From NCBI RefSeq assembly GCF_007829335.1, contig NZ_VIWO01000001.1:682001-746000 (forward strand): 64,000 nt of DNA, written 5' to 3'. The notes beneath the pieces were generated by a model. The model was not told the DNA's origin. It worked only from the letters and a program-made list of their open reading frames with translations, and did not search any database. Below are positions 1-64,000 of the stretch, piece by piece (the first letter of the stretch is position 1; each line of letters opens with the position of its first letter). The stretch is from Chitinophaga polysaccharea (GTDB taxonomy: Bacteria > Bacteroidota > Bacteroidia > Chitinophagales > Chitinophagaceae). Made by a program: the position numbers and the translations under genes.

Positions 1-3
1 TCC

Positions 4-2325
4 TTAGGCTACCCTGTAATCATATAAATACCTTTGGAAATTGATAAATATCCTTCTTATGTCATCAGCATCGCCCAGTATATCTAGTGCATCATTAACA
101 GAATGATATTTTAACTGCAGTAGTGCAGGTAATTTTTCCTGATCGAGTTCCTCTACACCGATTTCAATGTACTTTGACAATACAAACTCGATGAACTCTC
201 TTTGCTCCGAACTTAATCCTTTCATAATTTCAGGCTTGGCATTGCTTACTCTTTCGTCACGTGTTATTGGTACTACAGCAAAAGAAATAAATTCCAAGAC
301 ATCAAATAAATCACTACGCTCTGCGTCTACTACTTTTTGTAGGTTCGTTAACTGATCACTGTCAAAACCAGCTTCTTCCAACCGCAGCAACAAAGCTTTT
401 CGTGTAGTAGGATTAGACCAAATATTTCTTAATTCGGCCTCACTATTAAACACATCAGGAAACTTACCAAACAGCCTGTCTAAAAATTCCTGCATAGATA
501 TAGGCTTGCCATCTGCGTCAAAAAAAGCCGTTTCAATAGTATGGGTTATTTCCTGTTCTTTACCGTCGCCCAGCTTTATTTTAATAATCTTCTTTTTAGG
601 AAAATGTTCACCGTCACTACTTCCATAATCACCAGATGGCTCTTCAACAACTGTAGGTCCGTTGAATGGCTCAGGGTCCGCCGGAACTGGCTCTTCTGGC
701 TCGCCGTCCCATTCGGAATCTTTAAAATGCTCATATGCTTTTACAAAGTCGTATATGGTAAAGTAATCCTTACCTTCGAAAACACGCGTTCCACGTCCTA
801 CTATTTGTTTAAATTCTATTATATCTTTCACGGGACGCAACAAAACTATATTACGAACATTCTTGGCATCCACGCCTGTTGATAGTTTATAAGATGTTGT
901 AAGAATCGTTGGAATGCTTTTTTCGTTATCCTGAAATTCTCGTAAATATTGTTCTCCCAGTTCGCCATCATTTGCAGTAACACGAACACAATAATTAGGT
1001 TCTGTGCTTTTCTTTAACTGATTAATAAATATTCTGATAAGATTGGCATGTTTTTGTGTCCTACAAAACACTATGGTTTTCTCGGTCTGGTCTATTTCAT
1101 TCATGAATATCCTAACGCGCTCTTTCTCACGTTCGTACATCTCAATGGTCAGGTTAAAATCCTTTTCCGTATATGTTTTCTTCGGATCAAATACTTCTTC
1201 GCCTTCTACTATTTCATCTTCACTGTCGAATGTATATTCATCCAATGATGTAGTTATTTTACGTACTTTATAAGGGGTCAGGAAACCATCATTGATCCCT
1301 TCTTTCAAAGAGTAGATATATACTGGCTTGCCGAAGTATTTATAAGTGTCGGTATTTTCCCTACGCTTGGGTGTAGCTGTGAGCCCTAATTGTACTGCAG
1401 GCGAAAAATATTCCAATATGCCACGCCATGTACTCTCGTCATTAGCGCCACCACGATGGCACTCATCTATGATAATAAGGTCAAAATAATCTGGTGGATA
1501 TTGCCCGAAATACGGAGTATCGTTAGGGCCACTCATAAAGGTTTGAAATATTGTAAAAAAGATGCTGCCGTTTACGGGTACTTTACCACTTTTCTTTATC
1601 TCTCTGGGCTTGATGCGTACCAGCGCATCTTCTGGGAATGCAGAAAAAGCATTGAATGCCTGATTGGCCAAAATATTCCTGTCGGCAAGGAACAAAATCC
1701 GCGGTCTTCGTGTGCCGTCAAACTTTAAGTTCCAGCGGGCATGAAACAATTTCCAGGCTATCTGAAATGCAATAAATGTTTTACCTGTACCGGTGGCCAA
1801 TGTTAATAATATCCGGGACTGCTTGTTAGCAATGGCATCTATTACACGTTCTACTGCTGTTTCCTGGTAAAAGTGGGGTGTTTTCGTCCTCGTATCGTAT
1901 GGCTCTTCACTTAGTTCCTCCTGCCATTTATTTTCCTGCGGAAAGGTTTTATCCCATAGTTCATCCGGCGTCAGGAAATCCGTTACCCAATCTTCCTTAC
2001 CGCTTTCCATGCATACCTGATATATCTCTTTGCCGTTTGCAGCGTAGGCTGTTTCCAGTTGCAGTTTTATTGCATAGTCTTTCGCCTGACCTACACCCTC
2101 GCCTACATGTTGTTCATCACTTTTTGCCTCTATTACTGCCAGCTTGCGACCTTTATAGGCCAACACATAGTCTGCTTTTAGTGGTGCTTTCCGCCGCTGA
2201 CCAGGCATTATCTTACCGGGTGTTATTGGGTGCTCCCGGTGTACTTTCACCTCACCGCCTGTTACCCAGCCATTGCTGGCGAGCTTGGGGTCTATTAGCT
2301 CAGCTCTTGTTTCGGCTTCATTCAT
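4..2325 (-). CDS. hsdR: Type I restriction enzyme, R (endonuclease/translocase) subunit
   Basis: Motor and nuclease subunit of a type I restriction-modification complex; it translocates and cuts unmethylated foreign DNA with ATP. The 773-residue protein starts with a PD-(D/E)xK-type nuclease domain (D52, then E66-A-K68) typical of the EcoAI/EcoEI branch. The SF2 helicase core follows: Walker A ATGTGKT at 177-183, DECH at 287-290, LTATPKR near 315 and QIVGRGTR near 505. The last ~200 residues match the position of the EcoEI R C-terminal domain. The gene is complete, with its stop at the window's left edge. Its ATG overlaps the hsdS stop by 4 bases (ATGA), so it is the last gene of a translationally coupled hsdM-hsdS-hsdR operon. 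The family call is secure; DNA specificity cannot be read. Confidence 0.96.
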   Translation of the reverse strand: MNEAETRAELIDPKLASNGWVTGGEVKVHREHPITPGKIMPGQRRKAPLKADYVLAYKGRKLAVIEAKSDEQHVGEGVGQAKDYAIKLQLETAYAANGKEIYQVCMESGKEDWVTDFLTPDELWDKTFPQENKWQEELSEEPYDTRTKTPHFYQETAVERVIDAIANKQSRILLTLATGTGKTFIAFQIAWKLFHARWNLKFDGTRRPRILFLADRNILANQAFNAFSAFPEDALVRIKPREIKKSGKVPVNGSIFFTIFQTFMSGPNDTPYFGQYPPDYFDLIIIDECHRGGANDESTWRGILEYFSPAVQLGLTATPKRRENTDTYKYFGKPVYIYSLKEGINDGFLTPYKVRKITTSLDEYTFDSEDEIVEGEEVFDPKKTYTEKDFNLTIEMYEREKERVRIFMNEIDQTEKTIVFCRTQKHANLIRIFINQLKKSTEPNYCVRVTANDGELGEQYLREFQDNEKSIPTILTTSYKLSTGVDAKNVRNIVLLRPVKDIIEFKQIVGRGTRVFEGKDYFTIYDFVKAYEHFKDSEWDGEPEEPVPADPEPFNGPTVVEEPSGDYGSSDGEHFPKKKIIKIKLGDGKEQEITHTIETAFFDADGKPISMQEFLDRLFGKFPDVFNSEAELRNIWSNPTTRKALLLRLEEAGFDSDQLTNLQKVVDAERSDLFDVLEFISFAVVPITRDERVSNAKPEIMKGLSSEQREFIEFVLSKYIEIGVEELDQEKLPALLQLKYHSVNDALDILGDADDIRRIFINFQRYLYDYRVA

Positions 2326-3554
2326 ACCTGTTCGTGTATGGGTTTATGAGTAAGCTCTCCGCTGAAAGCTTTTTGAAGGATGCTTTTTTTGAGTTCTTCC
2401 AGGTCGGCTATTTTTCTTCCATATACTAAATCTAACCTGTGTGTTTGAGTACTACCAATGTCAAATTTCTGCACAAATCTCTTTTGTTGCAATAAAGGCG
2501 GATATAACACTCTGATTTTTCTTAAATCGCCAATGTTTATTTGCATAAGAGCAGCCCCATAAGTCTTCTTCCTAATCTGCTTTTGAATATAATTTGATTT
2601 CAACAGATAGTAACCAAAGGATTGATCTAGGATTTTGCTATTAAAGTTAATAGGCACGATTCCTCTCGTAACGTTTGCTCCTTTTAACTCTGTTGATGCA
2701 ATTGAAATAGTGCCAGTTGTTCCACGAACACACATTAGAATGTCGCCACCTTTTAATGTGGTCCTTGAATAACTATCTGCACGTTCAGGATTAACAAGCT
2801 TGAGGCCCTCTTTGAATATTATTTTAGAATTCAAATCTGTTGGCCTAACAATAGGTAAACCATTTTCAAATTCGTCTCCAGGCTGTACTATACCATAAGA
2901 AAGGGTACAATCAGTTGAAACAATATTTTCTAATGTGGTCTCTTCCCAACCCTCTCCCTTGTTTTCAAACACTTCATTCAAATAACTTTCAAAGAGTTCA
3001 TTAGCATTTCTCAGATTTTGCGCCACATTAGCTTTTGCTCGGTCTATAGCAGCAAAAGCCTTATCTAAAATGGCTACTATTTGTTTTTGTTCCTCCAAAG
3101 ATTTAGGGAAGGGGATGACTACCTCTCTAATTTCTTCTAAATGAAGGTTAGGTACACCAATACCTTTTAATCGTCTGTCGAATTGTCTTTTAGCAAGTGG
3201 AGAATTGAGAAAGTATAGCATAAAATGCGGCATAATCTCTTCCAACACTCTGATGTGAGCCAAACTTACATAAATATCAAAAACTTCATTCCTATCTACA
3301 ATCGCAGCAACACCTGTAGTACCATTTTTAGCTAACAAGATATCATTCATCTTAGGAGCAACACGTCTATGCATTTCCAAATGTTGCTTTTCATCTATAT
3401 ATTTTACATTTTCCCAATCTATTTTTCCGCTTGTAACATTTTTAGACGACAGAAATATTATTCCTTTATCAAAATATTTGGGAGTTTGGTGAGTGCCGTC
3501 TGTTATTTTCTCACATACTTCTTTTAGCTTTTTTGTTTCCCATCCTTTCTTCAT
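2322..3554 (-). CDS. hsdS: Type I restriction-modification specificity subunit
   Basis: DNA-recognition subunit shared by the methylase (M2S) and the restriction complex (R2M2S). The 410 residues show the classic two-half layout: target recognition domain 1 (about 1-150), a central conserved helical repeat (LEEQKQIVAILDKAFAAID), target recognition domain 2 (about 200-350), and a distal repeat (LLQQKRFVQKFD ... ELKKSILQKAFSGEL). The two recognition halves look unrelated, as expected for a bipartite asymmetric target. Its start overlaps the hsdM stop and its stop overlaps the hsdR start, each by 4 bases. The gene is visibly more AT-rich than the downstream chromosome, which is common for exchangeable hsdS genes. 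The recognition sequence is unknown. Confidence 0.95.
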   Translation of the reverse strand: MKKGWETKKLKEVCEKITDGTHQTPKYFDKGIIFLSSKNVTSGKIDWENVKYIDEKQHLEMHRRVAPKMNDILLAKNGTTGVAAIVDRNEVFDIYVSLAHIRVLEEIMPHFMLYFLNSPLAKRQFDRRLKGIGVPNLHLEEIREVVIPFPKSLEEQKQIVAILDKAFAAIDRAKANVAQNLRNANELFESYLNEVFENKGEGWEETTLENIVSTDCTLSYGIVQPGDEFENGLPIVRPTDLNSKIIFKEGLKLVNPERADSYSRTTLKGGDILMCVRGTTGTISIASTELKGANVTRGIVPINFNSKILDQSFGYYLLKSNYIQKQIRKKTYGAALMQINIGDLRKIRVLYPPLLQQKRFVQKFDIGSTQTHRLDLVYGRKIADLEELKKSILQKAFSGELTHKPIHEQV

Positions 3555-5002
3555 ATCAATCCATCTATTTGATCCAATAAGTCATTTGTCTCTGCATCCA
3601 GTTCGCGCATTTCTTTTAATATTTGCTTAGGGCTGCGCAGGATATTTTCCTCTTTTTTATGGGGGTTATTCACGCTGAGATCGCACGTGTCAATGTCGAT
3701 ATCTACCATCTTCACGGTCCAACTGTATTCACTATCTGCCTTTGTCTTTTGCAGTTTTAAGAAATTCTCCAGATCTTTTTCATTCAGTGCATTGGTCTTA
3801 CCTAGGTTACGGCTTCGATTAAACTGATAATACCAGATTTTACGTGTTGCTGTTCCTTTATCAAAAAATAACACCACGGTTTTCACACCTGCACCGGTGA
3901 ATGTACCACCGGGCATATCCAGTATGGTATGCAGGTTGCAACTCTCCAATAGTAACTTACGCAGCTGTATACTGGCTTTATCGGTATTACTGAGAAACGT
4001 GTTTTTTATCACTACACCAGCCCTGCCGTTGGCCTTCAGTATTTTTATAAAATGCTGCATGAACAGATAAGCGGTCTCGCTGCTGCGTATCGTAAAGTTT
4101 TCCTGAACCTCAGCACGCTCTTTACCGCCAAATGGAGGGTTGGCCAGCACTACATTGTATCGGTCTTTATCGCTTATGTCATTTATGTTTTCGCTCAGCG
4201 TATTGGTGTGTATAATATTGGGGGCTTCGATGCCGTGCAATATCATGTTCATTACCCCTATTATATAAGCCAGTGATTTCTTTTCATTGCCGTAAAAAGT
4301 TTTCTTTTGTAAGGTTTCCATATCTCTGGTGCTCAACTTCCCCTGCTTCAGGTACTCAAACGCCTCTACAAGAAAGCCCGCACTGCCCGCTGCCCCGTCA
4401 TAAATGGTTTCACCGATCTTTGGAGCCACTACTTTTATAATAGTTTTAATAAGTGGGCGCGGCGTGTAGTACTCGCCACCGTTACGCCCCGCATTGCCCA
4501 TGTTCTTGATCTTGTCTTCGTACAAGCTACTCATTTCATGCTTTTCGGCATGTGTACGAAAACGAAGTTCGTCAACACGGTTTACCACCTCGCGAAGGTT
4601 GTAACCGCTTTGTACCTTATTCTTCAGCTCATGAAATATCTCACCTATTTTGTACTCTATAGTATCAGGATGTTCTGCTGTTGTACGAAACTTACGCAGG
4701 TAAGGAAACAATTTGCCATCCACAAAGTCCTTTAGGTCATCGCCAGTCAGTGCTTTGTGATTATCCAGTTTACCCTCTTTCGTTTTAGGGCATGCCCATA
4801 CATTCCATTTGTATTTGTCTGAAATTATTGGTGCGTATGTTTTGCCAGATAATCTTGCCTCAGCTTCTTTTGATCTTTCTAAATCATCAAGGTATTTGAG
4901 AAACAATATCCAGGAAGTCTGCTCTACGTAATCCAGCTCACTGCTGCATCCGGCATCTTTCCACAGATGGTCGTCAATGTTTTTAAAAGTTTGTTCGAAC
5001 AT
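3551..5002 (-). CDS. hsdM: Type I restriction-modification DNA methyltransferase subunit (N6-adenine)
   Basis: Methylates adenine in the host copy of the target using S-adenosylmethionine, protecting it from HsdR. The 483-residue protein has the helical HsdM N-terminal domain (about 1-140), the GEYYTPR signature at 176-182, SAM-binding motif I DGAAGSAGF at 202-210 and the catalytic NPPF at 288-291. Length is normal for the family. It is the first gene of the operon, so the host can be methylated before HsdR appears. The start is the ATG at 5002; 689 bases without a supported gene lie upstream, including a small inverted repeat that might serve as an operator. Confidence 0.96.
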   Translation of the reverse strand: MFEQTFKNIDDHLWKDAGCSSELDYVEQTSWILFLKYLDDLERSKEAEARLSGKTYAPIISDKYKWNVWACPKTKEGKLDNHKALTGDDLKDFVDGKLFPYLRKFRTTAEHPDTIEYKIGEIFHELKNKVQSGYNLREVVNRVDELRFRTHAEKHEMSSLYEDKIKNMGNAGRNGGEYYTPRPLIKTIIKVVAPKIGETIYDGAAGSAGFLVEAFEYLKQGKLSTRDMETLQKKTFYGNEKKSLAYIIGVMNMILHGIEAPNIIHTNTLSENINDISDKDRYNVVLANPPFGGKERAEVQENFTIRSSETAYLFMQHFIKILKANGRAGVVIKNTFLSNTDKASIQLRKLLLESCNLHTILDMPGGTFTGAGVKTVVLFFDKGTATRKIWYYQFNRSRNLGKTNALNEKDLENFLKLQKTKADSEYSWTVKMVDIDIDTCDLSVNNPHKKEENILRSPKQILKEMRELDAETNDLLDQIDGLI

Positions 5003-5104
5003 AAATTTGAAATGGCATGTAAGTTATATAAAGTGCCGCCAAAAGACATTATAAACAAAGGGAGAACTCCATTATCTCCAATTGTTTATCTAAGATATTT
5101 AGTT

Positions 5105-5125
5105 TAATTGGATTTTAACCAATTA
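5105..5125. repeat. Inverted repeat upstream of hsdM
   Basis: TAATTGG and CCAATTA form a 7-bp inverted repeat around a 7-base AT spacer, about 100 bases upstream of the hsdM start. Position and symmetry would suit a repressor site controlling the restriction-modification operon, but no controller gene is adjacent and short AT-rich palindromes arise by chance. Confidence 0.25.
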
Positions 5126-5234
5126 TAATTGAAGATGAATCGTTTGCTAACAAGCCTCGCCGCACAGAAATAACATTTAGACTATGTACTTTGGTTCATT
5201 TTCAAAAAATAGCAAAATTTGCTCAAATTCCCTA

Positions 5235-5270
5235 CAAAAAAATCGCCCCCCAGCTCCTTTCCACTAAGAA
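5235..5270 (+). repeat. Left copy of a degenerate direct repeat flanking the protease/membrane-protein cassette
   Basis: The segment contains CAAAAAAATCG, a run of C, then GCTCCTTTCCAC (5253-5264) followed by an A-rich stretch. A similar order (CAAAAAATTCG ... CCCC, GCTCCTTTCCAC at 7401-7412, A-rich) occurs about 2.1 kb to the right in the same orientation. The 12-base core is identical and the surroundings are similar but gapped. The pair could be an old insertion scar or a shared promoter or terminator element. Confidence 0.35.
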
Positions 5271-5691
5271 AGCTTCACAGAAATGTGAGGATTTTTTGCC
5301 CATAAGTGCCTACGTCGAAATCATTATCCGAAAATTTTTTATCTATAACAGCTCCCAAATACATGTTACCAGAGGTGTCCCAAATAAAATAAATCTGTAT
5401 TGATAAAATCTTTTCCAAAAAAACACTTAATTAATAACATGTTTTAAATGGTGCCCACCATATGCTTTTTTAAATAGTTGCTGAACCAATCATAGGGTAA
5501 GCTAATCTTTTTGTTTCCCCTTTAATATCATTTAACTTATCTTGGACAAAAGTAAATAGTATCAGCAGACACGAATTGTGGATTAGTCTGACATCCCAAT
5601 ATGGCAAAAGCAGGGAAAAGACAAATTCTGTTTTCTCTTCTTGGATTATTATACTTATTTTAGGTAACAGGCATTAACCTATAGCTATCGT

Positions 5692-6192
5692 ATGAGTATA
5701 GACAATAAAATCTGGTTAGATTTAGTCCATGCAAAAAAGGGGGATGAGTACTTGGTACTATACTTATGCAGGCAACGGGATATAAGAAAGTACTTTAAGA
5801 TTGTAACAATAGTATTTTCGGCAGGAGGTGCTATGGGATGGGCAATATGGAAGCCTATAGCTGGATTTGCATGTGCTGTAATTGCTTTGGTTCAATTACT
5901 TGGCAGTATCGAAAGTTTTTTGATTCATAACGAAGATCAACTGGAAAGTTTATCAAAACTCAGGCTACTTTATTATGATCGAGCCAATAGACTTGAAGAA
6001 TTGTGGCACGATTTGGTTAAAAATAAAGTAACGGATGAAGAAGCAAGTACCGTCTTCTTTGAATTGCGTAAATCTGCAAAAGAGATAGAAGATTTAGATA
6101 ATAAACTTAATATCAAAAAGGTGAAGAAGCTCGATGCAGAGGCGCAATATAAGACTAAAGTATATTTAGACACCTATCACTTTTCAAATTAA
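5692..6192 (+). CDS. Two-transmembrane SLATT-like membrane protein (putative effector)
   Basis: The 166-residue protein has a short amphipathic N-terminus, two hydrophobic segments (about 37-53 and 56-75) separated by a tight turn at W50-P55, then a long charged helical tail (80-155). No signal peptide is evident. This layout matches SLATT-type two-TM proteins, which are predicted membrane effectors of bacterial conflict systems often encoded beside sensor or protease genes; assignment rests on architecture, not an alignment. A 53-codon proline-rich frame begins 4 bases after its stop and a CHAT-like protease gene converges from the right. I infer membrane damage as its output. A plain small membrane protein of unrelated function is the alternative. 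Confidence 0.6.
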   Translation: MSIDNKIWLDLVHAKKGDEYLVLYLCRQRDIRKYFKIVTIVFSAGGAMGWAIWKPIAGFACAVIALVQLLGSIESFLIHNEDQLESLSKLRLLYYDRANRLEELWHDLVKNKVTDEEASTVFFELRKSAKEIEDLDNKLNIKKVKKLDAEAQYKTKVYLDTYHFSN

Positions 6193-6196
6193 AAAT

Positions 6197-6358
6197 ATGA
6201 GCGAAGAAAAAAAAGTTCCGCAACCTTCTCCTCAATCACAGCCCGAACCGAGACCTCAACCTACTTATATCCCCAGTCCTGAGCCTGAAAGGTTTGAGAA
6301 AGGTCAAGTTCCCAAATATGACAATCCCCCTCAGCCTCCTCCCCGTGAAAAGAGATAG
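6197..6358 (+). CDS. Small proline-rich protein (53 aa)
   Basis: An ATG at 6197 opens a 53-codon frame ending at TAG 6356-6358, starting only 4 bases after the stop of the two-TM gene, which implies one transcript. Sixteen of 53 residues are proline, with repeated P-x-P pairs (QPSPQSQPEPRPQP) and charged ends (SEEKK, PPREKR); there is no hydrophobic segment. It is probably disordered. The convergent protease also carries a proline-rich tail. A linker, ligand or cleavage substrate for the neighbours is possible. No family is recognised; the tight coupling and biased composition are the reasons to believe it is real. Confidence 0.6.
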   Translation: MSEEKKVPQPSPQSQPEPRPQPTYIPSPEPERFEKGQVPKYDNPPQPPPREKR

Positions 6359-6448
6359 GTAAAATCATCGCTTAATGGTGTGAATGAAAACTAATTGTCA
6401 TTATTCTAAATGACAAATCAAACTCTTATTGACAGGCCAGAAAAGAAC

Positions 6449-7171
6449 TTAATTCGTTTGGTTTTGTGGACCTGGAGCTGATGTAACAGTTGGCGGACCT
6501 AGTGGAACTACGTGAATCACAGGTATCGCTTGCTGGTTTTGAAATTTAGTTTGTGCTTCCTCAATTTCCTCCCGATATTCATCTCCAAAGGTAGATTTAA
6601 AATATATAAAAGCCATTTCTCCTTCCGTTTCAATGCGATCAAAGCATACAAACCTAATATCTGTACCTAATTCTATCTTCTTGCAGGCAGTAACTGGGTC
6701 AAGCCTACGGTGCTCAATATTAAATAAAAGTAGGTTAAACCCTATGAGCATTTCGTTTGGGCATAGGTTCTGCCTCGGCCCAACAACATAACTCAGCGAG
6801 GGGCAAATATGGAAAAGTAAATACGCAATCTGATTAAGCCCTCCGCGGCAGCAGGAAAGCATTACTACGCAATCATCCCCCATGCATCCTGTTTCACACA
6901 ATAACACCCCAAATTTGTACCAGGTGAAATTTATTGATTCCGAGGAGTTTGAAAACCCATCAGTATTGCCGTGAGAACTTAGGTATATGTAATCGTATAT
7001 AACGCCATTCTCAAGAATTCTTTCTAGGTCTGAATTATCCTTCGGGCAAACACAAGTAACTTCAATATTGTATAGCTCCGCGTGGTTTTTAATATTGTCA
7101 CACTCCTGATCCTCACCCGGAATTCCACAAGCCTTGATTATCATCAACTTACGAGAGTTCATGTGATTCAA
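6449..7171 (-). CDS. Minimal CHAT/caspase-like cysteine protease (clan CD)
   Basis: The 240-residue protein has the hallmarks of a clan CD peptidase. A hydrophobic strand ends in the catalytic histidine (YIYLSSHGN, H67). A second strand ends in the nucleophile motif VVMLSCCRGG; C107 aligns best with the caspase/CHAT cysteine and C108 is an unusual second cysteine. Downstream, YVVGPRQNL followed by helices up to CKKIEL resembles the CHAT layout after the cysteine. No TPR, sensor or signal peptide is attached. The C-terminus (216-236) is proline-rich, like the small protein at 6197. It converges on the two-TM gene pair with a 90-base gap. I infer a regulatory or suicide protease in a defence module; targets are unknown. 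ATG 7162 is an alternative start. Confidence 0.72.
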   Translation of the reverse strand: MNHMNSRKLMIIKACGIPGEDQECDNIKNHAELYNIEVTCVCPKDNSDLERILENGVIYDYIYLSSHGNTDGFSNSSESINFTWYKFGVLLCETGCMGDDCVVMLSCCRGGLNQIAYLLFHICPSLSYVVGPRQNLCPNEMLIGFNLLLFNIEHRRLDPVTACKKIELGTDIRFVCFDRIETEGEMAFIYFKSTFGDEYREEIEEAQTKFQNQQAIPVIHVVPLGPPTVTSAPGPQNQTN

Positions 7172-7232
7172 TTTAAAGTCTCTAAAGATATTGGTTTTTC
7201 AGATAGTATTTAAGATATACCCAGCTTTCTAA

Positions 7233-7334
7233 ACCCTGCCTCCCGAAAATTTCAGCCGGATTGTTCATGACTACGGTAATGAGCAGAAAGGGTTCATTAC
7301 GTGGAAAAACATGCTGGAAAAGCGACTGGTATAG
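7233..7334 (+). pseudogene. Possible C-terminal remnant of a lost gene
   Basis: After an in-frame TAA at 7230, 33 codons with protein-like composition (including FSRIVHDYGNEQKGFITW) run to a TAG at 7332-7334. There is no start codon near the beginning, and a rho-independent terminator in the same direction follows 80 bases later. This is what the 3' end of a truncated gene would look like. I do not recognise the family, and a chance frame cannot be excluded. Confidence 0.3.
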
Positions 7335-7389
7335 TAAAAATCAGCCATTCAAAGCATCGTTTAGTCTTTTAAAATCCTCCAAAAAATTC

Positions 7390-7420
7390 GACATCTCCCC
7401 GCTCCTTTCCACAGAAACGG
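7390..7420 (+). repeat. Right copy of the degenerate direct repeat
   Basis: CCCC followed by GCTCCTTTCCAC (7401-7412) and an A-rich stretch, preceded by CAAAAAATTCG, repeats the arrangement seen at 5235-5270 in the same orientation. It overlaps the left arm of the terminator at 7415. Confidence 0.35.
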
Positions 7421-7456
7421 GAACATTACTGTAAAAGGTTTTGTTCCCGTTTTTTA
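7415..7456 (+). terminator. Rho-independent terminator without an upstream gene
   Basis: AAACGGGAACA (7415-7425) pairs with TGTTCCCGTTT (7442-7452) and is followed by a T run (TTTTATTT). It reads in the plus direction. The only plus-strand coding signal just upstream is the remnant ending at 7334. Confidence 0.65.
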
Positions 7457-7613
7457 TTTCCCCTAAAAGCCGGAGCAGGCCTGTCATTTGACGGAATACT
7501 TCATTCACACGCGGGACTCGACACTAGTCGTTTTTTTGTTATATAATATTCCCTCGGGAAAAATCAAAAATTGCAGTTGTAGCATGGCGTTTTTTATGAG
7601 TTAGTTTACATCG

Positions 7614-8330
7614 TTATAAAAACCTTGCGAGATAGTGCATCAGATCCTTTCTTGATACAGGTCCCCCATGTCCCAAATAAAATTTATCTGCTTTTTCTTT
7701 AAGCACTTTTTCAATACTTTTTTTCAATGCTGTGAGGTCATCATGAAAAGGAGGATGTTTCATTCTTGAATAAAACATAATGCCTCCCAACAATATGCCC
7801 GAAGAAGCCAAATCCACTATTATTGCGTTGCCATCACTAAGAATAACGGAAAGAGAACCTGGTGTATGCCCGGGAGTATGAATAATTTTTCCGTCTATTC
7901 CCCATTCATTAAGGTCATAATTACAATCACCGTTTAAGATGATATCTGGCTCGCATGGTGTAGCTACATCTCTTATAAGCTTTCGTTTTAGTATATTCCA
8001 AAACTTCTTATTCGGTTTTAGCGTTTCGACCATACTTTTACCTGTCCTCAATGCAACCGCATCCAAAGCATGTATAAGGAGCGGAACACCCAATTTCAGC
8101 TTAAGTTCTGCGGCGCTGCCAAAATGATCAATATGTCCATGAGTAATAATAATCAAACCAATATCCTTCTTATCAATTCCATGAGATTTTAACTGAAAAA
8201 GAATCTCCTCCTCACTTCGCGGTATACCCGAATCCACAAGAATATGTTTTTTCGTTCCCTTAATTACAAAAGAATTTATCATTCCCATTGGTAAAATGGA
8301 TAATTGTATTACACTTTTCATCATTTTCAT
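7614..8330 (-). CDS. MBL-fold metallo-hydrolase
   Basis: The 238-residue protein has the metallo-beta-lactamase fold signature. The dinuclear metal site motif HGHIDH occurs at 64-69, a further ligand lies in HTPGHTPGS (H155), then an aspartate in IIVDLAS (D173) and a terminal histidine in YLGHGG (H221). The HTPGHTPGS form is common in the glyoxalase II/hydrolase branch; the substrate is not predictable. It lacks a signal peptide and is probably cytoplasmic. It follows the Crp/Fnr gene by about 60 bases on the same strand, so the two are likely co-transcribed. Internal ATGs at codons 3 and 4 are alternative starts. Confidence 0.88.
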   Translation of the reverse strand: MKMMKSVIQLSILPMGMINSFVIKGTKKHILVDSGIPRSEEEILFQLKSHGIDKKDIGLIIITHGHIDHFGSAAELKLKLGVPLLIHALDAVALRTGKSMVETLKPNKKFWNILKRKLIRDVATPCEPDIILNGDCNYDLNEWGIDGKIIHTPGHTPGSLSVILSDGNAIIVDLASSGILLGGIMFYSRMKHPPFHDDLTALKKSIEKVLKEKADKFYLGHGGPVSRKDLMHYLARFL

Positions 8331-8390
8331 TTTTTTATACTAAAACGATGCAAAGGTCTGTGGCAGAAAGCAAAATATACTTGATAATTG

Positions 8391-8966
8391 TTAAGAAATC
8401 ACTTGTCTGCGAATGCGGCTTAAAGATTCTGGTTTTATTCCAATGTATGAAGCGATATATTGAAGTGGAACATCCCTTATTATTTCCGGTCGGGTGGAAA
8501 TTAGTTTTAAATAGCGTTTTTCTGCCGAAAGAGTTAGAATATCCTTCATTCTCTGCTCGTTAAACGTCAGGGATTGTTCATAAATATTTTTGCAAAACTT
8601 TGTCCACTTTTGACTATGCTGATAAAGTGCGTCAAGATTTTTTTTCGAGATTTTTAAAAGACTGCATGGAGTAATGCTTTCGACGTTGTCCTGTGCGGGT
8701 ATAGCTGCAATGAAGCTATTGAAAGAAGTAATAAAATTAAGCTGACAATTAATATGGGTTGTTATCTCCACTCCATTCTCAATGTGGAATACTCTTATAT
8801 AACCTGAATTAATAAAATAAAGATGATTAGCAATACTATTTTCTTTTTCTAAAAGCTCGTTTTTGCTAACCGTAACGGGTTCAAAATAATTTTCAATAAG
8901 ACCAATATCAAATTCGTCAAGAGAAACATTTCCTTCAACAAACCTGATTAATTTTTCATGCTTCAT
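8391..8966 (-). CDS. Crp/Fnr-family transcriptional regulator
   Basis: The protein has an N-terminal cyclic-nucleotide-binding-like jelly roll (about 15-115, with FINSGYIRVFHIENGVEITTH) and a C-terminal helix-turn-helix (LQYIASYIGIKPESLSRIRR near the end). Starting at ATG 8966 gives 191 residues, the usual size of Bacteroidota Crp/Fnr proteins. The frame extends 20 codons further upstream, but those codons look non-homologous and I leave them out. Key cAMP-contact residues are not obvious, so the effector may not be cAMP. A -7-like element on the minus strand (TAACTTTG, 9037-9044) lies upstream. It probably controls the MBL-fold gene behind it. Confidence 0.88.
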   Translation of the reverse strand: MKHEKLIRFVEGNVSLDEFDIGLIENYFEPVTVSKNELLEKENSIANHLYFINSGYIRVFHIENGVEITTHINCQLNFITSFNSFIAAIPAQDNVESITPCSLLKISKKNLDALYQHSQKWTKFCKNIYEQSLTFNEQRMKDILTLSAEKRYLKLISTRPEIIRDVPLQYIASYIGIKPESLSRIRRQVIS

Positions 8967-9050
8967 TTTAAATGGTTGATTATGCAACGCTTGTCTTTTA
9001 GGTCTACAGGCAGCGATTATCACCACTGTTGTTGAGCAAAGTTACAATAA

Positions 9051-9188
9051 TTAGGAAAACAGTTATTGAATGACGGACAATACATCCTGCAGTTTAAGGG
9101 CATGATACCTAAGAAAGTCGTGAATAAGGAGGTCCTGTATTTTAATGGAAGGAAAACGCGGTTATCCCGTAAAAATCAATTTCCTTAA
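9051..9188 (+). pseudogene. Possible C-terminal remnant (LytTR-like?)
   Basis: From just after a TAA at 9048-9050, 45 codons run open to TAA 9186-9188 and end NEVLYFNGRKTRLSRKNQ-like, loosely recalling the last strands of LytTR DNA-binding domains. There is no plausible start for a whole protein, and the frame abuts the 3' end of the convergent amj gene. It may be a leftover from rearrangement at the island edge. The family suggestion is weak. Confidence 0.2.
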
Positions 9189-9195
9189 AATCTGG

Positions 9196-9996
9196 CTACA
9201 CTTTTTCTGCCAACAAGGCGATCAATTGTGCACAAGGCAAAAACAACAATTGCGCAAGCAAGGTCCCACCTACCCTGGCCAGCACCATATAGCTGATATA
9301 CTTCCGGAAAGAACTTTCTGCCAGCTTTCCCAATACAACGTCATCAGTAAGAATGGATAAATGCGGATCAATAAATAACGCCATCAATACCGTTGCCACC
9401 CCATTTATGACGCCGGATAAATTACTGGCGGTTGTTCTATAGGAGGGATTCAGGTAGGCTGCATATACACAGGATAAAACTGAAATGGTGATCACAGCTG
9501 TTGCCGCCAGGTTATATAAAAAAATACGCCAGGGAAAATTGCGCTGATCCGGCAACTCCAGTAAGTGTTCCCGGGAGGGCATCTTCAGGCTTTCTTTTAT
9601 AAACAGCATGCCCGCTCCCGAAAATCCCAGGTAAAATAGCCGGGGTATAGATTTATGGACGCTGAAGTGAGCTACCGCACCGGATAGTAAGCGTTGAAAA
9701 GTAGGTATCAAAAAAGCGCCTAAAATAGATCCAGCCGTACAGGAGAATATAATATACCTGAATACCAGCATATTGGATGATATATGCTGCTGCAGATCCT
9801 GTTCCACCGTTTTGGCTAATAAAGGCGCCTGCAGCGTGTTTGCCGTACGGGAGAATAAAACCAATATGTTAAACAATGAAAAAGTAATTGCTATTCTCCC
9901 GGTTCTGACGCCTACAATCCGTACGGCATATGACAAAGTAGTAATCAGGTTTATCAGCAATGTGAGAATAAGAACAAAGATAATCTGGGTAGACAT
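9196..9996 (-). CDS. amj: Amj-type alternate lipid II flippase (DUF2837)
   Basis: This 266-residue polytopic membrane protein begins with the family signature (FVLILTLLINLITTLSYAVR, then VGVRTGRIAI and SRTANTLQAPLL). Hydrophobic segments fall near 1-25, 35-55, 75-100, 165-190, 200-220 and 235-260. In Bacillus, Amj flips lipid II across the membrane for peptidoglycan synthesis and can replace MurJ. The gene stands alone, with a regulator and island debris on the left and an oxidoreductase on the right. Family membership is convincing from the N-terminal block; flippase activity here is inferred. A MurJ homologue is not visible in the window. Confidence 0.85.
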   Translation of the reverse strand: MSTQIIFVLILTLLINLITTLSYAVRIVGVRTGRIAITFSLFNILVLFSRTANTLQAPLLAKTVEQDLQQHISSNMLVFRYIIFSCTAGSILGAFLIPTFQRLLSGAVAHFSVHKSIPRLFYLGFSGAGMLFIKESLKMPSREHLLELPDQRNFPWRIFLYNLAATAVITISVLSCVYAAYLNPSYRTTASNLSGVINGVATVLMALFIDPHLSILTDDVVLGKLAESSFRKYISYMVLARVGGTLLAQLLFLPCAQLIALLAEKV

Positions 9997-10062
9997 AAGT
10001 AATTTTTGTGAGGCCTCTTAAAATTACTACTTCCAACCCATCCTTCAAAAGAAAGATTCGTC

Positions 10063-10641
10063 TTACGAACAGCTGTTATACTCCTTACATAGTTCAGCTA
10101 CTGTGTCATGAAATTTCTCCATAAAATCCAGGTACATTTCCACGCTCTTTTCAATCCTCTCGGTGGTGGCACGATGTTCCAGTCCGTAGAAAGCAAACAA
10201 CGGCCGGTAATCTGCCAGCACATACCGGAAGGTTATTTCAAAGGGGGTAGTCAGCTCGTTTAACGTGTATTTGTACTTACCGTCAGCAGTATAGTCCTGC
10301 TCATCAATGCCCACAGAAATGGCCAGCGCCACCTTTTTATCCTTCATTTTATACCCGCTCTTGCTGCCATATGCCCAGCCGTGGATAAGTACCTCATCCA
10401 GCCATTTTTTTAGCAGCGGGGGACAATTAAACCAGTAAAACGGAAACTGGAAAATAATGGTTTCATGCTCTTCCAATAACGCCTGTTCTTTTTGAACATC
10501 TATTTCACCGGATGGGTAGGCCGTATATAAATCATGTACCCGGTATTTATCGGGATATTGCTGCAATGCGGCTACCCATTTTTTGTTTACTACAGATGTT
10601 TCCATATCTGGATGAATCACTATCACCAATATCTTGCTCAT
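10063..10641 (-). CDS. Flavodoxin-fold NAD(P)H-dependent oxidoreductase
   Basis: A 192-residue protein of the KefF/MdaB/YwrO-like quinone reductase group: N-terminal beta strand and phosphate loop (ILVIVIHPDMETSVVNKKW), then IIFQFPFYWFNCPPLLKKWLDEVL, the family's flavin-contact segment, and WAYGSKSGYKMKDKKVALAISVG. It would bind FMN or FAD and reduce quinones or similar electrophiles in the cytoplasm. It is divergent from an HxlR regulator with a short shared promoter region, a common arrangement in which the regulator responds to the electrophile. The substrate is unknown. Confidence 0.88.
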   Translation of the reverse strand: MSKILVIVIHPDMETSVVNKKWVAALQQYPDKYRVHDLYTAYPSGEIDVQKEQALLEEHETIIFQFPFYWFNCPPLLKKWLDEVLIHGWAYGSKSGYKMKDKKVALAISVGIDEQDYTADGKYKYTLNELTTPFEITFRYVLADYRPLFAFYGLEHRATTERIEKSVEMYLDFMEKFHDTVAELCKEYNSCS

Positions 10642-10738
10642 ATCTTACTATCTATTTTTAACTCTGTGCAAAAATATTTAAGTTGCTGATGGAATCGGGT
10701 CTGCAGGCCCAATGTATGGAGCTAACAAAAGTGTAAGT

Positions 10739-11104
10739 ATGAGCAAAATAAAACCGACATCAACCCACGATGAAAACAAACGGCTGCTGGAGGCAGAGTG
10801 CCCTGAAATATATGCTTCCAACCTGATCAACGGGCAATGGACGGTGGCCATCTGCTGTTACCTGGGCGCAGGAAAAATGCGTTTTGCCGCCTTGAAGAAA
10901 AAGCTGCCTGCCATCACAGATCGGATGTTGACACTGGAGCTACGGAAAATGGAAGAAAAAGGATTAATCTCCAGAACCATTTTCGCAGAAGTACCCGTGC
11001 GTGTAGAGTACGAATTAACGCCTATCGGCCATGAACTAACCCCTGTCATCCAACAACTGGAAATCTGGGGTAAAAAGCATAAAGCATTGTTCGATAAACA
11101 ATAG
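10739..11104 (+). CDS. HxlR-family transcriptional regulator
   Basis: Winged-helix regulator of about 121 residues. The family core is clear: ING-QWTVAICCYL, then MRFAALKKKLPAITDRMLTLELRKMEEKGLI and the wing VRVEYELTPIGHEL. The ATG at 10739 is preferred over 10712 because the family usually begins about 25-30 residues before the HTH; the difference is nine codons. A cysteine precedes the HTH (ECPEIYA), as in redox/electrophile-sensing members such as YodB and HypR, which fits the divergent oxidoreductase as the target. That regulatory link is inference. Confidence 0.9.
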   Translation: MSKIKPTSTHDENKRLLEAECPEIYASNLINGQWTVAICCYLGAGKMRFAALKKKLPAITDRMLTLELRKMEEKGLISRTIFAEVPVRVEYELTPIGHELTPVIQQLEIWGKKHKALFDKQ

Positions 11105-11371
11105 CCGATACCCCGCTTTCTTATTGAGATAAGAGTTGACAAAACTGTACAGGCTGGACCTGTTGTCAGTTACCAGGTTGCTAATATGTTGGGCAGCCAA
11201 TATTATTTCAATTCCCTTTACTAGTCAACAGGTACTTACCAACCTTTACGTGATAAGAAGGTTGCCGCCCTCCCGGGCGACAACCACAACCCCTCAAAAT
11301 AAAATGCAATGAAGCACTTTATACAGAGTACAGATACTACGCTACACACCCTACCTGCCTTTGTCCTGGTG

Positions 11372-11914
11372 TCATTCGCAGTATCGTACTCTGCTCTCCA
11401 CTACAGTCCGCATTAACGCCTCTATTTCCTTCACCCGCTCATCAAAACGTAATTTCGATTGTGTTACCAACCGATCCAGTATATGGATGGTTCCATTCTC
11501 TACATGCTGTTCCAGCAACAATAAATCATCATCGCTGATGACATGCTTGTCGAACCAGCTATTCCTCAGCACCAGGTAATGAACGTCCAGCCCCGACCGG
11601 TTCAAATACGCCAGTATTCCCTTCATATCTCTAATGCTATCATCAAATACAAGGCTGGCCGGAATCAGGAAAGATGTATCCGTTTCGGTATGGAAATGCA
11701 ATGCTGACCTTATTCGCGCCAGCTGGTCGTCCGAACGATGGTTGGTGTCTGAATTATTAACAACAATAAAGGGCGCAGCTCCCAGGGAAGGCGCCTGAAT
11801 GGGTTGCTTAAAGGGGAAGAATAATCTTCTTTGAAATATTTGTTGCAGCGTTTTCGTTTTGCCTGTGTGGGGGTAACCAACAATGACAAACAATTTCTTT
11901 GGGTTAAAATTCAT
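11372..11914 (-). CDS. Small P-loop NTPase-like protein, function unknown
   Basis: From ATG 11914 (nine codons inside the longest frame) the protein has 180 residues and opens with a strand and Walker A loop (KLFVIVGYPHTGKTKT). Later strands (APFIVVNNSD, SFLIPASLVF, DVHYLVLRNSWFD) and a helical C-terminus suit a compact nucleoside kinase/GTPase-like fold, but no NKxD or clear Walker B motif is present. I do not recognise the family. It is a single gene between the HxlR regulator and a permease, on its own minus-strand transcript. A role in sensing or phosphorylating something small is possible but unproven. Confidence 0.7.
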   Translation of the reverse strand: MNFNPKKLFVIVGYPHTGKTKTLQQIFQRRLFFPFKQPIQAPSLGAAPFIVVNNSDTNHRSDDQLARIRSALHFHTETDTSFLIPASLVFDDSIRDMKGILAYLNRSGLDVHYLVLRNSWFDKHVISDDDLLLLEQHVENGTIHILDRLVTQSKLRFDERVKEIEALMRTVVESRVRYCE

Positions 11915-12008
11915 ACCCAAAACAACTATAAAAAAAAGCACAAACTGTTAATCAAATCTTAACAGGCAATTTTTTTTCTCCAACAAAAAACGGGATGACT
12001 TATTGACC

Positions 12009-14414
12009 TTATTCTGTACTAAGACTTTTTACCGGGTTGGTAGATGCCAGGCGCTTGGTCATACCCGTTATTACAACAGATACCAGCGCCAACAGCAACA
12101 TGCCCACTATTAAAAATGGCCCCACTCCTATATCTACGCTGTATGCATAATCCATTAACCACCGATGGCAAAGGTACCACGCCAGTGGCCAGGCCACCAC
12201 ATTAGAAATAACCATGATCCAGGAAAATTCCTTTACAAACAACGATATAATATTAACACTGGTAGCCCCCAATACTTTACGGATTCCCATTTCCTTACTT
12301 CTCCTGGCAATACTCAGGGTTACAATACCCAATACGCCCAGCAATACTATCATCATGGATACTACGGTAGCCACCCTGGCCGCCTTTTGCATCTGCGACT
12401 CTGTTTCATACAACTGTGCAATGCTATCATCCAGGAATTTAAAATCAAACGGAGCATTTGAAAATACCTCGCGCCACTTGCGCTCCAATGCAGCTATCTG
12501 TTTGGAAGGATTTCCTGGAACAAACCGGAAGGAAAGATACCGGTAAATATTATTGAAACGCACATCAATAAAGCAAACCGGCGCAATGGCATCTTTCATG
12601 GTACCAAAATGAAAATCCTTCATCACCCCACTTACATACATCACGGTATTTATATTATGAATACGCACTGGCTTATTCATTGCATCGGCCGGATTCTTCC
12701 ACCCCAGCGAGCGTGCCGCTGCTTCTGTAATAACTAATTTAGATGAATCAGCAGAAGTCCCGCTATAAAAAGCGCCTTCTTTCATCTTAATGTTGTACGT
12801 TGCCGGAAACCGCTCGTCAGATATAATAGAGGTCATAGACACCGCCGTACTGGAATCATTTTCTGCCCGGTAAACCATATATGCTCCACTGCTCCACCCG
12901 TCGGTAATTTCATAGGAAAAGGACGCATCTTTTATCTCCGGCATAGCCCGGAATTCATCCCGCATTCTTTCCATATGCTTTACACCTGTTGCGGTCCAGT
13001 CACGCGGCACCGGCACTGTAACAATATGATCCTTATCATAGCCAAGATCTGTATGAAAGAAAAAAGATACCTGCTTATCTATCACAATGGCAACAATAAA
13101 CACCACGATCGCCGTTACAAATTGAACGGTGATCAGGGAACGCCTGAAGACCAACTTCTCCTGGACATTCTTTAACTTCCCTTTCAATGCTGCTACGGAT
13201 GGCTGCGCAGATAACACAAATGCGGGGTACAAACCAGCCAGCAAACCGGTAACCAGGATAATCATCACCGGCAAAACCGCAAACCACACCGGGAAAGATG
13301 CCGGCGAAGGAAGCTCTTTTCCAATCAACTGTGCAAACATTGGTCGCAGTATAAAAAATAAAACAACGGAGACAACAAAGGCAAACGTCACCACGAGCAC
13401 CGATTCCGTAATGAATTGGAAAATCAATTGCCACCTTCTGCTACCCATCGCCTTTCTTACACCTATTTCTTTCAGCCGCGTTAAGGAATTACCTACCGAA
13501 ATATTGACAAAGTTGATAATTGCCATCAACAATATAAATAAAGCCACATAGGAAAAAATCGCTACCATCCGGCCCGCCAATCCTTTATACATTCCCATAT
13601 AACAATCCTTTAAAGCAACCGGGTACACTTCCAATGCTTTCTGTATTTCAGGAGTGGCATTCGTTTTAATCAACGTGGCCAAAGGCCCTTTCAACTGCTC
13701 CGGTTTCACACCAGGCTTCAGTAATACATATCCAACTATATTGGGAGATTGCCAGCTGGTGAACCCAAAAGTCCGCCCGAAATAACGAAGACTGGCCGGA
13801 GCAAGAAATATTTCATTCCCGGGCTTGGCATAATTCGTAATCGTATTAAATGGTAAGTCTTTGATGACCGCAGTTACTTCAAAGTTATCATTCCTGCCAT
13901 CAAACGATTGTATTTTTAATAACTGCCCTACTATATCAGTCTTCCCAAAAAACTGCTTTGCTTTCTTTTCTGTTAGTACCACTGCATTGGGCTTATCCAG
14001 CGCTGTACGCGGATCCCCATATAATACCGGGAAATTAAACACATCAAAAAAAGTAGAATCTCCCGGGTGTACTCCTTCCCGGTAATGCTTATCCCCCACT
14101 GTAACCACCACCATGATGGCATCATGCGCGTATGCTTTTTCTATCAGGCTGGGGTAATTATCCTGCAACGCTTTTGTGAGCGGTCCTAACGTAGCAAATT
14201 CAACCCCCATTTCTGGGTTTGCCCATTTACTTTTTAAGAGAAAAATACGATCATTGTTCTTAATGAATCGGTTCACCTGCAACTCTCCCCACGCATAAGC
14301 ACCAATCATTAACACAAATGTGATTCCGATGGCCAGTCCCCAAACATTCACCAAGGCAAAAAAACGGTGTTTCATAACGTTCCGCCAGGCAACCAGGAAG
14401 TAGTTTTTAATCAT
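12009..14414 (-). CDS. FtsX/MacB-type ABC transporter permease
   Basis: The 801-residue protein has the two-module layout common in Bacteroidota. It has TM1 near 20-43, a large periplasmic MacB_PCD-like domain (about 50-280), and a first FtsX domain of three TMs (about 285-415) with the GVRKAMGS coupling motif. A further TM near 427-447 and a second periplasmic domain follow, then a second FtsX domain near 680-790 with GIRKVLGAT. The duplicated RK-x-LG/MG motifs contact the ATPase. No ATP-binding subunit is adjacent, so it must pair with one encoded elsewhere. Such permeases act in export or mechanotransmission rather than import. Substrate unknown. Confidence 0.9.
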   Translation of the reverse strand: MIKNYFLVAWRNVMKHRFFALVNVWGLAIGITFVLMIGAYAWGELQVNRFIKNNDRIFLLKSKWANPEMGVEFATLGPLTKALQDNYPSLIEKAYAHDAIMVVVTVGDKHYREGVHPGDSTFFDVFNFPVLYGDPRTALDKPNAVVLTEKKAKQFFGKTDIVGQLLKIQSFDGRNDNFEVTAVIKDLPFNTITNYAKPGNEIFLAPASLRYFGRTFGFTSWQSPNIVGYVLLKPGVKPEQLKGPLATLIKTNATPEIQKALEVYPVALKDCYMGMYKGLAGRMVAIFSYVALFILLMAIINFVNISVGNSLTRLKEIGVRKAMGSRRWQLIFQFITESVLVVTFAFVVSVVLFFILRPMFAQLIGKELPSPASFPVWFAVLPVMIILVTGLLAGLYPAFVLSAQPSVAALKGKLKNVQEKLVFRRSLITVQFVTAIVVFIVAIVIDKQVSFFFHTDLGYDKDHIVTVPVPRDWTATGVKHMERMRDEFRAMPEIKDASFSYEITDGWSSGAYMVYRAENDSSTAVSMTSIISDERFPATYNIKMKEGAFYSGTSADSSKLVITEAAARSLGWKNPADAMNKPVRIHNINTVMYVSGVMKDFHFGTMKDAIAPVCFIDVRFNNIYRYLSFRFVPGNPSKQIAALERKWREVFSNAPFDFKFLDDSIAQLYETESQMQKAARVATVVSMMIVLLGVLGIVTLSIARRSKEMGIRKVLGATSVNIISLFVKEFSWIMVISNVVAWPLAWYLCHRWLMDYAYSVDIGVGPFLIVGMLLLALVSVVITGMTKRLASTNPVKSLSTE

Positions 14415-14629
14415 AATGCAAAGATTGACACTGGCTTTCGACTAAAAAAATGCCGCAACATAATTAATTGATAATCAAATAACAAAATGGCTGCAATTGT
14501 CCGATTACGCACAATATTCGTCCACTTTTGCACGGATATTCTGCCCACCCTGTACATACAAATACCCTATACAACATTCTCTTTTATTTGTATTTTGTAC
14601 GCTTATTCCTCGTAGATAAATAATCTGGT

Positions 14630-16771
14630 ATGAAAAAACTACTGGCTATAAGCCTGATCCTGCTGTCTGTCAGGATATTCGCACAGAACATCCGCATTAC
14701 CACCCACAACATCAGCCTCGTTTACCACGTAAACCAGGAAGGGCGCCTGGTACAACAATATTTCGGGCCACAACTCCACCCCGAATATGCCGATACCCTG
14801 GTAAAAAACCAACAGGAAGCCTACGTCACCGCTGGTATGGAAAGCCTCCTCGATCCCGCCATCCGCGTGGTACACAACGATGGAAACCCATCCCTGGAAC
14901 TGAAATACATTTCTCATAACTCAGTCCCAACTGCACCCAACGTTACAGCTACCACCATTACTCTCCAGGATCCTGTATACCCCGTAACGGTTACCCTGCA
15001 TTTTGAAGCCTATGACAAGGAAGATATTATCAAAGCATGGACGGAAATAAAGCATAACGAGAAAAAACCAATTCTCCTTACCGCCTATGCTTCTTCCATG
15101 CTGCATATAAATGCTGAAAAATACTGGCTAACCCAATTCCACGGCGATTGGGCCAAAGAAGTAAATATGCAGGAACAATACCTCACTGCCGGCATGAAAA
15201 TACTGGACAGCAAACTGGGAACCCGCGCCAACATGTACCAGTCTCCTATGTTCCTTTTGTCTGTAGATCAGCCTGCACAGGAGGAAAATGGAACGGTGCT
15301 GGCCGGCACCCTCGCCTGGACCGGTAATTTTAAATTCGGCTTTGAAGTAGACGAACGCAACGCACTCCATATCAACGCCGGGATCAATCCTTATGCCAGC
15401 GACTATACGCTAAAACCAGCGGAAGTATTTACTACGCCCGCTTTTATCTTCACTTTATCAGATAAAGGAAAAGGACAGGCCAGTCGTAACTTTCAACACT
15501 GGGCACTAAACTATGGGATACTGGATGGACATGGGCCCCGGCTTACCCTGCTCAATAACTGGGAAGCCACCGGCATGGACTTCAACGAACAACGTCTTAC
15601 AGGCCTCTTTGGCGGCGCCAAACAATTGGGTGTAGACCTGTTCCTCCTCGACGACGGCTGGTTTGCCAATAAATTTCCGCGCAACGAGGATAACGCCGGT
15701 CTGGGCGACTGGGAGCCCAATACTGCCAAACTCCCTCATGGACTCGGCTACCTCGTAAAAGAGGCTGAAAAACAGGGCATTAAATTCGGTATCTGGCTGG
15801 AACCGGAAATGGTAAATCCCAGGAGTGAACTGTATACCAAACACCCCGACTGGATACTCCGCCTCCCTAACCGCGCAGAAAACTATTACCGCAATCAGAT
15901 GGTCCTGGACCTTACCAACCCTGCTGTACAGGACTTTGTATTCGGCGTGGTGGATAAAACTATGTCCGAAAATCCTGGAATCGCCTATATTAAATGGGAC
16001 TGCAACCGCCTGCTCACCAATACTTATTCTCCCTACCTGAAAGAAAAACAATCACATCTCTTTATAGAATATACCCGTAGTCTATATAAAGTGTTCGAAA
16101 GGGTAAGAGCTAAATACCCACACCTGCCTATTATGCTTTGCTCCGGCGGTGGTGGACGTACCGACTACGGCGCCCTGAAATATTTTACGGAATTCTGGCC
16201 AAGTGATAATACCGATGGGCTTGAAAGAATTTATATCCAGTATGGGTATTCACACTTCTTTCCGTCCAATACCATGGCAGCACACATTACCAACTGGGGT
16301 CATCAGTCGCTTAAATTCCGCACAGATGTGGCCATGATGGGCAAGCTCGGTTATGATATTAAAGTAAGCGACTTCAATGATAAAGAACTGCAATTCAGTC
16401 ATGATGCGGTAGAAACGTATAGGCGTATCAGTAATGTTGTATGGTATGGTAACTTATACCGGCTGGTTTCTCCTTACCAGGAAAACAGGGCGGTATTTCA
16501 GTACACCAGCGACGACCAAAAGAAAACAATTGTTTTTAACTACCTGATGAACGTTGGCAAAAACGATGTTTTTACGCCCGTAAAACTCCTGGGCCTCGAT
16601 CCTCAACAGCAATACCGTATCAGGGAAATCAACCTGTTTCCAGGCACACGCTCCTCATTTCACCTGGATAAACTGTATAGCGGTGATTTTCTGATGAAAG
16701 AAGGCATTCAATTGGCGCCAGGTGGTGGTAGGTCATTAACCAGCAATATCCTCGAAATAACGGCCGAATAA
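14630..16771 (+). CDS. Secreted alpha-galactosidase, GH36 family
   Basis: Glycoside hydrolase that releases terminal alpha-galactose from oligosaccharides such as raffinose or from galactomannan side chains. The 713-residue protein has a signal peptide (about 1-18), an N-terminal beta-sandwich, the TIM barrel with DDGWF, the nucleophile in YIKWDCNR (D457) and the acid/base in PSDNTDG (D526), and a C-terminal beta domain. The spacing of 69 residues between the two acids fits GH36, as does LCSGGGGRTDYG between them. It stands alone and ends in its own terminator, so regulation by a nearby system is not visible. The enzyme family is secure; the precise substrate is not. Confidence 0.95.
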   Translation: MKKLLAISLILLSVRIFAQNIRITTHNISLVYHVNQEGRLVQQYFGPQLHPEYADTLVKNQQEAYVTAGMESLLDPAIRVVHNDGNPSLELKYISHNSVPTAPNVTATTITLQDPVYPVTVTLHFEAYDKEDIIKAWTEIKHNEKKPILLTAYASSMLHINAEKYWLTQFHGDWAKEVNMQEQYLTAGMKILDSKLGTRANMYQSPMFLLSVDQPAQEENGTVLAGTLAWTGNFKFGFEVDERNALHINAGINPYASDYTLKPAEVFTTPAFIFTLSDKGKGQASRNFQHWALNYGILDGHGPRLTLLNNWEATGMDFNEQRLTGLFGGAKQLGVDLFLLDDGWFANKFPRNEDNAGLGDWEPNTAKLPHGLGYLVKEAEKQGIKFGIWLEPEMVNPRSELYTKHPDWILRLPNRAENYYRNQMVLDLTNPAVQDFVFGVVDKTMSENPGIAYIKWDCNRLLTNTYSPYLKEKQSHLFIEYTRSLYKVFERVRAKYPHLPIMLCSGGGGRTDYGALKYFTEFWPSDNTDGLERIYIQYGYSHFFPSNTMAAHITNWGHQSLKFRTDVAMMGKLGYDIKVSDFNDKELQFSHDAVETYRRISNVVWYGNLYRLVSPYQENRAVFQYTSDDQKKTIVFNYLMNVGKNDVFTPVKLLGLDPQQQYRIREINLFPGTRSSFHLDKLYSGDFLMKEGIQLAPGGGRSLTSNILEITAE

Positions 16772-16786
16772 GGGCTCAAAAATAGC

Positions 16787-16828
16787 ATGTCCTGCCGCCC
16801 CCTTTAACCGGGGAAGCAGGACATTTTT
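16787..16828 (+). terminator. Rho-independent terminator of the alpha-galactosidase gene
   Basis: ATGTCCTGC (16787-16795) pairs with GCAGGACAT (16815-16823), with further CCCC/GGGG pairing inside, followed by TTTTAT. It lies 16 bases after the stop. Confidence 0.85.
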
Positions 16829-16895
16829 ATGTACGCTGACAGCGCAGGATAATACTTTTCGATTTACTATCTTCAACCCATCAAAATGCCGGCAC

Positions 16896-17849
16896 ATGCT
16901 TCCTTTCTCCGATATGCCCTATGGCTATGCACCAATATATTGTTTTCCGCTCACGGGAATCTGTATGTATGTATTGTTGTTGATCTGTGGCTGGCATGCA
17001 GGTGGCAAAGGCGTGGGCCACATTTCCTGGCTATTGGGCGGACTGGGCTTCGGGCTATTATTGGAATACGTAAACGTAACTACCAGTAGCGGTTATCGCT
17101 ACGGACAATTTTGGCTAATGTTGGGTACAGCCCCCCGCAATATCCCTCTTTGCATTGGCTGCGGCTGGGCAGTGATCATTTATTCGTCGCGTTTGTTTAC
17201 CGATAATTTTGGGCTGCCGGTTTGGGCTGCAGCTGCACTGGATAGCCTGTTAGCGCTGAATATCGACCTGAGCATGGATGTAGTGGCCTACCGCCTGCAT
17301 ATGTGGCATTGGGATTGGGAGAGCAAGGGACTATCTGCTCAAGCCCTCACAGGACAATGGTTTGGGGTTCCGTACGCCAATTTCTATGGCTGGCTGTTGG
17401 TCGTCTTCTTCTATTCACTTTTTGGGCGGCTGCTGGAAAAACGATTGATTACCGCCTCCTGGAAAGCCGCTATCCCCCTACTTTCCATCCTGATTTCACA
17501 GGTAGCATTGTGGCTATCACTGTTTCCCATAGCTGATTTACTAAAACAATATTTTGGTATCACCAGTGCACACCGATTGGTGGCATTGCTGGCGCTATTC
17601 GTTTTATTGACGATTGCCGGTTATTTCAAAAGGAAACAGACCGGCACGCATTACTTCCCGCTGGCAGCATGGATAGTGCCATTATGGTTCCACATGTACT
17701 TTCTTGCCTGGCTGTTCCTCGGAGGCTTTTCGGGAGAAAACCGCTATATGATGGCTTTCTCCATCTGCAACGTGGTACTCGCTTCGGCAATACATTTACC
17801 TATGTTGGCAAAAAAGAAAAACATAACCATTTTAGCTCCAACACGTTAA
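16896..17849 (+). CDS. CruF-like carotenoid biosynthesis membrane protein (DUF422)
   Basis: A 317-residue integral membrane protein with about eight hydrophobic segments. The family is indicated by IDLSMDVVAYRLHMWHW followed by FGVPYANFYGWLLV, equivalent to the conserved central block of CruF/DUF422 proteins, which act on carotenoid ends (1',2'-hydratase in CruF). In this window it lacks crtB, crtI or cyclase genes and instead precedes cardiolipin synthase by 37 bases, so it may serve a different lipid substrate. ATG 16896 is the first of several possible starts. Family assignment is moderately sure; enzymatic role is inferred. Confidence 0.7.
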   Translation: MLPFSDMPYGYAPIYCFPLTGICMYVLLLICGWHAGGKGVGHISWLLGGLGFGLLLEYVNVTTSSGYRYGQFWLMLGTAPRNIPLCIGCGWAVIIYSSRLFTDNFGLPVWAAAALDSLLALNIDLSMDVVAYRLHMWHWDWESKGLSAQALTGQWFGVPYANFYGWLLVVFFYSLFGRLLEKRLITASWKAAIPLLSILISQVALWLSLFPIADLLKQYFGITSAHRLVALLALFVLLTIAGYFKRKQTGTHYFPLAAWIVPLWFHMYFLAWLFLGGFSGENRYMMAFSICNVVLASAIHLPMLAKKKNITILAPTR

Positions 17850-17886
17850 TAATATATCTTGCTAACTGTTTAAACTCTTACGGCTG

Positions 17887-19365
17887 GTGAAAACGTTGAT
17901 AGGCTACCTTACGGGCAACGAATGGCATCTTTATATCAAAATAGGCAGTACTGTGCTGTTGATCCTCATTTTTGTGGGGTTGGTGGCTACTATTCTTCTA
18001 GAAAATCGTAATCCGGTTAAAGCGATTGCTTATATCCTGGTGCTGGTATTTATCCCTATCGTAGGATTGATTGTATACTATTACCTGGGCCGGGATCTGC
18101 GTAAAAGACGACGGTTTACCCTAAAAGGCAGTAAAGATGAAGTGCTGTTTTTACGATACTGGGAATCCCAGCGGGCCCAGCTGGAGCAAATGCAGCTGGA
18201 ACTACGGCAACAGGCGGGTAGTAAGCAGGAACTTTCTGCCATGTTGCTAAACACCCGGCAATCGGTACTCAGTAAGAATAACCAGGTACAATTGCTGATT
18301 AATGGAGAAGAAAAATTTCCGGCTGTATTCAGTGCACTCAGGGCTGCTAAACACCATATCCACATAGAGTATTATATGGTAACGGCAGATGATGTAGGCA
18401 ATGAGCTCACCGAAATATTGATCGAAAAATTAAATGTCGGCGTACAGGTGCGTTTCATTTATGATGATATGGGAAGCGATCGTATAGGAGATATTCCCAA
18501 ACGGTTACGCGAACAGGGCGCCAGCGTATACACCTTTTCACCGGTACTGGTCGATTTCTACCTGAATGCCAATTACCGCAATCACCGGAAAATAATTGTG
18601 GTAGATGGCACTGTAGGATTTGTAGGAGGCATCAACTTGGATGAACGTTATATCAATAATGGTAAACACCCTACGTTTTGGCGCGACACGCATTTACGTA
18701 TTGAAGGAGATGCTGTAAATATCCTGCAGTTGCAGTTCTTAATGAGTTATCGGTATTGTAGTAAAGAAATATTTCCCTTTGCAGAGCCCTTCTTCCAACG
18801 GTCAGTGCTCACTGGCAACTGTTTCACAGACATAGTTGCCAGCGGTCCGGATTCAGAATGGCCTATAGCTATGCAAACGATCCTGATGGCCATCAACATT
18901 GCGCAAAGGAGCATTCGTATCAGCAATCCTTATTTCATCCCCACGGAAGAATTGCTGACAGCCTTGCAGATGGCAGCGCTGGCAGGTAAAGATGTACAAC
19001 TCATGTTACCATTGAAAGGGGATTCTTATATCGTACAACATGCGGCATTGTCATACATAAAACCTTTGCTCGCTGCGGGCGTGAAAATATTCTTCTATAC
19101 CCGTGGTTTTATTCATGCAAAAACGATGGTGATAGATAATAATCTTGCCTGGGTAAGCTCTGTAAACTTCGATAACCGCAGCTTTTATCTTAATTGTGAA
19201 ATTGGCGCGCTGATATATGACCAGGAAGTAGCGGCAAAATTAAACCGGGCCTTCGATGAAGATCTCCTGTATGCTGTACCTGTACAGGAAACCCGTTGGA
19301 ATAAGCGCAATGTGCTAAAGCGTTTTATGGATGCAGTATGCCGCTTACTCACGCCATTACTATGA
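17887..19365 (+). CDS. cls: Cardiolipin synthase (phospholipase D superfamily)
   Basis: Joins two phosphatidylglycerols into cardiolipin at the inner membrane. The 492-residue protein has two N-terminal TM segments (about 15-40 and 44-66) followed by a basic stretch. Two PLD domains follow with HKD motifs NHRKIIVVDG (H233) and HAKTMVIDN (H410), each with the downstream GG or SS-N residues. Length is typical. The frame starts with GTG at 17887; no ATG gives both TM segments. The CruF-like gene ends 37 bases upstream on the same strand, suggesting co-transcription. Its last codons overlap the end of the convergent acidic-protein gene by 6 bases. Confidence 0.94.
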   Translation: MKTLIGYLTGNEWHLYIKIGSTVLLILIFVGLVATILLENRNPVKAIAYILVLVFIPIVGLIVYYYLGRDLRKRRRFTLKGSKDEVLFLRYWESQRAQLEQMQLELRQQAGSKQELSAMLLNTRQSVLSKNNQVQLLINGEEKFPAVFSALRAAKHHIHIEYYMVTADDVGNELTEILIEKLNVGVQVRFIYDDMGSDRIGDIPKRLREQGASVYTFSPVLVDFYLNANYRNHRKIIVVDGTVGFVGGINLDERYINNGKHPTFWRDTHLRIEGDAVNILQLQFLMSYRYCSKEIFPFAEPFFQRSVLTGNCFTDIVASGPDSEWPIAMQTILMAINIAQRSIRISNPYFIPTEELLTALQMAALAGKDVQLMLPLKGDSYIVQHAALSYIKPLLAAGVKIFFYTRGFIHAKTMVIDNNLAWVSSVNFDNRSFYLNCEIGALIYDQEVAAKLNRAFDEDLLYAVPVQETRWNKRNVLKRFMDAVCRLLTPLL

Positions 19366-19782
19366 GTTGCGATCTTCCTCATCATCGAAATCAAGAAATT
19401 CTCCGTTGTCTTCTTCCAGGTCCTGATGCCGGTCGCCACCTATGCTATAAATATTATTTTCCTCATCTTCCTGTCCTATAGCTTCGTCGTCATCATCTAA
19501 CTCGGCTCCCGGAACATCCAGGTCATCTCCCACTTTATCCTTACGCCAGGTTTCTTCCTGCTCATCATCCCCTTCAGCACGTTTCTTTTTTTCACTGGGC
19601 AATTCGCTGTTATGGCGGAATGAGCCGGTAAGTGCATTGATGTCTACATCCACCTCCATATCCCTGTTTCGCTTGCTCAGAATATCTTCTCCGGAAGGGT
19701 ATTCAGGATATCCTGGAAAATCTTCCTGTTCTTTATCGTTGGAGTTAGTCGCCTTTTTACCTGGTTTATTTTTATTACTCAT
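19360..19782 (-). CDS. Highly acidic hypothetical protein
   Basis: About 140 residues from ATG 19782, probably disordered: a lysine-rich start (NKNKPGKK), a PGYPEYPSGEDIL segment, then very acidic runs (ELDDDDEAIGQEDEENN, EDNGEFLDFDDEEDRNS). No signal peptide or TM. I recall similar uncharacterised proteins in Bacteroidota, with YP-x-YP-x-x-EDI and an acidic GSEDEENN-like motif, but the function is unknown. It overlaps the 3' end of cls by 6 bases in convergent orientation. Confidence 0.75.
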   Translation of the reverse strand: MSNKNKPGKKATNSNDKEQEDFPGYPEYPSGEDILSKRNRDMEVDVDINALTGSFRHNSELPSEKKKRAEGDDEQEETWRKDKVGDDLDVPGAELDDDDEAIGQEDEENNIYSIGGDRHQDLEEDNGEFLDFDDEEDRNS

Positions 19783-19885
19783 AATCAATACATTTTAGCA
19801 TGAATAATCCTGCAAAAAACAGCAGGCATTACCATGATTGATAACAACCTAAAATGGTGATTGTTTAAGGTAGCAAAAGCGCCGT

Positions 19886-21205
19886 TCAGCGCTTTTTGCC
19901 TACCAGGTTAACCTGAAGAGATACTCCTGCAGAATAGAGTTTTACCTGGCCCAGCCCTACTCCGCGAAGTGGTATTTTGGCATAAGGTTGAACACCTATA
20001 ATTAATTTCCTGCCGGCAGGATGCTGATAAAGCGCGCCTACATTCAGGATAGCCAGGTAATGCTGATTTTCATTCTCCACAGTCTTTTCTGCTGTTGGCA
20101 AGGTTTTATAGATATACTGGTATTTCTCTTTCAACATAAAATAGTTGGAGAGCCCCAGGGTGGCACTTACTGTATTATTTTTTACTTCTAAAAAGGTATA
20201 GTTCACATTCACCGGTATATCGAGCACATCGCAGTTGGCGTTTACTTTTACCAATCCATAGGTATTGGGATAACCGGACGGTATATTATAATCCTTATCA
20301 GTGGCACCATATATTTTTTTGCTATACACTGCACCTGTAGTTACAAACCAATGTTTGTTGAAATAATAATGCGCCAATACGCCGGCATTGAAGCCAATTT
20401 TTCCGTAGTTCATGGAAGGCGCCACATTCAGATCAGGACCGAGTGTAACACCTACATATAATCCCTTACTATTTATTTTTCTCCTGTTAATTTTATTTTC
20501 CTGTGTTGCAGGAATAGCTGTATTAACGGGGATTTCATGAATATTTCCAATTTTCGTATATACGTTACCGTTATTAACATTTTTTATTTTAACAGGGTAG
20601 ATATCAGTATAAATCGCCGGCGGCGTACCTGTGATATTGGTATTCACAGTTTCCTTACCGGGACTATGAATATCATTGCCTGATATTGGATTTTTTGTGA
20701 GAGGATTAACCGGGTTAATCACTTGCTGATTCAACTGCCGGGTAACAGCAGCGGGTGTAGGGAGATGGATAACCAGCGCAGCGGCTTTTCCTTTGCCGCT
20801 GGCTGCCACAGGGTTACCTGTATGCACAGTGGTTTGCGGAATAGCAGATGGATGGCTATCAGCACCCGGTACATGACCCGGTTGGCTGGATAGCCTACTT
20901 TCATTTGCAGGTGTAGTGTTGTTGGTAGTAACTGGTTTATTTGTTGTGATTTGTTGAGACGCATTTTCTTTAGGGACTTCCTGTACAACAGTTTGTTGCG
21001 GGTGTTTACTCCCTTTTGGCATCTGTACTATCCACCAGGCCAATCCTCCAAGTACTGGCAATAGTATAAACCACCACCAGGCGGCCGGCCGCTTTTTGCG
21101 CCTGCCATCCAGCAGTGATTCCATTTTAGTCCACGCATCCTGGTCAAAAGGAATATCTCCTTCATTCAGCTTATTCCGGATGCTATTTTCAAACGCGTCA
21201 TTCAT
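19886..21205 (-). CDS. Single-TM protein with outer-membrane beta-barrel-like C-terminus, ECF sigma partner
   Basis: The 439-residue protein has a short cytoplasmic N-terminus (1-40, with DQDAWTKMESLLDG), one TM (about 43-62), a long low-complexity Thr/Asn/Pro-rich region (about 70-230), and a C-terminal region with alternating strands (GLYVGVTLGPDLN ... GVSLQVNL) like a small outer-membrane barrel or porin-family domain. It starts 8 bases after the stop of the ECF sigma gene, so they form one operon. The cytoplasmic head may act as an unconventional anti-sigma factor; there is no zinc-binding anti-sigma motif. Function is inferred from position. Confidence 0.75.
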   Translation of the reverse strand: MNDAFENSIRNKLNEGDIPFDQDAWTKMESLLDGRRKKRPAAWWWFILLPVLGGLAWWIVQMPKGSKHPQQTVVQEVPKENASQQITTNKPVTTNNTTPANESRLSSQPGHVPGADSHPSAIPQTTVHTGNPVAASGKGKAAALVIHLPTPAAVTRQLNQQVINPVNPLTKNPISGNDIHSPGKETVNTNITGTPPAIYTDIYPVKIKNVNNGNVYTKIGNIHEIPVNTAIPATQENKINRRKINSKGLYVGVTLGPDLNVAPSMNYGKIGFNAGVLAHYYFNKHWFVTTGAVYSKKIYGATDKDYNIPSGYPNTYGLVKVNANCDVLDIPVNVNYTFLEVKNNTVSATLGLSNYFMLKEKYQYIYKTLPTAEKTVENENQHYLAILNVGALYQHPAGRKLIIGVQPYAKIPLRGVGLGQVKLYSAGVSLQVNLVGKKR

Positions 21206-21213
21206 TGTTTATA

Positions 21214-21786
21214 CTAATGCATATTTATGTCTATCCCATCTGCAATATTCATAGATGACTTTATGATTCTCTCTTTCAGTATTTTTTTCGCTTTAAATAA
21301 ATTCGATTTGGAGGTTCCTTCTGAGATACGCAGCATAGTAGCTATTTCCTGGTGCTGAAACCCTTCCATTACGTATAGGTTAAAAACAGTCCTATAAGCC
21401 GGCGGCAATGCTTGCACATGCTGGAGCAGTTCTTCATAGGACAATTTGTCGACTATTGTTTCATCCGTGGTGGGTTCAGTAATCTGGCTGATGTCATCCA
21501 CAAATATCAACCGCTTTTTACTACGCAAAAAATCGATGGACGTGTTAACCATGATTTTGCCTAGCCATGTTTTAAATGACCTGCTGGTATCAAATGACTG
21601 GATATGATTAAATATTTTGAGGAAACCATCGTTAAGAATCTCCACTGCTTCTTCTCTATTTTGTGCATACCGCAAACAAATACTGAGCCCATACCCGAAG
21701 AAGTTTCGGTATAACGCCTCCTGGCTGCTGCGTTCTTTTCTGCAGCAACCGGCAATGAGATCATTAATATTAGTCAGATCCTGCAC
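21214..21786 (-). CDS. RNA polymerase ECF sigma factor
   Basis: A 190-residue sigma-70 of the extracytoplasmic-function type. Region 2 is seen in EALYRNFFGYGLSICLRYAQNREEAVEILNDGFLKIFNHI with SFKTWLGKIMVNTSIDFLR. Region 4 is seen in LPPAYRTVFNLYVMEGFQHQEIATMLRISEGTSKSNLFKAKKIL. The start is GTG (21786); no ATG lies near. It directs transcription of an unseen regulon and is co-transcribed with the following membrane protein, its likely regulator or output. Confidence 0.93.
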   Translation of the reverse strand: MQDLTNINDLIAGCCRKERSSQEALYRNFFGYGLSICLRYAQNREEAVEILNDGFLKIFNHIQSFDTSRSFKTWLGKIMVNTSIDFLRSKKRLIFVDDISQITEPTTDETIVDKLSYEELLQHVQALPPAYRTVFNLYVMEGFQHQEIATMLRISEGTSKSNLFKAKKILKERIIKSSMNIADGIDINMH

Positions 21787-22091
21787 AAAAAAAATCTTGC
21801 CTTCGTTTTTCTTTTAAAAGTGTTCCTTCCTCATGGGGAAAATGATGGTTGATGCTGATTTATTAAATCAATCATACTAATGATACGAGCCAGGTAGAAA
21901 AATAGTTGCTTTTCCTTCAAAAAATATATCTATCATCAAAAAACGCATTTTTAGCCCTTTAGTTCACCTCACCCCTATTTTTAACACATTTATCCATCTT
22001 CTCCCGGATATACGAAATTTACCCACTTTATGAAGGTCGATTTTTCGGCTTTTTCACCTTTTTTTTTGAAATATATCCCTAAAAAATAGAA
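21787..22091. other. Intergenic region upstream of the ECF sigma gene
   Basis: About 305 bases of AT-rich DNA between the ECF sigma start and the mnmG terminator. It contains TGATTTATTAAATCA near 21856-21870, a 15-base near-perfect palindrome that could be an operator for the sigma operon. No gene is supported here. Confidence 0.4.
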
Positions 22092-22124
22092 AAGCGGGCA
22101 AACTGTAAAACAATCTGCCCGCTT
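22092..22124 (-). terminator. Rho-independent terminator of mnmG
   Basis: AAGCGGGCA (22092-22100) and TGCCCGCTT (22116-22124) form a 9-bp stem 20 bases beyond the mnmG stop. Read on the minus strand it is followed by TTCTATTTTTT. Confidence 0.8.
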
Positions 22125-22144
22125 CAAAATGATGAATAATATTT

Positions 22145-24013
22145 TTATCGTCCCATGTAAACCATCAGGATTTGTACATCGCTCGGATTTACTCCGCTAA
22201 TACGACTTGCCTGTCCCAAAGTATGAGGACGTATTTTATTAAATTTCTGCCTGGCCTCCGTCGATAAAGATACCAGCTTTCCATAATCGAAGTTAGCCGG
22301 AATCACCAGGTCTTCCAGTTGACTCATTTTTTGCACCAGTTCATTTTCCTTTTCAATGTATACATCATACTTGATCTGGATTTCTGCCTGTTCCAACATT
22401 TCCTTGTTAAAGCCGGAAAGCGCCTCTCCAATTTTTGCTACCTGTTCTTTCATGGAAAAAATATCCAGACCCGGGCGCAGTAATATCTGGTGAGCTTTCT
22501 GTTTTTGGGTTAATGGAGCAGAAGATCTGGCTTCCAGTAGTGACGCTATTTCTTCTGGTTCTACCGATAATTCCTTCAGGATACGTTTAATTTGTTCTAC
22601 CCCGCTTTTCTTTTCCTGTACTTTCTGCATCCTCTCTTCCTTAGCCAATCCCATTTTATAGCTTCTTTCCGTTAAGCGCAGATCGGCATTATCCTGGCGA
22701 AGCAGGGTTCTGAACTCTGCCCTGGAAGTAAACATCCGGTAGGGCTCTTCCGTACCTTTGTTGATCAGGTCATCGATAAGCACGCCGATATAGGCTTCAC
22801 TTCTTTTCAGAATAAAAGGATCTTGTTCCGTTGCCTTCTGGTGAGCATTGATACCAGCCATAATACCCTGACAAGCGGCTTCTTCATAACCAGTAGTACC
22901 ATTTATTTGTCCCGCGAAGAACAGGTTCTGTACATGCTTTGTTTCGAGGGAAAACTGCAGCTGGGTAGGTGGGAAAAAGTCGTATTCTATTGCATAACCA
23001 GGTCTGAACATCCTGCAATTCTCAAATCCTGGTACCAGGCGAAGCGCTTTCATTTGTACATCTTCCGGCAGGGAAGTAGAGAAACCATTTACATAGATTT
23101 CCACCGTATCCCAACCTTCCGGTTCCACAAATAACTGGTGGCGTTCCCTTTCCGCGAAGCGGTTTATCTTGTCTTCAATGCTTGGACAGTAGCGAGGACC
23201 TGTTCCCTGGATACGTCCCTGGAACATAGGCGATCTGTCGAAGCCCGTACGTAACATTTCATGTACAGCTTCGCTGGTATACGTAATCCAGCAGCTCCGT
23301 TGCTGGGCAGGTTTAATTCTTTCAACATCCAGGTAGGAAAATCCTACAATCTCATCATCTCCTTTCTGTTCTTCCATTTTGGAATAATCCAAGCTGCGTC
23401 CATCGATACGGGGAGGTGTACCGGTTTTAAGACGATCGCTTTCAAAGCCCAGGGAAACCAATTGCTCGGTAATACCTGTGGCGGCTTTTTCAGCCACGCG
23501 ACCTCCACCAAACTGTTTATCTCCAATATGTATTACTCCATTGAGGAAAGTACCATTGGTTAATACCACCGCTTTTGCCTGTATTTCATGCCCAAGCCCG
23601 GTAATTACACCATGACAACGACCATCTTTTACCAGGAGTCCTTTTACCATATCCTGGTAGAAATCTACGTTCGGGGTTTTCTCCAGGGCTTCCCTCCATT
23701 TGGCGGCGAAAAGCATACGGTCGTTCTGTGTACGGGGACTCCACATAGCGGGTCCTTTAGAACGGTTCAACATCCTGAACTGGATCATCGACTGATCCGT
23801 AACGATTCCGGAGTATCCTCCCAGGGCATCTATTTCTCTTACAATTTGTCCTTTTGCAATACCTCCCATGGCAGGATTACAGCTCATCTGGGCAATGGTT
23901 TGCATATTCATGGTCACTAACAATACCTTGGAGCCCATATTAGCGGCGGCGGCGGCAGCTTCACAGCCGGCATGACCTGCGCCTACAACAATTATATCGT
24001 ATGATGGAAACAT
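22145..24013 (-). CDS. mnmG: tRNA uridine-5-carboxymethylaminomethylation enzyme MnmG (GidA)
   Basis: FAD- and NADH-dependent enzyme that with MnmE installs the cmnm5 group on U34 of several tRNAs. From ATG 24013 it has 622 residues, the family size, and opens with the dinucleotide fold YDIIVVGAGHAGCEAA (GxGxxG at 11-16). Further family blocks are seen: CNPAMGGIAKG, ALGGYSGIVTDQS, TGTPPRIDGRS, GTGPRYCPSIEDKI and GTTGYEEAACQGI. The open frame continues 26 codons upstream through a parS palindrome, but those codons are not coding-like and the family starts at MFPSYD. mnmG often lies beside the replication origin, which matches the parS cluster directly upstream. Confidence 0.97.
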   Translation of the reverse strand: MFPSYDIIVVGAGHAGCEAAAAAANMGSKVLLVTMNMQTIAQMSCNPAMGGIAKGQIVREIDALGGYSGIVTDQSMIQFRMLNRSKGPAMWSPRTQNDRMLFAAKWREALEKTPNVDFYQDMVKGLLVKDGRCHGVITGLGHEIQAKAVVLTNGTFLNGVIHIGDKQFGGGRVAEKAATGITEQLVSLGFESDRLKTGTPPRIDGRSLDYSKMEEQKGDDEIVGFSYLDVERIKPAQQRSCWITYTSEAVHEMLRTGFDRSPMFQGRIQGTGPRYCPSIEDKINRFAERERHQLFVEPEGWDTVEIYVNGFSTSLPEDVQMKALRLVPGFENCRMFRPGYAIEYDFFPPTQLQFSLETKHVQNLFFAGQINGTTGYEEAACQGIMAGINAHQKATEQDPFILKRSEAYIGVLIDDLINKGTEEPYRMFTSRAEFRTLLRQDNADLRLTERSYKMGLAKEERMQKVQEKKSGVEQIKRILKELSVEPEEIASLLEARSSAPLTQKQKAHQILLRPGLDIFSMKEQVAKIGEALSGFNKEMLEQAEIQIKYDVYIEKENELVQKMSQLEDLVIPANFDYGKLVSLSTEARQKFNKIRPHTLGQASRISGVNPSDVQILMVYMGR

Positions 24014-24074
24014 AATAACTTTTAGAAAGTGCAAAATTACGTAGAAGAAGGGAGATTGTTTGGATAAACTACAA

Positions 24075-24090
24075 TGTTCCACGTGGAACA
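24075..24090. promoter_or_regulatory. parS site 1 (ParB-binding centromere)
   Basis: TGTTCCACGTGGAACA is a perfect 16-bp palindrome with the GTTCCACGTGGAAC form of the bacterial parS consensus (GTTTCACGTGAAAC in Bacillus). It is the first of four in 770 bases. Confidence 0.9.
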
Positions 24091-24123
24091 TACAGAAATG
24101 AAAATATCCTGAGATAAGCTTAA

Positions 24124-24139
24124 TGTTCCACGTGGAACA
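24124..24139. promoter_or_regulatory. parS site 2
   Basis: An identical 16-bp palindrome, 49 bases from site 1; here symmetry extends to AATG...CATT (20 bp). Confidence 0.9.
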
Positions 24140-24762
24140 TTAATAAACTCTCTTGAAATGCAAGGAGGTTTACTATTGAGCTTCGTGGCCAAAAATAAGC
24201 CGCAGGAGCAAGCATTTGTATTCGCATTTCGCTTTAACAACTCTAAAGTGAAAGTTCTCATGACAGCACTCTCCCTCCTACCAAACGGATATACCACTAA
24301 TGGGATGACTAGAAAACCAGACAGCTCTTTGCCGCCGTTGGTCCCCTCTTTTATTATACCCTAAAACAAAAGCTGAAGTTCTCATTAGGTGGTATATCGC
24401 AATTACTATCTATCGTCCTGGCTTACTTTATTCCTGGAGCAAACCTGATTTCTACTTTCATTAGTTTTGCCAGGTAAGCTTAGTGCATTTCTCTTATATA
24501 GCCGGGTATCGAAAGTACCTACTACCTCTTGCGGCCTATGAATAAAATATCTTCGCACCAGCAGGTGCATATAATTCGTCGTCACCTGGAACGGTTCTCT
24601 TCCTCTCTATTCTTGTCTATATCAACTTCCATCAATCCGGATACTGGTCGAAAAACAGGAGTAATATCTTCAATAGTAGATCTCCCAAAAACAATCGATC
24701 ATGTCATCGTCAGACTATCAAAATCCCAAAACTAAATCCTCTACAATAAATCGTTGAACTGT

Positions 24763-24790
24763 CCTCAATGTTCCACGTGGAACATTGAGG
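24763..24790. promoter_or_regulatory. parS site 3 within a 28-bp perfect palindrome
   Basis: The parS core lies at 24769-24784 and the symmetry continues for six more bases each side (CCTCAA ... TTGAGG). Symmetry beyond the ParB core could add hairpin or terminator function. Confidence 0.9.
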
Positions 24791-24826
24791 AAGGACATTT
24801 AAGAACTTGCCCTCTCTAAAAAACAA

Positions 24827-24850
24827 AAGATGTTCCACGTGGAACATCTT
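24827..24850. promoter_or_regulatory. parS site 4 within a 24-bp perfect palindrome
   Basis: The core lies at 24831-24846, flanked by AAGA and TCTT. It is 62 bases from site 3 and just beyond the end of ybeY. Confidence 0.9.
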
Positions 24851-24876
24851 CTAATATATCTTGTCTCTAATAAAGA

Positions 24877-25305
24877 TTATTTACCTCCAAAGTATTTCTC
24901 CAGGTATTCATCCTCCTTACTTCTCATCAATGCAGCATCCTTTTTACTTTTGTCTTTAAAACCACAAAGGTGCAATGCCCCATGAAAAATAACCCTGTGC
25001 TGTTCCTGGGCAATAGATACTTTAAACTTCTCCGCATTTTCTAACACCCTCTCTATACTTATATATATTTCACCTTCGGTGACAGCCGGATCCTCTCCCA
25101 TTTCGAAAGTAACGATATCTGTATAGGTATCATGTTGTAAGAACTGCTTATTGATCTCTAACAAATAGGCATCAGAGCAAAATACAAAATGCAGACTCTT
25201 TAGCCCCTGTCCTTCTGCAGCAAAAAGATCAACCAGGAAGCTTTTTAACTTCCGCTTATCCTTTAAATAATCTTTTACCTCATGCGAGGTGAATTGAATG
25301 GCCAT
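24877..25305 (-). CDS. ybeY: Endoribonuclease YbeY (rRNA maturation factor)
   Basis: Single-strand endoribonuclease for 16S rRNA 3'-end processing and ribosome quality control. The 142-residue protein has the strand DIVTFEMGEDPAVTEGEIYIS and the metal site HGALHLCGFKD. In the usual motif HGxLHLxGxDH three histidines bind zinc; here the third position of the pattern is aspartate (GFKD), which I recall as a recurring variant in Bacteroidota. It is a single gene reading toward the parS cluster. Confidence 0.93.
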   Translation of the reverse strand: MAIQFTSHEVKDYLKDKRKLKSFLVDLFAAEGQGLKSLHFVFCSDAYLLEINKQFLQHDTYTDIVTFEMGEDPAVTEGEIYISIERVLENAEKFKVSIAQEQHRVIFHGALHLCGFKDKSKKDAALMRSKEDEYLEKYFGGK

Positions 25306-25369
25306 TTACGCTTAAAAAATTATGTGGATGTAAAAGTAAAGTGAAATTTCCGATTGCCTCCCGTTTCTT

Positions 25370-25401
25370 TTTGACATATTGGTCTTACAGGACTACCTTT
25401 G
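25370..25401 (+). promoter_or_regulatory. Bacteroidota-type promoter of the feoA-like gene
   Basis: TTTG (25370-25373), 20 bases, then TACCTTTG (25394-25401) match the -33/-7 consensus of the phylum. The preferred start codon lies 29 bases downstream, giving a short leader. Confidence 0.75.
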
Positions 25402-25429
25402 CCTATACAAGCATCAGTATGCCGGAACT

Positions 25430-25693
25430 ATGTTTAAACAGATTAACAAGCAGGAAATGAAAAAAGGCATTATAAAATTGTCATCCCTGACCACAGGAAA
25501 GAGTGCAGTAATCATAGAATTTGAAAAAGATGATCTTCACATCAAACTCATGGAAATGGGTTGCGTACCAGGAGAAACAGTAAAGATTGAAAAAATAGCA
25601 CCACTGGGAGACCCCATTTCAATTATGGTGGCCGGTTATAATCTCTCACTTCGCAAAACAGAAGCTGATCATATTTGGGTAGAGGAAATTTAA
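25430..25693 (+). CDS. feoA: FeoA-domain protein
   Basis: Small SH3-like protein (87 residues from ATG 25430; another ATG at 25457 gives 78). The FeoA signature is clear: LSSLTTGKSAVIIEFE, then KLMEMGCVPGETVKIEKIAPLGDPISIMVAGYNLSLRKTEADHIWVEE. FeoA assists the ferrous iron transporter FeoB, but no feoB is next to it, so the partner is elsewhere or this is a free-standing regulator. The longer frame starting at TTG 25379 lies upstream of the predicted transcription start and is unlikely. Confidence 0.85.
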   Translation: MFKQINKQEMKKGIIKLSSLTTGKSAVIIEFEKDDLHIKLMEMGCVPGETVKIEKIAPLGDPISIMVAGYNLSLRKTEADHIWVEEI

Positions 25694-25785
25694 TTTTCCT
25701 CCTTTTTGTACCAGGAAAAAATTTTTTTTGAAAAAAACCTAGAAAATCGGGGAAATTTCCCGTTTTTCTGGTGCTTTTACCCGTT

Positions 25786-25938
25786 TTATCCCCATTTTTA
25801 AGCGTTTTTTGAAGAAAAAAGAAAAAATTTTTTTGAAAATTAGTTCCCTTTTAGAAAACTCACCTCATTTTATCCCCATTTTTCTTCCTCCCCTTTCAAA
25901 TAAAATTCTTCTCTGGCAAAACCGGCGATTTATCCCCA
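25786..25938 (+). repeat. Three direct repeats of TTATCCCCA
   Basis: TTATCCCCA followed by TT occurs at 25786-25794, 25870-25878 and 25930-25938 in the same orientation. It differs from the DnaA box TTATCCACA at one base. Spacing is 84 and 60 bases, in the AT-rich left part of the region. Confidence 0.65.
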
Positions 25939-26099
25939 TTCCAATACACTTGCTTCTCAAAAAAAAAATTTGCATTTATGTTTTCATTCTTAATACCTCC
26001 AAAAACTATTGCTCTAATAACAAGTTGAAAATTTACAGACAAACATATTGCCTCACACTTTCCTATTTTCTGAAATCCTGGCAAGATACCAACTCATAA

Positions 26100-27060
26100 A
26101 AAAATAGCCCATTCTCAGCGCCTGTCGATTGACCCTTAATTATTCTCCTCCAAACAACTATCTGGTTGCTCAAAAATATTCGATTCTCAAGAGCTATCCA
26201 GTGCAGGGAGAATAAGCTCCTATAGGATATACTGGCGTACCCAAAGCGAAACAAAAAATATCTAATTCTCAACACGCTCCTGGTTGGCTGAGCTTTTCGC
26301 CAATATATTTTTGCTGGGTAACGCCACAAAATTTTAGAATATCGAAACCTCAGCTGACAGGAAAGCCGCTGAGATTCTTGTAAAAAATGAAATTAATTAC
26401 CTTACCAGTACAACAGAAAAATATCCGATTCTCAGCGCTTTCGTTGCCTCATGAGAATCCGGTATAAAGCACTTATCCACACCATCAATAAAACTGGAAT
26501 CATTTATTCAATTCTCAGCGTATTGGTAAGGCGCTGAGAATTGAACAAAATCAGGAGGTCCTTCCATAGGCCCGGATATGTTTGATTCTCAGCAAACTAT
26601 GAATGCCTTGACAATTCAATGAAAACAAACTCCCTGTGGTAACCCCGTGATAAGAAAAAATATTTGATTCTCATGAGCCTCTTTTAAAATCAATTTATAC
26701 CCCTGGTTCTCTTGTTTATACACGTCAAAAGCACAGCGCAAAGACAGATATCCACCTCAAAACGCGTTTCCAAAATGCACTTATTAACATTAAAATCGTT
26801 GCCTCCGAAAAAACAAACGCTGACAATCGAATAAAAGTAAAACACTCGCCATTACCCAAGGGAAAAGAAAAAAAGAGGAATGTCAGGGCCTTTAGAAAAT
26901 AGGCTCCAGGAAGATGATACTACTATTTCACAGATTGCTGTACAGAAATAATCAAAATATGGCGTTCTCAGCGCAATAGCAGGCCGCTGAGAATTAAAAA
27001 AATTTAGACTTCCTTGGCTTACCCAATGGCATTTTAAAATATTAGATTCTCACAGCCTTT
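26100..27060 (+). repeat. Degenerate ~82-bp array of palindromic ATTCTCAGCG units
   Basis: The core ATTCTCA recurs at 26111, 26183, 26265, 26428, 26511, 26585, 26667 and 27046, with a one-mismatch copy (GTTCTCAGCG) at 26964. A decayed copy (CCTCAGC) near 26348 fills the gap between 26265 and 26428, so spacing is close to 72-83 bases throughout the left part. Each core is usually preceded by an A-rich AAATAT stretch. Several are followed about 11-20 bases later by the inverse CGCTGAGAAT, as at 26511-26520/26532-26541 and 26964-26973/26985-26994. Inverted cores also occur at 26452 and 27175. The units could be protein-binding iterons of the origin or folded repeats; no known element was recognised. 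Confidence 0.75.
26473..26481 (+). promoter_or_regulatory. DnaA box (perfect)
   Basis: TTATCCACA matches the DnaA-box consensus exactly. It sits between two units of the ATTCTCAGCG array. Confidence 0.65.
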
Positions 27061-27110
27061 AAAAACATATTCACACCCTTTTCAACAGGATTATTAATAA
27101 GTAAACCGGT

Positions 27111-27119
27111 TTATCCACA
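27111..27119 (+). promoter_or_regulatory. DnaA box (perfect)
   Basis: TTATCCACA, same orientation as the box at 26473. A one-mismatch box (ATATTCACA, 27067-27075) lies 44 bases upstream. Confidence 0.65.
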
Positions 27120-27199
27120 TAAAAATCCGTTGGTTTGTATTTTAAAACAGCATCTAAAAAGCCTCATAACTTGCTGAGAATTAATTATTTCGCATATAA

Positions 27200-27242
27200 A
27201 TACGAAGGCCATGAGAATATCACATTCTCATGGCCTTCGTAT
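27200..27242 (-). terminator. Perfect 19-bp hairpin downstream of nadA
   Basis: ATACGAAGGCCATGAGAAT (27200-27218) pairs perfectly with 27224-27242 around a 5-base loop. It lies 65 bases beyond the nadA stop and could terminate its transcript, although the following minus-strand sequence is only weakly T-rich (TTATATG). The loop-proximal arms contain the same TGAGAAT/ATTCTCA core as the array to the left, so an origin-related role is also possible. Confidence 0.65.
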
Positions 27243-27306
27243 TACTTTCTTTAATTCTATTAACGCAAACTAAAATTCAAATAAAATTGATATTCAATCA
27301 CTTATG

Positions 27307-28314
27307 CTAAAGTCCAGCTTGAGCACTGATCTCCAACATCCGCTCAATTGGCTTTTTAGCTGCTATTCGCAGGTTTTCTTCCATTATAATTTCTGGTTGT
27401 TCATACTCCATACACAGGTACAACTTTTCCAGGGTATTTAATTTCATATGTGGACAATCATTGCAAGCACATGCATTGTTAGGAGGAGCTGGGATAAAAG
27501 TCTTACCTGGATTTTCTTTTTGCATCTGGTGGAGAATACCCGTTTCCGTTACCACGATATACTCCTGGGCATCGTCTTTATGACTGAATTTCAACAACCC
27601 GGTGGTGGATCCGATGTAATCAGCGATAGCCAATACGGCAGGTTCACACTCTGGATGTGCTATCACTTTGGCTTTGGGATGACGGATCTTCAGTTTGGTA
27701 ATCTTTTCCAGCGAGAAAATTTCGTGTACCATACAGGCACCGTTCCACAGAACCATGTCTCTACCCGTTTTTTTGATCAAATAAGCCCCTAAATTTCGAT
27801 CCGGTGCAAATATGATGGGCTGATTGTGGGGGATGCTTTCGATGATTTTTTCGGCATTAGAGCTCGTGCAAATGATATCGCTGAGTGCTTTGATACCCGC
27901 TGAGCAGTTAATATAGGAAATCACGATATGATCGGGGTAACGGTCCCTGAACTTCTTAAACAGCTCAGGAGGCGCGCTATCTGCCAATGAGCACCCCGCT
28001 TTCAGATCGGGAAGCAGTACTTTTTTCTGAGGGCTCAAGATTTTCGCTGTTTCCGCCATAAAGTGAACCCCGGCAAAAACAATCATGTCTGCATCAGTTT
28101 GCGCGGCCTGCTGACTCAGCCCCAAACTGTCTCCGATGTAGTCTGCGATATCCTGAATATCCGGCTCCTGGTAATAGTGTGCAAGGACAATGGCGTTTTT
28201 CTTCTTTTTTAAATTTTCAATCGCTGCAAACAAATCCAGCGAAGGATCGACTGCTATATCCAAAAATCCATTGTGTTGCAAATTTTTTTTCGCTTCAGCG
28301 ATTTCCATAATCAT
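27307..28314 (-). CDS. nadA: Quinolinate synthase A
   Basis: [4Fe-4S] enzyme that condenses iminoaspartate and dihydroxyacetone phosphate to quinolinate in de novo NAD synthesis. The 335-residue protein shows [28 protein letters not shown] and [17 protein letters not shown]. The three cluster cysteines are in [15 protein letters not shown] and [12 protein letters not shown]. No nadB or nadC is adjacent. Codon 3 is an alternative ATG start. A minus-strand -7 element lies 89 bases upstream. The gene sits between two origin-like non-coding stretches. Confidence 0.97.
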
Positions 28315-28402
28315 AGCTATATACTTATTTATTTATTTAAAAGAAAAAGCCCACTACTATTAGGGCTGTGAATATGTGGAAATTTAATTTCCAGCACTTG
28401 TA

Positions 28403-28410
28403 CAAATGTA
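28403..28410 (-). promoter_or_regulatory. -7 element of a possible nadA promoter
   Basis: Read on the minus strand the bases give TACATTTG, a perfect TAnnTTTG. No good -33 TTTG is found at the usual distance. It would give a leader of about 85 bases containing a small AGCCC/GGGCT hairpin (28347-28367). Confidence 0.35.
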
Positions 28411-28765
28411 GTTGTTATTCCTTTTTACTGTACTTTCCACATGAAATTAACATGCTCTTCCCGCGTCATTACTGGATTTTCTTACTTTCATCCACATACG
28501 TGGATATCATTGTTCGTGAAAATCTTTTTTGTTAGCTGTGTATTAGGAAAATGTTAAAAGAAGCCATTTACTATCCACAAAATCACACTTGGATTTTTAA
28601 GGGTAAATTTAACCACAATAACAAAATTAGTTTTACCTGTGAACAATGGCACCTTTTCCCACCTTATTTTGCGTTTTACAGGGGTTTTTACACATCAATT
28701 GTGGAAAAAAACAGACGGGGAATGAAAAATGGTCAAAATGCATACAGTGCTAAAATAGGCTTGTT

Positions 28766-28774
28766 TTATTCACA
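28766..28774 (+). promoter_or_regulatory. DnaA box (perfect, TTATTCACA)
   Basis: Exact match to TTATnCACA. It faces the inverted box at 28812 across 37 bases. Confidence 0.65.
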
Positions 28775-28811
28775 TTTTTATGTGGATTGCCGAAATAGGT
28801 TTTTTAACAAT

Positions 28812-28820
28812 TGTGAATAA
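28812..28820 (-). promoter_or_regulatory. DnaA box (perfect, inverted)
   Basis: TGTGAATAA on the plus strand, the complement of TTATTCACA, within the same cluster. Confidence 0.65.
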
Positions 28821-29018
28821 CCGGGTAGCAACCATTTAAAGGGAATTTTACATAAAATGTAGCAATGACAGGGGTTTAAAACAGCAGAAAGAGAAGTAAA
28901 AACGAGGTTGTTGATAATCGATTCATGTGGAAAACCTGTGAATGATACATAGTCCACAAAAGTGTTATAAGCGGCTGAAACTCAATACAGGAAAGGCTTT
29001 CAAAGAGAAAAATACTCT

Positions 29019-29050
29019 TTTGCAGTTACAGTTATTTTATTCTATTTTTG
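29019..29050 (+). promoter_or_regulatory. Bacteroidota-type promoter of ppiD
   Basis: TTTG (29019-29022), 20 bases, TATTTTTG (29043-29050) fit the phylum consensus exactly. The ATG follows 30 bases later. Confidence 0.8.
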
Positions 29051-29080
29051 CTATCCTTAAAAATGTAGACTATATAATAT

Positions 29081-31168
29081 ATGTCAGTAATTCAGAAAAT
29101 CAGGGACAAATACGCCGTCATGATCGTTGTAGTGATTTGCCTGGCTATTGTTAGTTTCCTGTTGCAGGATGCCTTTTTTGGCAAAAGTTCTCTAACCCGT
29201 CGCAGCACGAGCGTTGGAAAAGTAAACGGTGAAGATCTGGACTTGTCAGATTACCAACGCCGCATTCAGGACGCAGAAAACAACGCGCGTCAGCAAATGC
29301 CAAATATTGACGAACAAACCCGTCAATATATCCGCGAACAGGTTTGGAACCAGTTTCTGAATGAAAAGATTATGCAGGCTCAGTACGAAAAGCTGGGTAT
29401 CGTAGTAACTGAAGCGGAAGTAGTAGATCAGATCAGAGGTAAAAATCCGAACCCGGTTGTTGTACAACAATTTACCCGCGACGGACAATTTGATCGTAAT
29501 GCATTGCAGCAGGCTATTTCACAAGCTGGCAACAACCCTCAGGTACGTGAAGGTTTCCACCAACTGGAATCCTATATTGCTAAATACCAGGAGCAACTGA
29601 AATATATGACACTGGTAAAGCAGGGAGTATATTATCCTAAGTGGTTGGCGAAACAACAACAGGATGATAATAACCAAACAGCCACTGTTTCTTATGTAAG
29701 TGTACCTTATGCTACTATCGGTGATTCTACTGTTAAGGTAACTGATGCTGAACTGAACCGCTTTATCCAGGATCACAAACAACTCTTTAAAGTAGAAGAA
29801 TCCCGCAAGGTAGAATATGTATCTTTTGATGCTATTCCATCTGCCGCTGATTCCGCTGCTGCTATTTCACAGATTGTAGCTATGAAAGCTGAGCTGGATA
29901 CCACTAAAGATGTGGCTGGTTTTATCAATCGTAACTCTGATATTAAATACTTCGACGGCTATATTTCTAAAAATGAATCCAAAATTCCGATGAAAGATTC
30001 TATCGTGAATCTGCCAGTAGGTGAAATATTTGGACCATATTATGATAACAACCTGATCGTGTATGCGAAAATGGTTGATCGTAAGAATATGCCTGATAGC
30101 GTAAAAGTTCGTCATATCCTGATCGCATCCGGTGCACAAGGCGGTTTACCAGATTCTATTGCCAAAAAACGTGCAGATAGCATTGAAGTAGCTGTAAAAG
30201 GTGGTGCCGACTTTAAAGCGCTCGTGGCACAGTATTCTGATGATCCAGGCAGCAAACAAACTGGAGGAGAATATGATTTAACTCCGTCTTCTCAATTTGT
30301 TCCTGAATTTAAAGAATTTGCTTTCGATGGTACTAAAGGTCAGATCAAAACAGTGAAAACCCAGTTTGGTTACCACGTAATGCAGATCATGGATCAGAAG
30401 AATATCGGTCCAGCCGTTAAAGTGGCTTACCTCGGTAAATCTGTAGATGCCAGCAAGGAAACAAACAATGCTGCTTTTGGTGCTGCGAGTGATTTCGCAG
30501 GAAAAGCCCGTACACAAGCTGCATTTGAGAAAACAGTACAGGAAGGAAAGCTGAATAAAAGAATTGCGGATAATGTTCGTCCAATGGACTTCGTAGTACC
30601 GGGTGTTGGCCAGGCACGCGAACTGGTACGTTGGGCTTACGAAGCTAAAAAAGGAGACGTAAGTAACGTATTCACTTTCGATGATAAATACGTAGTAGGT
30701 GTTTTAACCAGCATCCGCGAAGAAGGTACCGCCCCACTGGATGATGTAAGACCTCAGGTGGAAGCAGAAGTAAAGAAACACAAGAAAGCTGAGCAGATTA
30801 TGGCTAAGCTGCAAACTCCTGCGTCACTGGATGCTGCTGCCAAAACAACCAATCAACCAGTGTTAAAAGCTGAAGGCGTTTCTTTCGGTACTCCATTTAT
30901 TGCTTCATTGGGCTTCGAACCACGTGTAGCAGGTGCTGCCTTCAATAAGAAATGGGGAACCAACGCAGTATCCGCTCCTATAGAAGGTAATGCTGGTGTA
31001 TATGTTATCAAAGTTGATAGCTTTGCACCGTCTACCCAGCCGGCACAGGATGTTGCTTCTCAACAGGCCGCTTACGAACAAGGTGTTAAATCCATGCTGG
31101 ACCAACAGCTGTTTGAAGTGCTGAAGAAGAAGAGCGATGTGAAAGATACCCGTGGTAAATTTTTCTAG
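29081..31168 (+). CDS. ppiD: Periplasmic peptidyl-prolyl isomerase, PpiD/SurA type
   Basis: Membrane-anchored folding factor for proteins leaving the Sec translocon. The 695-residue protein has a short cytoplasmic start, one TM (about 13-31), an SurA-N-like helical chaperone region (about 45-210), and a parvulin PPIase domain (about 340-440: VKVRHILIASGA, GADFKALVAQYSDDPGSKQTGGEYD, VKTQFGYHVMQI). Further helical chaperone-like sequence and a second weak PPIase-like region follow to the end. Size and order are typical of PpiD in Bacteroidota. It has its own promoter and terminator, so it is monocistronic. Confidence 0.93.
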   Translation: MSVIQKIRDKYAVMIVVVICLAIVSFLLQDAFFGKSSLTRRSTSVGKVNGEDLDLSDYQRRIQDAENNARQQMPNIDEQTRQYIREQVWNQFLNEKIMQAQYEKLGIVVTEAEVVDQIRGKNPNPVVVQQFTRDGQFDRNALQQAISQAGNNPQVREGFHQLESYIAKYQEQLKYMTLVKQGVYYPKWLAKQQQDDNNQTATVSYVSVPYATIGDSTVKVTDAELNRFIQDHKQLFKVEESRKVEYVSFDAIPSAADSAAAISQIVAMKAELDTTKDVAGFINRNSDIKYFDGYISKNESKIPMKDSIVNLPVGEIFGPYYDNNLIVYAKMVDRKNMPDSVKVRHILIASGAQGGLPDSIAKKRADSIEVAVKGGADFKALVAQYSDDPGSKQTGGEYDLTPSSQFVPEFKEFAFDGTKGQIKTVKTQFGYHVMQIMDQKNIGPAVKVAYLGKSVDASKETNNAAFGAASDFAGKARTQAAFEKTVQEGKLNKRIADNVRPMDFVVPGVGQARELVRWAYEAKKGDVSNVFTFDDKYVVGVLTSIREEGTAPLDDVRPQVEAEVKKHKKAEQIMAKLQTPASLDAAAKTTNQPVLKAEGVSFGTPFIASLGFEPRVAGAAFNKKWGTNAVSAPIEGNAGVYVIKVDSFAPSTQPAQDVASQQAAYEQGVKSMLDQQLFEVLKKKSDVKDTRGKFF

Positions 31169-31196
31169 ACCGCTACATTTTAAACTGACATAGATG

Positions 31197-31222
31197 AAAG
31201 GGGCGCCTGCGGGCGTCCCTTT
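31197..31222 (+). terminator. Hairpin terminator of ppiD
   Basis: AAAGGGGCGCC and GGGCGTCCCTTT form a stem with a three-base loop 28 bases after the ppiD stop, followed by a weak T-rich stretch. Confidence 0.65.
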
Positions 31223-31309
31223 CTCATTTATCCACCCTTCCTTCGTTAGCAACGGATCATGCACATATCTTCCTGATATTCGTAAATTTGTATTCTCAAA
31301 CAGGAAAAA

Positions 31310-31816
31310 ATGGAAGAAATCATCAATAAAGTAGCTCAAAGTGGATTGGAAACCATAGACCTGGAAGATTATTATCCCCAGGGGGAAACGGTCGTTTTTG
31401 ACATGAAAGACCACCTGTTTATGGGACTGATCCTGAAGGAAAAGGATTTCCGGGCTGCGATGCAGTCGCACGACTGGGAGCAGTATCGTGGAAAAAATGT
31501 AGGATTGATATGTAGTGTAGATGCCATTGTTCCATTATGGGCGTATATGTTAGTAATGACTCAACTGGAACCAATAGCTGCTTATGCCGCATTTGGGGAT
31601 GCCACATTTATTCACCATACCTTATACCTGCAAAACCTGGCTAAGATAGATGTATCAGCCTTTACAGATAAAAGGATTGTTGTAAAGGGATGTGGAGATA
31701 AGCGTGTAGGAGAAATTGCCTATGCAGAAATCACCCGTCTGCTTCGCCCGGTAGCCAAGAGTATTATGTATGGAGAGCCTTGTTCTACTGTTCCGGTATA
31801 TAAAAAGAAAGCTTAA
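31310..31816 (+). CDS. DUF2480 family protein
   Basis: A 168-residue soluble protein of an uncharacterised Bacteroidota family, recognised by VAQSGLETIDLEDYYP, VFDMKDHLFMGLILKEKDFR and the closing RLLRPVAKSIMYGEPCSTVP. No catalytic motif is evident. A -7-like element (TAAATTTG, 31283-31290) precedes it closely. Its 3' end overlaps that of the convergent corA gene by 4 bases. Function unknown. Confidence 0.88.
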   Translation: MEEIINKVAQSGLETIDLEDYYPQGETVVFDMKDHLFMGLILKEKDFRAAMQSHDWEQYRGKNVGLICSVDAIVPLWAYMLVMTQLEPIAAYAAFGDATFIHHTLYLQNLAKIDVSAFTDKRIVVKGCGDKRVGEIAYAEITRLLRPVAKSIMYGEPCSTVPVYKKKA

Positions 31817-32919
31817 AACCAGCCTCTTTTTCTAAACACCATGATCATCAATGCCAGGAGCAGTCCCATACCTCCCAGGGTGTAATAATAGCCGTGTTCG
31901 TTTTCCAGTTCGGGCATATTGTGAAAATTCATGCCGTAAATACCGGCTAAAAGTGTTGGCGGGGCCATCAGGGTAGTTACCACCGCCAACACTTTCATAA
32001 TCTCATTCATTTTCAGGTTCAGCTGGGTATGGTACATTTCCTGTAAATTTAGTACCATATCGCGGTAGTTATCGGCAAGGTCGTTGCATTGAATAATATG
32101 GTCGTAAACGTCCTTATAATATTTAGTGACTTTGTCGTCCAATAAATCACTTTCACTTTTCAGGAAGCCATTTACCAGTTCCCGTACAGGAGCGATTGCT
32201 CTCTTGAATAAAAACACCTGGCGCCGGAGGTAATTGATACGTGCCAGTGTACGGGTATTTGGCTGGTGTTGTACCAGGTCTTCCATCATTTCTATCCGTT
32301 CTCCCAGTTTATCCATCACAATAAAATAGTTATCTACAATCACGTCCAGCAGGGAATAACAGAGGTAATCTGCTCCCCCATTGCGGATCCGGGAGCCTTT
32401 TAACAACAGTTTAGTACGCACCGGGTCAAACACATCCCTAATAGGATCTTCCTGGAAAGAAATCACGAAATTTTTGCCCAATACGATACTTACCTGTTCC
32501 GTATCTACCGACGAGGTTTCGCTGTTGAAATAGATCATAGGTAGGAGGCAGAACATCCGGTCATTGATTTCGTCCATTTTTGCCCGTTGTCCTATGCTTA
32601 GTATGTCTTCTTCAATTAATGGGTGAATTATGAATTGCTCACAAATGGCGTGTACTTCTTCTTTTCGCAGGCCATCGATATTTATCCAGCTCAGTTGGTC
32701 AGATTCGAGATATTTGAAGGTATCTTCCACTTTATGCAGTACCAGCTCTGAACAAAGATTGGCGCCGTAGTCAAAAACGGTAATACGGGTATTGTCCGCC
32801 GACTTGCGGGTAGCCAATCCTTCTGCCGGATTGAAATTCATGATACGTTGCTTCTTCACTTTAAATGGATTCAATACCTGTACTACGCCAGGAATAGGTA
32901 GTTTGTTTTTCAAGCCCAT
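31813..32919 (-). CDS. corA: Magnesium/cobalt transporter CorA
   Basis: Pentameric divalent-cation channel of the inner membrane. From ATG 32919 (two codons inside the open frame, whose first codon is TTG) it has 368 residues. It has an N-terminal alpha/beta cytoplasmic domain, a long stalk helix, TM1 with the selectivity motif GIYGMNF (GMN about 329-331), and a C-terminal TM2 ending RKRGWF. Length and ending are typical. No regulatory RNA such as an M-box is visible upstream. Confidence 0.96.
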   Translation of the reverse strand: MGLKNKLPIPGVVQVLNPFKVKKQRIMNFNPAEGLATRKSADNTRITVFDYGANLCSELVLHKVEDTFKYLESDQLSWINIDGLRKEEVHAICEQFIIHPLIEEDILSIGQRAKMDEINDRMFCLLPMIYFNSETSSVDTEQVSIVLGKNFVISFQEDPIRDVFDPVRTKLLLKGSRIRNGGADYLCYSLLDVIVDNYFIVMDKLGERIEMMEDLVQHQPNTRTLARINYLRRQVFLFKRAIAPVRELVNGFLKSESDLLDDKVTKYYKDVYDHIIQCNDLADNYRDMVLNLQEMYHTQLNLKMNEIMKVLAVVTTLMAPPTLLAGIYGMNFHNMPELENEHGYYYTLGGMGLLLALMIMVFRKRGWF

Positions 32920-33159
32920 ATGCAACTGCTATTATCTGGATTTAGTTCCGAATTTAAAGGAAAATTTGGGGAATAGCTGTTTAAGAAATGATTTACAACG
33001 GTATCAGGCCGTCGGAAGCAGGTGGAAAATTGCCCCTGTTTTTAGAGAAAAAATCGTAAAAGGGTTAAAAAATAAATGCGTCACATCAGTCCTATAGGGT
33101 ATATAGACTTATTAAAACGAACAAATAACATTTTAAAAGGCCATGAAACCAGGACAAAA

Positions 33160-33191
33160 AAAAGCTGTCGACAAGAACGTCGACAGCTTTT
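33160..33191 (-). terminator. Strong terminator of the DUF5077/DUF3472 gene
   Basis: AAAAGCTGTCGAC (33160-33172) and GTCGACAGCTTTT (33179-33191) pair over 13 bp around a 6-base loop. On the minus strand it ends in seven T. The A run on the other side may make it bidirectional. Confidence 0.9.
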
Positions 33192-33212
33192 GATCGTTCT
33201 TTAAAAGAGTCA

Positions 33213-34472
33213 TCAGAATTTTGGAAGGTCAATCACCGGAGCTGTCCCGGTAGCAGGGCGTTCGAAGAGATCACCGTATTGGGCATTGGCAGGTTTAAAA
33301 CCGCTGTTCCAGAGGTAGAACCAGCCGTTTTCTGAGCCGCCGCCGTAATCAATACGGTCTTTGGCTTTAGCCGTGGCATCGTTGGAGAACTTCGCTTTGG
33401 TGAGTTCTATCCACTCGCCGGTATTGGTTTTAATCCATTCGTTGCCAAAGTAGCCTTTGCGCCCGAGGTGGCCATTTTCGAAGGAAAAGTTTTCCAGGAA
33501 GGAATAAAGATGGCCCATGTATTTACCATCTTTAGGTGCGCGGAAACTGGCGATCAGCTTCCATTCATGATGTTCGGGAACATAGAAGTAAGCGGTATAA
33601 GTTGTGGTAGTACCGGAAGGTACGCTGTGCATCAGGAAACGATAGTTTTGACCCGCCTTCCAATCATATACCCAATGACTATGGCCACCAGTGCCCTCTC
33701 CTCCGAATCCGCTGGCAATAACGCTGTCGCCTTTTGCAAGCATAACTACCTGGTCTTCATATTTCACCTTGTTGCGTTCGTCAGGTTCTCCACCTGCATC
33801 CCAAACAGAAAAGATAATTCTTCTTTCGGTGGGAGAATTTACCTGCATACCGAAGTATCCGCGATGAAATCCGCAAGACATGAAATAGGTACCCAGTTTG
33901 TCTTCTCCGGCTGGTACTTTAATTTCTCCGTAAAACCATTCAACATTTTTCCCTTCGGGAACCGGATAGTTTAAGTGTACCGAAGCCGCACGGCGCCAAG
34001 GTTTGGGATTGTATTGAATGTTCTTGGTGGCAGTGCCGCTGAGGGTAACACCTTTTACATCTGCATATACTTTTCCTGTTTTAGTAATACCTTTAAGCGA
34101 TACACAATAGAAGCCCGGTGTTTTAATTTTTGTTTGCAATGCCGGAACATTGGCATAGTCATTATTGTTAGGAATGCTAATTGTTTTTTCTATTCCATTT
34201 ACAGACACAGAAATTTTGCTTTCAGCATCGGATTTTGCCTGAAGTGACACCTGTAGTGTACCAGCTGTGGCTACGTAGAAGTAAAAATTGACCGTGTTAC
34301 TATTACCTGTCCAATCGACAACGCCATTTTTATAGTTGATCTCCACATTTTCTTCTGCCGGATCGGCGTAGGCGCTAAAGCCAGGAAGCATTACCGTGGG
34401 TGCTTGCGCAAAGATGTGATGGCTGGCCAGGCAAATCGCCAGCAATGTTGCCAGTAAGGTTTTTTGTTTCAT
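33213..34472 (-). CDS. Secreted DUF5077/DUF3472 protein
   Basis: From ATG 34472 the protein has 419 residues with a cleavable signal peptide (MKQKTLLATLLAICLASHHIFA). The first half (to about 150) is a beta-sandwich like DUF5077 (TVNFYFYVATAGTLQVSLQ). The second half matches DUF3472 (VEWFYGEIKVPAG ... SCGFHRGYFGMQVNSPTERRIIFSVWD ... SHWVYDWKAGQNYRFL). Such proteins are exported carbohydrate-binding or hydrolytic candidates in Bacteroidota, without assigned activity. The 12 codons upstream of 34472 are dropped because they break the signal peptide. It ends at a strong terminator. Confidence 0.85.
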   Translation of the reverse strand: MKQKTLLATLLAICLASHHIFAQAPTVMLPGFSAYADPAEENVEINYKNGVVDWTGNSNTVNFYFYVATAGTLQVSLQAKSDAESKISVSVNGIEKTISIPNNNDYANVPALQTKIKTPGFYCVSLKGITKTGKVYADVKGVTLSGTATKNIQYNPKPWRRAASVHLNYPVPEGKNVEWFYGEIKVPAGEDKLGTYFMSCGFHRGYFGMQVNSPTERRIIFSVWDAGGEPDERNKVKYEDQVVMLAKGDSVIASGFGGEGTGGHSHWVYDWKAGQNYRFLMHSVPSGTTTTYTAYFYVPEHHEWKLIASFRAPKDGKYMGHLYSFLENFSFENGHLGRKGYFGNEWIKTNTGEWIELTKAKFSNDATAKAKDRIDYGGGSENGWFYLWNSGFKPANAQYGDLFERPATGTAPVIDLPKF

Positions 34473-34737
34473 TGTTCTTGAGTTGTAAGTCAACAAATAA
34501 AGCAGCATCTGTTTCTAAATGCAATCTTGCCGGCAAAAAATTACAAACGGATGAGAATGCGTGGATTTTTAACGCAGTATGCGCAGAAAAATGTACAATC
34601 GTCAGTCGCACTGAACGATTACAACAGCGTACTGGTATTGAGTTGGCAACGGGAATTATTTTTGAGCATGCGGAGGGTTGGGACAAGGTATTTATCTGCC
34701 GAAGGCAGCATTTAAAAACAACTTAAAAACGTATCAT

Positions 34738-35334
34738 ATGGAAAAGCAATTAACCAACAAGAAAATAGCAGTCGTAGTGGCTAATGGATTTGAGGAGGTA
34801 GAACTGACTCAGCCGGTGGAAGCATTGAAGAATGCAGGAGCCACAGTAGATATTATATCACCGGAGGAGAAGACCGTAAAGGCCTGGGCAGAAGAAGAAT
34901 GGGGTAAGGACTACCCGGTAGATAAGCAGATTGGTTCGGTAGTGGCAGAAGACTATGATGCGCTGGTACTGCCGGGAGGAGTTATGAACCCGGATCACTT
35001 ACGTACCAACGACCAGGTGATTTCGTTCATTACTGGTTTCTTCGACGAAAGAAAGCCAGTTGCGGCTATTTGTCATGGTCCATGGACGCTTATAGAAACG
35101 GGAGAATTGGATGGACGTAAAGTGACATCTTATAAATCGTTAAAAACCGACCTCCAGAATGCGGGGGCGTTGTGGGTAGATGAAGAAGTGGTTACAGACC
35201 AGGGATTGGTAACAAGTCGTACGCCTAAAGATCTGCCGGCATTTTGTAAGAAGATGATAGAGGAATTCATGGAAGGGCCACACACGGGAAGAAGTAATGA
35301 TAAGAGGCAAGGAGGTGTTGACCCGCTGGGGTGA
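34738..35334 (+). CDS. DJ-1/PfpI family protein (type 1 glutamine amidotransferase-like)
   Basis: From ATG 34738 the protein has 198 residues: KIAVVVANGFEEVELTQPVEAL at the start (conserved Glu), YDALVLPGGVMNPDHLR, and the nucleophile elbow AAICHGPWTLIE with the reactive cysteine and following histidine. The pattern fits the PfpI/YhbO group, described as stress-related deglycases, chaperones or proteases; the activity remains debated. A 20-codon upstream extension is probably untranslated. It converges with rlpA, the two stops being separated by one base. Confidence 0.92.
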   Translation: MEKQLTNKKIAVVVANGFEEVELTQPVEALKNAGATVDIISPEEKTVKAWAEEEWGKDYPVDKQIGSVVAEDYDALVLPGGVMNPDHLRTNDQVISFITGFFDERKPVAAICHGPWTLIETGELDGRKVTSYKSLKTDLQNAGALWVDEEVVTDQGLVTSRTPKDLPAFCKKMIEEFMEGPHTGRSNDKRQGGVDPLG

Positions 35335-35335
35335 T

Positions 35336-35731
35336 TTATTTTTTGCTTTTTTTCTTCTTGTATTTTACTTCCACATTCGCAATGCCGGTATTCAGCATGC
35401 CTATTTTGGAGGCGGCCTTATGTGATAGGTCTATGATTCGGCCAGCAACAAACGGTCCTCTGTCGTTGATGCGGACTTTCACGCTTTTACCATTGGCTAC
35501 ATTGGTGACGGTAACGCGTGTGCCAAATGGTAATGATTTATGGGCGGCTGTTAATCCTCGCTGGCGGAAGGTTTCCCCACTGGCGGTACGTTTGCCGTCG
35601 AAAGAATCGCCATAGTAGGATGCTTTCCCTTTTTCAACAATTTTCCGGCTACACGAAGAAGTAACCACCAGGAGTAAAGTAACGAGCAGTAACCACCAGC
35701 TACGGAATATGCGAGAAGGGATAGGTTTCAT
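35336..35731 (-). CDS. rlpA: RlpA-like lipoprotein (double-psi beta-barrel)
   Basis: Septal-ring-associated protein that, where studied, cleaves denuded peptidoglycan. Starting at ATG 35731 gives a 131-residue lipoprotein with an ideal signal peptide and lipobox TSSC (C27). The longer frame (15 more codons) would spoil it. The barrel begins at KGKASYYGDSFDGKRTASGE and includes LPFGTRVTVTN and VRINDRGPFVAGRIIDLS, with the catalytic-type DRGP. The SPOR domain of many RlpA proteins is absent. It follows the DUF2867 gene by 49 bases on the same strand. Confidence 0.92.
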   Translation of the reverse strand: MKPIPSRIFRSWWLLLVTLLLVVTSSCSRKIVEKGKASYYGDSFDGKRTASGETFRQRGLTAAHKSLPFGTRVTVTNVANGKSVKVRINDRGPFVAGRIIDLSHKAASKIGMLNTGIANVEVKYKKKKSKK

Positions 35732-35780
35732 TGATAGCGATTTAGGCGATGCTATAAAAATAAAGCATTTTTTCATGCTT

Positions 35781-36305
35781 TCATTGAGCGGATGTCCGTA
35801 ATTGATAAACTGTATTTTTCAATATAGCAGGAACGATGAGCCGGTGGAAGGGTTTGACAAAGAAAAAATAAAGTTTCCCCCAGGTGTTATTGTAGTGAAC
35901 CGTAATAGTACATACCAGTTGCTGTGAAGTAGAATCTAACGGCTGGAGGTAGAGTGATACTCTGAAATTCAGATGCTTATCATCTTCTCCCAGGATTAAT
36001 TCCTGGTCATTTTTATCAAGGATATTAAAAATACCGGCCTTTTCGCCAGGAACAAATGCGAGTTGCGGCCTGTTTTTGCGGTGTGGTGTTGTTTTAAGTC
36101 CCATCTGGCGCACAATGCCATCTCTTATGTGCATTAACTTCTTTACCCAGGAAGGTGTTGAAGAGAAAAAAGCATTGCCAGTTTGTTCTATGCTCACTGG
36201 TTGGGTGACGGGAATATTGGCCGCAAAAGAATCTTTATAATGGACCACACTCGGATGTTTATAGAGCAGGGAATTTCCTGGAAGAGAAGATTTGAAAGCA
36301 ATCAT
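35781..36305 (-). CDS. DUF2867 family protein
   Basis: A 174-residue protein with the family block ILGEDDKHLNFRVSLYL ... TITVHYNNTWGKLYFFFVKPFHRLIVPAIL. These residues resemble the C-terminal SRPBCC-like part of DUF2867 proteins, which can also be fused to NAD(P)-binding domains. No signal peptide. It probably shares a transcript with rlpA. Function unknown. Confidence 0.75.
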   Translation of the reverse strand: MIAFKSSLPGNSLLYKHPSVVHYKDSFAANIPVTQPVSIEQTGNAFFSSTPSWVKKLMHIRDGIVRQMGLKTTPHRKNRPQLAFVPGEKAGIFNILDKNDQELILGEDDKHLNFRVSLYLQPLDSTSQQLVCTITVHYNNTWGKLYFFFVKPFHRLIVPAILKNTVYQLRTSAQ

Positions 36306-36446
36306 AGCAGTATGCTTTTCTTTTTATAAAGATACGCCCGGAGTGCAAATAATTTTTATAGCAGGCGATGATTATTTAGTGCTGGCAGGTTGAACAATGT
36401 GAAAACAGGACTGTTTTATCCAGGTACATCAGAAAATCAGAACTTT

Positions 36447-38183
36447 ATGGCAAAAAATGTGGCAGATCAATTGGTTGATATGCTGGCGAATGCCGGCGTT
36501 AAGCGTATTTATGCTGTTACCGGCGACAGTTTAAATCACATTAATGATGCGGTTCGCCGTGACGGAAGGATACAGTGGATACATGTAAGACACGAGGAAG
36601 TGGGTGCTTATGCAGCCAGTGCGGAGGCACAGTTAAATGGGCTGGCCTGTTGTGCCGGAAGCAGTGGGCCGGGGCATGTACACCTGATTAACGGTTTATA
36701 TGATGCGCATCGTTCTGGTGCGCCGGTATTGGCGATTGCTTCTACCTGCGCCACCAATGAGTTTGGCAGTGATTATTTCCAGGAAACCAATACAATCAAG
36801 TTGTTTGATGACTGTAGCTGTTATAACCAGGTGGCGGCTACTGCGGAACAGGCGCCCAGGATGATGCAGGCGGCTTTACAACATGCGGTGCATAAGCATG
36901 GTGTAGCTGTATTGGGATTGCCGGGAGACGTAGCTGCGGCGGATGCCAGGGATATTCCTACTGCTACCCGGTTGTATCATCCCCGGCCAGTAGTATGTCC
37001 CTCTCCTGCTGATTTGCAACAGCTGGCAGCATTGTTGAACGATGCCGGAAAAATTGCCATTTATTGCGGTTTGGGTGCTGTAGAAGCCCATGATGAGGTG
37101 GTAGCATTGTCGCAGGTGTTGAAGGCACCGATCGCTTATTCCTTCCGGGCCAAAATGGGAATACAGTACAACAATCCTAATGAAGTAGGTATGACAGGCT
37201 TGCTGGGACTGGCCTCTGCCTATAGGAGCATGCATGAAGCAGATGTATTATTGCTGCTGGGAACAGATTTTCCTTATACGCCCTTTATTCCGGAAGACAC
37301 CCAAATAGTACAAATAGATATACAACCGGAAAGACTGGGTCGCCGCGCTTCGCTGGAAATGGGGCTTTGCGGGGATATAGGAGATACGCTAAAAGCATTA
37401 CTGCCACTGCTCAAAGAGCATACGGATAGCGACTTCCTGGACAGTATGCTTGCATTTTACAGGGAGGTAAAGAAGAAAATGCAGATCTATGTAGAAGATA
37501 CCGGAAAAGAAGATGCCATCAGTCCAGAATTTGTAGCCACCGTACTTAACAGGATTGCAGCGGATGATGCCGTTTTTACGGTAGATACCGGGATGACGAA
37601 TGTGTGGACGGCCCGGTACCTGGAGGGAACAGGAAAACGTACGTTGCTGGGATCCTTTAATCATGGTTCTATGGCCAATGCAATGCCCCAGGCAATAGGC
37701 GCCGCGCTGTCGCAGCCGGGCCGGGAAGTGTTTGCCTTATGCGGCGATGGCGGCTTAACAATGCTTTTAGGCGATTTGATGACGATTAAGCAGTATAAAC
37801 TACCGATAAAAGTAATTGTGTTTAATAACCGCGCGCTAGGAATGGTGAAACTGGAAATGGAAGTTGCAGGGCTTCCTGACTGGCAAACGAATATGGAAAA
37901 TCCCGATTTTGCTGCGGTAGCTGTAGCGATGGGATTCACCGCTTTTTCCATTCACAAGCCGGAAGAAGTAGAAAGTATATTATCCAAAGCGGGTAAAACA
38001 GAAGGGCCTGTGCTGGTGAATATCTTTACCAATCCCGAATCGCTGGCAATGCCACCGAAGATAGCGTTCTCACAAATGAAAGGATATGCATTGTGGATGG
38101 GAAAGCTGATATTAGGTGGCCGGTATGACGAAGTATTTGAGGCGGTGAAATCGAACTACAAGCACCTGAAAGATGTGTTGTAA
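36447..38183 (+). CDS. poxB: Thiamine-diphosphate-dependent pyruvate oxidase/dehydrogenase
   Basis: Peripheral membrane flavoenzyme converting pyruvate to acetate and CO2 with electrons passed to quinone, usually in stationary phase. From ATG 36447 it has 578 residues in three domains. These are the PYR domain with catalytic glutamate in RHEE (49-51) and GPGHVHLINGLYDA, a central FAD-binding domain, and the PP domain with the diphosphate motif GDGGLTMLLGDLMTIKQYKLPIK ending at NN. The first 19 codons of the open frame begin with TTG and lack homology. The closest alternatives are acetolactate synthase and related enzymes, but the DSLNHINDA and LMTI segments favour PoxB. It shares a terminator with the convergent tamL gene. 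Confidence 0.9.
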   Translation: MAKNVADQLVDMLANAGVKRIYAVTGDSLNHINDAVRRDGRIQWIHVRHEEVGAYAASAEAQLNGLACCAGSSGPGHVHLINGLYDAHRSGAPVLAIASTCATNEFGSDYFQETNTIKLFDDCSCYNQVAATAEQAPRMMQAALQHAVHKHGVAVLGLPGDVAAADARDIPTATRLYHPRPVVCPSPADLQQLAALLNDAGKIAIYCGLGAVEAHDEVVALSQVLKAPIAYSFRAKMGIQYNNPNEVGMTGLLGLASAYRSMHEADVLLLLGTDFPYTPFIPEDTQIVQIDIQPERLGRRASLEMGLCGDIGDTLKALLPLLKEHTDSDFLDSMLAFYREVKKKMQIYVEDTGKEDAISPEFVATVLNRIAADDAVFTVDTGMTNVWTARYLEGTGKRTLLGSFNHGSMANAMPQAIGAALSQPGREVFALCGDGGLTMLLGDLMTIKQYKLPIKVIVFNNRALGMVKLEMEVAGLPDWQTNMENPDFAAVAVAMGFTAFSIHKPEEVESILSKAGKTEGPVLVNIFTNPESLAMPPKIAFSQMKGYALWMGKLILGGRYDEVFEAVKSNYKHLKDVL

Positions 38184-38188
38184 GGAGT

Positions 38189-38234
38189 GTATTTACGAGG
38201 AGATGTCCTTTATAAGGCATCTCCCCGTAAATAC
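38189..38234. terminator. Shared terminator between poxB and tamL
   Basis: GTATTTACG-GGAGATG on the left pairs with CATCTCC-CGTAAATAC on the right (38189-38205 with 38218-38234, small bulges). It fills the 59-base gap between the convergent stops and can serve both strands. Confidence 0.8.
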
Positions 38235-38242
38235 TAATATTT

Positions 38243-40711
38243 TTAAAACGGATACCCGATGGCAATATTTAAGATCAGGTTTTTCTTGCGCCACTCGGGA
38301 TCGCCGAAGTTGATTTTATTAATGACCCAGCGTTCATTTTCCGGGAGATAAGGAATGCGCAAAGGCATCGCCAGATCCAGGCGCACCACAACGATAGACG
38401 CATCAATGCGTAACCCCACGCCGCCACCAACGGCTATTTCCCTGTAGAAAGTATTAAATGTAAACTTACTGCCAGGTTTGTCTGGCACATCTTTTTGCAG
38501 CCAGATATTGCCGGCATCGATAAAGGCGGCCACATTGAATACGCTGGCAACGTGTACGCGGAGCTCTGAGTTGAATTCCAGTTTAATATCGCCCGCTTCG
38601 TTGGCCAGCAAGGCAGTGGTATCTACTGCTTTGTTATGATACGACCCGGGTCCGAGGGTACGTGCTCTGAAGGCCCGGATGCTACTGCTACCACCAGTGA
38701 AGAACTGTTTCACGAATGGCAGTGTGGAAGAGTTACCGTAGGGCAATCCGTACCCGATTAACAAACGATTCACCCATTGCTTTCCTTTGCCGATATGCCA
38801 ATAGTGGCGCCCTTCTAGGGTGAACCTTTCATATTGTGCAAATGAGTTGCCTAATATCGTTTTTTGCCCGGTATCATTCCTTGGAATGACCAGCCCAGCA
38901 AGGTTTCCGGAGATATCAATATTACCGCTGAGATAGAAATTGTGTACCTGGTTGGGCCGTTGATTATTGTAAGTGATGGTATAGTTACCACCGAGAATAA
39001 ATTGTTTTTCAATCGCAGATCGTTGACTGGGATCGTTGGCCAGGATACTATCGTAGGCGGCTGTTGTTTTCGTTGGTAGTACGTAAGTGATGGCGATAGG
39101 AGCAAAGATGTGGCTGAGGTATTGCGATTTCTGCCACAGGTATTGCAATTGTAATGTATATGCGTTAAGGTTATATAGGTCGGCTCGGCTATATAATTCA
39201 TAGCTGGCGCTTATGCGGGTTTTAGGAACATAAGGAGTACGGATATTAAACCCTTTGATGGGGGTAATAAACCGGGGAAAGGTAACCGCTACTTCTGCCC
39301 CCAACCCATAAGAGTTAGAAGCGCCGGAAGATTTATTACCGGTTTGCCATTCCATACCACCCCTCAATCCTATTTCCAGTAGGGAAGCAGAATGAAGCCA
39401 GTTGCGATTTTTAGCCGTTATCTGTATCTGGGATCCAATAAATCCATTGGACTTAGAGGTACCCCGGAGTTCTGTTTGCAGGGAGCGCCGTTTGTAGGGA
39501 GTCAGGTAGAATTTAGCATCCAGCCAGCCACTGTCGAGCGATACGCGGTTATTAACCATGGCGCGGTAGTTGGTGGCCATGGAAGAATCCCTGAGATGGA
39601 GAGAATCCCGCCGGATAAAATTCCGGGAGGAGTTATCTCTCCTACCAGGTACCGCATTGGGATTGCCTCCGGTGATATTATGAATAGAGGTATCTCTTAC
39701 AGGTGTAAACTGGCCTTTTACAAATTTGAAAACACCCAGATTGATCAGCCTTTGCAGGGTGATATTGTGAGAGCTGAGTCGGTATAAGCTATCGGGACGT
39801 AAAAATACGGAACGGTTGAAGGTGCTGGTTTTAAATCGTTTCACCGAATCAACAATATAAATGCCTCTATATTTTACGGGCGTACCGAGCGTAGAAGTAG
39901 AATCGTTATCCAGCGAGTAATCGGGGAATAACGTAATGTCGTGCATACGATATGGACGTAGTGCGAGCTGGGGCGTATTATCTTTAATTTTCACATACAG
40001 GTCTACTGTTCCGCTATTGGTACTATCAACCTGCACCAACAAATAATCTGGCGTAAAATAATAATAGCCCTGTTCTTTCAGTGCTGCGTGTATACGTTCC
40101 CGTTCGGCCTTTATGGAATCCAGCGAATAGGGCCGACCTACAATCAGCGAGCTTTCTTCTTTGGTATTGGCAACAGTTTTCCCAATGGCGCTGGTATCTG
40201 TGATGAAGGTAACGCTCTTGATAGTATAGCGATGATTGGGGGTGGCGGTGTAGGTAATAGATGCTTTTTTCTTACCGGAAAATTTAACGGCAGATGTTAC
40301 ATCAGCCTGGAAGTAGCCATTATCGACCAGGTATTCTTCCAGTACTTTTGAAGTATAATCGGGCTTGGCAGTGCTTAGCAGTACGGGCGGCTCTCCCCAT
40401 TTTTTACGAAACAGGTAATTCAGCCCTTTTCCCTTAGGTTCTTTGCCCAGGTTGTATAACCAAAGTTTGATGGGCATTCCCAGGAATTTGCGATTTCTGT
40501 TGGGGCGGATTCTCTTTTCCAGGTTTTCTACCAGCGAGCTATAGTCCTTAGGCTTTTTATGGGTAACGGTATCATTGAGCCATTTCACTTCACTACCGGT
40601 ATACAGGCGATCTCCCTCCGGCACACTGCGTGTGGTGCTACAGGAACTGATTACCAGGTATACCAGGCAACATACTGTACAGAGAATGATATGGTTACTT
40701 GCTTTTCCCAT
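38243..40711 (-). CDS. tamL: TamL: lipoprotein-type TamA/BamA-family outer membrane protein
   Basis: Omp85-family barrel that with TamB helps insert outer membrane proteins or move phospholipids. The 822-residue protein carries a lipobox ISSC (C24) instead of a plain signal peptide, the feature that distinguishes TamL of Bacteroidota from TamA. POTRA-like repeats (about 90-330: VLEEYLVDNGYFQADVTS, HAALKEQGYYYFTPDYLLV) lead to a C-terminal 16-strand barrel with PFVKQFFTGGSSSIRAFRARTLGPG, the conserved inner-barrel RxFR region, and a closing KNLILNIAIGYPF. The start lies inside the end of tamB (17-base overlap), so they are one operon. Confidence 0.93.
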   Translation of the reverse strand: MGKASNHIILCTVCCLVYLVISSCSTTRSVPEGDRLYTGSEVKWLNDTVTHKKPKDYSSLVENLEKRIRPNRNRKFLGMPIKLWLYNLGKEPKGKGLNYLFRKKWGEPPVLLSTAKPDYTSKVLEEYLVDNGYFQADVTSAVKFSGKKKASITYTATPNHRYTIKSVTFITDTSAIGKTVANTKEESSLIVGRPYSLDSIKAERERIHAALKEQGYYYFTPDYLLVQVDSTNSGTVDLYVKIKDNTPQLALRPYRMHDITLFPDYSLDNDSTSTLGTPVKYRGIYIVDSVKRFKTSTFNRSVFLRPDSLYRLSSHNITLQRLINLGVFKFVKGQFTPVRDTSIHNITGGNPNAVPGRRDNSSRNFIRRDSLHLRDSSMATNYRAMVNNRVSLDSGWLDAKFYLTPYKRRSLQTELRGTSKSNGFIGSQIQITAKNRNWLHSASLLEIGLRGGMEWQTGNKSSGASNSYGLGAEVAVTFPRFITPIKGFNIRTPYVPKTRISASYELYSRADLYNLNAYTLQLQYLWQKSQYLSHIFAPIAITYVLPTKTTAAYDSILANDPSQRSAIEKQFILGGNYTITYNNQRPNQVHNFYLSGNIDISGNLAGLVIPRNDTGQKTILGNSFAQYERFTLEGRHYWHIGKGKQWVNRLLIGYGLPYGNSSTLPFVKQFFTGGSSSIRAFRARTLGPGSYHNKAVDTTALLANEAGDIKLEFNSELRVHVASVFNVAAFIDAGNIWLQKDVPDKPGSKFTFNTFYREIAVGGGVGLRIDASIVVVRLDLAMPLRIPYLPENERWVINKINFGDPEWRKKNLILNIAIGYPF

Positions 40712-43700
40712 CGGGTGTAGTCGTATTATTATCTTTATTTTTTTTCTTATCGCGTAGTTTCTGCCTGGTGACCGCTGCTTTGGAGCGCTGCAGAATTTCC
40801 CGGAACTCGTCGTAGTCCATTACCAGGGCGAAGGCTACGCCAGTTTCTACTACCTGTCCATCAATCACCGTGGTATTGTCATTGCGTTGATACACACGAA
40901 TTCTATAGCGTCCATCGCGGGTTAATTTATACTCCAGGGAGATATCTCCTATCAGGGAGCTGGCATTTTGTTGGGTACCCTGCAACATGATATTGGAACC
41001 AACGGAAACGGTTAAACGGTCGTTGAACAGCTGTTTGGAAGCGCCGACTTTCAGGTTGGTGCTTTCCTGGGCAGTGCCGGTAGAATAGTCTTCCTGGTTT
41101 TGCAGGTCGAAGTTGAGATCAACACCTTTGATCAGGTTACCAGCCAGGTTATTTAACTGTTGAGAGAGAATTTTACTCACGCTGTTTTTAGCTGCCTGTC
41201 CCACTCCTCCGCCAGAGCCTGCATCCAGGGTGCTCATTGGGTCGTCTGGAATAAATGTGTTGAGCACCAGGAGTCCCATCACTTGCTTGTTTAATTCGGA
41301 CGGCACCTGGTTAATTTGTTTCAGGCGGTTATATGGGGTACCACTCAGGGTGTTCCTGTCTTTTTCTGGTAGATCGAGGCGGAAGCTGATATCTGGTTTG
41401 GCCAGGTTACCTTTGATCATCAGGTATACCAGGAACGGCATACGCTGTTTATACATATTGCGTTGTTCCTGCGTCATACTTTGCAGCTGGTCGGCTACGA
41501 GGTCATATGCGGGCGCGTTTACGGTGTACTTGGCGGTGATATCCAGGTCGGCATTGGTAGGATCGCCGTTGAAGGTAATGGAGCTACCCTTTTCAATATC
41601 GAAAGCGCGCTTGATTAGTTGGTTCAGCGACATTTCATATTTACCTTCTGTTATTTCGTACCGGCCGGTCAGGCTCATTTTGCTACTGGGGTCCAGTGTG
41701 GCATTGATGTTGGCGGTACCTTTTGCCTGTACAAAGTCACCGTTTTGCTGATCGATGATGATTTTGAGAATGGACTCAGGTGTAATCTCCAGGTTACCGG
41801 ATAAATACATGCCTTTCAGGCGGGTAGTATGGTATTTGAGGCTGTCTCGTTTGGCCAGCATGGCAGAATCGACCGGGTTTGACATATCCACAAATTCTAC
41901 CACTCCTTCCCTATTTGCCAGGCCGGGTTCATCCTGTGGCAGCATCATAGTAACGCTGGACTTATCGCGGAGCTTCACCGTGGCATCGATCCGCGGGAGG
42001 TCCAGGGTTCCTCGTATTTTTATTTTGCTATCGATAAAGGCGGGGCCATAAATCCATTGATCGGGGCTTTGCTGTTTGCCCAGGGCCATAAAATTGTCGG
42101 CCGTAACATTCAGGTTGAAGCGATAGTTGGTCAGGTCCTTTGTATTGATGCGACCATCCACTACCAGCTCATTGTTGAGACTGTCGGCGATAACAAGATT
42201 ATTCAATTGTATCCCGTTTTCGTCAATCAAGATATCTTCATCGGGCAGATGAAAGGTGCTGCCAATCATGGTCACCATGCCCTGAGCATTATTGAAATGT
42301 AAATGGCCGGTTACCTGTGGAGCTGAAGCCGTTCCCGAGATATTGAACTGGCCGTTGGCGCTACCCGACATCCGGGTAACGTTGCCCATTGTAAAGGGCT
42401 CCAGTGCTGCCATATTCAACTTGTTGATATTCAATTGTCCAGTGATGATGCTGTCGTAAGTACCATTTACTTTGATATCGTTGTCGTTGCCTGTCAGATC
42501 AGCCGTTAACTGGTATTGAGATGGGCTGGTATTTTCCACATTGGCGTGGAGATTTCCCATGCATGTGTTCTTTACCGTTAGGCTGTCGATATTCAGGTTG
42601 GCGTGTATCAGCGGAGACTTATCCCAGTTATGTACCGTGGCGTCAGCATTCAGTATACCATTGGCCAGCAAGGTATCTGTAGCCAGCAGGCCTGTAATGG
42701 TAGATAGCTGGAAATTGGCAATATTTGCCTGTAGCGCAGGAACCGCGCTGCTGTCGGGTTGGGTAGCTATCTGTATAGATTGGGCGCCATGCGATAGCTT
42801 GATGTTCGCCGTATCTGGCGCGCCATTTTTAATGCGGAGGATATTGTTGTCGGCTACCATCCAAGTTTGTTTGTTTAACAGGAGTCCCGGTTTAAGTGAT
42901 AACTCCATAGCATTTTCCTTCAGGAAGGTAAAGATGCCGCCCAGTTGATATTTGGGACGCCGTTTTACGTCATCCAGCTCGAGGTCGAAGTCGACTTTGC
43001 CGGTGTTGGCTGTGGCCTTCAGGAAAGTATGATAAAGAGGAAAAGAAGGGTGTTGCATCCGCGAGAGCGCCACGTAGGTTTGCATGGAGGTATCTATAAT
43101 CCGGGCAAACAAGCGTAGGCTATCTATCTGCAAGGAGTCGTATTTAACCCGCGGCAGATTGGCGCTCAATGCCAGGAGGCTACTGTCGCTGTTTAGCCGC
43201 CCGTTCATTACCAGCGGCACTTCCATGTGGAGGGCAGGCATGAGGCCCTGCAGGTTTTTAGGCCATATCAGCGAGGCGTTCCAGGTCAGCTGCTGACCGG
43301 TGGGAATGCTGATGTTATTGGAATCCGCTGGCAACAGGGGTTTGTTAATAACCCCGGCAAATGCGCTGCCTACTTTTCTATAGTCAATATGTCCATTGGC
43401 GTTTATTAGTCCCAATGGGCTTTTGAGCGTAATGTATTGTTGGTCTGTATACTGTGCAAGCAGGGAAATACTGTCTAATGGAAACACCTGGCCTTTGGTA
43501 GCAATTTGCCATTTGGTAAGGAAGGCCTTTCCTTCTACCCATTCGGGTTCAATGCTGCTGAAATCGGCCAACAGGTTGCCTTGCAGTGTCAATGGTTCGG
43601 TATACCAGTGTGTGGCGAAGAGGTCAGCTTTGGTCAAGGCCATATCTACTTTCAGGTTGTGAATCGTAGTATCCGACAACTGGCCATTTATATTGAAAGT

Positions 43701-45770
43701 GGCTTCCACATTGCTATCGGCGCTCTCTCCCTGGGCATCGAATGTTCCTTTGTCAATGCCGGCGTTGATATTAATGTCGTTATACGTATAGGTGTTATAG
43801 GTAGCTTCTGTTAACTGGAGACTGGCTTTAGCGGCCATTTGTTTCAACGTATAGCCCTCCCCGGTAGCGCTCAATTTTCCGGCTACCCATCCCATGGTGG
43901 TGTCATAGAGCATAATGCCCGGATTGGCCCGGAAATAAGGGATGCTTATGGTGTAGCTACTACGGATACTATCTGTAATGTTTACCAGTTGAGCATTGAT
44001 ATTGGCGTTGGCATAGTCACTTTTCAGTTGCAGCTGCGTGACAAGATTTTTAATACCCCCTTTAAACATACCGGTGATCAGTATATGCTCCGGAAGCCGG
44101 GGTGTATCAGGAAGTGTACCTGCAGGCAGCCATGAGCGCAGGGCTTTATTACCGGATTGTATATACAGATTAGGCAGATTGGCGTTGAGAAGATTAGTGT
44201 TGGTAGCATGCAACACCTGGCCATCGTTGGCTTTGATTAAGTTCCCTTGCTGATCGTTGAGGTACAGTTGTTTGATGTTTAGTTCTCCCAGGGTACCTTT
44301 TAGTATAGCCGCTACTGTTAGTTCTTTTTTCCACAATGGCGCAAAAGATTTGTTTTTGCGGGCATCTGGAACAAAGGGCAACCACTCTCCCAGTGCTATG
44401 TGTACGGAGTCGAGATTGGCATCGAGCCCCAGCTGATCCAGGTTATTGGAAATACCTGACCAGGAGGGAACGGTTACCAGTATTTGTTTGCGAAGAATGC
44501 TTTTATTGGTTTGTAGCAGGAAGTTGCGAAGCGCCAGGGAATGAGGTGTAAAAAGGATATCCATATTGGCTTTATGGATAGCAAAACCGGATTTATCCTG
44601 GGCTGCCAGCGTTTTAATATCCAGGGAGATGCTATCGGGTGCATAACGGATATTATGGATTTTACTGGAGAAGCGGGTCAGGAACAGGTGATTATAGTCC
44701 GGGTCGGGGCCAGCAGCTTTCGGGGCCGGACCACCGTTGTCGTAGCGCATGGACAGCTTATCCAGGTTTATCTGGGTAGCCAATACCTGCCAGGCATTGG
44801 GAGTGGTGTCTTTGGGCGTGGACGGCACGGTGTCTTTTCCTGGAACCATCATCAGCATACCATGGGTATTGCTGATGGCCAGATCTCCTACCTGTATGCG
44901 GGTGGAATCCTGATCCAGGCTGCTATTTCGTAGTAATAGTGCGCCTATATGCCAGGCGGTGTTAATACCTATCCCGTCGTCTGCATATACAAAGCTGCTA
45001 TTATTGAGTTGAAGTTTTTTCAGCAGCAGGTGCAGGGAGGCATTGTTGGTATCTGCCGGTGGTGGTGGCGGTGCAGCCGTGGTAATGGCAGGCCCGGTAT
45101 AGGTTTGGCGGAAAAAGCCTTTCAATCCATCCAGGGTAATGCCTCTAAATGCATAAATGCCATCATCTATTAGCAGGTCGTCCGGATCTATCTGGAGATT
45201 ATCCCAGGTGAGTACCGCATGCATGCCGCCGGGGTCATCGAGATAACTCATTTTGACTTTGCGGAGGGAAATATCCTTGAGCAGAAACTGCATGGTAGTC
45301 CCGGTTTTGGGGGAGATAGTATCCGGTTTGGAAGATGGGGTGACGAAAGCATCTACCGCGAACTGGTAGTTAAAGGTGGAGTCACCGGGATGCCGGTAAA
45401 CGTTTATTACCAGGGTATCCCATTCCAGCTTATCGATTTTCAGCTCGTTGCTGATCAGGGATAGCAGGTTATAGTGCACTTTCAGGGAGCCGGAATATAA
45501 TAGCGCCTGGTTGGAAGTGTCGGCCACATACACATTGCGGAGTTCGAGATACTGCCAGCCCCGTGCCCTGAGGTAACCAATCTGTACTTTAGTGTGTAAT
45601 TTTTTTCGCAGGTATAGTTCCCCTTGTTGTCTCAGGTAGTTTTGAACGCCATCCAGTTGTAACAATAAAACGACCATTACGGGCAAAAGGAGCACCGCAA
45701 CAATTATCCATATTAGCCATCGCCACCAGGGGCGGCCGTGTTTTTCTCCGGTTTCTGCTGGTTCTGTCAC
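40695..45770 (-). CDS. tamB: TamB: translocation and assembly module protein (DUF490)
   Basis: A 1,691-residue inner-membrane-anchored protein that bridges the periplasm and feeds the outer membrane, probably as a hydrophobic groove for lipid transfer. It has one N-terminal TM (about 15-35, WWRWLIWIIVAVLLLPVMVVLL), then an AsmA/DUF748-like start (LHTKVQIGYLRARGWQYLELRNVYV). A very long beta-rich repetitive middle follows, ending in the DUF490 C-terminal domain (about 1270-1660) with the closing EYKLTRDGRYRIRVYQR. A basic tail (RDKKKNKDNN) follows. It begins with GTG at 45770. Its partner TamL is the next gene. Confidence 0.94.
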   Translation of the reverse strand: MTEPAETGEKHGRPWWRWLIWIIVAVLLLPVMVVLLLQLDGVQNYLRQQGELYLRKKLHTKVQIGYLRARGWQYLELRNVYVADTSNQALLYSGSLKVHYNLLSLISNELKIDKLEWDTLVINVYRHPGDSTFNYQFAVDAFVTPSSKPDTISPKTGTTMQFLLKDISLRKVKMSYLDDPGGMHAVLTWDNLQIDPDDLLIDDGIYAFRGITLDGLKGFFRQTYTGPAITTAAPPPPPADTNNASLHLLLKKLQLNNSSFVYADDGIGINTAWHIGALLLRNSSLDQDSTRIQVGDLAISNTHGMLMMVPGKDTVPSTPKDTTPNAWQVLATQINLDKLSMRYDNGGPAPKAAGPDPDYNHLFLTRFSSKIHNIRYAPDSISLDIKTLAAQDKSGFAIHKANMDILFTPHSLALRNFLLQTNKSILRKQILVTVPSWSGISNNLDQLGLDANLDSVHIALGEWLPFVPDARKNKSFAPLWKKELTVAAILKGTLGELNIKQLYLNDQQGNLIKANDGQVLHATNTNLLNANLPNLYIQSGNKALRSWLPAGTLPDTPRLPEHILITGMFKGGIKNLVTQLQLKSDYANANINAQLVNITDSIRSSYTISIPYFRANPGIMLYDTTMGWVAGKLSATGEGYTLKQMAAKASLQLTEATYNTYTYNDININAGIDKGTFDAQGESADSNVEATFNINGQLSDTTIHNLKVDMALTKADLFATHWYTEPLTLQGNLLADFSSIEPEWVEGKAFLTKWQIATKGQVFPLDSISLLAQYTDQQYITLKSPLGLINANGHIDYRKVGSAFAGVINKPLLPADSNNISIPTGQQLTWNASLIWPKNLQGLMPALHMEVPLVMNGRLNSDSSLLALSANLPRVKYDSLQIDSLRLFARIIDTSMQTYVALSRMQHPSFPLYHTFLKATANTGKVDFDLELDDVKRRPKYQLGGIFTFLKENAMELSLKPGLLLNKQTWMVADNNILRIKNGAPDTANIKLSHGAQSIQIATQPDSSAVPALQANIANFQLSTITGLLATDTLLANGILNADATVHNWDKSPLIHANLNIDSLTVKNTCMGNLHANVENTSPSQYQLTADLTGNDNDIKVNGTYDSIITGQLNINKLNMAALEPFTMGNVTRMSGSANGQFNISGTASAPQVTGHLHFNNAQGMVTMIGSTFHLPDEDILIDENGIQLNNLVIADSLNNELVVDGRINTKDLTNYRFNLNVTADNFMALGKQQSPDQWIYGPAFIDSKIKIRGTLDLPRIDATVKLRDKSSVTMMLPQDEPGLANREGVVEFVDMSNPVDSAMLAKRDSLKYHTTRLKGMYLSGNLEITPESILKIIIDQQNGDFVQAKGTANINATLDPSSKMSLTGRYEITEGKYEMSLNQLIKRAFDIEKGSSITFNGDPTNADLDITAKYTVNAPAYDLVADQLQSMTQEQRNMYKQRMPFLVYLMIKGNLAKPDISFRLDLPEKDRNTLSGTPYNRLKQINQVPSELNKQVMGLLVLNTFIPDDPMSTLDAGSGGGVGQAAKNSVSKILSQQLNNLAGNLIKGVDLNFDLQNQEDYSTGTAQESTNLKVGASKQLFNDRLTVSVGSNIMLQGTQQNASSLIGDISLEYKLTRDGRYRIRVYQRNDNTTVIDGQVVETGVAFALVMDYDEFREILQRSKAAVTRQKLRDKKKNKDNNTTTPDGKSK

Positions 45771-46036
45771 TAGGTTATATTACAAAAATTCAATTACAGA
45801 ATATAAACGCAAAAGCACGCTTATAGTTTACTTTGCCGGTAGGATAGTGTAACCGGGGCCCACGCCGGGGGGTACAACAAAATCCATACCTGTAGGATAT
45901 AGGAATGAAATAGTTATTGCAAGAATACATTAAATACGGTAACGGACACACTATTTTGGGAAAATAGTAAAAGGAAGGGACCTAAAATACCGCGATTGAT
46001 GAAACTAAAGATGGATCGGACGGGAATTATTGCGGC

Positions 46037-46874
46037 CTATTTTTTTGATGATTGGCTAAGGGCTTGTTGGTTTTCTTTTTTAATTCTTCGCTTTACCTTA
46101 TCAACATCTTCCGATCTGGGAAGATTCTCTGGTTTGACACCGCGGTCGAGCAGTAATTTTCTAACGGCGGTATTGTTATCTACATGTTCATCCGTAATAC
46201 TGGCTTCGCCGTGAAGGTTTTTTTCGATGACGTTATGGCTGGTGATACCTGTTGCCAATGCTTTTGGCCTGAATTGTTAATGTTGGAAGAAAATCCGCCA
46301 GGGGCCGATTGTCCGGTACCGCCAGTTTTTTCTTCATGTCGTGGGTGGAAAACCAGCCAAATAGTGCTTTATCGCCTTTAGACCTGATATTGGCAAATCC
46401 TTTTTCATCCACCCCCCTTTCATAGGCGATACCAGATAGTATTTTTTCTGACCGGGACAATTTTTCCCGTTCTTTAATGCGGTCAATGTCCAATAATCGT
46501 TTTTCAATGATTTCCTGTTTGCGGGACTGAACGGCAAAGTAGGTTTGCGCAAACGCGATCGGATCTTTTTGAGCGTCGCCATTTTGAGCAATGAGGTAAC
46601 AGGCGTAGCGGGTGAGGGCAAAATCTTGCAATGCTCTTTGGCCTCCTTTTGGTGTATTTATCGTTTTCGTGATATCACGAAAATGATCCAAAATAGCCAC
46701 CCCGCTGTTTTCGCAAGAGATTCTCGCTTTTTCAATAACCTTAAAGAAGTTTTCCCATCTTTGATAGCCAAGAATGGGTTGCAATTCCCGCGCACTCCAG
46801 CACTCTACCTCTTGATGTAAATAACACGCCTGCTCAAACTGAGCAAACAACGCATCAATCAATTCTTTTTTCAT
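46037..46874 (-). pseudogene. dinD: DinD-like DNA damage-inducible protein, frameshifted
   Basis: Two frames together spell one DinD-type protein. The first (46874 to 46233) has the family N-terminus (WSARELQPILGYQRWENFFKVIEKA, DFALTRYACYLIAQNGDAQK) and loses homology at TIQAK. The second (46258 to 46037) continues ATGITSHNVIEKNLHGEASITDEHV. At the junction the minus strand reads CAGGCCAAAAGCATTGG; removing one A gives QAKALATG and a continuous protein of about 285 residues. The extra A is in a four-base homopolymer (T run 46262-46265 on the plus strand). The truncated 213-residue product lacks the C-terminal quarter. It could be a real inactivation or a sequencing error. Confidence 0.88.
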
Positions 46875-46979
46875 GAAAAGAAGATTTAAAATGATCTCAC
46901 AAAATTGTGAGGCATGAAGATAAAACTGTGGAGAATGGTAATGGTTAATGAGAGTTAAACAATATCAAATTGAAAGAAA

Positions 46980-47600
46980 CTATTGAATTACCGGTTTATT
47001 CCGTTCATTGAACCGGTAAATATAATTAACCAGCTGACCTTTCTTTTCCTTATCTGCCCTGAATTCATCCAGTAGGGTGCTGTCCTGGGGAAGTATGTAT
47101 TTCCGGAGATTATAGGCAGATAATTCCAGTACCTCGCCGGTAACGATGTTCAATACTTTCCGGAGTACTACAGGGGTACTGATACTGTTGACGGTCATGT
47201 CGGCCTGGTTCACATAGCTGGGGGAAGGCTGGATGGCGTGGAGGGTATAGACGCAGTAATAGCCGATGGTTTCCAGCTTATTCAGCCCGTTATCTTTTAT
47301 GTAAATGTTAATCCCATCGCAATATCCCCAATAATTTTTCACTTTATGTTCCTGGCCGGCGTCATCGCGAAGTACGAGTTCATTCCGGTTGGCCAGCAGG
47401 TAAATCTGTGCGGCGGTACTGCGGTTTTTAATCAGGAGGTTGCCTTCTTCTGAGGGGCTATTGGTTTGAAATTCAGCAAAGGTCCTATAGACACCTTTCT
47501 TTAAGGGGCCATTGTTGATGAGCACAGTGTGTTGAGCCGTCTGTGCTGTCACAGCGGTTGCTATCCATAAAAGGCTCCATAAACACAGCAGATATTTCAT
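46980..47600 (-). CDS. Secreted hypothetical protein
   Basis: From ATG 47600 the protein has 206 residues with a signal peptide (MKYLLCLWSLLWIATAVTAQ). The mature part has beta-rich stretches (LINNGPLKKGVYRTFAEF, YWGYCDGINIYIKDNGLNKLETIGYYCVYTL) and no recognised domain. Two cysteines lie in the middle. It stands alone between dinD and gltD. I see similarity in feel to short periplasmic proteins of Bacteroidota, but no named family. Confidence 0.7.
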   Translation of the reverse strand: MKYLLCLWSLLWIATAVTAQTAQHTVLINNGPLKKGVYRTFAEFQTNSPSEEGNLLIKNRSTAAQIYLLANRNELVLRDDAGQEHKVKNYWGYCDGINIYIKDNGLNKLETIGYYCVYTLHAIQPSPSYVNQADMTVNSISTPVVLRKVLNIVTGEVLELSAYNLRKYILPQDSTLLDEFRADKEKKGQLVNYIYRFNERNKPVIQ

Positions 47601-47724
47601 TGTCAGCAAAAGTATTTGGTTTCGGGTGTGTTAGGGGGCAGAAATAGCTGAATGGGGGCATTATTTCTACTGATGTAGGTTTTGTGTCTTTAAAAGACGG
47701 CAGCGGTATTTTTAAAAAATTATA

Positions 47725-47744
47725 GGCCGGGTAAAAACCCGGCC
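47725..47744 (-). terminator. Terminator of the gltB-gltD operon
   Basis: GGCCGGGT (47725-47732) and ACCCGGCC (47737-47744) form an 8-bp stem with a 4-base loop. On the minus strand it is followed by TATAATTTTTT, 58 bases after the gltD stop. Confidence 0.8.
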
Positions 47745-47801
47745 CGGCTGAAGGTTACAACAAAATCTAAACCTGCTTATGAGAAAAAAGGTAATAATAA
47801 T

Positions 47802-49277
47802 TTATAATGCCATTGCCTGCAGTGAATGGTCTTTGCTTTCCAGTTGAGAGCTACCCATGAGGAACTCATCTACTTTTCTGGCGCACTCACGACCTTCGCT
47901 AATAGCCCATACCACCAGGGATTGACCACGGCGCATATCGCCGGCAGTGAACACTTTAGGAATGGAGGTCAGGTAATCTTTTTCGGTCGCTTTTACGTTA
48001 CCGCGTTCATCTTTTTCAACTTCCAGCTGATCCAGTAACCCGGTATGCTGGGGATGTAAGAAGCCCATGGCCAGTAATGCCAGTTCGCAAGGTACATCTC
48101 TTTCAGATCCAGGTACTTCCGTGAATTTCGCTGGGCGGCCATCGGTGCTGGCGGTCCATTGCAGGTCTACCAGGCGTAAGGCTTTCAAGTGGCCATTGTC
48201 ATCGCCGATAAAGGCTTTGGTAGCGATGGCCCATTTACGGTCTGCTCCTTCTTCATGAGAAGAAGAGGTTTTTAATACCATCGGGTAGGTTGGCCATGGC
48301 ATATATGGTGTACGCTCGCCCGGAGGTTTTGGTAATAATTCGAGTTGTGTAACGCTGACAGCGCCGTGACGGTTGCTGGTTCCTACACAGTCAGAACCAG
48401 TATCACCCCCACCAATTACTACTACGTTTTTACCGGTAGCCAGGATGTCTTTACCATCTACGGGTCTGTTACTTACTCTTTTGTTCTGCTGTTTCAGGAA
48501 GTCCATGGCATAATGAACGCCTTTCAATTCCCGGCCTGGGATGTTCAGATCGCGGGGAATGGTAGAGCCACCTGCCAGTACAATAGCATTGTACTCTCTC
48601 AGGAGATCATTAGTGCTAACGTTAACGCCTACGTTGGCATTGCATTGAAATACCACTCCTTCTTCTTCCATCAGTTTTACACGGCGTTCCACCACCCATT
48701 TTTCCAATTTGAAATCGGGGATACCGTAGCGTAATAAGCCGCCGGGGGCATCATCTCTTTCAAATACGGTAACGGAGTGACCGGCATAGTTCAGCTGTGC
48801 TGCTGCTGCCAGTCCGGCGGGACCGGAGCCAATTACGGCTATTTTTTTGCCTGTGCGCAGGCGAGGTGCTTTCGCCTGCACCAGGCCTTTATCGAAGGCA
48901 ACTTCAATAATATGTTTTTCTATTTCCTCAATGGCTACCGGTGGCTGGTTTATTCCCAGCACACAGGCACTTTCACAGGGCGCCGGACAGATACGTCCGG
49001 TAAACTCCGGGAAGTTATTGGTGGAAGTAAGAATATCGTAAGCATTTTGCCAGTCCTGACGATATACAGCGTCATTGAATTCGGGTATCACGTTACCCAG
49101 CGGGCATCCGCTGTGGCAAAAAGGTACGCCGCAGTTCATACAACGAGCTGCTTGCTGGTTCAATTTATTTTCCGGGTAGCGTTCTACAAATTCATTATAG
49201 TGTCCAACCCTTTCCCGGGGATCCGCTTTCCCGGGCAGCTCGCGTGTAAATTCCAGGAATCCTGTAGGTTTACCCAT
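47802..49277 (-). CDS. gltD: Glutamate synthase (NADPH) small subunit
   Basis: FAD- and Fe-S-containing subunit that passes electrons from NAD(P)H to GltB. From ATG 49277 the protein has 491 residues, the usual size; the 10 extra upstream codons of the frame are dropped because the family starts at MGKPTGFLEF. It shows the N-terminal cluster cysteines (ARCMNCGVPFCHSGCPLGN and GRICPAPCESACVLG), the FAD fold (KKIAVIGSGPAGLAAAAQL) and the NADPH fold (NVVVIGGGDTGSDCVG). It follows gltB with a 63-base gap. Confidence 0.97.
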   Translation of the reverse strand: MGKPTGFLEFTRELPGKADPRERVGHYNEFVERYPENKLNQQAARCMNCGVPFCHSGCPLGNVIPEFNDAVYRQDWQNAYDILTSTNNFPEFTGRICPAPCESACVLGINQPPVAIEEIEKHIIEVAFDKGLVQAKAPRLRTGKKIAVIGSGPAGLAAAAQLNYAGHSVTVFERDDAPGGLLRYGIPDFKLEKWVVERRVKLMEEEGVVFQCNANVGVNVSTNDLLREYNAIVLAGGSTIPRDLNIPGRELKGVHYAMDFLKQQNKRVSNRPVDGKDILATGKNVVVIGGGDTGSDCVGTSNRHGAVSVTQLELLPKPPGERTPYMPWPTYPMVLKTSSSHEEGADRKWAIATKAFIGDDNGHLKALRLVDLQWTASTDGRPAKFTEVPGSERDVPCELALLAMGFLHPQHTGLLDQLEVEKDERGNVKATEKDYLTSIPKVFTAGDMRRGQSLVVWAISEGRECARKVDEFLMGSSQLESKDHSLQAMAL

Positions 49278-49340
49278 AATTTTCCTCCACAAGTCCCTTA
49301 CCTGCAAGGGATATTTTGATGATGAATGTTAAATTTAATC

Positions 49341-52300
49341 TCAGTGACCTACTTTCTGTCCCTGTATTTTAGCCGATTTCAACGCTGCCTTGTATTCTTT
49401 CGGGAATACTTTTACGAAGTGGCGCAGTTGGTTTTCCCAATCTTTCAGGATAAACTTCGCTACGGTACTGTTCGTGTAGGCGTGGTGTTTAGTAATCAGG
49501 TCCTGGAGCTGCGCCACATCTTCCTGAGCCAACGGATCGAGGTCGATCATATCCCGGTTGCACTGATTGGCGAAAGTACCTTTCACATCATACACGTAGG
49601 CAATACCTCCGCTCATACCGGCGCCGAAGTTGCGACCTGTTTCACCCAGGATCACTGCTCGTCCTCCGGTCATGTATTCACAACCATGATCGCCCACTCC
49701 TTCTACCACTACAGTGGCGCCGGAGTTACGTACGCAGAAGCGTTCGCCAGCCTTACCGCGGATATAGGCATCCCCGGAGGTAGCACCATAGAAGCAAACG
49801 TTGCCCGCTATGATATTTTCTTCTGCCTTGAATCCAGCTTCGCTCTGCGGATACAGGATCAGCTTGGAGCCGGAGAGTCCTTTACCGAAGTAGTCGTTTG
49901 CTTCTCCTTCCAGTTCCAGCGTCAATCCTTTGGTAGCAAAGGCGCCGAAGCTCTGGCCTGCAGATCCGATGAATTTAAAGTGCAGGGTATCTTCCGGTAA
50001 TCCCTCGCTCTTGTAGCGTTTGGAGATTTCGTTAGACAGGATGGTACCGATGGTACGATCTGTATTTTTTACCGGATATTGCTGGAATACCCTTGTTTTC
50101 TTTTCCAGTGCCGGCTGTGCTGCTTTCAGCAGTTGCCAGTCTATTACTTCACTGATACCATGATCCTGTTCTTCCTGTTTGTACAGGCCGGTTTCGGCGG
50201 TAGCAGCTTCGTTAAACAATACTGGAGAAAGATCCAGTTTCTGTGATTTCCAGTTGGTGATGTTATCGCGTACTTTCAGGCAGTCTACCTGTCCCACCAT
50301 TTCATTGATGGTACGGAAGCCCAGTTCAGCCATGATTTCGCGAAGTTCTTCCACGAGGTAGGTGAAGAGGTTTACCACGTGCTGAGGATCTCCGCTGAAG
50401 CGTTTGCGCAGCTCCGGATCCTGGGTGGCTACTCCTACAGGGCAGGTATTCACGTGGCATTTACGCATCATGATACAACCTTCTACTACCAGGGCAGCAG
50501 TGGCAACGCCCCATTCTTCTGCACCCAGCAAGGTAGCGATGGCAATGTCACGGCCGGTTTTCAGCTGACCATCTGTTTGCAATACTACGCGGCTGCGGAG
50601 TTTATTTTTTACCAGGGTTTGGTGTGTTTCTGCCAGACCAAGTTCCCAAGGTAACCCTGCATGTTTGATAGAGCTGATCGGCGATGCACCGGTACCACCA
50701 TCGAAGCCGGATACCAATACAACGTCGGCATGTGCTTTGGCCACACCGGCGGCAATGGTACCTACTCCTGCCTTAGATACCAGTTTTACACTGATACGGG
50801 CAGCGCGGTTCGCATTTTTCAGGTCGTAGATCAGCTGTGCCAGATCCTCGATAGAGTAAATATCATGGTGAGGAGGTGGTGAAATGAGGCCCACACCAGG
50901 GGTGGAGTGCCTTACTTTCGCGATCCAGTCATCCACTTTGTGGCCGGGCAGTTGTCCGCCTTCACCGGGTTTTGCACCCTGGGCCATTTTAATCTGCAAT
51001 TCGTCGGCATTGGTCAGATAGTAGCTGGTTACGCCGAAACGGGCGCTGGCCACCTGCTTGATAGCAGAACGCATAGAGTCGCCGTTAGGCAGCTGTTCAT
51101 AGCGCAGCTCATCTTCCCCACCCTCTCCGGTATTGCTTTTTGCGCCGATACGGTTCATGGCAATAGCCAGCGTGGAGTGTGCTTCATGAGAGATAGAACC
51201 GAAGCTCATGGCTCCTGTAGCAAAGCGTTTGAAAATGCTTGCTGCTGGTTCTACTTCATCGATAGAAATAGAAGGGCGATTAGGTTTGAACGAAAACAGG
51301 CTACGTAATGTGGCGGCTTTTTCGCTCTGGTCATTGACCGCTTTAGAATATTTTTTAAAGGCAGCATAATCGCCCATACGGGTGGCCAGCTGCAGGTAGT
51401 GAATAGTGGTAGGATTAAAGAGGTGGAATTCTCCTTTACGTTTCCACTGATATACACCCCCTTCTGTTAAGCGCTGGATAGGTGTTTCCTTACGGCCATA
51501 GCCCATCCAGTGTTTTGCCAGTGTTTCACGGGCAATATCATCGAGGCCCAGACCCTGGATGCGGGAAACGGCGCCGGTGAAGTATTTATCAACAGTTTGC
51601 TGATTGATACCCAGTATTTCAAAGATTTGTGCACCCTGGTAAGACTGCAGGGTAGAGATACCCATCTTGGAGAATACTTTCAGAAGTCCATCGCATACTG
51701 CTTTGATGTAGTTCTTTTTCAGTTTATCAACGTCCAGTGCGGTATCCAGCTTGTTGTTCAGCTTCATATCGCGGATGGTGCTGAGTGCCAGGTATGGGTT
51801 GATGGCGGTTACGCCGAAGCCCAACAGGCAAGCGAAGTGGTGTACTTCCCATACGTCGCCGGCTTCCACGATCAGTCCAACCTGGCCACGATAACCCTTG
51901 CGGATCAGGTGGTGGTGTACTGCAGATGCAGCCAGCAGCGATGGCATCGCAGCGTGTTCTGAGTCGATGGCGCGGTCGGAGAGGATAATTACTTCGAAGC
52001 CATCTTCCACGGCATCTACTGCATAACGGCAAAGACGAGCCAATCCTTTTTCCAGCGAGCCGGGTTTGCCATCTGCCTTGAAATAGGTATGTAAGGTTTT
52101 GGCCTGGAAAAGACCGGTATCGATACTGCGTATTTTTTCCAGTTCATGGTTGTTGAGGATCGGGTGACGCAAAGCCAGGCTGTGGCAGTGCAGCGGATCT
52201 TCGTTCAACAGGTTACCGTTGTTACCCACAAAAGTAGCCAGCGACATTACCAGTCTTTCCCTGATAGGATCGATTGGTGGATTGGTTACCTGGGCAAATA

Positions 52301-53870
52301 ATTGTTTGAAATAGTTGCAAAGGTGTTGTGGCTGGTTGCTCAATACAGCGAGCGGGGTGTCTGTACCCATAGAGCCAACAGGTTCTTTCCCGTCGATGGC
52401 CATAGGAGCAATGATCTGATCCAGGTCTTCTGTACTGTAGCCAAACGCGCGCTGGTATTTGAAGATCTGCTCATGTTCCAGGTGGCTAAAGGTAACCCTT
52501 GGTTCAGGCAGTTCTTCCAGGCGGATCTTATATTTATTCAGCCATTCGCCATATGGTTGCTGGGAGCAGATTTGTTGTTTCAGCTCTTCGTCACCAATAA
52601 TGCGGCCCTGTTCCATGTCTACGATAAACATTTTACCCGGCTGCAGGCGGCCTTTTTCTTTTACATTTTTAGGATCAATCGGTAATACGCCGGCTTCAGA
52701 AGCCATGATCACGCGATCGTCTTTCGTTACCACGAAGCGGCTGGGGCGTAATCCGTTACGATCCAGGGTAGCTCCGATAATTTTACCGTCGGTGAAGGAA
52801 ATGGAGGCTGGACCATCCCAGGGCTCCATGAGGGAGGCGTGGTATTCGTAGAACGCCTTCTTTTCTTCGCCCATGCTTTCATTACCATCCCATGCTTCCG
52901 GAACCAGCATCATCATTACATGTGGCAGGGACCGGCCGGTAAGGGTGAGCAGTTCTATTACATTGTCCAGGCAGGCAGAATCGGATTGACCTTCTTCCAC
53001 GATAGGAAGCAGCATTTCCATTTCTTCCGGAGTAAAATACTTGGACACAAAGTCCCGTTCGCCAGCGCGCAGCCAGTTGAGGTTACCTTTGAGCGTATTG
53101 ATTTCACCGTTATGGGCAATATACCGGTAAGGGTGCGCTAATCTCCAGCTAGGGAAAGTATTAGTCGCAAACCGGGAGTGGATAAGGGCAAAGGCAGATA
53201 CCATTTTCTCATCACTCAGGTCGGTATAATAATGACGTACCTGGTAGGTAGTCAGCTGACCTTTATATACAATTGTTTTATACGAGAGAGACGCAATATA
53301 AAACAGTGACTTTTCTTTTGGTACAGTATTACGCACTGTTTTAGATGCGTAGTTACGGAGCACAAATAATTTGCGCTCAAACATTTCAGGGTCACTGATA
53401 TGATAAGGACAGGCAATAAATACCTGTTCAATTTCCGGTTCTACAGAAAGGGCGGTCTCACCGATACCATCCGGACGTACCGGTACTTTGCGATAGCCAA
53501 GAATTTCGAGGCCCAGTTTCTCTGCGCTGCGCTGGAGAATCTCACGACATTCCTCGCGCCAGCGTGGTTCTTTCGGAAAGAAGACCATGCCTACACCGTA
53601 TTTTCCAAATTCCGGCAGGCGGATACCCAGTTTCAGGCATTCGTCGTACAGAAACTCATGTGGCATTTGAAACAGTATTCCTGCACCATCTCCTGTGTTT
53701 TGCTCACAACCGCAGGCTCCGCGGTGTTCCATGTTTTCCAGCATGGTTAGTGCATCACGAATGATATGGTGAGATTTACGGCCTTTGATATGAGCTGTAA
53801 ACCCTGTTCCGCAGGCATCATGTTCAAATTCCGGACGGTATAAACCTTGCGTTTGCTTCACTTCATCCAT
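49341..53870 (-). CDS. gltB: Glutamate synthase large subunit
   Basis: Converts glutamine plus 2-oxoglutarate to two glutamates for nitrogen assimilation. The 1,509-residue protein has a class II glutamine amidotransferase domain with nucleophile cysteine C20 (EHDACGTGF), so a propeptide of 19 residues must be removed. A central domain follows, then the FMN-binding synthase barrel ([46 protein letters not shown]). The 3Fe-4S cysteines are in [19 protein letters not shown], and the C-terminal beta-helix of GXGXG repeats ([41 protein letters not shown]) ends the protein. First gene of gltB-gltD. Confidence 0.98.
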   Translation of the reverse strand: [1509 protein letters not shown]

Positions 53871-54319
53871 TTGGTTTAGATTTTTTGCTTTGGCACACTC
53901 TCTCCCATATGACTTGCGCCGTGGGTGATGGTGTACGATATAATTCGGGAACGGTTTAAAGATACTAAAGGAATGCGGTATTTTTTATAAAAACTTTTGT
54001 TAGACGCATAAAATTTAGAAAAAGATAAAAAGATACCAGCAATTGTTAGAATAATTGAAAAAAATGAAAGGGCCGCAGTGGCAAATTGGGCCGTTTTGAG
54101 GAGGACTGCGAGCAAAGCTGTGTGGTTAAATTGGCAATTACGATATATAATATTTTTAAGACCCTTCTTTTACATCGCTTGCCATATATTATTTTAATAT
54201 CTATTGTTTAATAACTTATTATTTACGCTACTATTTGCATGTTCTTTTTTATTGATTATTTTTTACATAAAAAACATATCTGTATAATGGTTAAAATCAA
54301 TTTGATAGAAATAAAAAGA
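53871..54319. other. Intergenic region upstream of gltB
   Basis: About 450 AT-rich bases between divergently placed transcripts: the gltB start on the left and the terminator of the M57-like gene on the right. It must carry the gltB promoter; a near-consensus minus-strand TATCTTTA lies about 85 bases upstream. Open frames here (for example 53876-54115) are poor. No regulatory RNA is evident. Confidence 0.4.
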
Positions 54320-54346
54320 GGCCAACCAAATAAGTATTGGTTGGCC
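54320..54346 (-). terminator. Terminator of the M57-like lipoprotein gene
   Basis: GGCCAACCAA (54320-54329) pairs with TTGGTTGGCC (54337-54346). On the minus strand it is followed by TCTTTTTATTT, 31 bases after the stop. Confidence 0.85.
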
Positions 54347-54377
54347 CTCCAGCCTGAAACAATTTATGATGAATAAG

Positions 54378-56027
54378 TTATAAACTGATCCATGGACCAT
54401 AGCCATTGGCTTTTGTCCAGGTTCTCTGAATCAGGTTATCGCTGGGTCCTTTAACAAAGATATCCATCGACAGGGAGTCGGAAGACGCAACCGCCGGCGC
54501 TGAATAGATGCTGGAACCAATAGGCTGCCAACTTTTCCAGTTGTTATCAACATACCAATTGGTAGTAATAAGTTGGTGATTGTTACCCAGGGCGAAAACA
54601 TCTACATTAAAATTTCCTCTTGCGATGGCGGCTGGTGCAGAATAGATCGTACCGCCAAGACTCTGCCAAACAGTTCTATCAGACTCTCTTGTCCATACTC
54701 CTTGTAAGAGATGGTTACTGGCATCCTGGGCGTACATTTCAATAGAATTGACATACCGGGAAGCACTGGTGGCAGATGAAGCTACTGTTGTCGCAAAACT
54801 TTGCCATTCATGCCAGCCCTCTCCTTCTACGTAGTATCTGGTTTGTAAAACATTATTTGCACCTTTTACCAGCACGTTGATAAAATTAGCCCCCCTGGAT
54901 GCAGCATTAGGAGCTGAATAGAAAGTACCGCCAAGGTCTGTCCATTGCTGGCTCCATCCTCCATTCAGCGTCCAAGTTTTAAAGATCAGATTATTGTTGG
55001 CGCCTCTTGCGAAAACGGCAATATTGTTTTCATCACGGGAAGTTACAGACGGATCTGATGTAAGCGTGCCGCCGAGGTCAGTCCAGGCAGACCAGCCAGC
55101 AACAGGCGTGTATACTTTTTCCAACAGCGTATTGTTCTTACTTCTTACAAATAAGTGCAGTTCTTTGGTGCCTTTCCTATAGGTAGCAGTCGGAACATTG
55201 AAAATGCCAGTTAAATTATTGTAGAAATAATTTAGCGCAATAACGTCATTTGGATTGAACGGATGGTCTTCATTATTCAAGCAGCCGGACATCCAGCTGA
55301 AACCCGCGCCACTAGTTGGTGTTCCATCAATTTTGATGAGATCTGCCTGGGTATCGCTTGTTTTAGCTATTTGCTTATAAGTGCAGTGGTAAAGATTGTC
55401 TGCATAAGTAGTATGTCTTAATCCAATGGCATGAGCAATTTCATGGGCAATCAATGTAGCCAGCTTTTTTTCATCCAGGCTTGTTCCCAATGCAGTTACA
55501 TCAAGGGTTATCGGACTTGAAGGATTTCTGGCAACTGCAGGATAAGCAGGCGTCAAAGCCTGCGTTCCATCACCCAGTTTACCATCTTTGATTTCGATAT
55601 CTGCATCTGACGTATTAGCTACTTTTTTAAAGGTAATACTCAGACTAAGCGCGTTAAACCTGGCGATGGCAATATCTGCTGCATTGGAATAGGCAGCAGG
55701 TAAACCAGCTACAGACACATTGATTGTACGTGGCAGTGCTGTCAGTGTATATGATAACTTGTACTGGTCGGCTTCAGCGATAGACAAAACAGTATAGCCT
55801 TGTTTGCTTTCAAGATCTTTTTCGGTTAAAAAAAGATCTCCTTCTACTACATACCCTCCATTAAGCTTTTTTGCATTTAATGTATCAAAGCCCAAAGCGT
55901 TGATTTTACTGACAGTGGAAGGGGATATTTTTTTGTCATCTTCCGGGTTAGTTGGGGTCTTAACACAGGCAGATAAGAAAACAGCACCTGCTGCAGCACA
56001 GGCGAGAAATTTCGTGCGTGAATTCAT
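54378..56027 (-). CDS. Lipoprotein zinc metalloprotease with DUF346-type beta-propeller repeats
   Basis: The 549-residue protein has a lipobox (LSAC, C21) and a zincin domain with the complete extended motif HEIAHAIGLRH (H195, E196, H199, G202, H205), as in M57/matrixin-like proteases. From about 265 to the end, five or six repeats of ~45-50 residues carry W-x-D/S-LGG-x-x-SAP-A-x-R motifs (WTDLGGTFYSAPNAASRGAN, WQSLGGTIYSAPAAIARGNF), typical of PLL-like lectin/DUF346 propellers that bind sugars. The protein is thus a surface-exposed protease with a likely glycan-binding tail. Export to the outer face would need a lipoprotein export signal, which is not clear here. Confidence 0.85.
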   Translation of the reverse strand: MNSRTKFLACAAAGAVFLSACVKTPTNPEDDKKISPSTVSKINALGFDTLNAKKLNGGYVVEGDLFLTEKDLESKQGYTVLSIAEADQYKLSYTLTALPRTINVSVAGLPAAYSNAADIAIARFNALSLSITFKKVANTSDADIEIKDGKLGDGTQALTPAYPAVARNPSSPITLDVTALGTSLDEKKLATLIAHEIAHAIGLRHTTYADNLYHCTYKQIAKTSDTQADLIKIDGTPTSGAGFSWMSGCLNNEDHPFNPNDVIALNYFYNNLTGIFNVPTATYRKGTKELHLFVRSKNNTLLEKVYTPVAGWSAWTDLGGTLTSDPSVTSRDENNIAVFARGANNNLIFKTWTLNGGWSQQWTDLGGTFYSAPNAASRGANFINVLVKGANNVLQTRYYVEGEGWHEWQSFATTVASSATSASRYVNSIEMYAQDASNHLLQGVWTRESDRTVWQSLGGTIYSAPAAIARGNFNVDVFALGNNHQLITTNWYVDNNWKSWQPIGSSIYSAPAVASSDSLSMDIFVKGPSDNLIQRTWTKANGYGPWISL

Positions 56028-56201
56028 AGTTGAGATTTTTTGACAATCAATATGTTACAGTATAAGTGTTAGTATAGGGAACAATTATTGATCGGGTGAT
56101 AACAATTTTGTCAAAAATAACTAAAAACACGTAAAAAAAAAAAGCTATACAATTTAAATATCAACTTATCTACCTGGTTCTGCAACTAGAGTTGGATGAC
56201 G

Positions 56202-56238
56202 ATTTGCCTGGGCACCGGGTTAAAGTGCCCAGGCAAAT
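56202..56238 (-). terminator. Perfect 14-bp hairpin after the GHL10 gene
   Basis: ATTTGCCTGGGCAC (56202-56215) and GTGCCCAGGCAAAT (56225-56238) pair perfectly with a 9-base loop, 5 bases beyond the stop. There is no T run on the minus strand, so it may stabilise the mRNA end or act with Rho. Confidence 0.65.
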
Positions 56239-56242
56239 GTGA

Positions 56243-57784
56243 TTACGGCTCAAACAGGAAAACAGTCTTCCCATTCTTTACCTGTACCCGCAAAGGTTCA
56301 CCCAACAGGCTCTCATTCTGCATCCTGTCGAGAGCAGTCACCACATAAGTATATGATTTCCCCTTTACATAGGTCAGATCTTTATATACCGGGTCAGACA
56401 TCTGGCCCAGGATGGCCAGAATTTTCGTGGGGTCGGTAACGTTAATCGGTTCATTTTGTTCAAAACGGTATAGCACGTATTGTTTGGTGCGACCGGTGGT
56501 ATCTTCATCCGTCCAGTGTATTTCCAGTCCGCCGCTGCGTTCCACGGCATCTGCGAAATAAGGCGCATCCGGGGTTTCTTTTGGCAGCCAGGGCATAACA
56601 GGACGCAGCGCCGGGTATCTGTAAACACCTCTGCGCAGCGCATCTTCAATGCCAAGCGGATTGCCCCTGAAAGAAGCCGCGCTATAAAAAATACTTCCCT
56701 GAACGGTATTGAGCGTTCTGGCTTCTTCTATCTGGGCGGGTATTTCATTGGGATTTCTCCAGGCAGCATTGCTGTTGATGCGATATACGCCATGGCCGAT
56801 GTACACTTGCCTGCCATAGCCGTGCTGACTCCACCAGTTGAGTAATATTTCATAATCTGCCAGCCGGTGGCCACGCTCCCAGTAAATTTGAGGAGCTACA
56901 TAATCGATCCAGCCCTTCTTTAGCCATTTAAGGATATCGGCATATAAGTCGTCGTAGTTGGTTTGACCGCCTTTGGTGTAGGAGCCTTCAGGGTCTTTGT
57001 CTTTGTTCCGCCAAACGCCAAAAGGACTTACGCCAAATTTTACCCAGGGCTTTTCTGCCTTAATGGCTACACTCAGCATTTGTATGATGGCGTCTACATT
57101 GGCCCTGCGCCAATCGTCCTTCATCATATTACCTCCATATTGGCGATAGGAGTTGTTATCGGGAAATTCTTTTCCGGGAACACGATAAGGATAGAAGTAA
57201 TCATCGAAGTGTACGGCATCAATATCATAGCGTTTCACCACATCACGGATAACAGCTGTTACGTAGTCCCGCACTTCCGGGATACCCGGATCGAAATATT
57301 TTCTATTGTCGTAGGTCAGAAACCATTGCGGATGAAGTCGGGTAATATGGTTGGGGGCCACGCTACTGCGGCTTACATTGAATACGGCACGATAGGGATT
57401 AAACCAGGCGTGGAATTCCATGCCCCGTTTATGCGTTTCTTCCACCATGAACTGTAAGGGATCATAATATGGATTGGGCGCTTGTCCCTGAACGCCGGTG
57501 AGGTATTCCGACCAGGGCTCGTAGGGAGAGGCATAAAATGCATCGGTAGCAGGACGAACCTGCACCACTACTGCATTCATGCCATTGCGTTGTTGCTGAT
57601 CCAGTATGGCAATGAATTCCTGTTTTTGTTGTTCTGTACTTAAGCCACGCCGGGAGGGCCAGTCAATATTTTCAATAGTGGCGATCCAAACTGCCCTTAA
57701 TTCCCGTTTGGGAGGCAATTGCGCCCATGCCTGTTGCATCAGGACTACACACAAAATAGTCCCCGCTATAAATTGCTTCAACAT
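56243..57784 (-). CDS. GHL10-family glycoside hydrolase-like secreted protein
   Basis: From ATG 57784 (12 codons inside the frame) the protein has 513 residues with a signal peptide (MLKQFIAGTILCVVLMQQAWA). The family core starts at KRELRAVWIATIENIDWPSRRGL and includes GMNAVVVQVRPATDAFYAS, MEFHAWFNPYRAVFN, IDAVHFDDYFYPY and KFGVSPFGVWRN, a TIM barrel. The C-terminal ~100 residues are a fibronectin-like domain (GLEIHWTDEDTTGRTKQYVLYRF). Such proteins are predicted to act on glycans of the cell surface or peptidoglycan. Substrate unknown. Confidence 0.88.
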   Translation of the reverse strand: MLKQFIAGTILCVVLMQQAWAQLPPKRELRAVWIATIENIDWPSRRGLSTEQQKQEFIAILDQQQRNGMNAVVVQVRPATDAFYASPYEPWSEYLTGVQGQAPNPYYDPLQFMVEETHKRGMEFHAWFNPYRAVFNVSRSSVAPNHITRLHPQWFLTYDNRKYFDPGIPEVRDYVTAVIRDVVKRYDIDAVHFDDYFYPYRVPGKEFPDNNSYRQYGGNMMKDDWRRANVDAIIQMLSVAIKAEKPWVKFGVSPFGVWRNKDKDPEGSYTKGGQTNYDDLYADILKWLKKGWIDYVAPQIYWERGHRLADYEILLNWWSQHGYGRQVYIGHGVYRINSNAAWRNPNEIPAQIEEARTLNTVQGSIFYSAASFRGNPLGIEDALRRGVYRYPALRPVMPWLPKETPDAPYFADAVERSGGLEIHWTDEDTTGRTKQYVLYRFEQNEPINVTDPTKILAILGQMSDPVYKDLTYVKGKSYTYVVTALDRMQNESLLGEPLRVQVKNGKTVFLFEP

Positions 57785-57872
57785 CTGCCTTGCTTTTAAC
57801 CTAAGATGCGAAAATAGCAAAAAGGGCGCCTGTTATAATATAAATATGTGATTCTTATGAAGATAGCATGGC

Positions 57873-59738
57873 TTACTCTTTTTCCGTCTTCACACGAAAG
57901 GCCCCAGGCTGGTAGTTTTCAGGCAGATACTCCGATGGAATGGTGGTGGTATTGCCATCGCGGTGTGCCAGGTAGTTGGGCGACATAATTTCAATACCTG
58001 CGGTATTAAAGCAATCCTGTATGTTGCGGTGCAGTTCGGAATAAAGCAGTGCCATCTGGTGAGGCCGGTCTGTATAGGCGTTGATTTCATAGGCAACGGA
58101 AAAATCATTGAGGGCGGTTTGCAGCACAAAAGGCTGTTTTTCTCCCATAATGCCTTCTGTGGCCATAGCAGCCTTTATGAGCTGTTCGTGTACTTGTTTC
58201 CAGGGAACATCATAACCGATGGTTACGGTGGTATGTATAATGAGACCAGGATCTTTACTGGAGCTGGTAAAATTGATGGTATGCCCATTTAGTATGCTGG
58301 CGTTGGGTACCGTAATTTCTTCATTTTTAATGGTGCGCAGCCGGGTCACCAGTAAATTTTTCTCAATTACATCTCCGGTGATATCCCCTATTTTTACCCG
58401 GTCTCCTATTTTAAATGGCCGCATGTAAGTAATTACGAAGCCTGCAATCACGTTGGAAATCGCAGACGAAGAGCCCAGGGAAAAGAGGATTCCCAGAAAA
58501 ACGGATACGCCCTGGAATATTTTAGAGTCCGACCCCGGCAGGTAAGGAAAGATGACCACGAACATAAACGCGTACAGCAGGAATTTGATGCCACTTCCCG
58601 TAGGCCGGGCCCAATCGGGGTAGAAACCTTTGATACTAAGGTTGCCGGAAGCAATTTCTTCTGCCAGGTAGTTGACTAGTTTTGCCAGGTATCTTGTAAT
58701 AAAATAGATAACAACGATGGTGAGTAGTTTGGGGAGATACTGGAGAAAGGAATAACCCGCTGATTTCACCGGGGCTAGTGTCCAGTTGATAAGTTTATCG
58801 GCAATGCCTTTGGTCCAGGGGAAAATGCTGAACACAAAGGGTAAGGTAATGTAGAAGATAAACAGGATTAAAATAATCCGGATAATGCGTAGGGCGCTGA
58901 AAACAATCCCCATCTGCTTTTGGGGGTTCAGCAAGGCATAGTCTTTCACTTTTACGCCTTTAATATAACGGTCTTTTTCTCGCACCACTTTGATACGCAA
59001 CCGTTTAAAGAGGCGGTTAATGCCGTATACAATACCGGAAAATATTGCGATGATAAGGAGTAACCATCCAACCCGGATGAGGATATTTTCCAGGCTGTTA
59101 TTCTTCTTTTCCTGGAGTATCGCTTTCCGGATGGCGGCGGTATATTCGGTGGCCACCTGCATTTTGTCCTGGTTAAGCCATAGGGCGTCGTCGTCGGTGA
59201 TGCTTAGGATAACGAGTTCATTATAGGTAACATCCACGTTGTTTTCATTGGCTACGGCGTTGAGGGTATCGGGGCTAAAGAAGGGATCGGCCGCGAGTTG
59301 TTGCAGTTTGTGATCGGTGTTTTGGGCTCTTTCGCTGGGCTGTAGCGGACCTAGTTTATTGTACACGAAAAAGAGGGTATCTCCGAAAGGGGCTACGGGA
59401 AAGCCGCCATGGCTGGCTTTTAGCCTGGCGATGCGCTGCAGGCTTGCTGCTTTTTTCAGTGAATCAGCCTGTTCAAAGGCGGCCAGCTTTTCCTGGAGCG
59501 CTACCTTACGCTGGTCATTGTCGTTGCTGATAAGCTGGAGTTGTTGTTCCAGCGCTTTTTTCTGCGTTTCGCCGACTTTCTGCAGGGAGTCATTTTCCCG
59601 GAGCAGCCGGGTGGTCTGGGCCAGTTGCAGATCTGTAAGGGAGTCGCGGTAGGCCCGGCTGGTATCATGTTGTGCGATACAGGGCAATATGGTATTGGTC
59701 AGCGCGAACGCTAGTAACCCGGTAAAAACAGCTCTCAT
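57873..59738 (-). CDS. MscS-family mechanosensitive channel with periplasmic coiled coil
   Basis: The 621-residue protein has a signal peptide (about 1-22), a charged coiled-coil region (about 30-110) in the periplasm, several TM segments between 210 and 430, and the MscS core: SLGSSSAISNVIAGFVITYMRPFKIGDRVKIGDITGDVIEKNLLVTRLRTIKNEEITVPNASILN. That core contains the pore helix and beta domain. A C-terminal alpha/beta domain closes the protein. The family releases solutes upon hypo-osmotic shock. The N-terminal extension is longer than in minimal MscS. Single gene. Confidence 0.92.
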   Translation of the reverse strand: MRAVFTGLLAFALTNTILPCIAQHDTSRAYRDSLTDLQLAQTTRLLRENDSLQKVGETQKKALEQQLQLISNDNDQRKVALQEKLAAFEQADSLKKAASLQRIARLKASHGGFPVAPFGDTLFFVYNKLGPLQPSERAQNTDHKLQQLAADPFFSPDTLNAVANENNVDVTYNELVILSITDDDALWLNQDKMQVATEYTAAIRKAILQEKKNNSLENILIRVGWLLLIIAIFSGIVYGINRLFKRLRIKVVREKDRYIKGVKVKDYALLNPQKQMGIVFSALRIIRIILILFIFYITLPFVFSIFPWTKGIADKLINWTLAPVKSAGYSFLQYLPKLLTIVVIYFITRYLAKLVNYLAEEIASGNLSIKGFYPDWARPTGSGIKFLLYAFMFVVIFPYLPGSDSKIFQGVSVFLGILFSLGSSSAISNVIAGFVITYMRPFKIGDRVKIGDITGDVIEKNLLVTRLRTIKNEEITVPNASILNGHTINFTSSSKDPGLIIHTTVTIGYDVPWKQVHEQLIKAAMATEGIMGEKQPFVLQTALNDFSVAYEINAYTDRPHQMALLYSELHRNIQDCFNTAGIEIMSPNYLAHRDGNTTTIPSEYLPENYQPGAFRVKTEKE

Positions 59739-59840
59739 TCCCGAAGCTTTTATTTAAAGTACGGAAATTTCCCCGGAGCATCCGGGGGCACGTATAAAAA
59801 TAAATGTATTTTATAGAAATTTAATCCAAATAGGATCATT

Positions 59841-60293
59841 CTATATTTTTCTCTTTGTATACTGGCTGTAATCCGGCAAGCTGGCTTCATATTCCTGGTG
59901 CATCAGGGGCGACGTGAGAAGGAAGTCGGCAGAAGCACGATTGCTGGCCATGGGGATATTCCATACAACGCCTAAGCGTAGCAGGGCCTTGATATCGGGG
60001 TCGTGCGGCAGTGCTTCCATGGGGTCCCAGAAGAAAATGATCACATCCAGCTCTCCTGTAGCTACCAGAGCGCCAATTTGCTGGTCGCCGCCCAGGGGGC
60101 CGCTCAGCAGTTTACGCACAGATACATCCAGCGCCTGCTCTATCAGCTGGCCGGTGGTACCAGTGGCATATAGTTCATGGCGACTCAATACTGTTTTGTT
60201 ATAAACAGCCCACTCTATCAGCTCTGCCTTTTTGTGATCGTGCGCAATCAGGGCAATTCTTTTGCGTGCTTTTAAGACTTTCGTTGTTTGCAT
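59841..60293 (-). CDS. mgsA: Methylglyoxal synthase
   Basis: Converts dihydroxyacetone phosphate to methylglyoxal, an overflow bypass of lower glycolysis. The 150 residues match the family closely: IALIAHDHKKAELIEWA, the phosphate-binding ATGTTG, LSGPLGGDQQIG with catalytic D70, IIFFWDPMEALPHDPDI and NIPMASNRASADFLL. Length is typical. A minus-strand -7 element (TACTTTTG) begins only 6 bases before the ATG, which would give an almost leaderless mRNA if used. Confidence 0.97.
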   Translation of the reverse strand: MQTTKVLKARKRIALIAHDHKKAELIEWAVYNKTVLSRHELYATGTTGQLIEQALDVSVRKLLSGPLGGDQQIGALVATGELDVIIFFWDPMEALPHDPDIKALLRLGVVWNIPMASNRASADFLLTSPLMHQEYEASLPDYSQYTKRKI

Positions 60294-60299
60294 ACTTCA

Positions 60300-60307
60300 C
60301 AAAAGTA
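60300..60307 (-). promoter_or_regulatory. -7 element immediately upstream of mgsA
   Basis: On the minus strand the bases read TACTTTTG, fitting TAnnTTTG. No -33 TTTG is present at the normal spacing, so it may be fortuitous. Confidence 0.3.
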
Positions 60308-60490
60308 ATAAGTGACAGGCAATAAATAAATGTAGAATTCTACCATATTATTTCGCTTCCTACCGGGCAATTATATAAGAAAAAAAGCATATAATTATGA
60401 GTGGCAAAGATATCAGGGATACCTATGTGCCAATTGTTTATTTCGATGGCCCACATTTGAACACATCCCGGAAATCTGCCCGAAAAAGAT

Positions 60491-60498
60491 TACCTTTG
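60491..60498 (+). promoter_or_regulatory. -7 element upstream of the Nfu gene
   Basis: TACCTTTG, 21 bases before the ATG at 60520. The -33 box is poor. Confidence 0.4.
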
Positions 60499-60519
60499 CA
60501 GGAGTAAATCCGGATAAAA

Positions 60520-61116
60520 ATGATTAAAACAGGAAATCCAATCATCAGCATATACACGGAAATGACGCCAAACCCAGAAACAATGAAGTTTGTGGCTAAC
60601 AAACTGTTGTATCCTGGTAAAAGCATCGATTTCCCGGATGAAGCCAGCGCTAAACCATCTCCTTTAGCTATCGAGTTGTTTAGCTTCCCTTTTATCAAGG
60701 GAGTGTTTATCATGGCTAACTTTATTACGTTGACAAAGACCAGCGAAACTGACTGGAACGATATCATCCCTACGGTAAAAGCCTTCCTGAAAGAATACCT
60801 GGAAGACTCCCGCCCTGTTATCAATGAAGACGAGGTAGTAGTTACCAAGTCTGCCGCCAGCAACGAAGTAAGTGCTGATGATACCGATGTAGTAAAACGT
60901 ATCAAGGAATTATTGGAAAATTATGTGAAACCGGCTGTTGAAATGGATGGCGGCGCCATTCAGTTCAAAGACTATGAAAACGGCACGGTGAAACTGATGT
61001 TACAAGGTTCCTGTTCAGGCTGTCCCTCTTCCATGATTACGCTGAAAGCCGGTATTGAAGGCATGATGAAGCGTATGATCCCTGAAGTGAAGGAAGTGGT
61101 GGCAGAAGCAGAATAA
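60520..61116 (+). CDS. NifU-like iron-sulfur cluster carrier (Nfu)
   Basis: The 198-residue protein has an N-terminal Nfu domain (about 1-90: YTEMTPNPETMKFVAN, SPLAIELFSFPFIKGVFIMANFITLTK) and a C-terminal NifU domain (about 122-190) with EMDGGAIQFKDYENGTVKLMLQGSCSGCPSS. The cluster-binding CxxC is C165/C168. It transfers Fe-S clusters to target enzymes. It is monocistronic, ended by a strong terminator, and next to genes unrelated to cluster assembly. Confidence 0.94.
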   Translation: MIKTGNPIISIYTEMTPNPETMKFVANKLLYPGKSIDFPDEASAKPSPLAIELFSFPFIKGVFIMANFITLTKTSETDWNDIIPTVKAFLKEYLEDSRPVINEDEVVVTKSAASNEVSADDTDVVKRIKELLENYVKPAVEMDGGAIQFKDYENGTVKLMLQGSCSGCPSSMITLKAGIEGMMKRMIPEVKEVVAEAE

Positions 61117-61147
61117 GCCATAGTTGAGTGAATGATAGTGTTAAACG

Positions 61148-61179
61148 AAAGCACAGTCTTTATGGCTGTGCTTTTTTTT
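61148..61179 (+). terminator. Rho-independent terminator of the Nfu gene
   Basis: AAAGCACAG (61148-61156) and CTGTGCTTT (61166-61174) form a stem followed by a run of eight T. It lies 31 bases after the stop. Confidence 0.92.
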
Positions 61180-61258
61180 AGCTGCTACCCAGGGTATTTA
61201 GCAATAGCGAAAAGGCCCGGATATAGAACATTGAACACTAAAAAAGCAAATAGCCAGC

Positions 61259-62953
61259 ATGAGATTCTTACTGCTACTTACCGGTATTGCTATAGCGATG
61301 CAACCGGCATATGCCCAACAGAAGAGGCGTACAGACAGCACATCCGCCATTATTACCTATGGATTCAGCAGCAATGGGAAGCCAATTCCAGGAAACGAGC
61401 TGCAGCTGGCCATCAGCGGACAACGTGCCCATGTCATCCCCGGTGGTCACAAACAGAAAGAACAGCAGTATCTGCAAATGCAGGAACAAGCAACCCTGCA
61501 GGTATTAACACTGCCTAACGGCCAGGTATATACGTTGAAAAAAGCATTTGGCGAATACACTACCCCCGAACTCCTTCCCGACACCGCTACCATCCTGGGA
61601 TATGTATGTAAAAAAGCCAAATTGTTTATTCGTTCCAATACCATCGAAGTATGGTATACCAATGCCCTGGCATTGAAAGGAACGCCTAATATTACTATTG
61701 CGCCGGGATTGGGACTGGTACTCAAAATTGTGCGTAATGGCAATAGCGAAACGCTGGCAAAGAAGATCACCTATAAAAAAATCGCTGACTCTACCCTGGC
61801 CTGGCCTGTGAATACCGGGACAATGGTAGATGACGCTGCCTACATGCGACAGGTAATAGATAGCCGCTACACCACCCTCCCGGTGTTTGACCAGGAGCAG
61901 ATCAGCTGGGGAAATAATACATCTAATCCTGTCGGTGAGCAGCTGAATCAAACCTATCACTATGCCGGTGGCACCGTGATCCTGAAAAAGATAACGCTGC
62001 CTGCTATACAAAAAGGACAGACCCTTTTTGCTGAACTGACCCAATTTTCCAATGGTGATGCGTACGACAGAACAGGCTCTGTGTTTATAATACCGGTAGA
62101 CAAAGCCACCTCCTTCCTGGATGGATTGCAAAAAGGCGTAGGGATGTTACCGTTATTTACAGCAAAGAACGGCAAACAATACCAGGGAATAGTGGCTACC
62201 GACAACTACCTGCCTGCATTGGAAATATTGCGCTTTTTCACCCCTTTTGGTGTAAGACAGTTTAACAACCAGGTAAAAATTGCGGGTTATCACTGGGCCG
62301 ATTCTGTTATCTATAAACAAGACATTACCGAGCTCCATGGCCGTCTGCAGGGTGATGTTTGGCTCGGTGTTTACATTGGGAACTACGACAAAGGTGGTCA
62401 TAAAGTAAGCCTCAACCTGAAATATTATCCCGGTGATCCGGAAGATGAAAATAGGCCTGCTCCCAATTGGATTTACCCGGCATTTAACACCACTAACCTG
62501 ATGGAGATGGCCGGACAGGAATATGCTACCCTGTTTGATAAAGATTCGCTCAAAGTAACGGTGGATATCCCTGAAGGGGTTAAAAATATTCAGTTGCGAC
62601 TCCTTACTACCGGTCATGGTGGCTGGGGTGGCGGCGATGAATTTAACCCTAAGCAGAACGAAGTATTTGTAGACGGCAAACGGGTATATCACTTTATTCC
62701 CTGGAGAACCGACTGTGCTACCTATCGCCTGTCTAACCCCGCATCGGGTAATTTCGGCAATGGACTGTCCTCGTCTGATCTGAGCCGGTCAAACTGGTGC
62801 CCCGGTACGCTCACATCTCCCGTATACATATCTTTACCGGATATTACGCCCGGTAAACACACCATACAAGTGGCTATTCCGCAAGGGAAACCAGAAGGTA
62901 GCAGCCAGAGTTTCTGGAATGTATCCGGAACATTGATTGGTGAAAAAAAGTAA
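61259..62953 (+). CDS. Secreted PNGase F-like protein with GLPGLI-like N-terminus
   Basis: The 564-residue protein has a signal peptide (1-20). The first ~180 residues contain TILGYVCKKAKLFIRSNTIEVWYT and IAPGLGLVLKIVRNGNSE, a layout seen in GLPGLI-type domains. The rest matches the two-domain PNGase F fold: the N domain near 220-330, and the C domain with LLTTGHGGWGGGDEFNPKQNEVFVDGKRVYHFIPWRTDCATYRLSNPASGN ... WCPGTLTSPVYISLPDITPGKHTIQV. PNGase F removes N-glycans from glycoproteins. Activity on N-glycans here is inferred. It is followed by pnuC 30 bases later. Confidence 0.85.
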   Translation: MRFLLLLTGIAIAMQPAYAQQKRRTDSTSAIITYGFSSNGKPIPGNELQLAISGQRAHVIPGGHKQKEQQYLQMQEQATLQVLTLPNGQVYTLKKAFGEYTTPELLPDTATILGYVCKKAKLFIRSNTIEVWYTNALALKGTPNITIAPGLGLVLKIVRNGNSETLAKKITYKKIADSTLAWPVNTGTMVDDAAYMRQVIDSRYTTLPVFDQEQISWGNNTSNPVGEQLNQTYHYAGGTVILKKITLPAIQKGQTLFAELTQFSNGDAYDRTGSVFIIPVDKATSFLDGLQKGVGMLPLFTAKNGKQYQGIVATDNYLPALEILRFFTPFGVRQFNNQVKIAGYHWADSVIYKQDITELHGRLQGDVWLGVYIGNYDKGGHKVSLNLKYYPGDPEDENRPAPNWIYPAFNTTNLMEMAGQEYATLFDKDSLKVTVDIPEGVKNIQLRLLTTGHGGWGGGDEFNPKQNEVFVDGKRVYHFIPWRTDCATYRLSNPASGNFGNGLSSSDLSRSNWCPGTLTSPVYISLPDITPGKHTIQVAIPQGKPEGSSQSFWNVSGTLIGEKK

Positions 62954-62983
62954 TAATCATAACTATTTAGCCATCTTCGCACA

Positions 62984-63607
62984 ATGAATGATTTATACCA
63001 GGGTTTATTAGCAGGGCTGCATCAAATGACCTGGCTGGAGGGGATTGCAGTATTCTTTGCAGTATTGTCGGTCATCTTCCAGAAAAATAATAATATCCTG
63101 GTATATCCTACCGGCATTATCAGCACCGGCGTGTATACGTACCTGTTATCACAGGAGCATTTTAAGTTATACGCCGATGCGACGCTGAATGCCTATTACC
63201 TGGTGATGAGCGTATATGGGTGGATATATTGGGCAAAGAAAGGCCCTACGGAGCCATCAACGCCTGTGATGAGAAGCAGCCGTAACGAACTGTGGACGGC
63301 CATTTTTATCGCGCTGGGCGGCTGGGCCATTTTCTGGTTCCTCCTGCGTCATTATTCAGATTCCAATGTACCGGTAATGGATGGTTTTGTTTCCGCTGCT
63401 GCCTGTGCCGGTATGTGGTTACTGGCCAAGCGCAAGCTGGAAAACTGGATACTGCTCAATATATCCAACCTGGTGGCCATACCGCTGTTGTTTTATAAAC
63501 ACCTGTACCTGACTGCCCTGCTCACGATCTTTTTATTTATCATTGCTATATTCGGATATCTTGAATGGAGAGAAACGGTGCGGCAAAGAGAAATTTCGCA
63601 TCCATGA
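62984..63607 (+). CDS. pnuC: Nicotinamide riboside transporter PnuC
   Basis: A 207-residue polytopic permease with seven or so TM segments. The PnuC block is seen in FAVLSVIFQKNNNILVYPTGIISTGVYTYLLSQEHFKLYADATLNAYYLVMSVYGWIYW. Uptake is by facilitated diffusion and is trapped by phosphorylation. Its stop overlaps the start of the downstream kinase by 4 bases (ATGA), which points to nicotinamide riboside rather than thiamine (PnuT) as substrate. Confidence 0.93.
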   Translation: MNDLYQGLLAGLHQMTWLEGIAVFFAVLSVIFQKNNNILVYPTGIISTGVYTYLLSQEHFKLYADATLNAYYLVMSVYGWIYWAKKGPTEPSTPVMRSSRNELWTAIFIALGGWAIFWFLLRHYSDSNVPVMDGFVSAAACAGMWLLAKRKLENWILLNISNLVAIPLLFYKHLYLTALLTIFLFIIAIFGYLEWRETVRQREISHP

Positions 63608-64000
63608 AGAAAGTTGTAGTAATAGGACCTGAATCTACCGGTAAGAGCACACTGAGCGAGATGCTGGCATCCCACTTTAATACAGTGTGGACGCCGGAAT
63701 TCGCGCGTGAATATGTAGACCAGCTCACCCGTCCATATGAACAATCCGATTTACTGGAAATTGCCACCGGCCAGCTTACGCTGGAACGTATGCAGGCTTC
63801 CAAAGCCAATGAGGTATTGATCTGCGATACCGACCTCTATGTAATAAAAGTTTGGAGTGAACATAAATATGGCAACTGCGATCCACGTATTTTAGCACAG
63901 ATAGCGGAACAAGCCTGCGATTTGTACTTGCTCACCTATATTGATCTGCCCTGGGAAGAGGATCCGCAGCGGGAACATCCCGAACCTGAAATGCGTAATT
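63604..64000 (+). CDS. nadR: NadR-type nicotinamide riboside kinase (partial, runs off the window)
   Basis: The first 132 codons are in the window. The P-loop GPESTGKSTL lies at 8-17, followed by PEFAREYVDQL, an ICDTDLYVIKVWSEHKYG block typical of NadR kinase domains, and LTYIDLPWEEDPQREHP. It phosphorylates nicotinamide riboside to NMN and traps what PnuC brings in. Starts with ATGA overlap behind pnuC. Whether an N-terminal repressor or adenylyltransferase domain is absent is clear at this end (none), but the C-terminus is not visible. Confidence 0.9.
   Translation, partial: MKKVVVIGPESTGKSTLSEMLASHFNTVWTPEFAREYVDQLTRPYEQSDLLEIATGQLTLERMQASKANEVLICDTDLYVIKVWSEHKYGNCDPRILAQIAEQACDLYLLTYIDLPWEEDPQREHPEPEMRN

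Follow-up and report, generated by a model that had tools for sequence, protein, structure and literature searches.

The window, the whole stretch of 64,000 nt analysed here, comes from the forward strand of Chitinophaga polysaccharea (GCF_007829335.1, contig NZ_VIWO01000001.1, positions 682,001-746,000). Within it, feoA and nadA point inward, with convergent 3' ends, to a 1.6-kb gap (25694-27306) that holds an array of short palindromes, and nadA separates this array from a second intergenic region that is the likely chromosome origin. The genes and landmarks of the locus are as follows.

24075..24846, no strand assigned: four exact copies of parS-like TGTTCCACGTGGAACA, at 24075, 24124, 24769 and 24831 (exact match)
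25379..25693, plus strand: feoA (Pfam FeoA), left border of the gap, start uncertain, transcribed towards the array
25786..25938, plus strand: three DnaA-box-like TTATCCCCA, at 25786, 25870 and 25930, one mismatch from TTATCCACA
26473..26481, plus strand: exact DnaA box TTATCCACA, inside the array
27111..27119, plus strand: exact DnaA box TTATCCACA, inside the array
27199..27243, no strand assigned: perfect 20-bp hairpin behind nadA
27307..28314, minus strand: nadA (Pfam NadA), between the array and the likely oriC, transcribed towards the array
28315..29080, no strand assigned: likely oriC (766 bp), lying between nadA and the SurA/PPIase gene, with conserved DnaA boxes and the skew minimum
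29081..31168, plus strand: ppi, a SurA_N/PPIC-type rotamase gene (Pfam), right border of the likely oriC

An earlier, sequence-only reading of the window had placed the array beside DnaA boxes and parS, and both kinds of site were found, as two exact copies of TTATCCACA and four exact copies of the parS-like TGTTCCACGTGGAACA. One TGTTCCACGTGGAACA overlaps the first codons of the mnmG open reading frame, about 2 kb from the array, and the next copy lies 49 bp further on. Farther away, positions 4-5002 carry type I restriction-modification genes, encoding an R-type helicase with an EcoEI_R_C domain, a specificity subunit (Methylase_S) and an HsdM-type methylase.

The repeated unit of the array, which we call the A site, is a 31-bp palindrome of the form ATTCTCAGCGC-N9-GCGCTGAGAAT, described by a weight matrix derived from 24 relatives together with the window. 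Sites at 26797, 26879 and 27151 are weak or single-armed, the first being positioned by its right arm, and a further weak matrix-scored site at 27188, on the hairpin behind nadA, was excluded from the list.

26111..26141, plus strand: A site with an exact left and a degenerate right arm
26183..26213, no strand assigned: A site (palindrome), by weight matrix
26265..26295, no strand assigned: A site (palindrome), by weight matrix and genome pattern search
26346..26376, no strand assigned: A site (palindrome), by weight matrix and genome pattern search
26428..26458, no strand assigned: A site (palindrome), by weight matrix and genome pattern search
26511..26541, no strand assigned: A site S5, arms perfect, preceding the conserved 74-bp step
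26585..26615, no strand assigned: A site, by weight matrix and genome pattern search
26667..26680, plus strand: A half-site, as also in the relatives' consensus
26797..26827, minus strand: A site, right arm only (26819-26827)
26879..26909, plus strand: weak A site
26964..26994, no strand assigned: A site, by weight matrix and genome pattern search
27046..27059, plus strand: A half-site
27151..27181, minus strand: last A site, right arm exact (27173-27181)

Between 26100 and 27060, the motif ATTCTCA occurs eight times in direct and TGAGAAT three times in inverted orientation, compared with a mean of 0.24 and a maximum of 4 in 2000 dinucleotide shuffles, confirming the repeat count that the sequence-only reading had given; the array extends beyond 27060, to about 27181. 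Successive A sites start 72, 82, 81, 82, 83, 74, 82, 130, 82, 85, 82 and 105 bp apart, so that the spacing of about 72-83 bases proposed earlier holds for most steps (72-85 bp) but not for the gaps of 130 and 105 bp. An inverted partner had been described at a variable 11-20 bases, where we found one fixed distance within a 31-bp palindrome, and the AAATAT said to precede each unit closely precedes 6 of the 10 sites with a direct arm. The suggested autocorrelation check did give peaks at lags 83 (z 3.15) and 82 (z 3.02), but lag 2 also reached 3.02; periodicity within the window alone is weak, the relatives carry the weight, and window-only autocorrelation was rejected as sole proof.

A search of the organism's own 7.6-Mb genome, allowing up to 3 mismatches in the two 9-bp arms, returned six palindromes in the window and five further single matches outside it, each with exactly 3 mismatches, while the control palindromes gave 0 matches (backward) or 1 and 2 (two scrambled versions). 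The array is therefore the sole A-site cluster in the genome, with a few weak outlying sites possible, and the many genome copies of a dispersed palindromic repeat of the REP or MITE type were not found in this search with its scrambled controls. The same numbers bear on the idea that the palindromes are operators or terminators for feoA and nadA. Their position near gene ends would suit such a role, as would the hairpin at 27199-27243, which is probably the nadA terminator. However, both genes end, rather than start, at the array, termination would not call for a dozen copies, and elsewhere in the genome there are only those five single matches, against 1 and 2 for scrambled palindromes; we regard this explanation as highly improbable. 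The hairpin itself contains ATTCTCATGG/CCATGAGAAT, resembling the A-site arms, and BLASTN places it, along with the last A site, among the pieces best conserved across species. A long shared gene is also unlikely, since the longest open reading frames in the array part span only 31-119 aa (30 genomes).

To place the array in relatives, nadA was located in 79 of 79 genomes of the genus and the neighbourhoods of the other 78 were compared locus by locus. BLASTN with the region found it in 25 of the 79 genomes, its own included. By locus comparison, the ATTCTCAGCGC array, hereafter clade 1, is present in 31 of 77 evaluable genomes (own included), repeats of another consensus occupy the same gap in 29 genomes (by eye), and no array was seen by eye in 17 of the 77, where "none" means that no repeat was recognised in gaps of 252-973 bp or in L144, with 1486 bp; L152 and L162, cut by contig ends, were excluded from these counts. 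The sequence-only reading had staked its proposal on the presence of the array in close relatives, and both approaches found it there. Its suggestion of a search across the Chitinophagaceae succeeded within the genus, but a 31-bp site model run over 394 family genomes matched only 3, namely the genome itself, G047 and, with a weak single site, G151. This is a lower bound, given strict filters and few genus members in the sample, and the pattern search and locus-by-locus comparison were therefore used instead. Outside the genus, 15 of 17 nadA loci examined have an open reading frame within 400 bp downstream of nadA, and the repeat of L050 is coding. Typing did not rely on a generic palindrome counter, whose yield was just 0-7 strong palindromes in each gap.

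The layout is conserved more closely than the DNA that it spans. Steps of 81-84 bp occur in 30 of the 31 clade-1 genomes and a 73/74-bp step in 27 (all except L133, L141, L142 and L170), with an interval of 374-389 bp in 21 and one of 194-199 bp in 16. Among 168 clade-1 steps of up to 240 bp, 82 bp was counted 48 times, 83 bp 30 times, 81 bp 18 times and 74 bp 28 times, although these genomes are related and the counts are not independent. In 27 aligned genomes the S4-S5 linker is 34% identical and the arms of S5 are 99% and 95% identical; with the linker diverged and the arms and steps kept, the arms and their spacing are conserved better than the intervening DNA. Not every linker appears free to vary, as the S5-S6 linker is 46% and the S6-S7 linker, which contains a B element (below), 57% identical in the same 27 genomes, and we count this against the reading favoured below. 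Linkers within one genome are only 26-33% alike (five genomes tested), so recent duplication does not explain the A sites.

A degenerate mobile or satellite repeat without function would also produce repeats, and 62-bp units in L143 do look recently duplicated. This explanation is disfavoured by the conserved spacing, which is kept even where the linker is 34% identical, by the single cluster in the genome, by array types that fit the species tree, and by the lack of matches to the A-site pattern in plasmids and of matches to the full pattern in viral contigs (0); we give it a very slim chance. A looser pattern hit at least 120 stretches of viral contigs, and the 80 matches listed each hold a single place.

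Palindromes could fold in a transcript, and a fixed spacing suits RNA too, so that a non-coding RNA with repeated hairpins from the gap, one of the options raised by the sequence-only reading, has to be weighed. The arms pair in the standard way in 77.3% of cells across 91 sites, compared with 77.0% after shuffling, the sites having been selected by score, which lowers variation. In eight orthologous site sets, pairing was not clearly above that of the shuffles: 42 and 44 of 500 shuffles reached the observed value in the two highest sets, and S5 lay below every shuffle. The arms of the A site do not covary, and Rfam returned nothing at the gathering score for the region, its weak matches being to four microRNA models (E 0.13-0.96) on the terminator hairpin. 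Arms without covariation leave a folded RNA unsupported, and we consider it very unlikely.

The sequence-only reading had also noted that the period is close to eight helical turns, so that all units could face one side of a bent DNA. This was not borne out for the palindromes: eight turns in 82 bp would require 10.25 bp per turn, a value that the 74-bp step does not match, and the best period of the palindrome steps is 8.75 bp (R 0.78; R 0.74 at 10.3 bp), which is not a helical turn and leaves placement on one face unsupported. Helical phasing was instead observed in the DnaA boxes that lie between feoA and the palindromes in relatives. In 28 clade-1 genomes, exact TTWTNCACA left of the palindromes occurs 75 times on the plus strand and 4 times on the other, where 2.4 are expected per strand; the corresponding exact counts in L126, L127 and L143 are 55 versus 1, with 1.2 expected. 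With one mismatch allowed, the boxes left of the palindromes number 174 versus 19. L126, L127 and L143 have 18, 22 and 21 boxes (one mismatch) on one strand, mostly in 62-bp steps, and A-tracts were seen between the boxes of their gaps. Steps in the other clade-1 genomes are mainly 50-52, 60-62, 69-73, 81-84 or 102-105 bp. Steps between one-mismatch boxes have a period of 10.45 bp (R 0.78, n=84), which exceeds 1000 jittered sets (at most 0.47) and shuffled sequence (0.13), and when each of the 32 distinct step values was taken once, 0 of 3000 random sets were as periodic. In the relatives, the DnaA boxes are thus phased close to whole helical turns (about 10.4 bp), a result that applies to the boxes and not to the palindromes.

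The box cluster varies among genomes. Exact TTATNCACA occurs 95 times in the feoA-nadA gaps of 31 genomes (2.8 expected), and at least two exact plus-strand boxes lie left of the palindromes in 20 of the 31 clade-1 genomes, with fewer in 11. The window holds no exact TTWTNCACA left of its first scored palindrome, its two exact boxes lying inside the array, and its three TTATCCCCA are probably the decayed counterpart of the relatives' box array. The natural series, from few boxes to 22 at mostly 5, 6, 7, 8 or 10 turns, offers a direct way to test how helical phasing contributes to DnaA assembly.

The region beyond nadA has the features of a likely origin. Bounded on its other side by the SurA/PPIase gene, this gap measures 765-768 bp throughout clade 1 (31 genomes), and its length stays within 750-787 bp in 78 of the 79 genus genomes. 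In the window it contains exact TTWTNCACA at 28686 (+), 28700 (-), 28766 (+), 28812 (-) and 28926 (-), with DnaA boxes conserved in 25 aligned genomes. The cumulative GC-skew minimum of the window falls inside it, at 28663. In 10 of 12 other genomes, a chosen sample rather than the whole set, 20-kb skew is negative to the left and positive to the right of nadA, by only 0.004 in some. In two of these ten genomes (G065 and G073) the exact minimum falls within the gap, and in a third (G053) within nadA; in the remaining seven, as in G017, it lies 4-19 kb to the right of nadA. G017 and G028 are the two genomes lacking the switch at nadA: G017 switches about 19 kb to the right of it, and G028 some 80-100 kb to the left. 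Taken together, these features point to the nadA-SurA/PPIase gap as the likely chromosome origin, about 1.1 kb from the array across nadA. The dnaA gene, at 1380596 (G000:C1), is about 0.67 Mb away from the likely origin; the array is at 708 kb on the same contig. In several genomes made up of a single contig, dnaA lies less than 1.5 kb from the start of the record, so that numbering there seems to begin at dnaA and not at the skew minimum. Searches of the open-licence PMC literature turned up no account of an origin in Chitinophaga, and the present analysis gives an origin location backed by sequence evidence.

In the right half of the array, a second palindrome of the GGGGTAACCCC type, the B element, lies midway between A sites.

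26634..26649, no strand assigned: B element CTGTGGTAACCCCGTG, its centre roughly 41 bp from each neighbouring A centre
26850..26862, no strand assigned: B-like element, asymmetric
27016..27029, no strand assigned: B-like element, asymmetric

The window carries GTGGTAACCCC at the B position, GGGTAACC occurs at one fixed offset, about 41 bp from both A centres, in 12 of the 27 genomes listed, and GGGGTAACCCC is part of the consensus of nine genomes with the 382-bp interval. Other clades appear to have a similar layout in different letters, their groups cl2 to cl6 having been assigned by eye and not by a blind classifier. In cl2, TATAAGGCCTTCA palindromes are accompanied by GTAGGTACCTAC at about 164 bp; cl3, as judged from L184, has mixed arms and GTGGGTACCCAC-like elements every 156-164 bp, and cl6 has AAATCTCA/ATTCTCA palindromes with GTGGTAACCAC. 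The cl2x arrays (L161, L167, L171 and L175) are short in three of the four. In cl5 (L156, L160, L169, L176, L186 and L191), a repeat of TTCAGAAAAA and ATCTATCAC, with a period of about 134 bp in some, may be unrelated to the other arrays, and the six gaps hold no exact TTATNCACA. Between feoA and the array, L168 (2909-4652) encodes two proteins that Pfam assigns to the AraC family of regulators (319 aa) and the SDR family of oxidoreductases (267 aa), and the alignments suggest similar sequence in other cl2, cl2x and cl4 gaps. Placed on the 79-genome tree, the eight array states need 7 changes, the minimum, and array versus none needs 4; on this quick tree, which leaves 23 of its 75 inner branches open and was used without shuffling the labels as a control, the array types agree with the inferred species relationships.

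Regular palindromes beside a likely origin and parS-like sites, differing in sequence between clades at the same place, could also form a second centromere or anchor, at which a protein for partition or membrane anchoring keeps hold of the origin region, and their layout resembles the sopC array of plasmid F (12 x 43 bp; PMC9178275). Candidate binders did not follow the array. A second ParB was rejected because 78 of 79 genomes have one strong HTH_ParB match, array or not; G078 has two equal copies, and the extra weak matches of 15 other genomes do not track the array, so that a cognate ParB-family protein of its own was not found within the HTH_ParB Pfam family in the 79 genomes. A second DnaA was likewise rejected, with one strong DnaA_C match in 79 of 79 (open frames of 243-552 aa) and extra weak, short matches in 13 genomes (8 of type 1, 3 with other arrays and 2 without) that do not track the array. 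No partition gene pair was noticed beside the array in the open reading frame list, which gives protein starts only, and a centromere or anchor leaves the phased DnaA boxes unexplained; we therefore hold it to be unlikely, while giving it more weight than the other alternatives. The palindromes themselves could serve as bait for catching the putative origin-binding protein.

We favour, at slightly better than even chances, a reading in which the feoA-nadA gap is the auxiliary half of the chromosome origin, a docking platform for DnaA and a putative dimeric DNA-binding protein. A protein-docking half of the origin is suggested by the kept spacing, the lack of an evident gene or promoter position, the single cluster per genome, the adjoining likely origin, and the phased boxes that adjoin it in relatives; in short, the gap is best read as a DNA-level platform and not as a gene, promoter or RNA. 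This supports, as the best reading, the origin element or nucleoprotein scaffold of the sequence-only reading, in view of the neighbouring skew switch and conserved DnaA boxes, the phased box array of relatives, and spacing kept better than linkers. The proposal is built on site sequences, spacing and location, box phasing in relatives, arms that do not covary, and agreement with the species tree; from these we infer protein binding, looping and an effect on initiation. Going towards nadA, one-strand DnaA boxes spaced by whole turns would come first, kept in many relatives and decayed in the window, followed by A palindromes interleaved with GGTAACC-type B palindromes, which may be bound by a putative dimeric protein largely dedicated to the locus. 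DnaA oligomers on the phased boxes, together with the palindrome-bound protein, would form a stiff complex that could loop over nadA (about 1.1 kb) and meet DnaA at the oriC beyond it, and this contact might load, restrain or position the initiation complex.

Since 17 genomes show no array, replication itself does not require one, and with six more (cl5) carrying an unrelated-looking repeat, the function is dispensable or replaceable. The few DnaA boxes in cl2 gaps (2 versus 0.7 expected) and cl5 gaps (0 versus 0.35) also count against the auxiliary-origin reading, as do the window's lack of an exact box left of the palindromes, the 11 clade-1 genomes with fewer than two, palindrome steps that favour no helical period, and the displaced skew switches of G017 and G028. 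Tentatively, and with more doubt than confidence, we suggest that a palindrome array welded to phased DnaA boxes represents a new class of origin module, whose putative dedicated protein may have changed specificity together with its sites between clades (ATTCTCA, AAATCTCA, CTATAAGGCC) under a constant layout, as in centromeres.

Several known systems resemble parts of this arrangement. Clusters of DnaA boxes such as datA titrate or inactivate DnaA, and the Chitinophaga boxes likewise form a cluster outside the unwinding region; unlike datA-type clusters, they adjoin the likely origin, are phased and are joined to a palindrome array. The parS sites bound by ParB are palindromic and near the origin, as are the A sites, which differ from them in sequence, the parS-like sites being separate at 24.1-24.8 kb. 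The closest array architecture is that of sopC on plasmid F, a row of twelve 43-bp units that each contain a 16-bp inverted repeat (PMC9178275). Tandem inverted repeats in units of fixed length are likewise found in the window and its relatives, whereas the Chitinophaga array has 31-bp palindromes at 82 bp, is chromosomal, has diverged linkers and is tracked by no second ParB. The bipartite oriC of Helicobacter pylori and other Epsilonproteobacteria (PMC5043019, PMC8235120) has two DnaA-box regions split by one gene near the skew minimum. Chitinophaga resembles this plan in the skew switch at nadA in 10 of 12 genomes sampled (not G017 or G028), and may resemble it in having a box region on either side of a gene: two or more exact plus-strand boxes lie left of the palindromes in 20 of 31 clade-1 genomes but none in the window, where two exact boxes lie inside the array. 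In contrast to the H. pylori arrangement, the intervening gene is nadA and not dnaA, which is about 0.67 Mb away, and the second half combines same-strand boxes, phased in relatives, with A and B palindromes.
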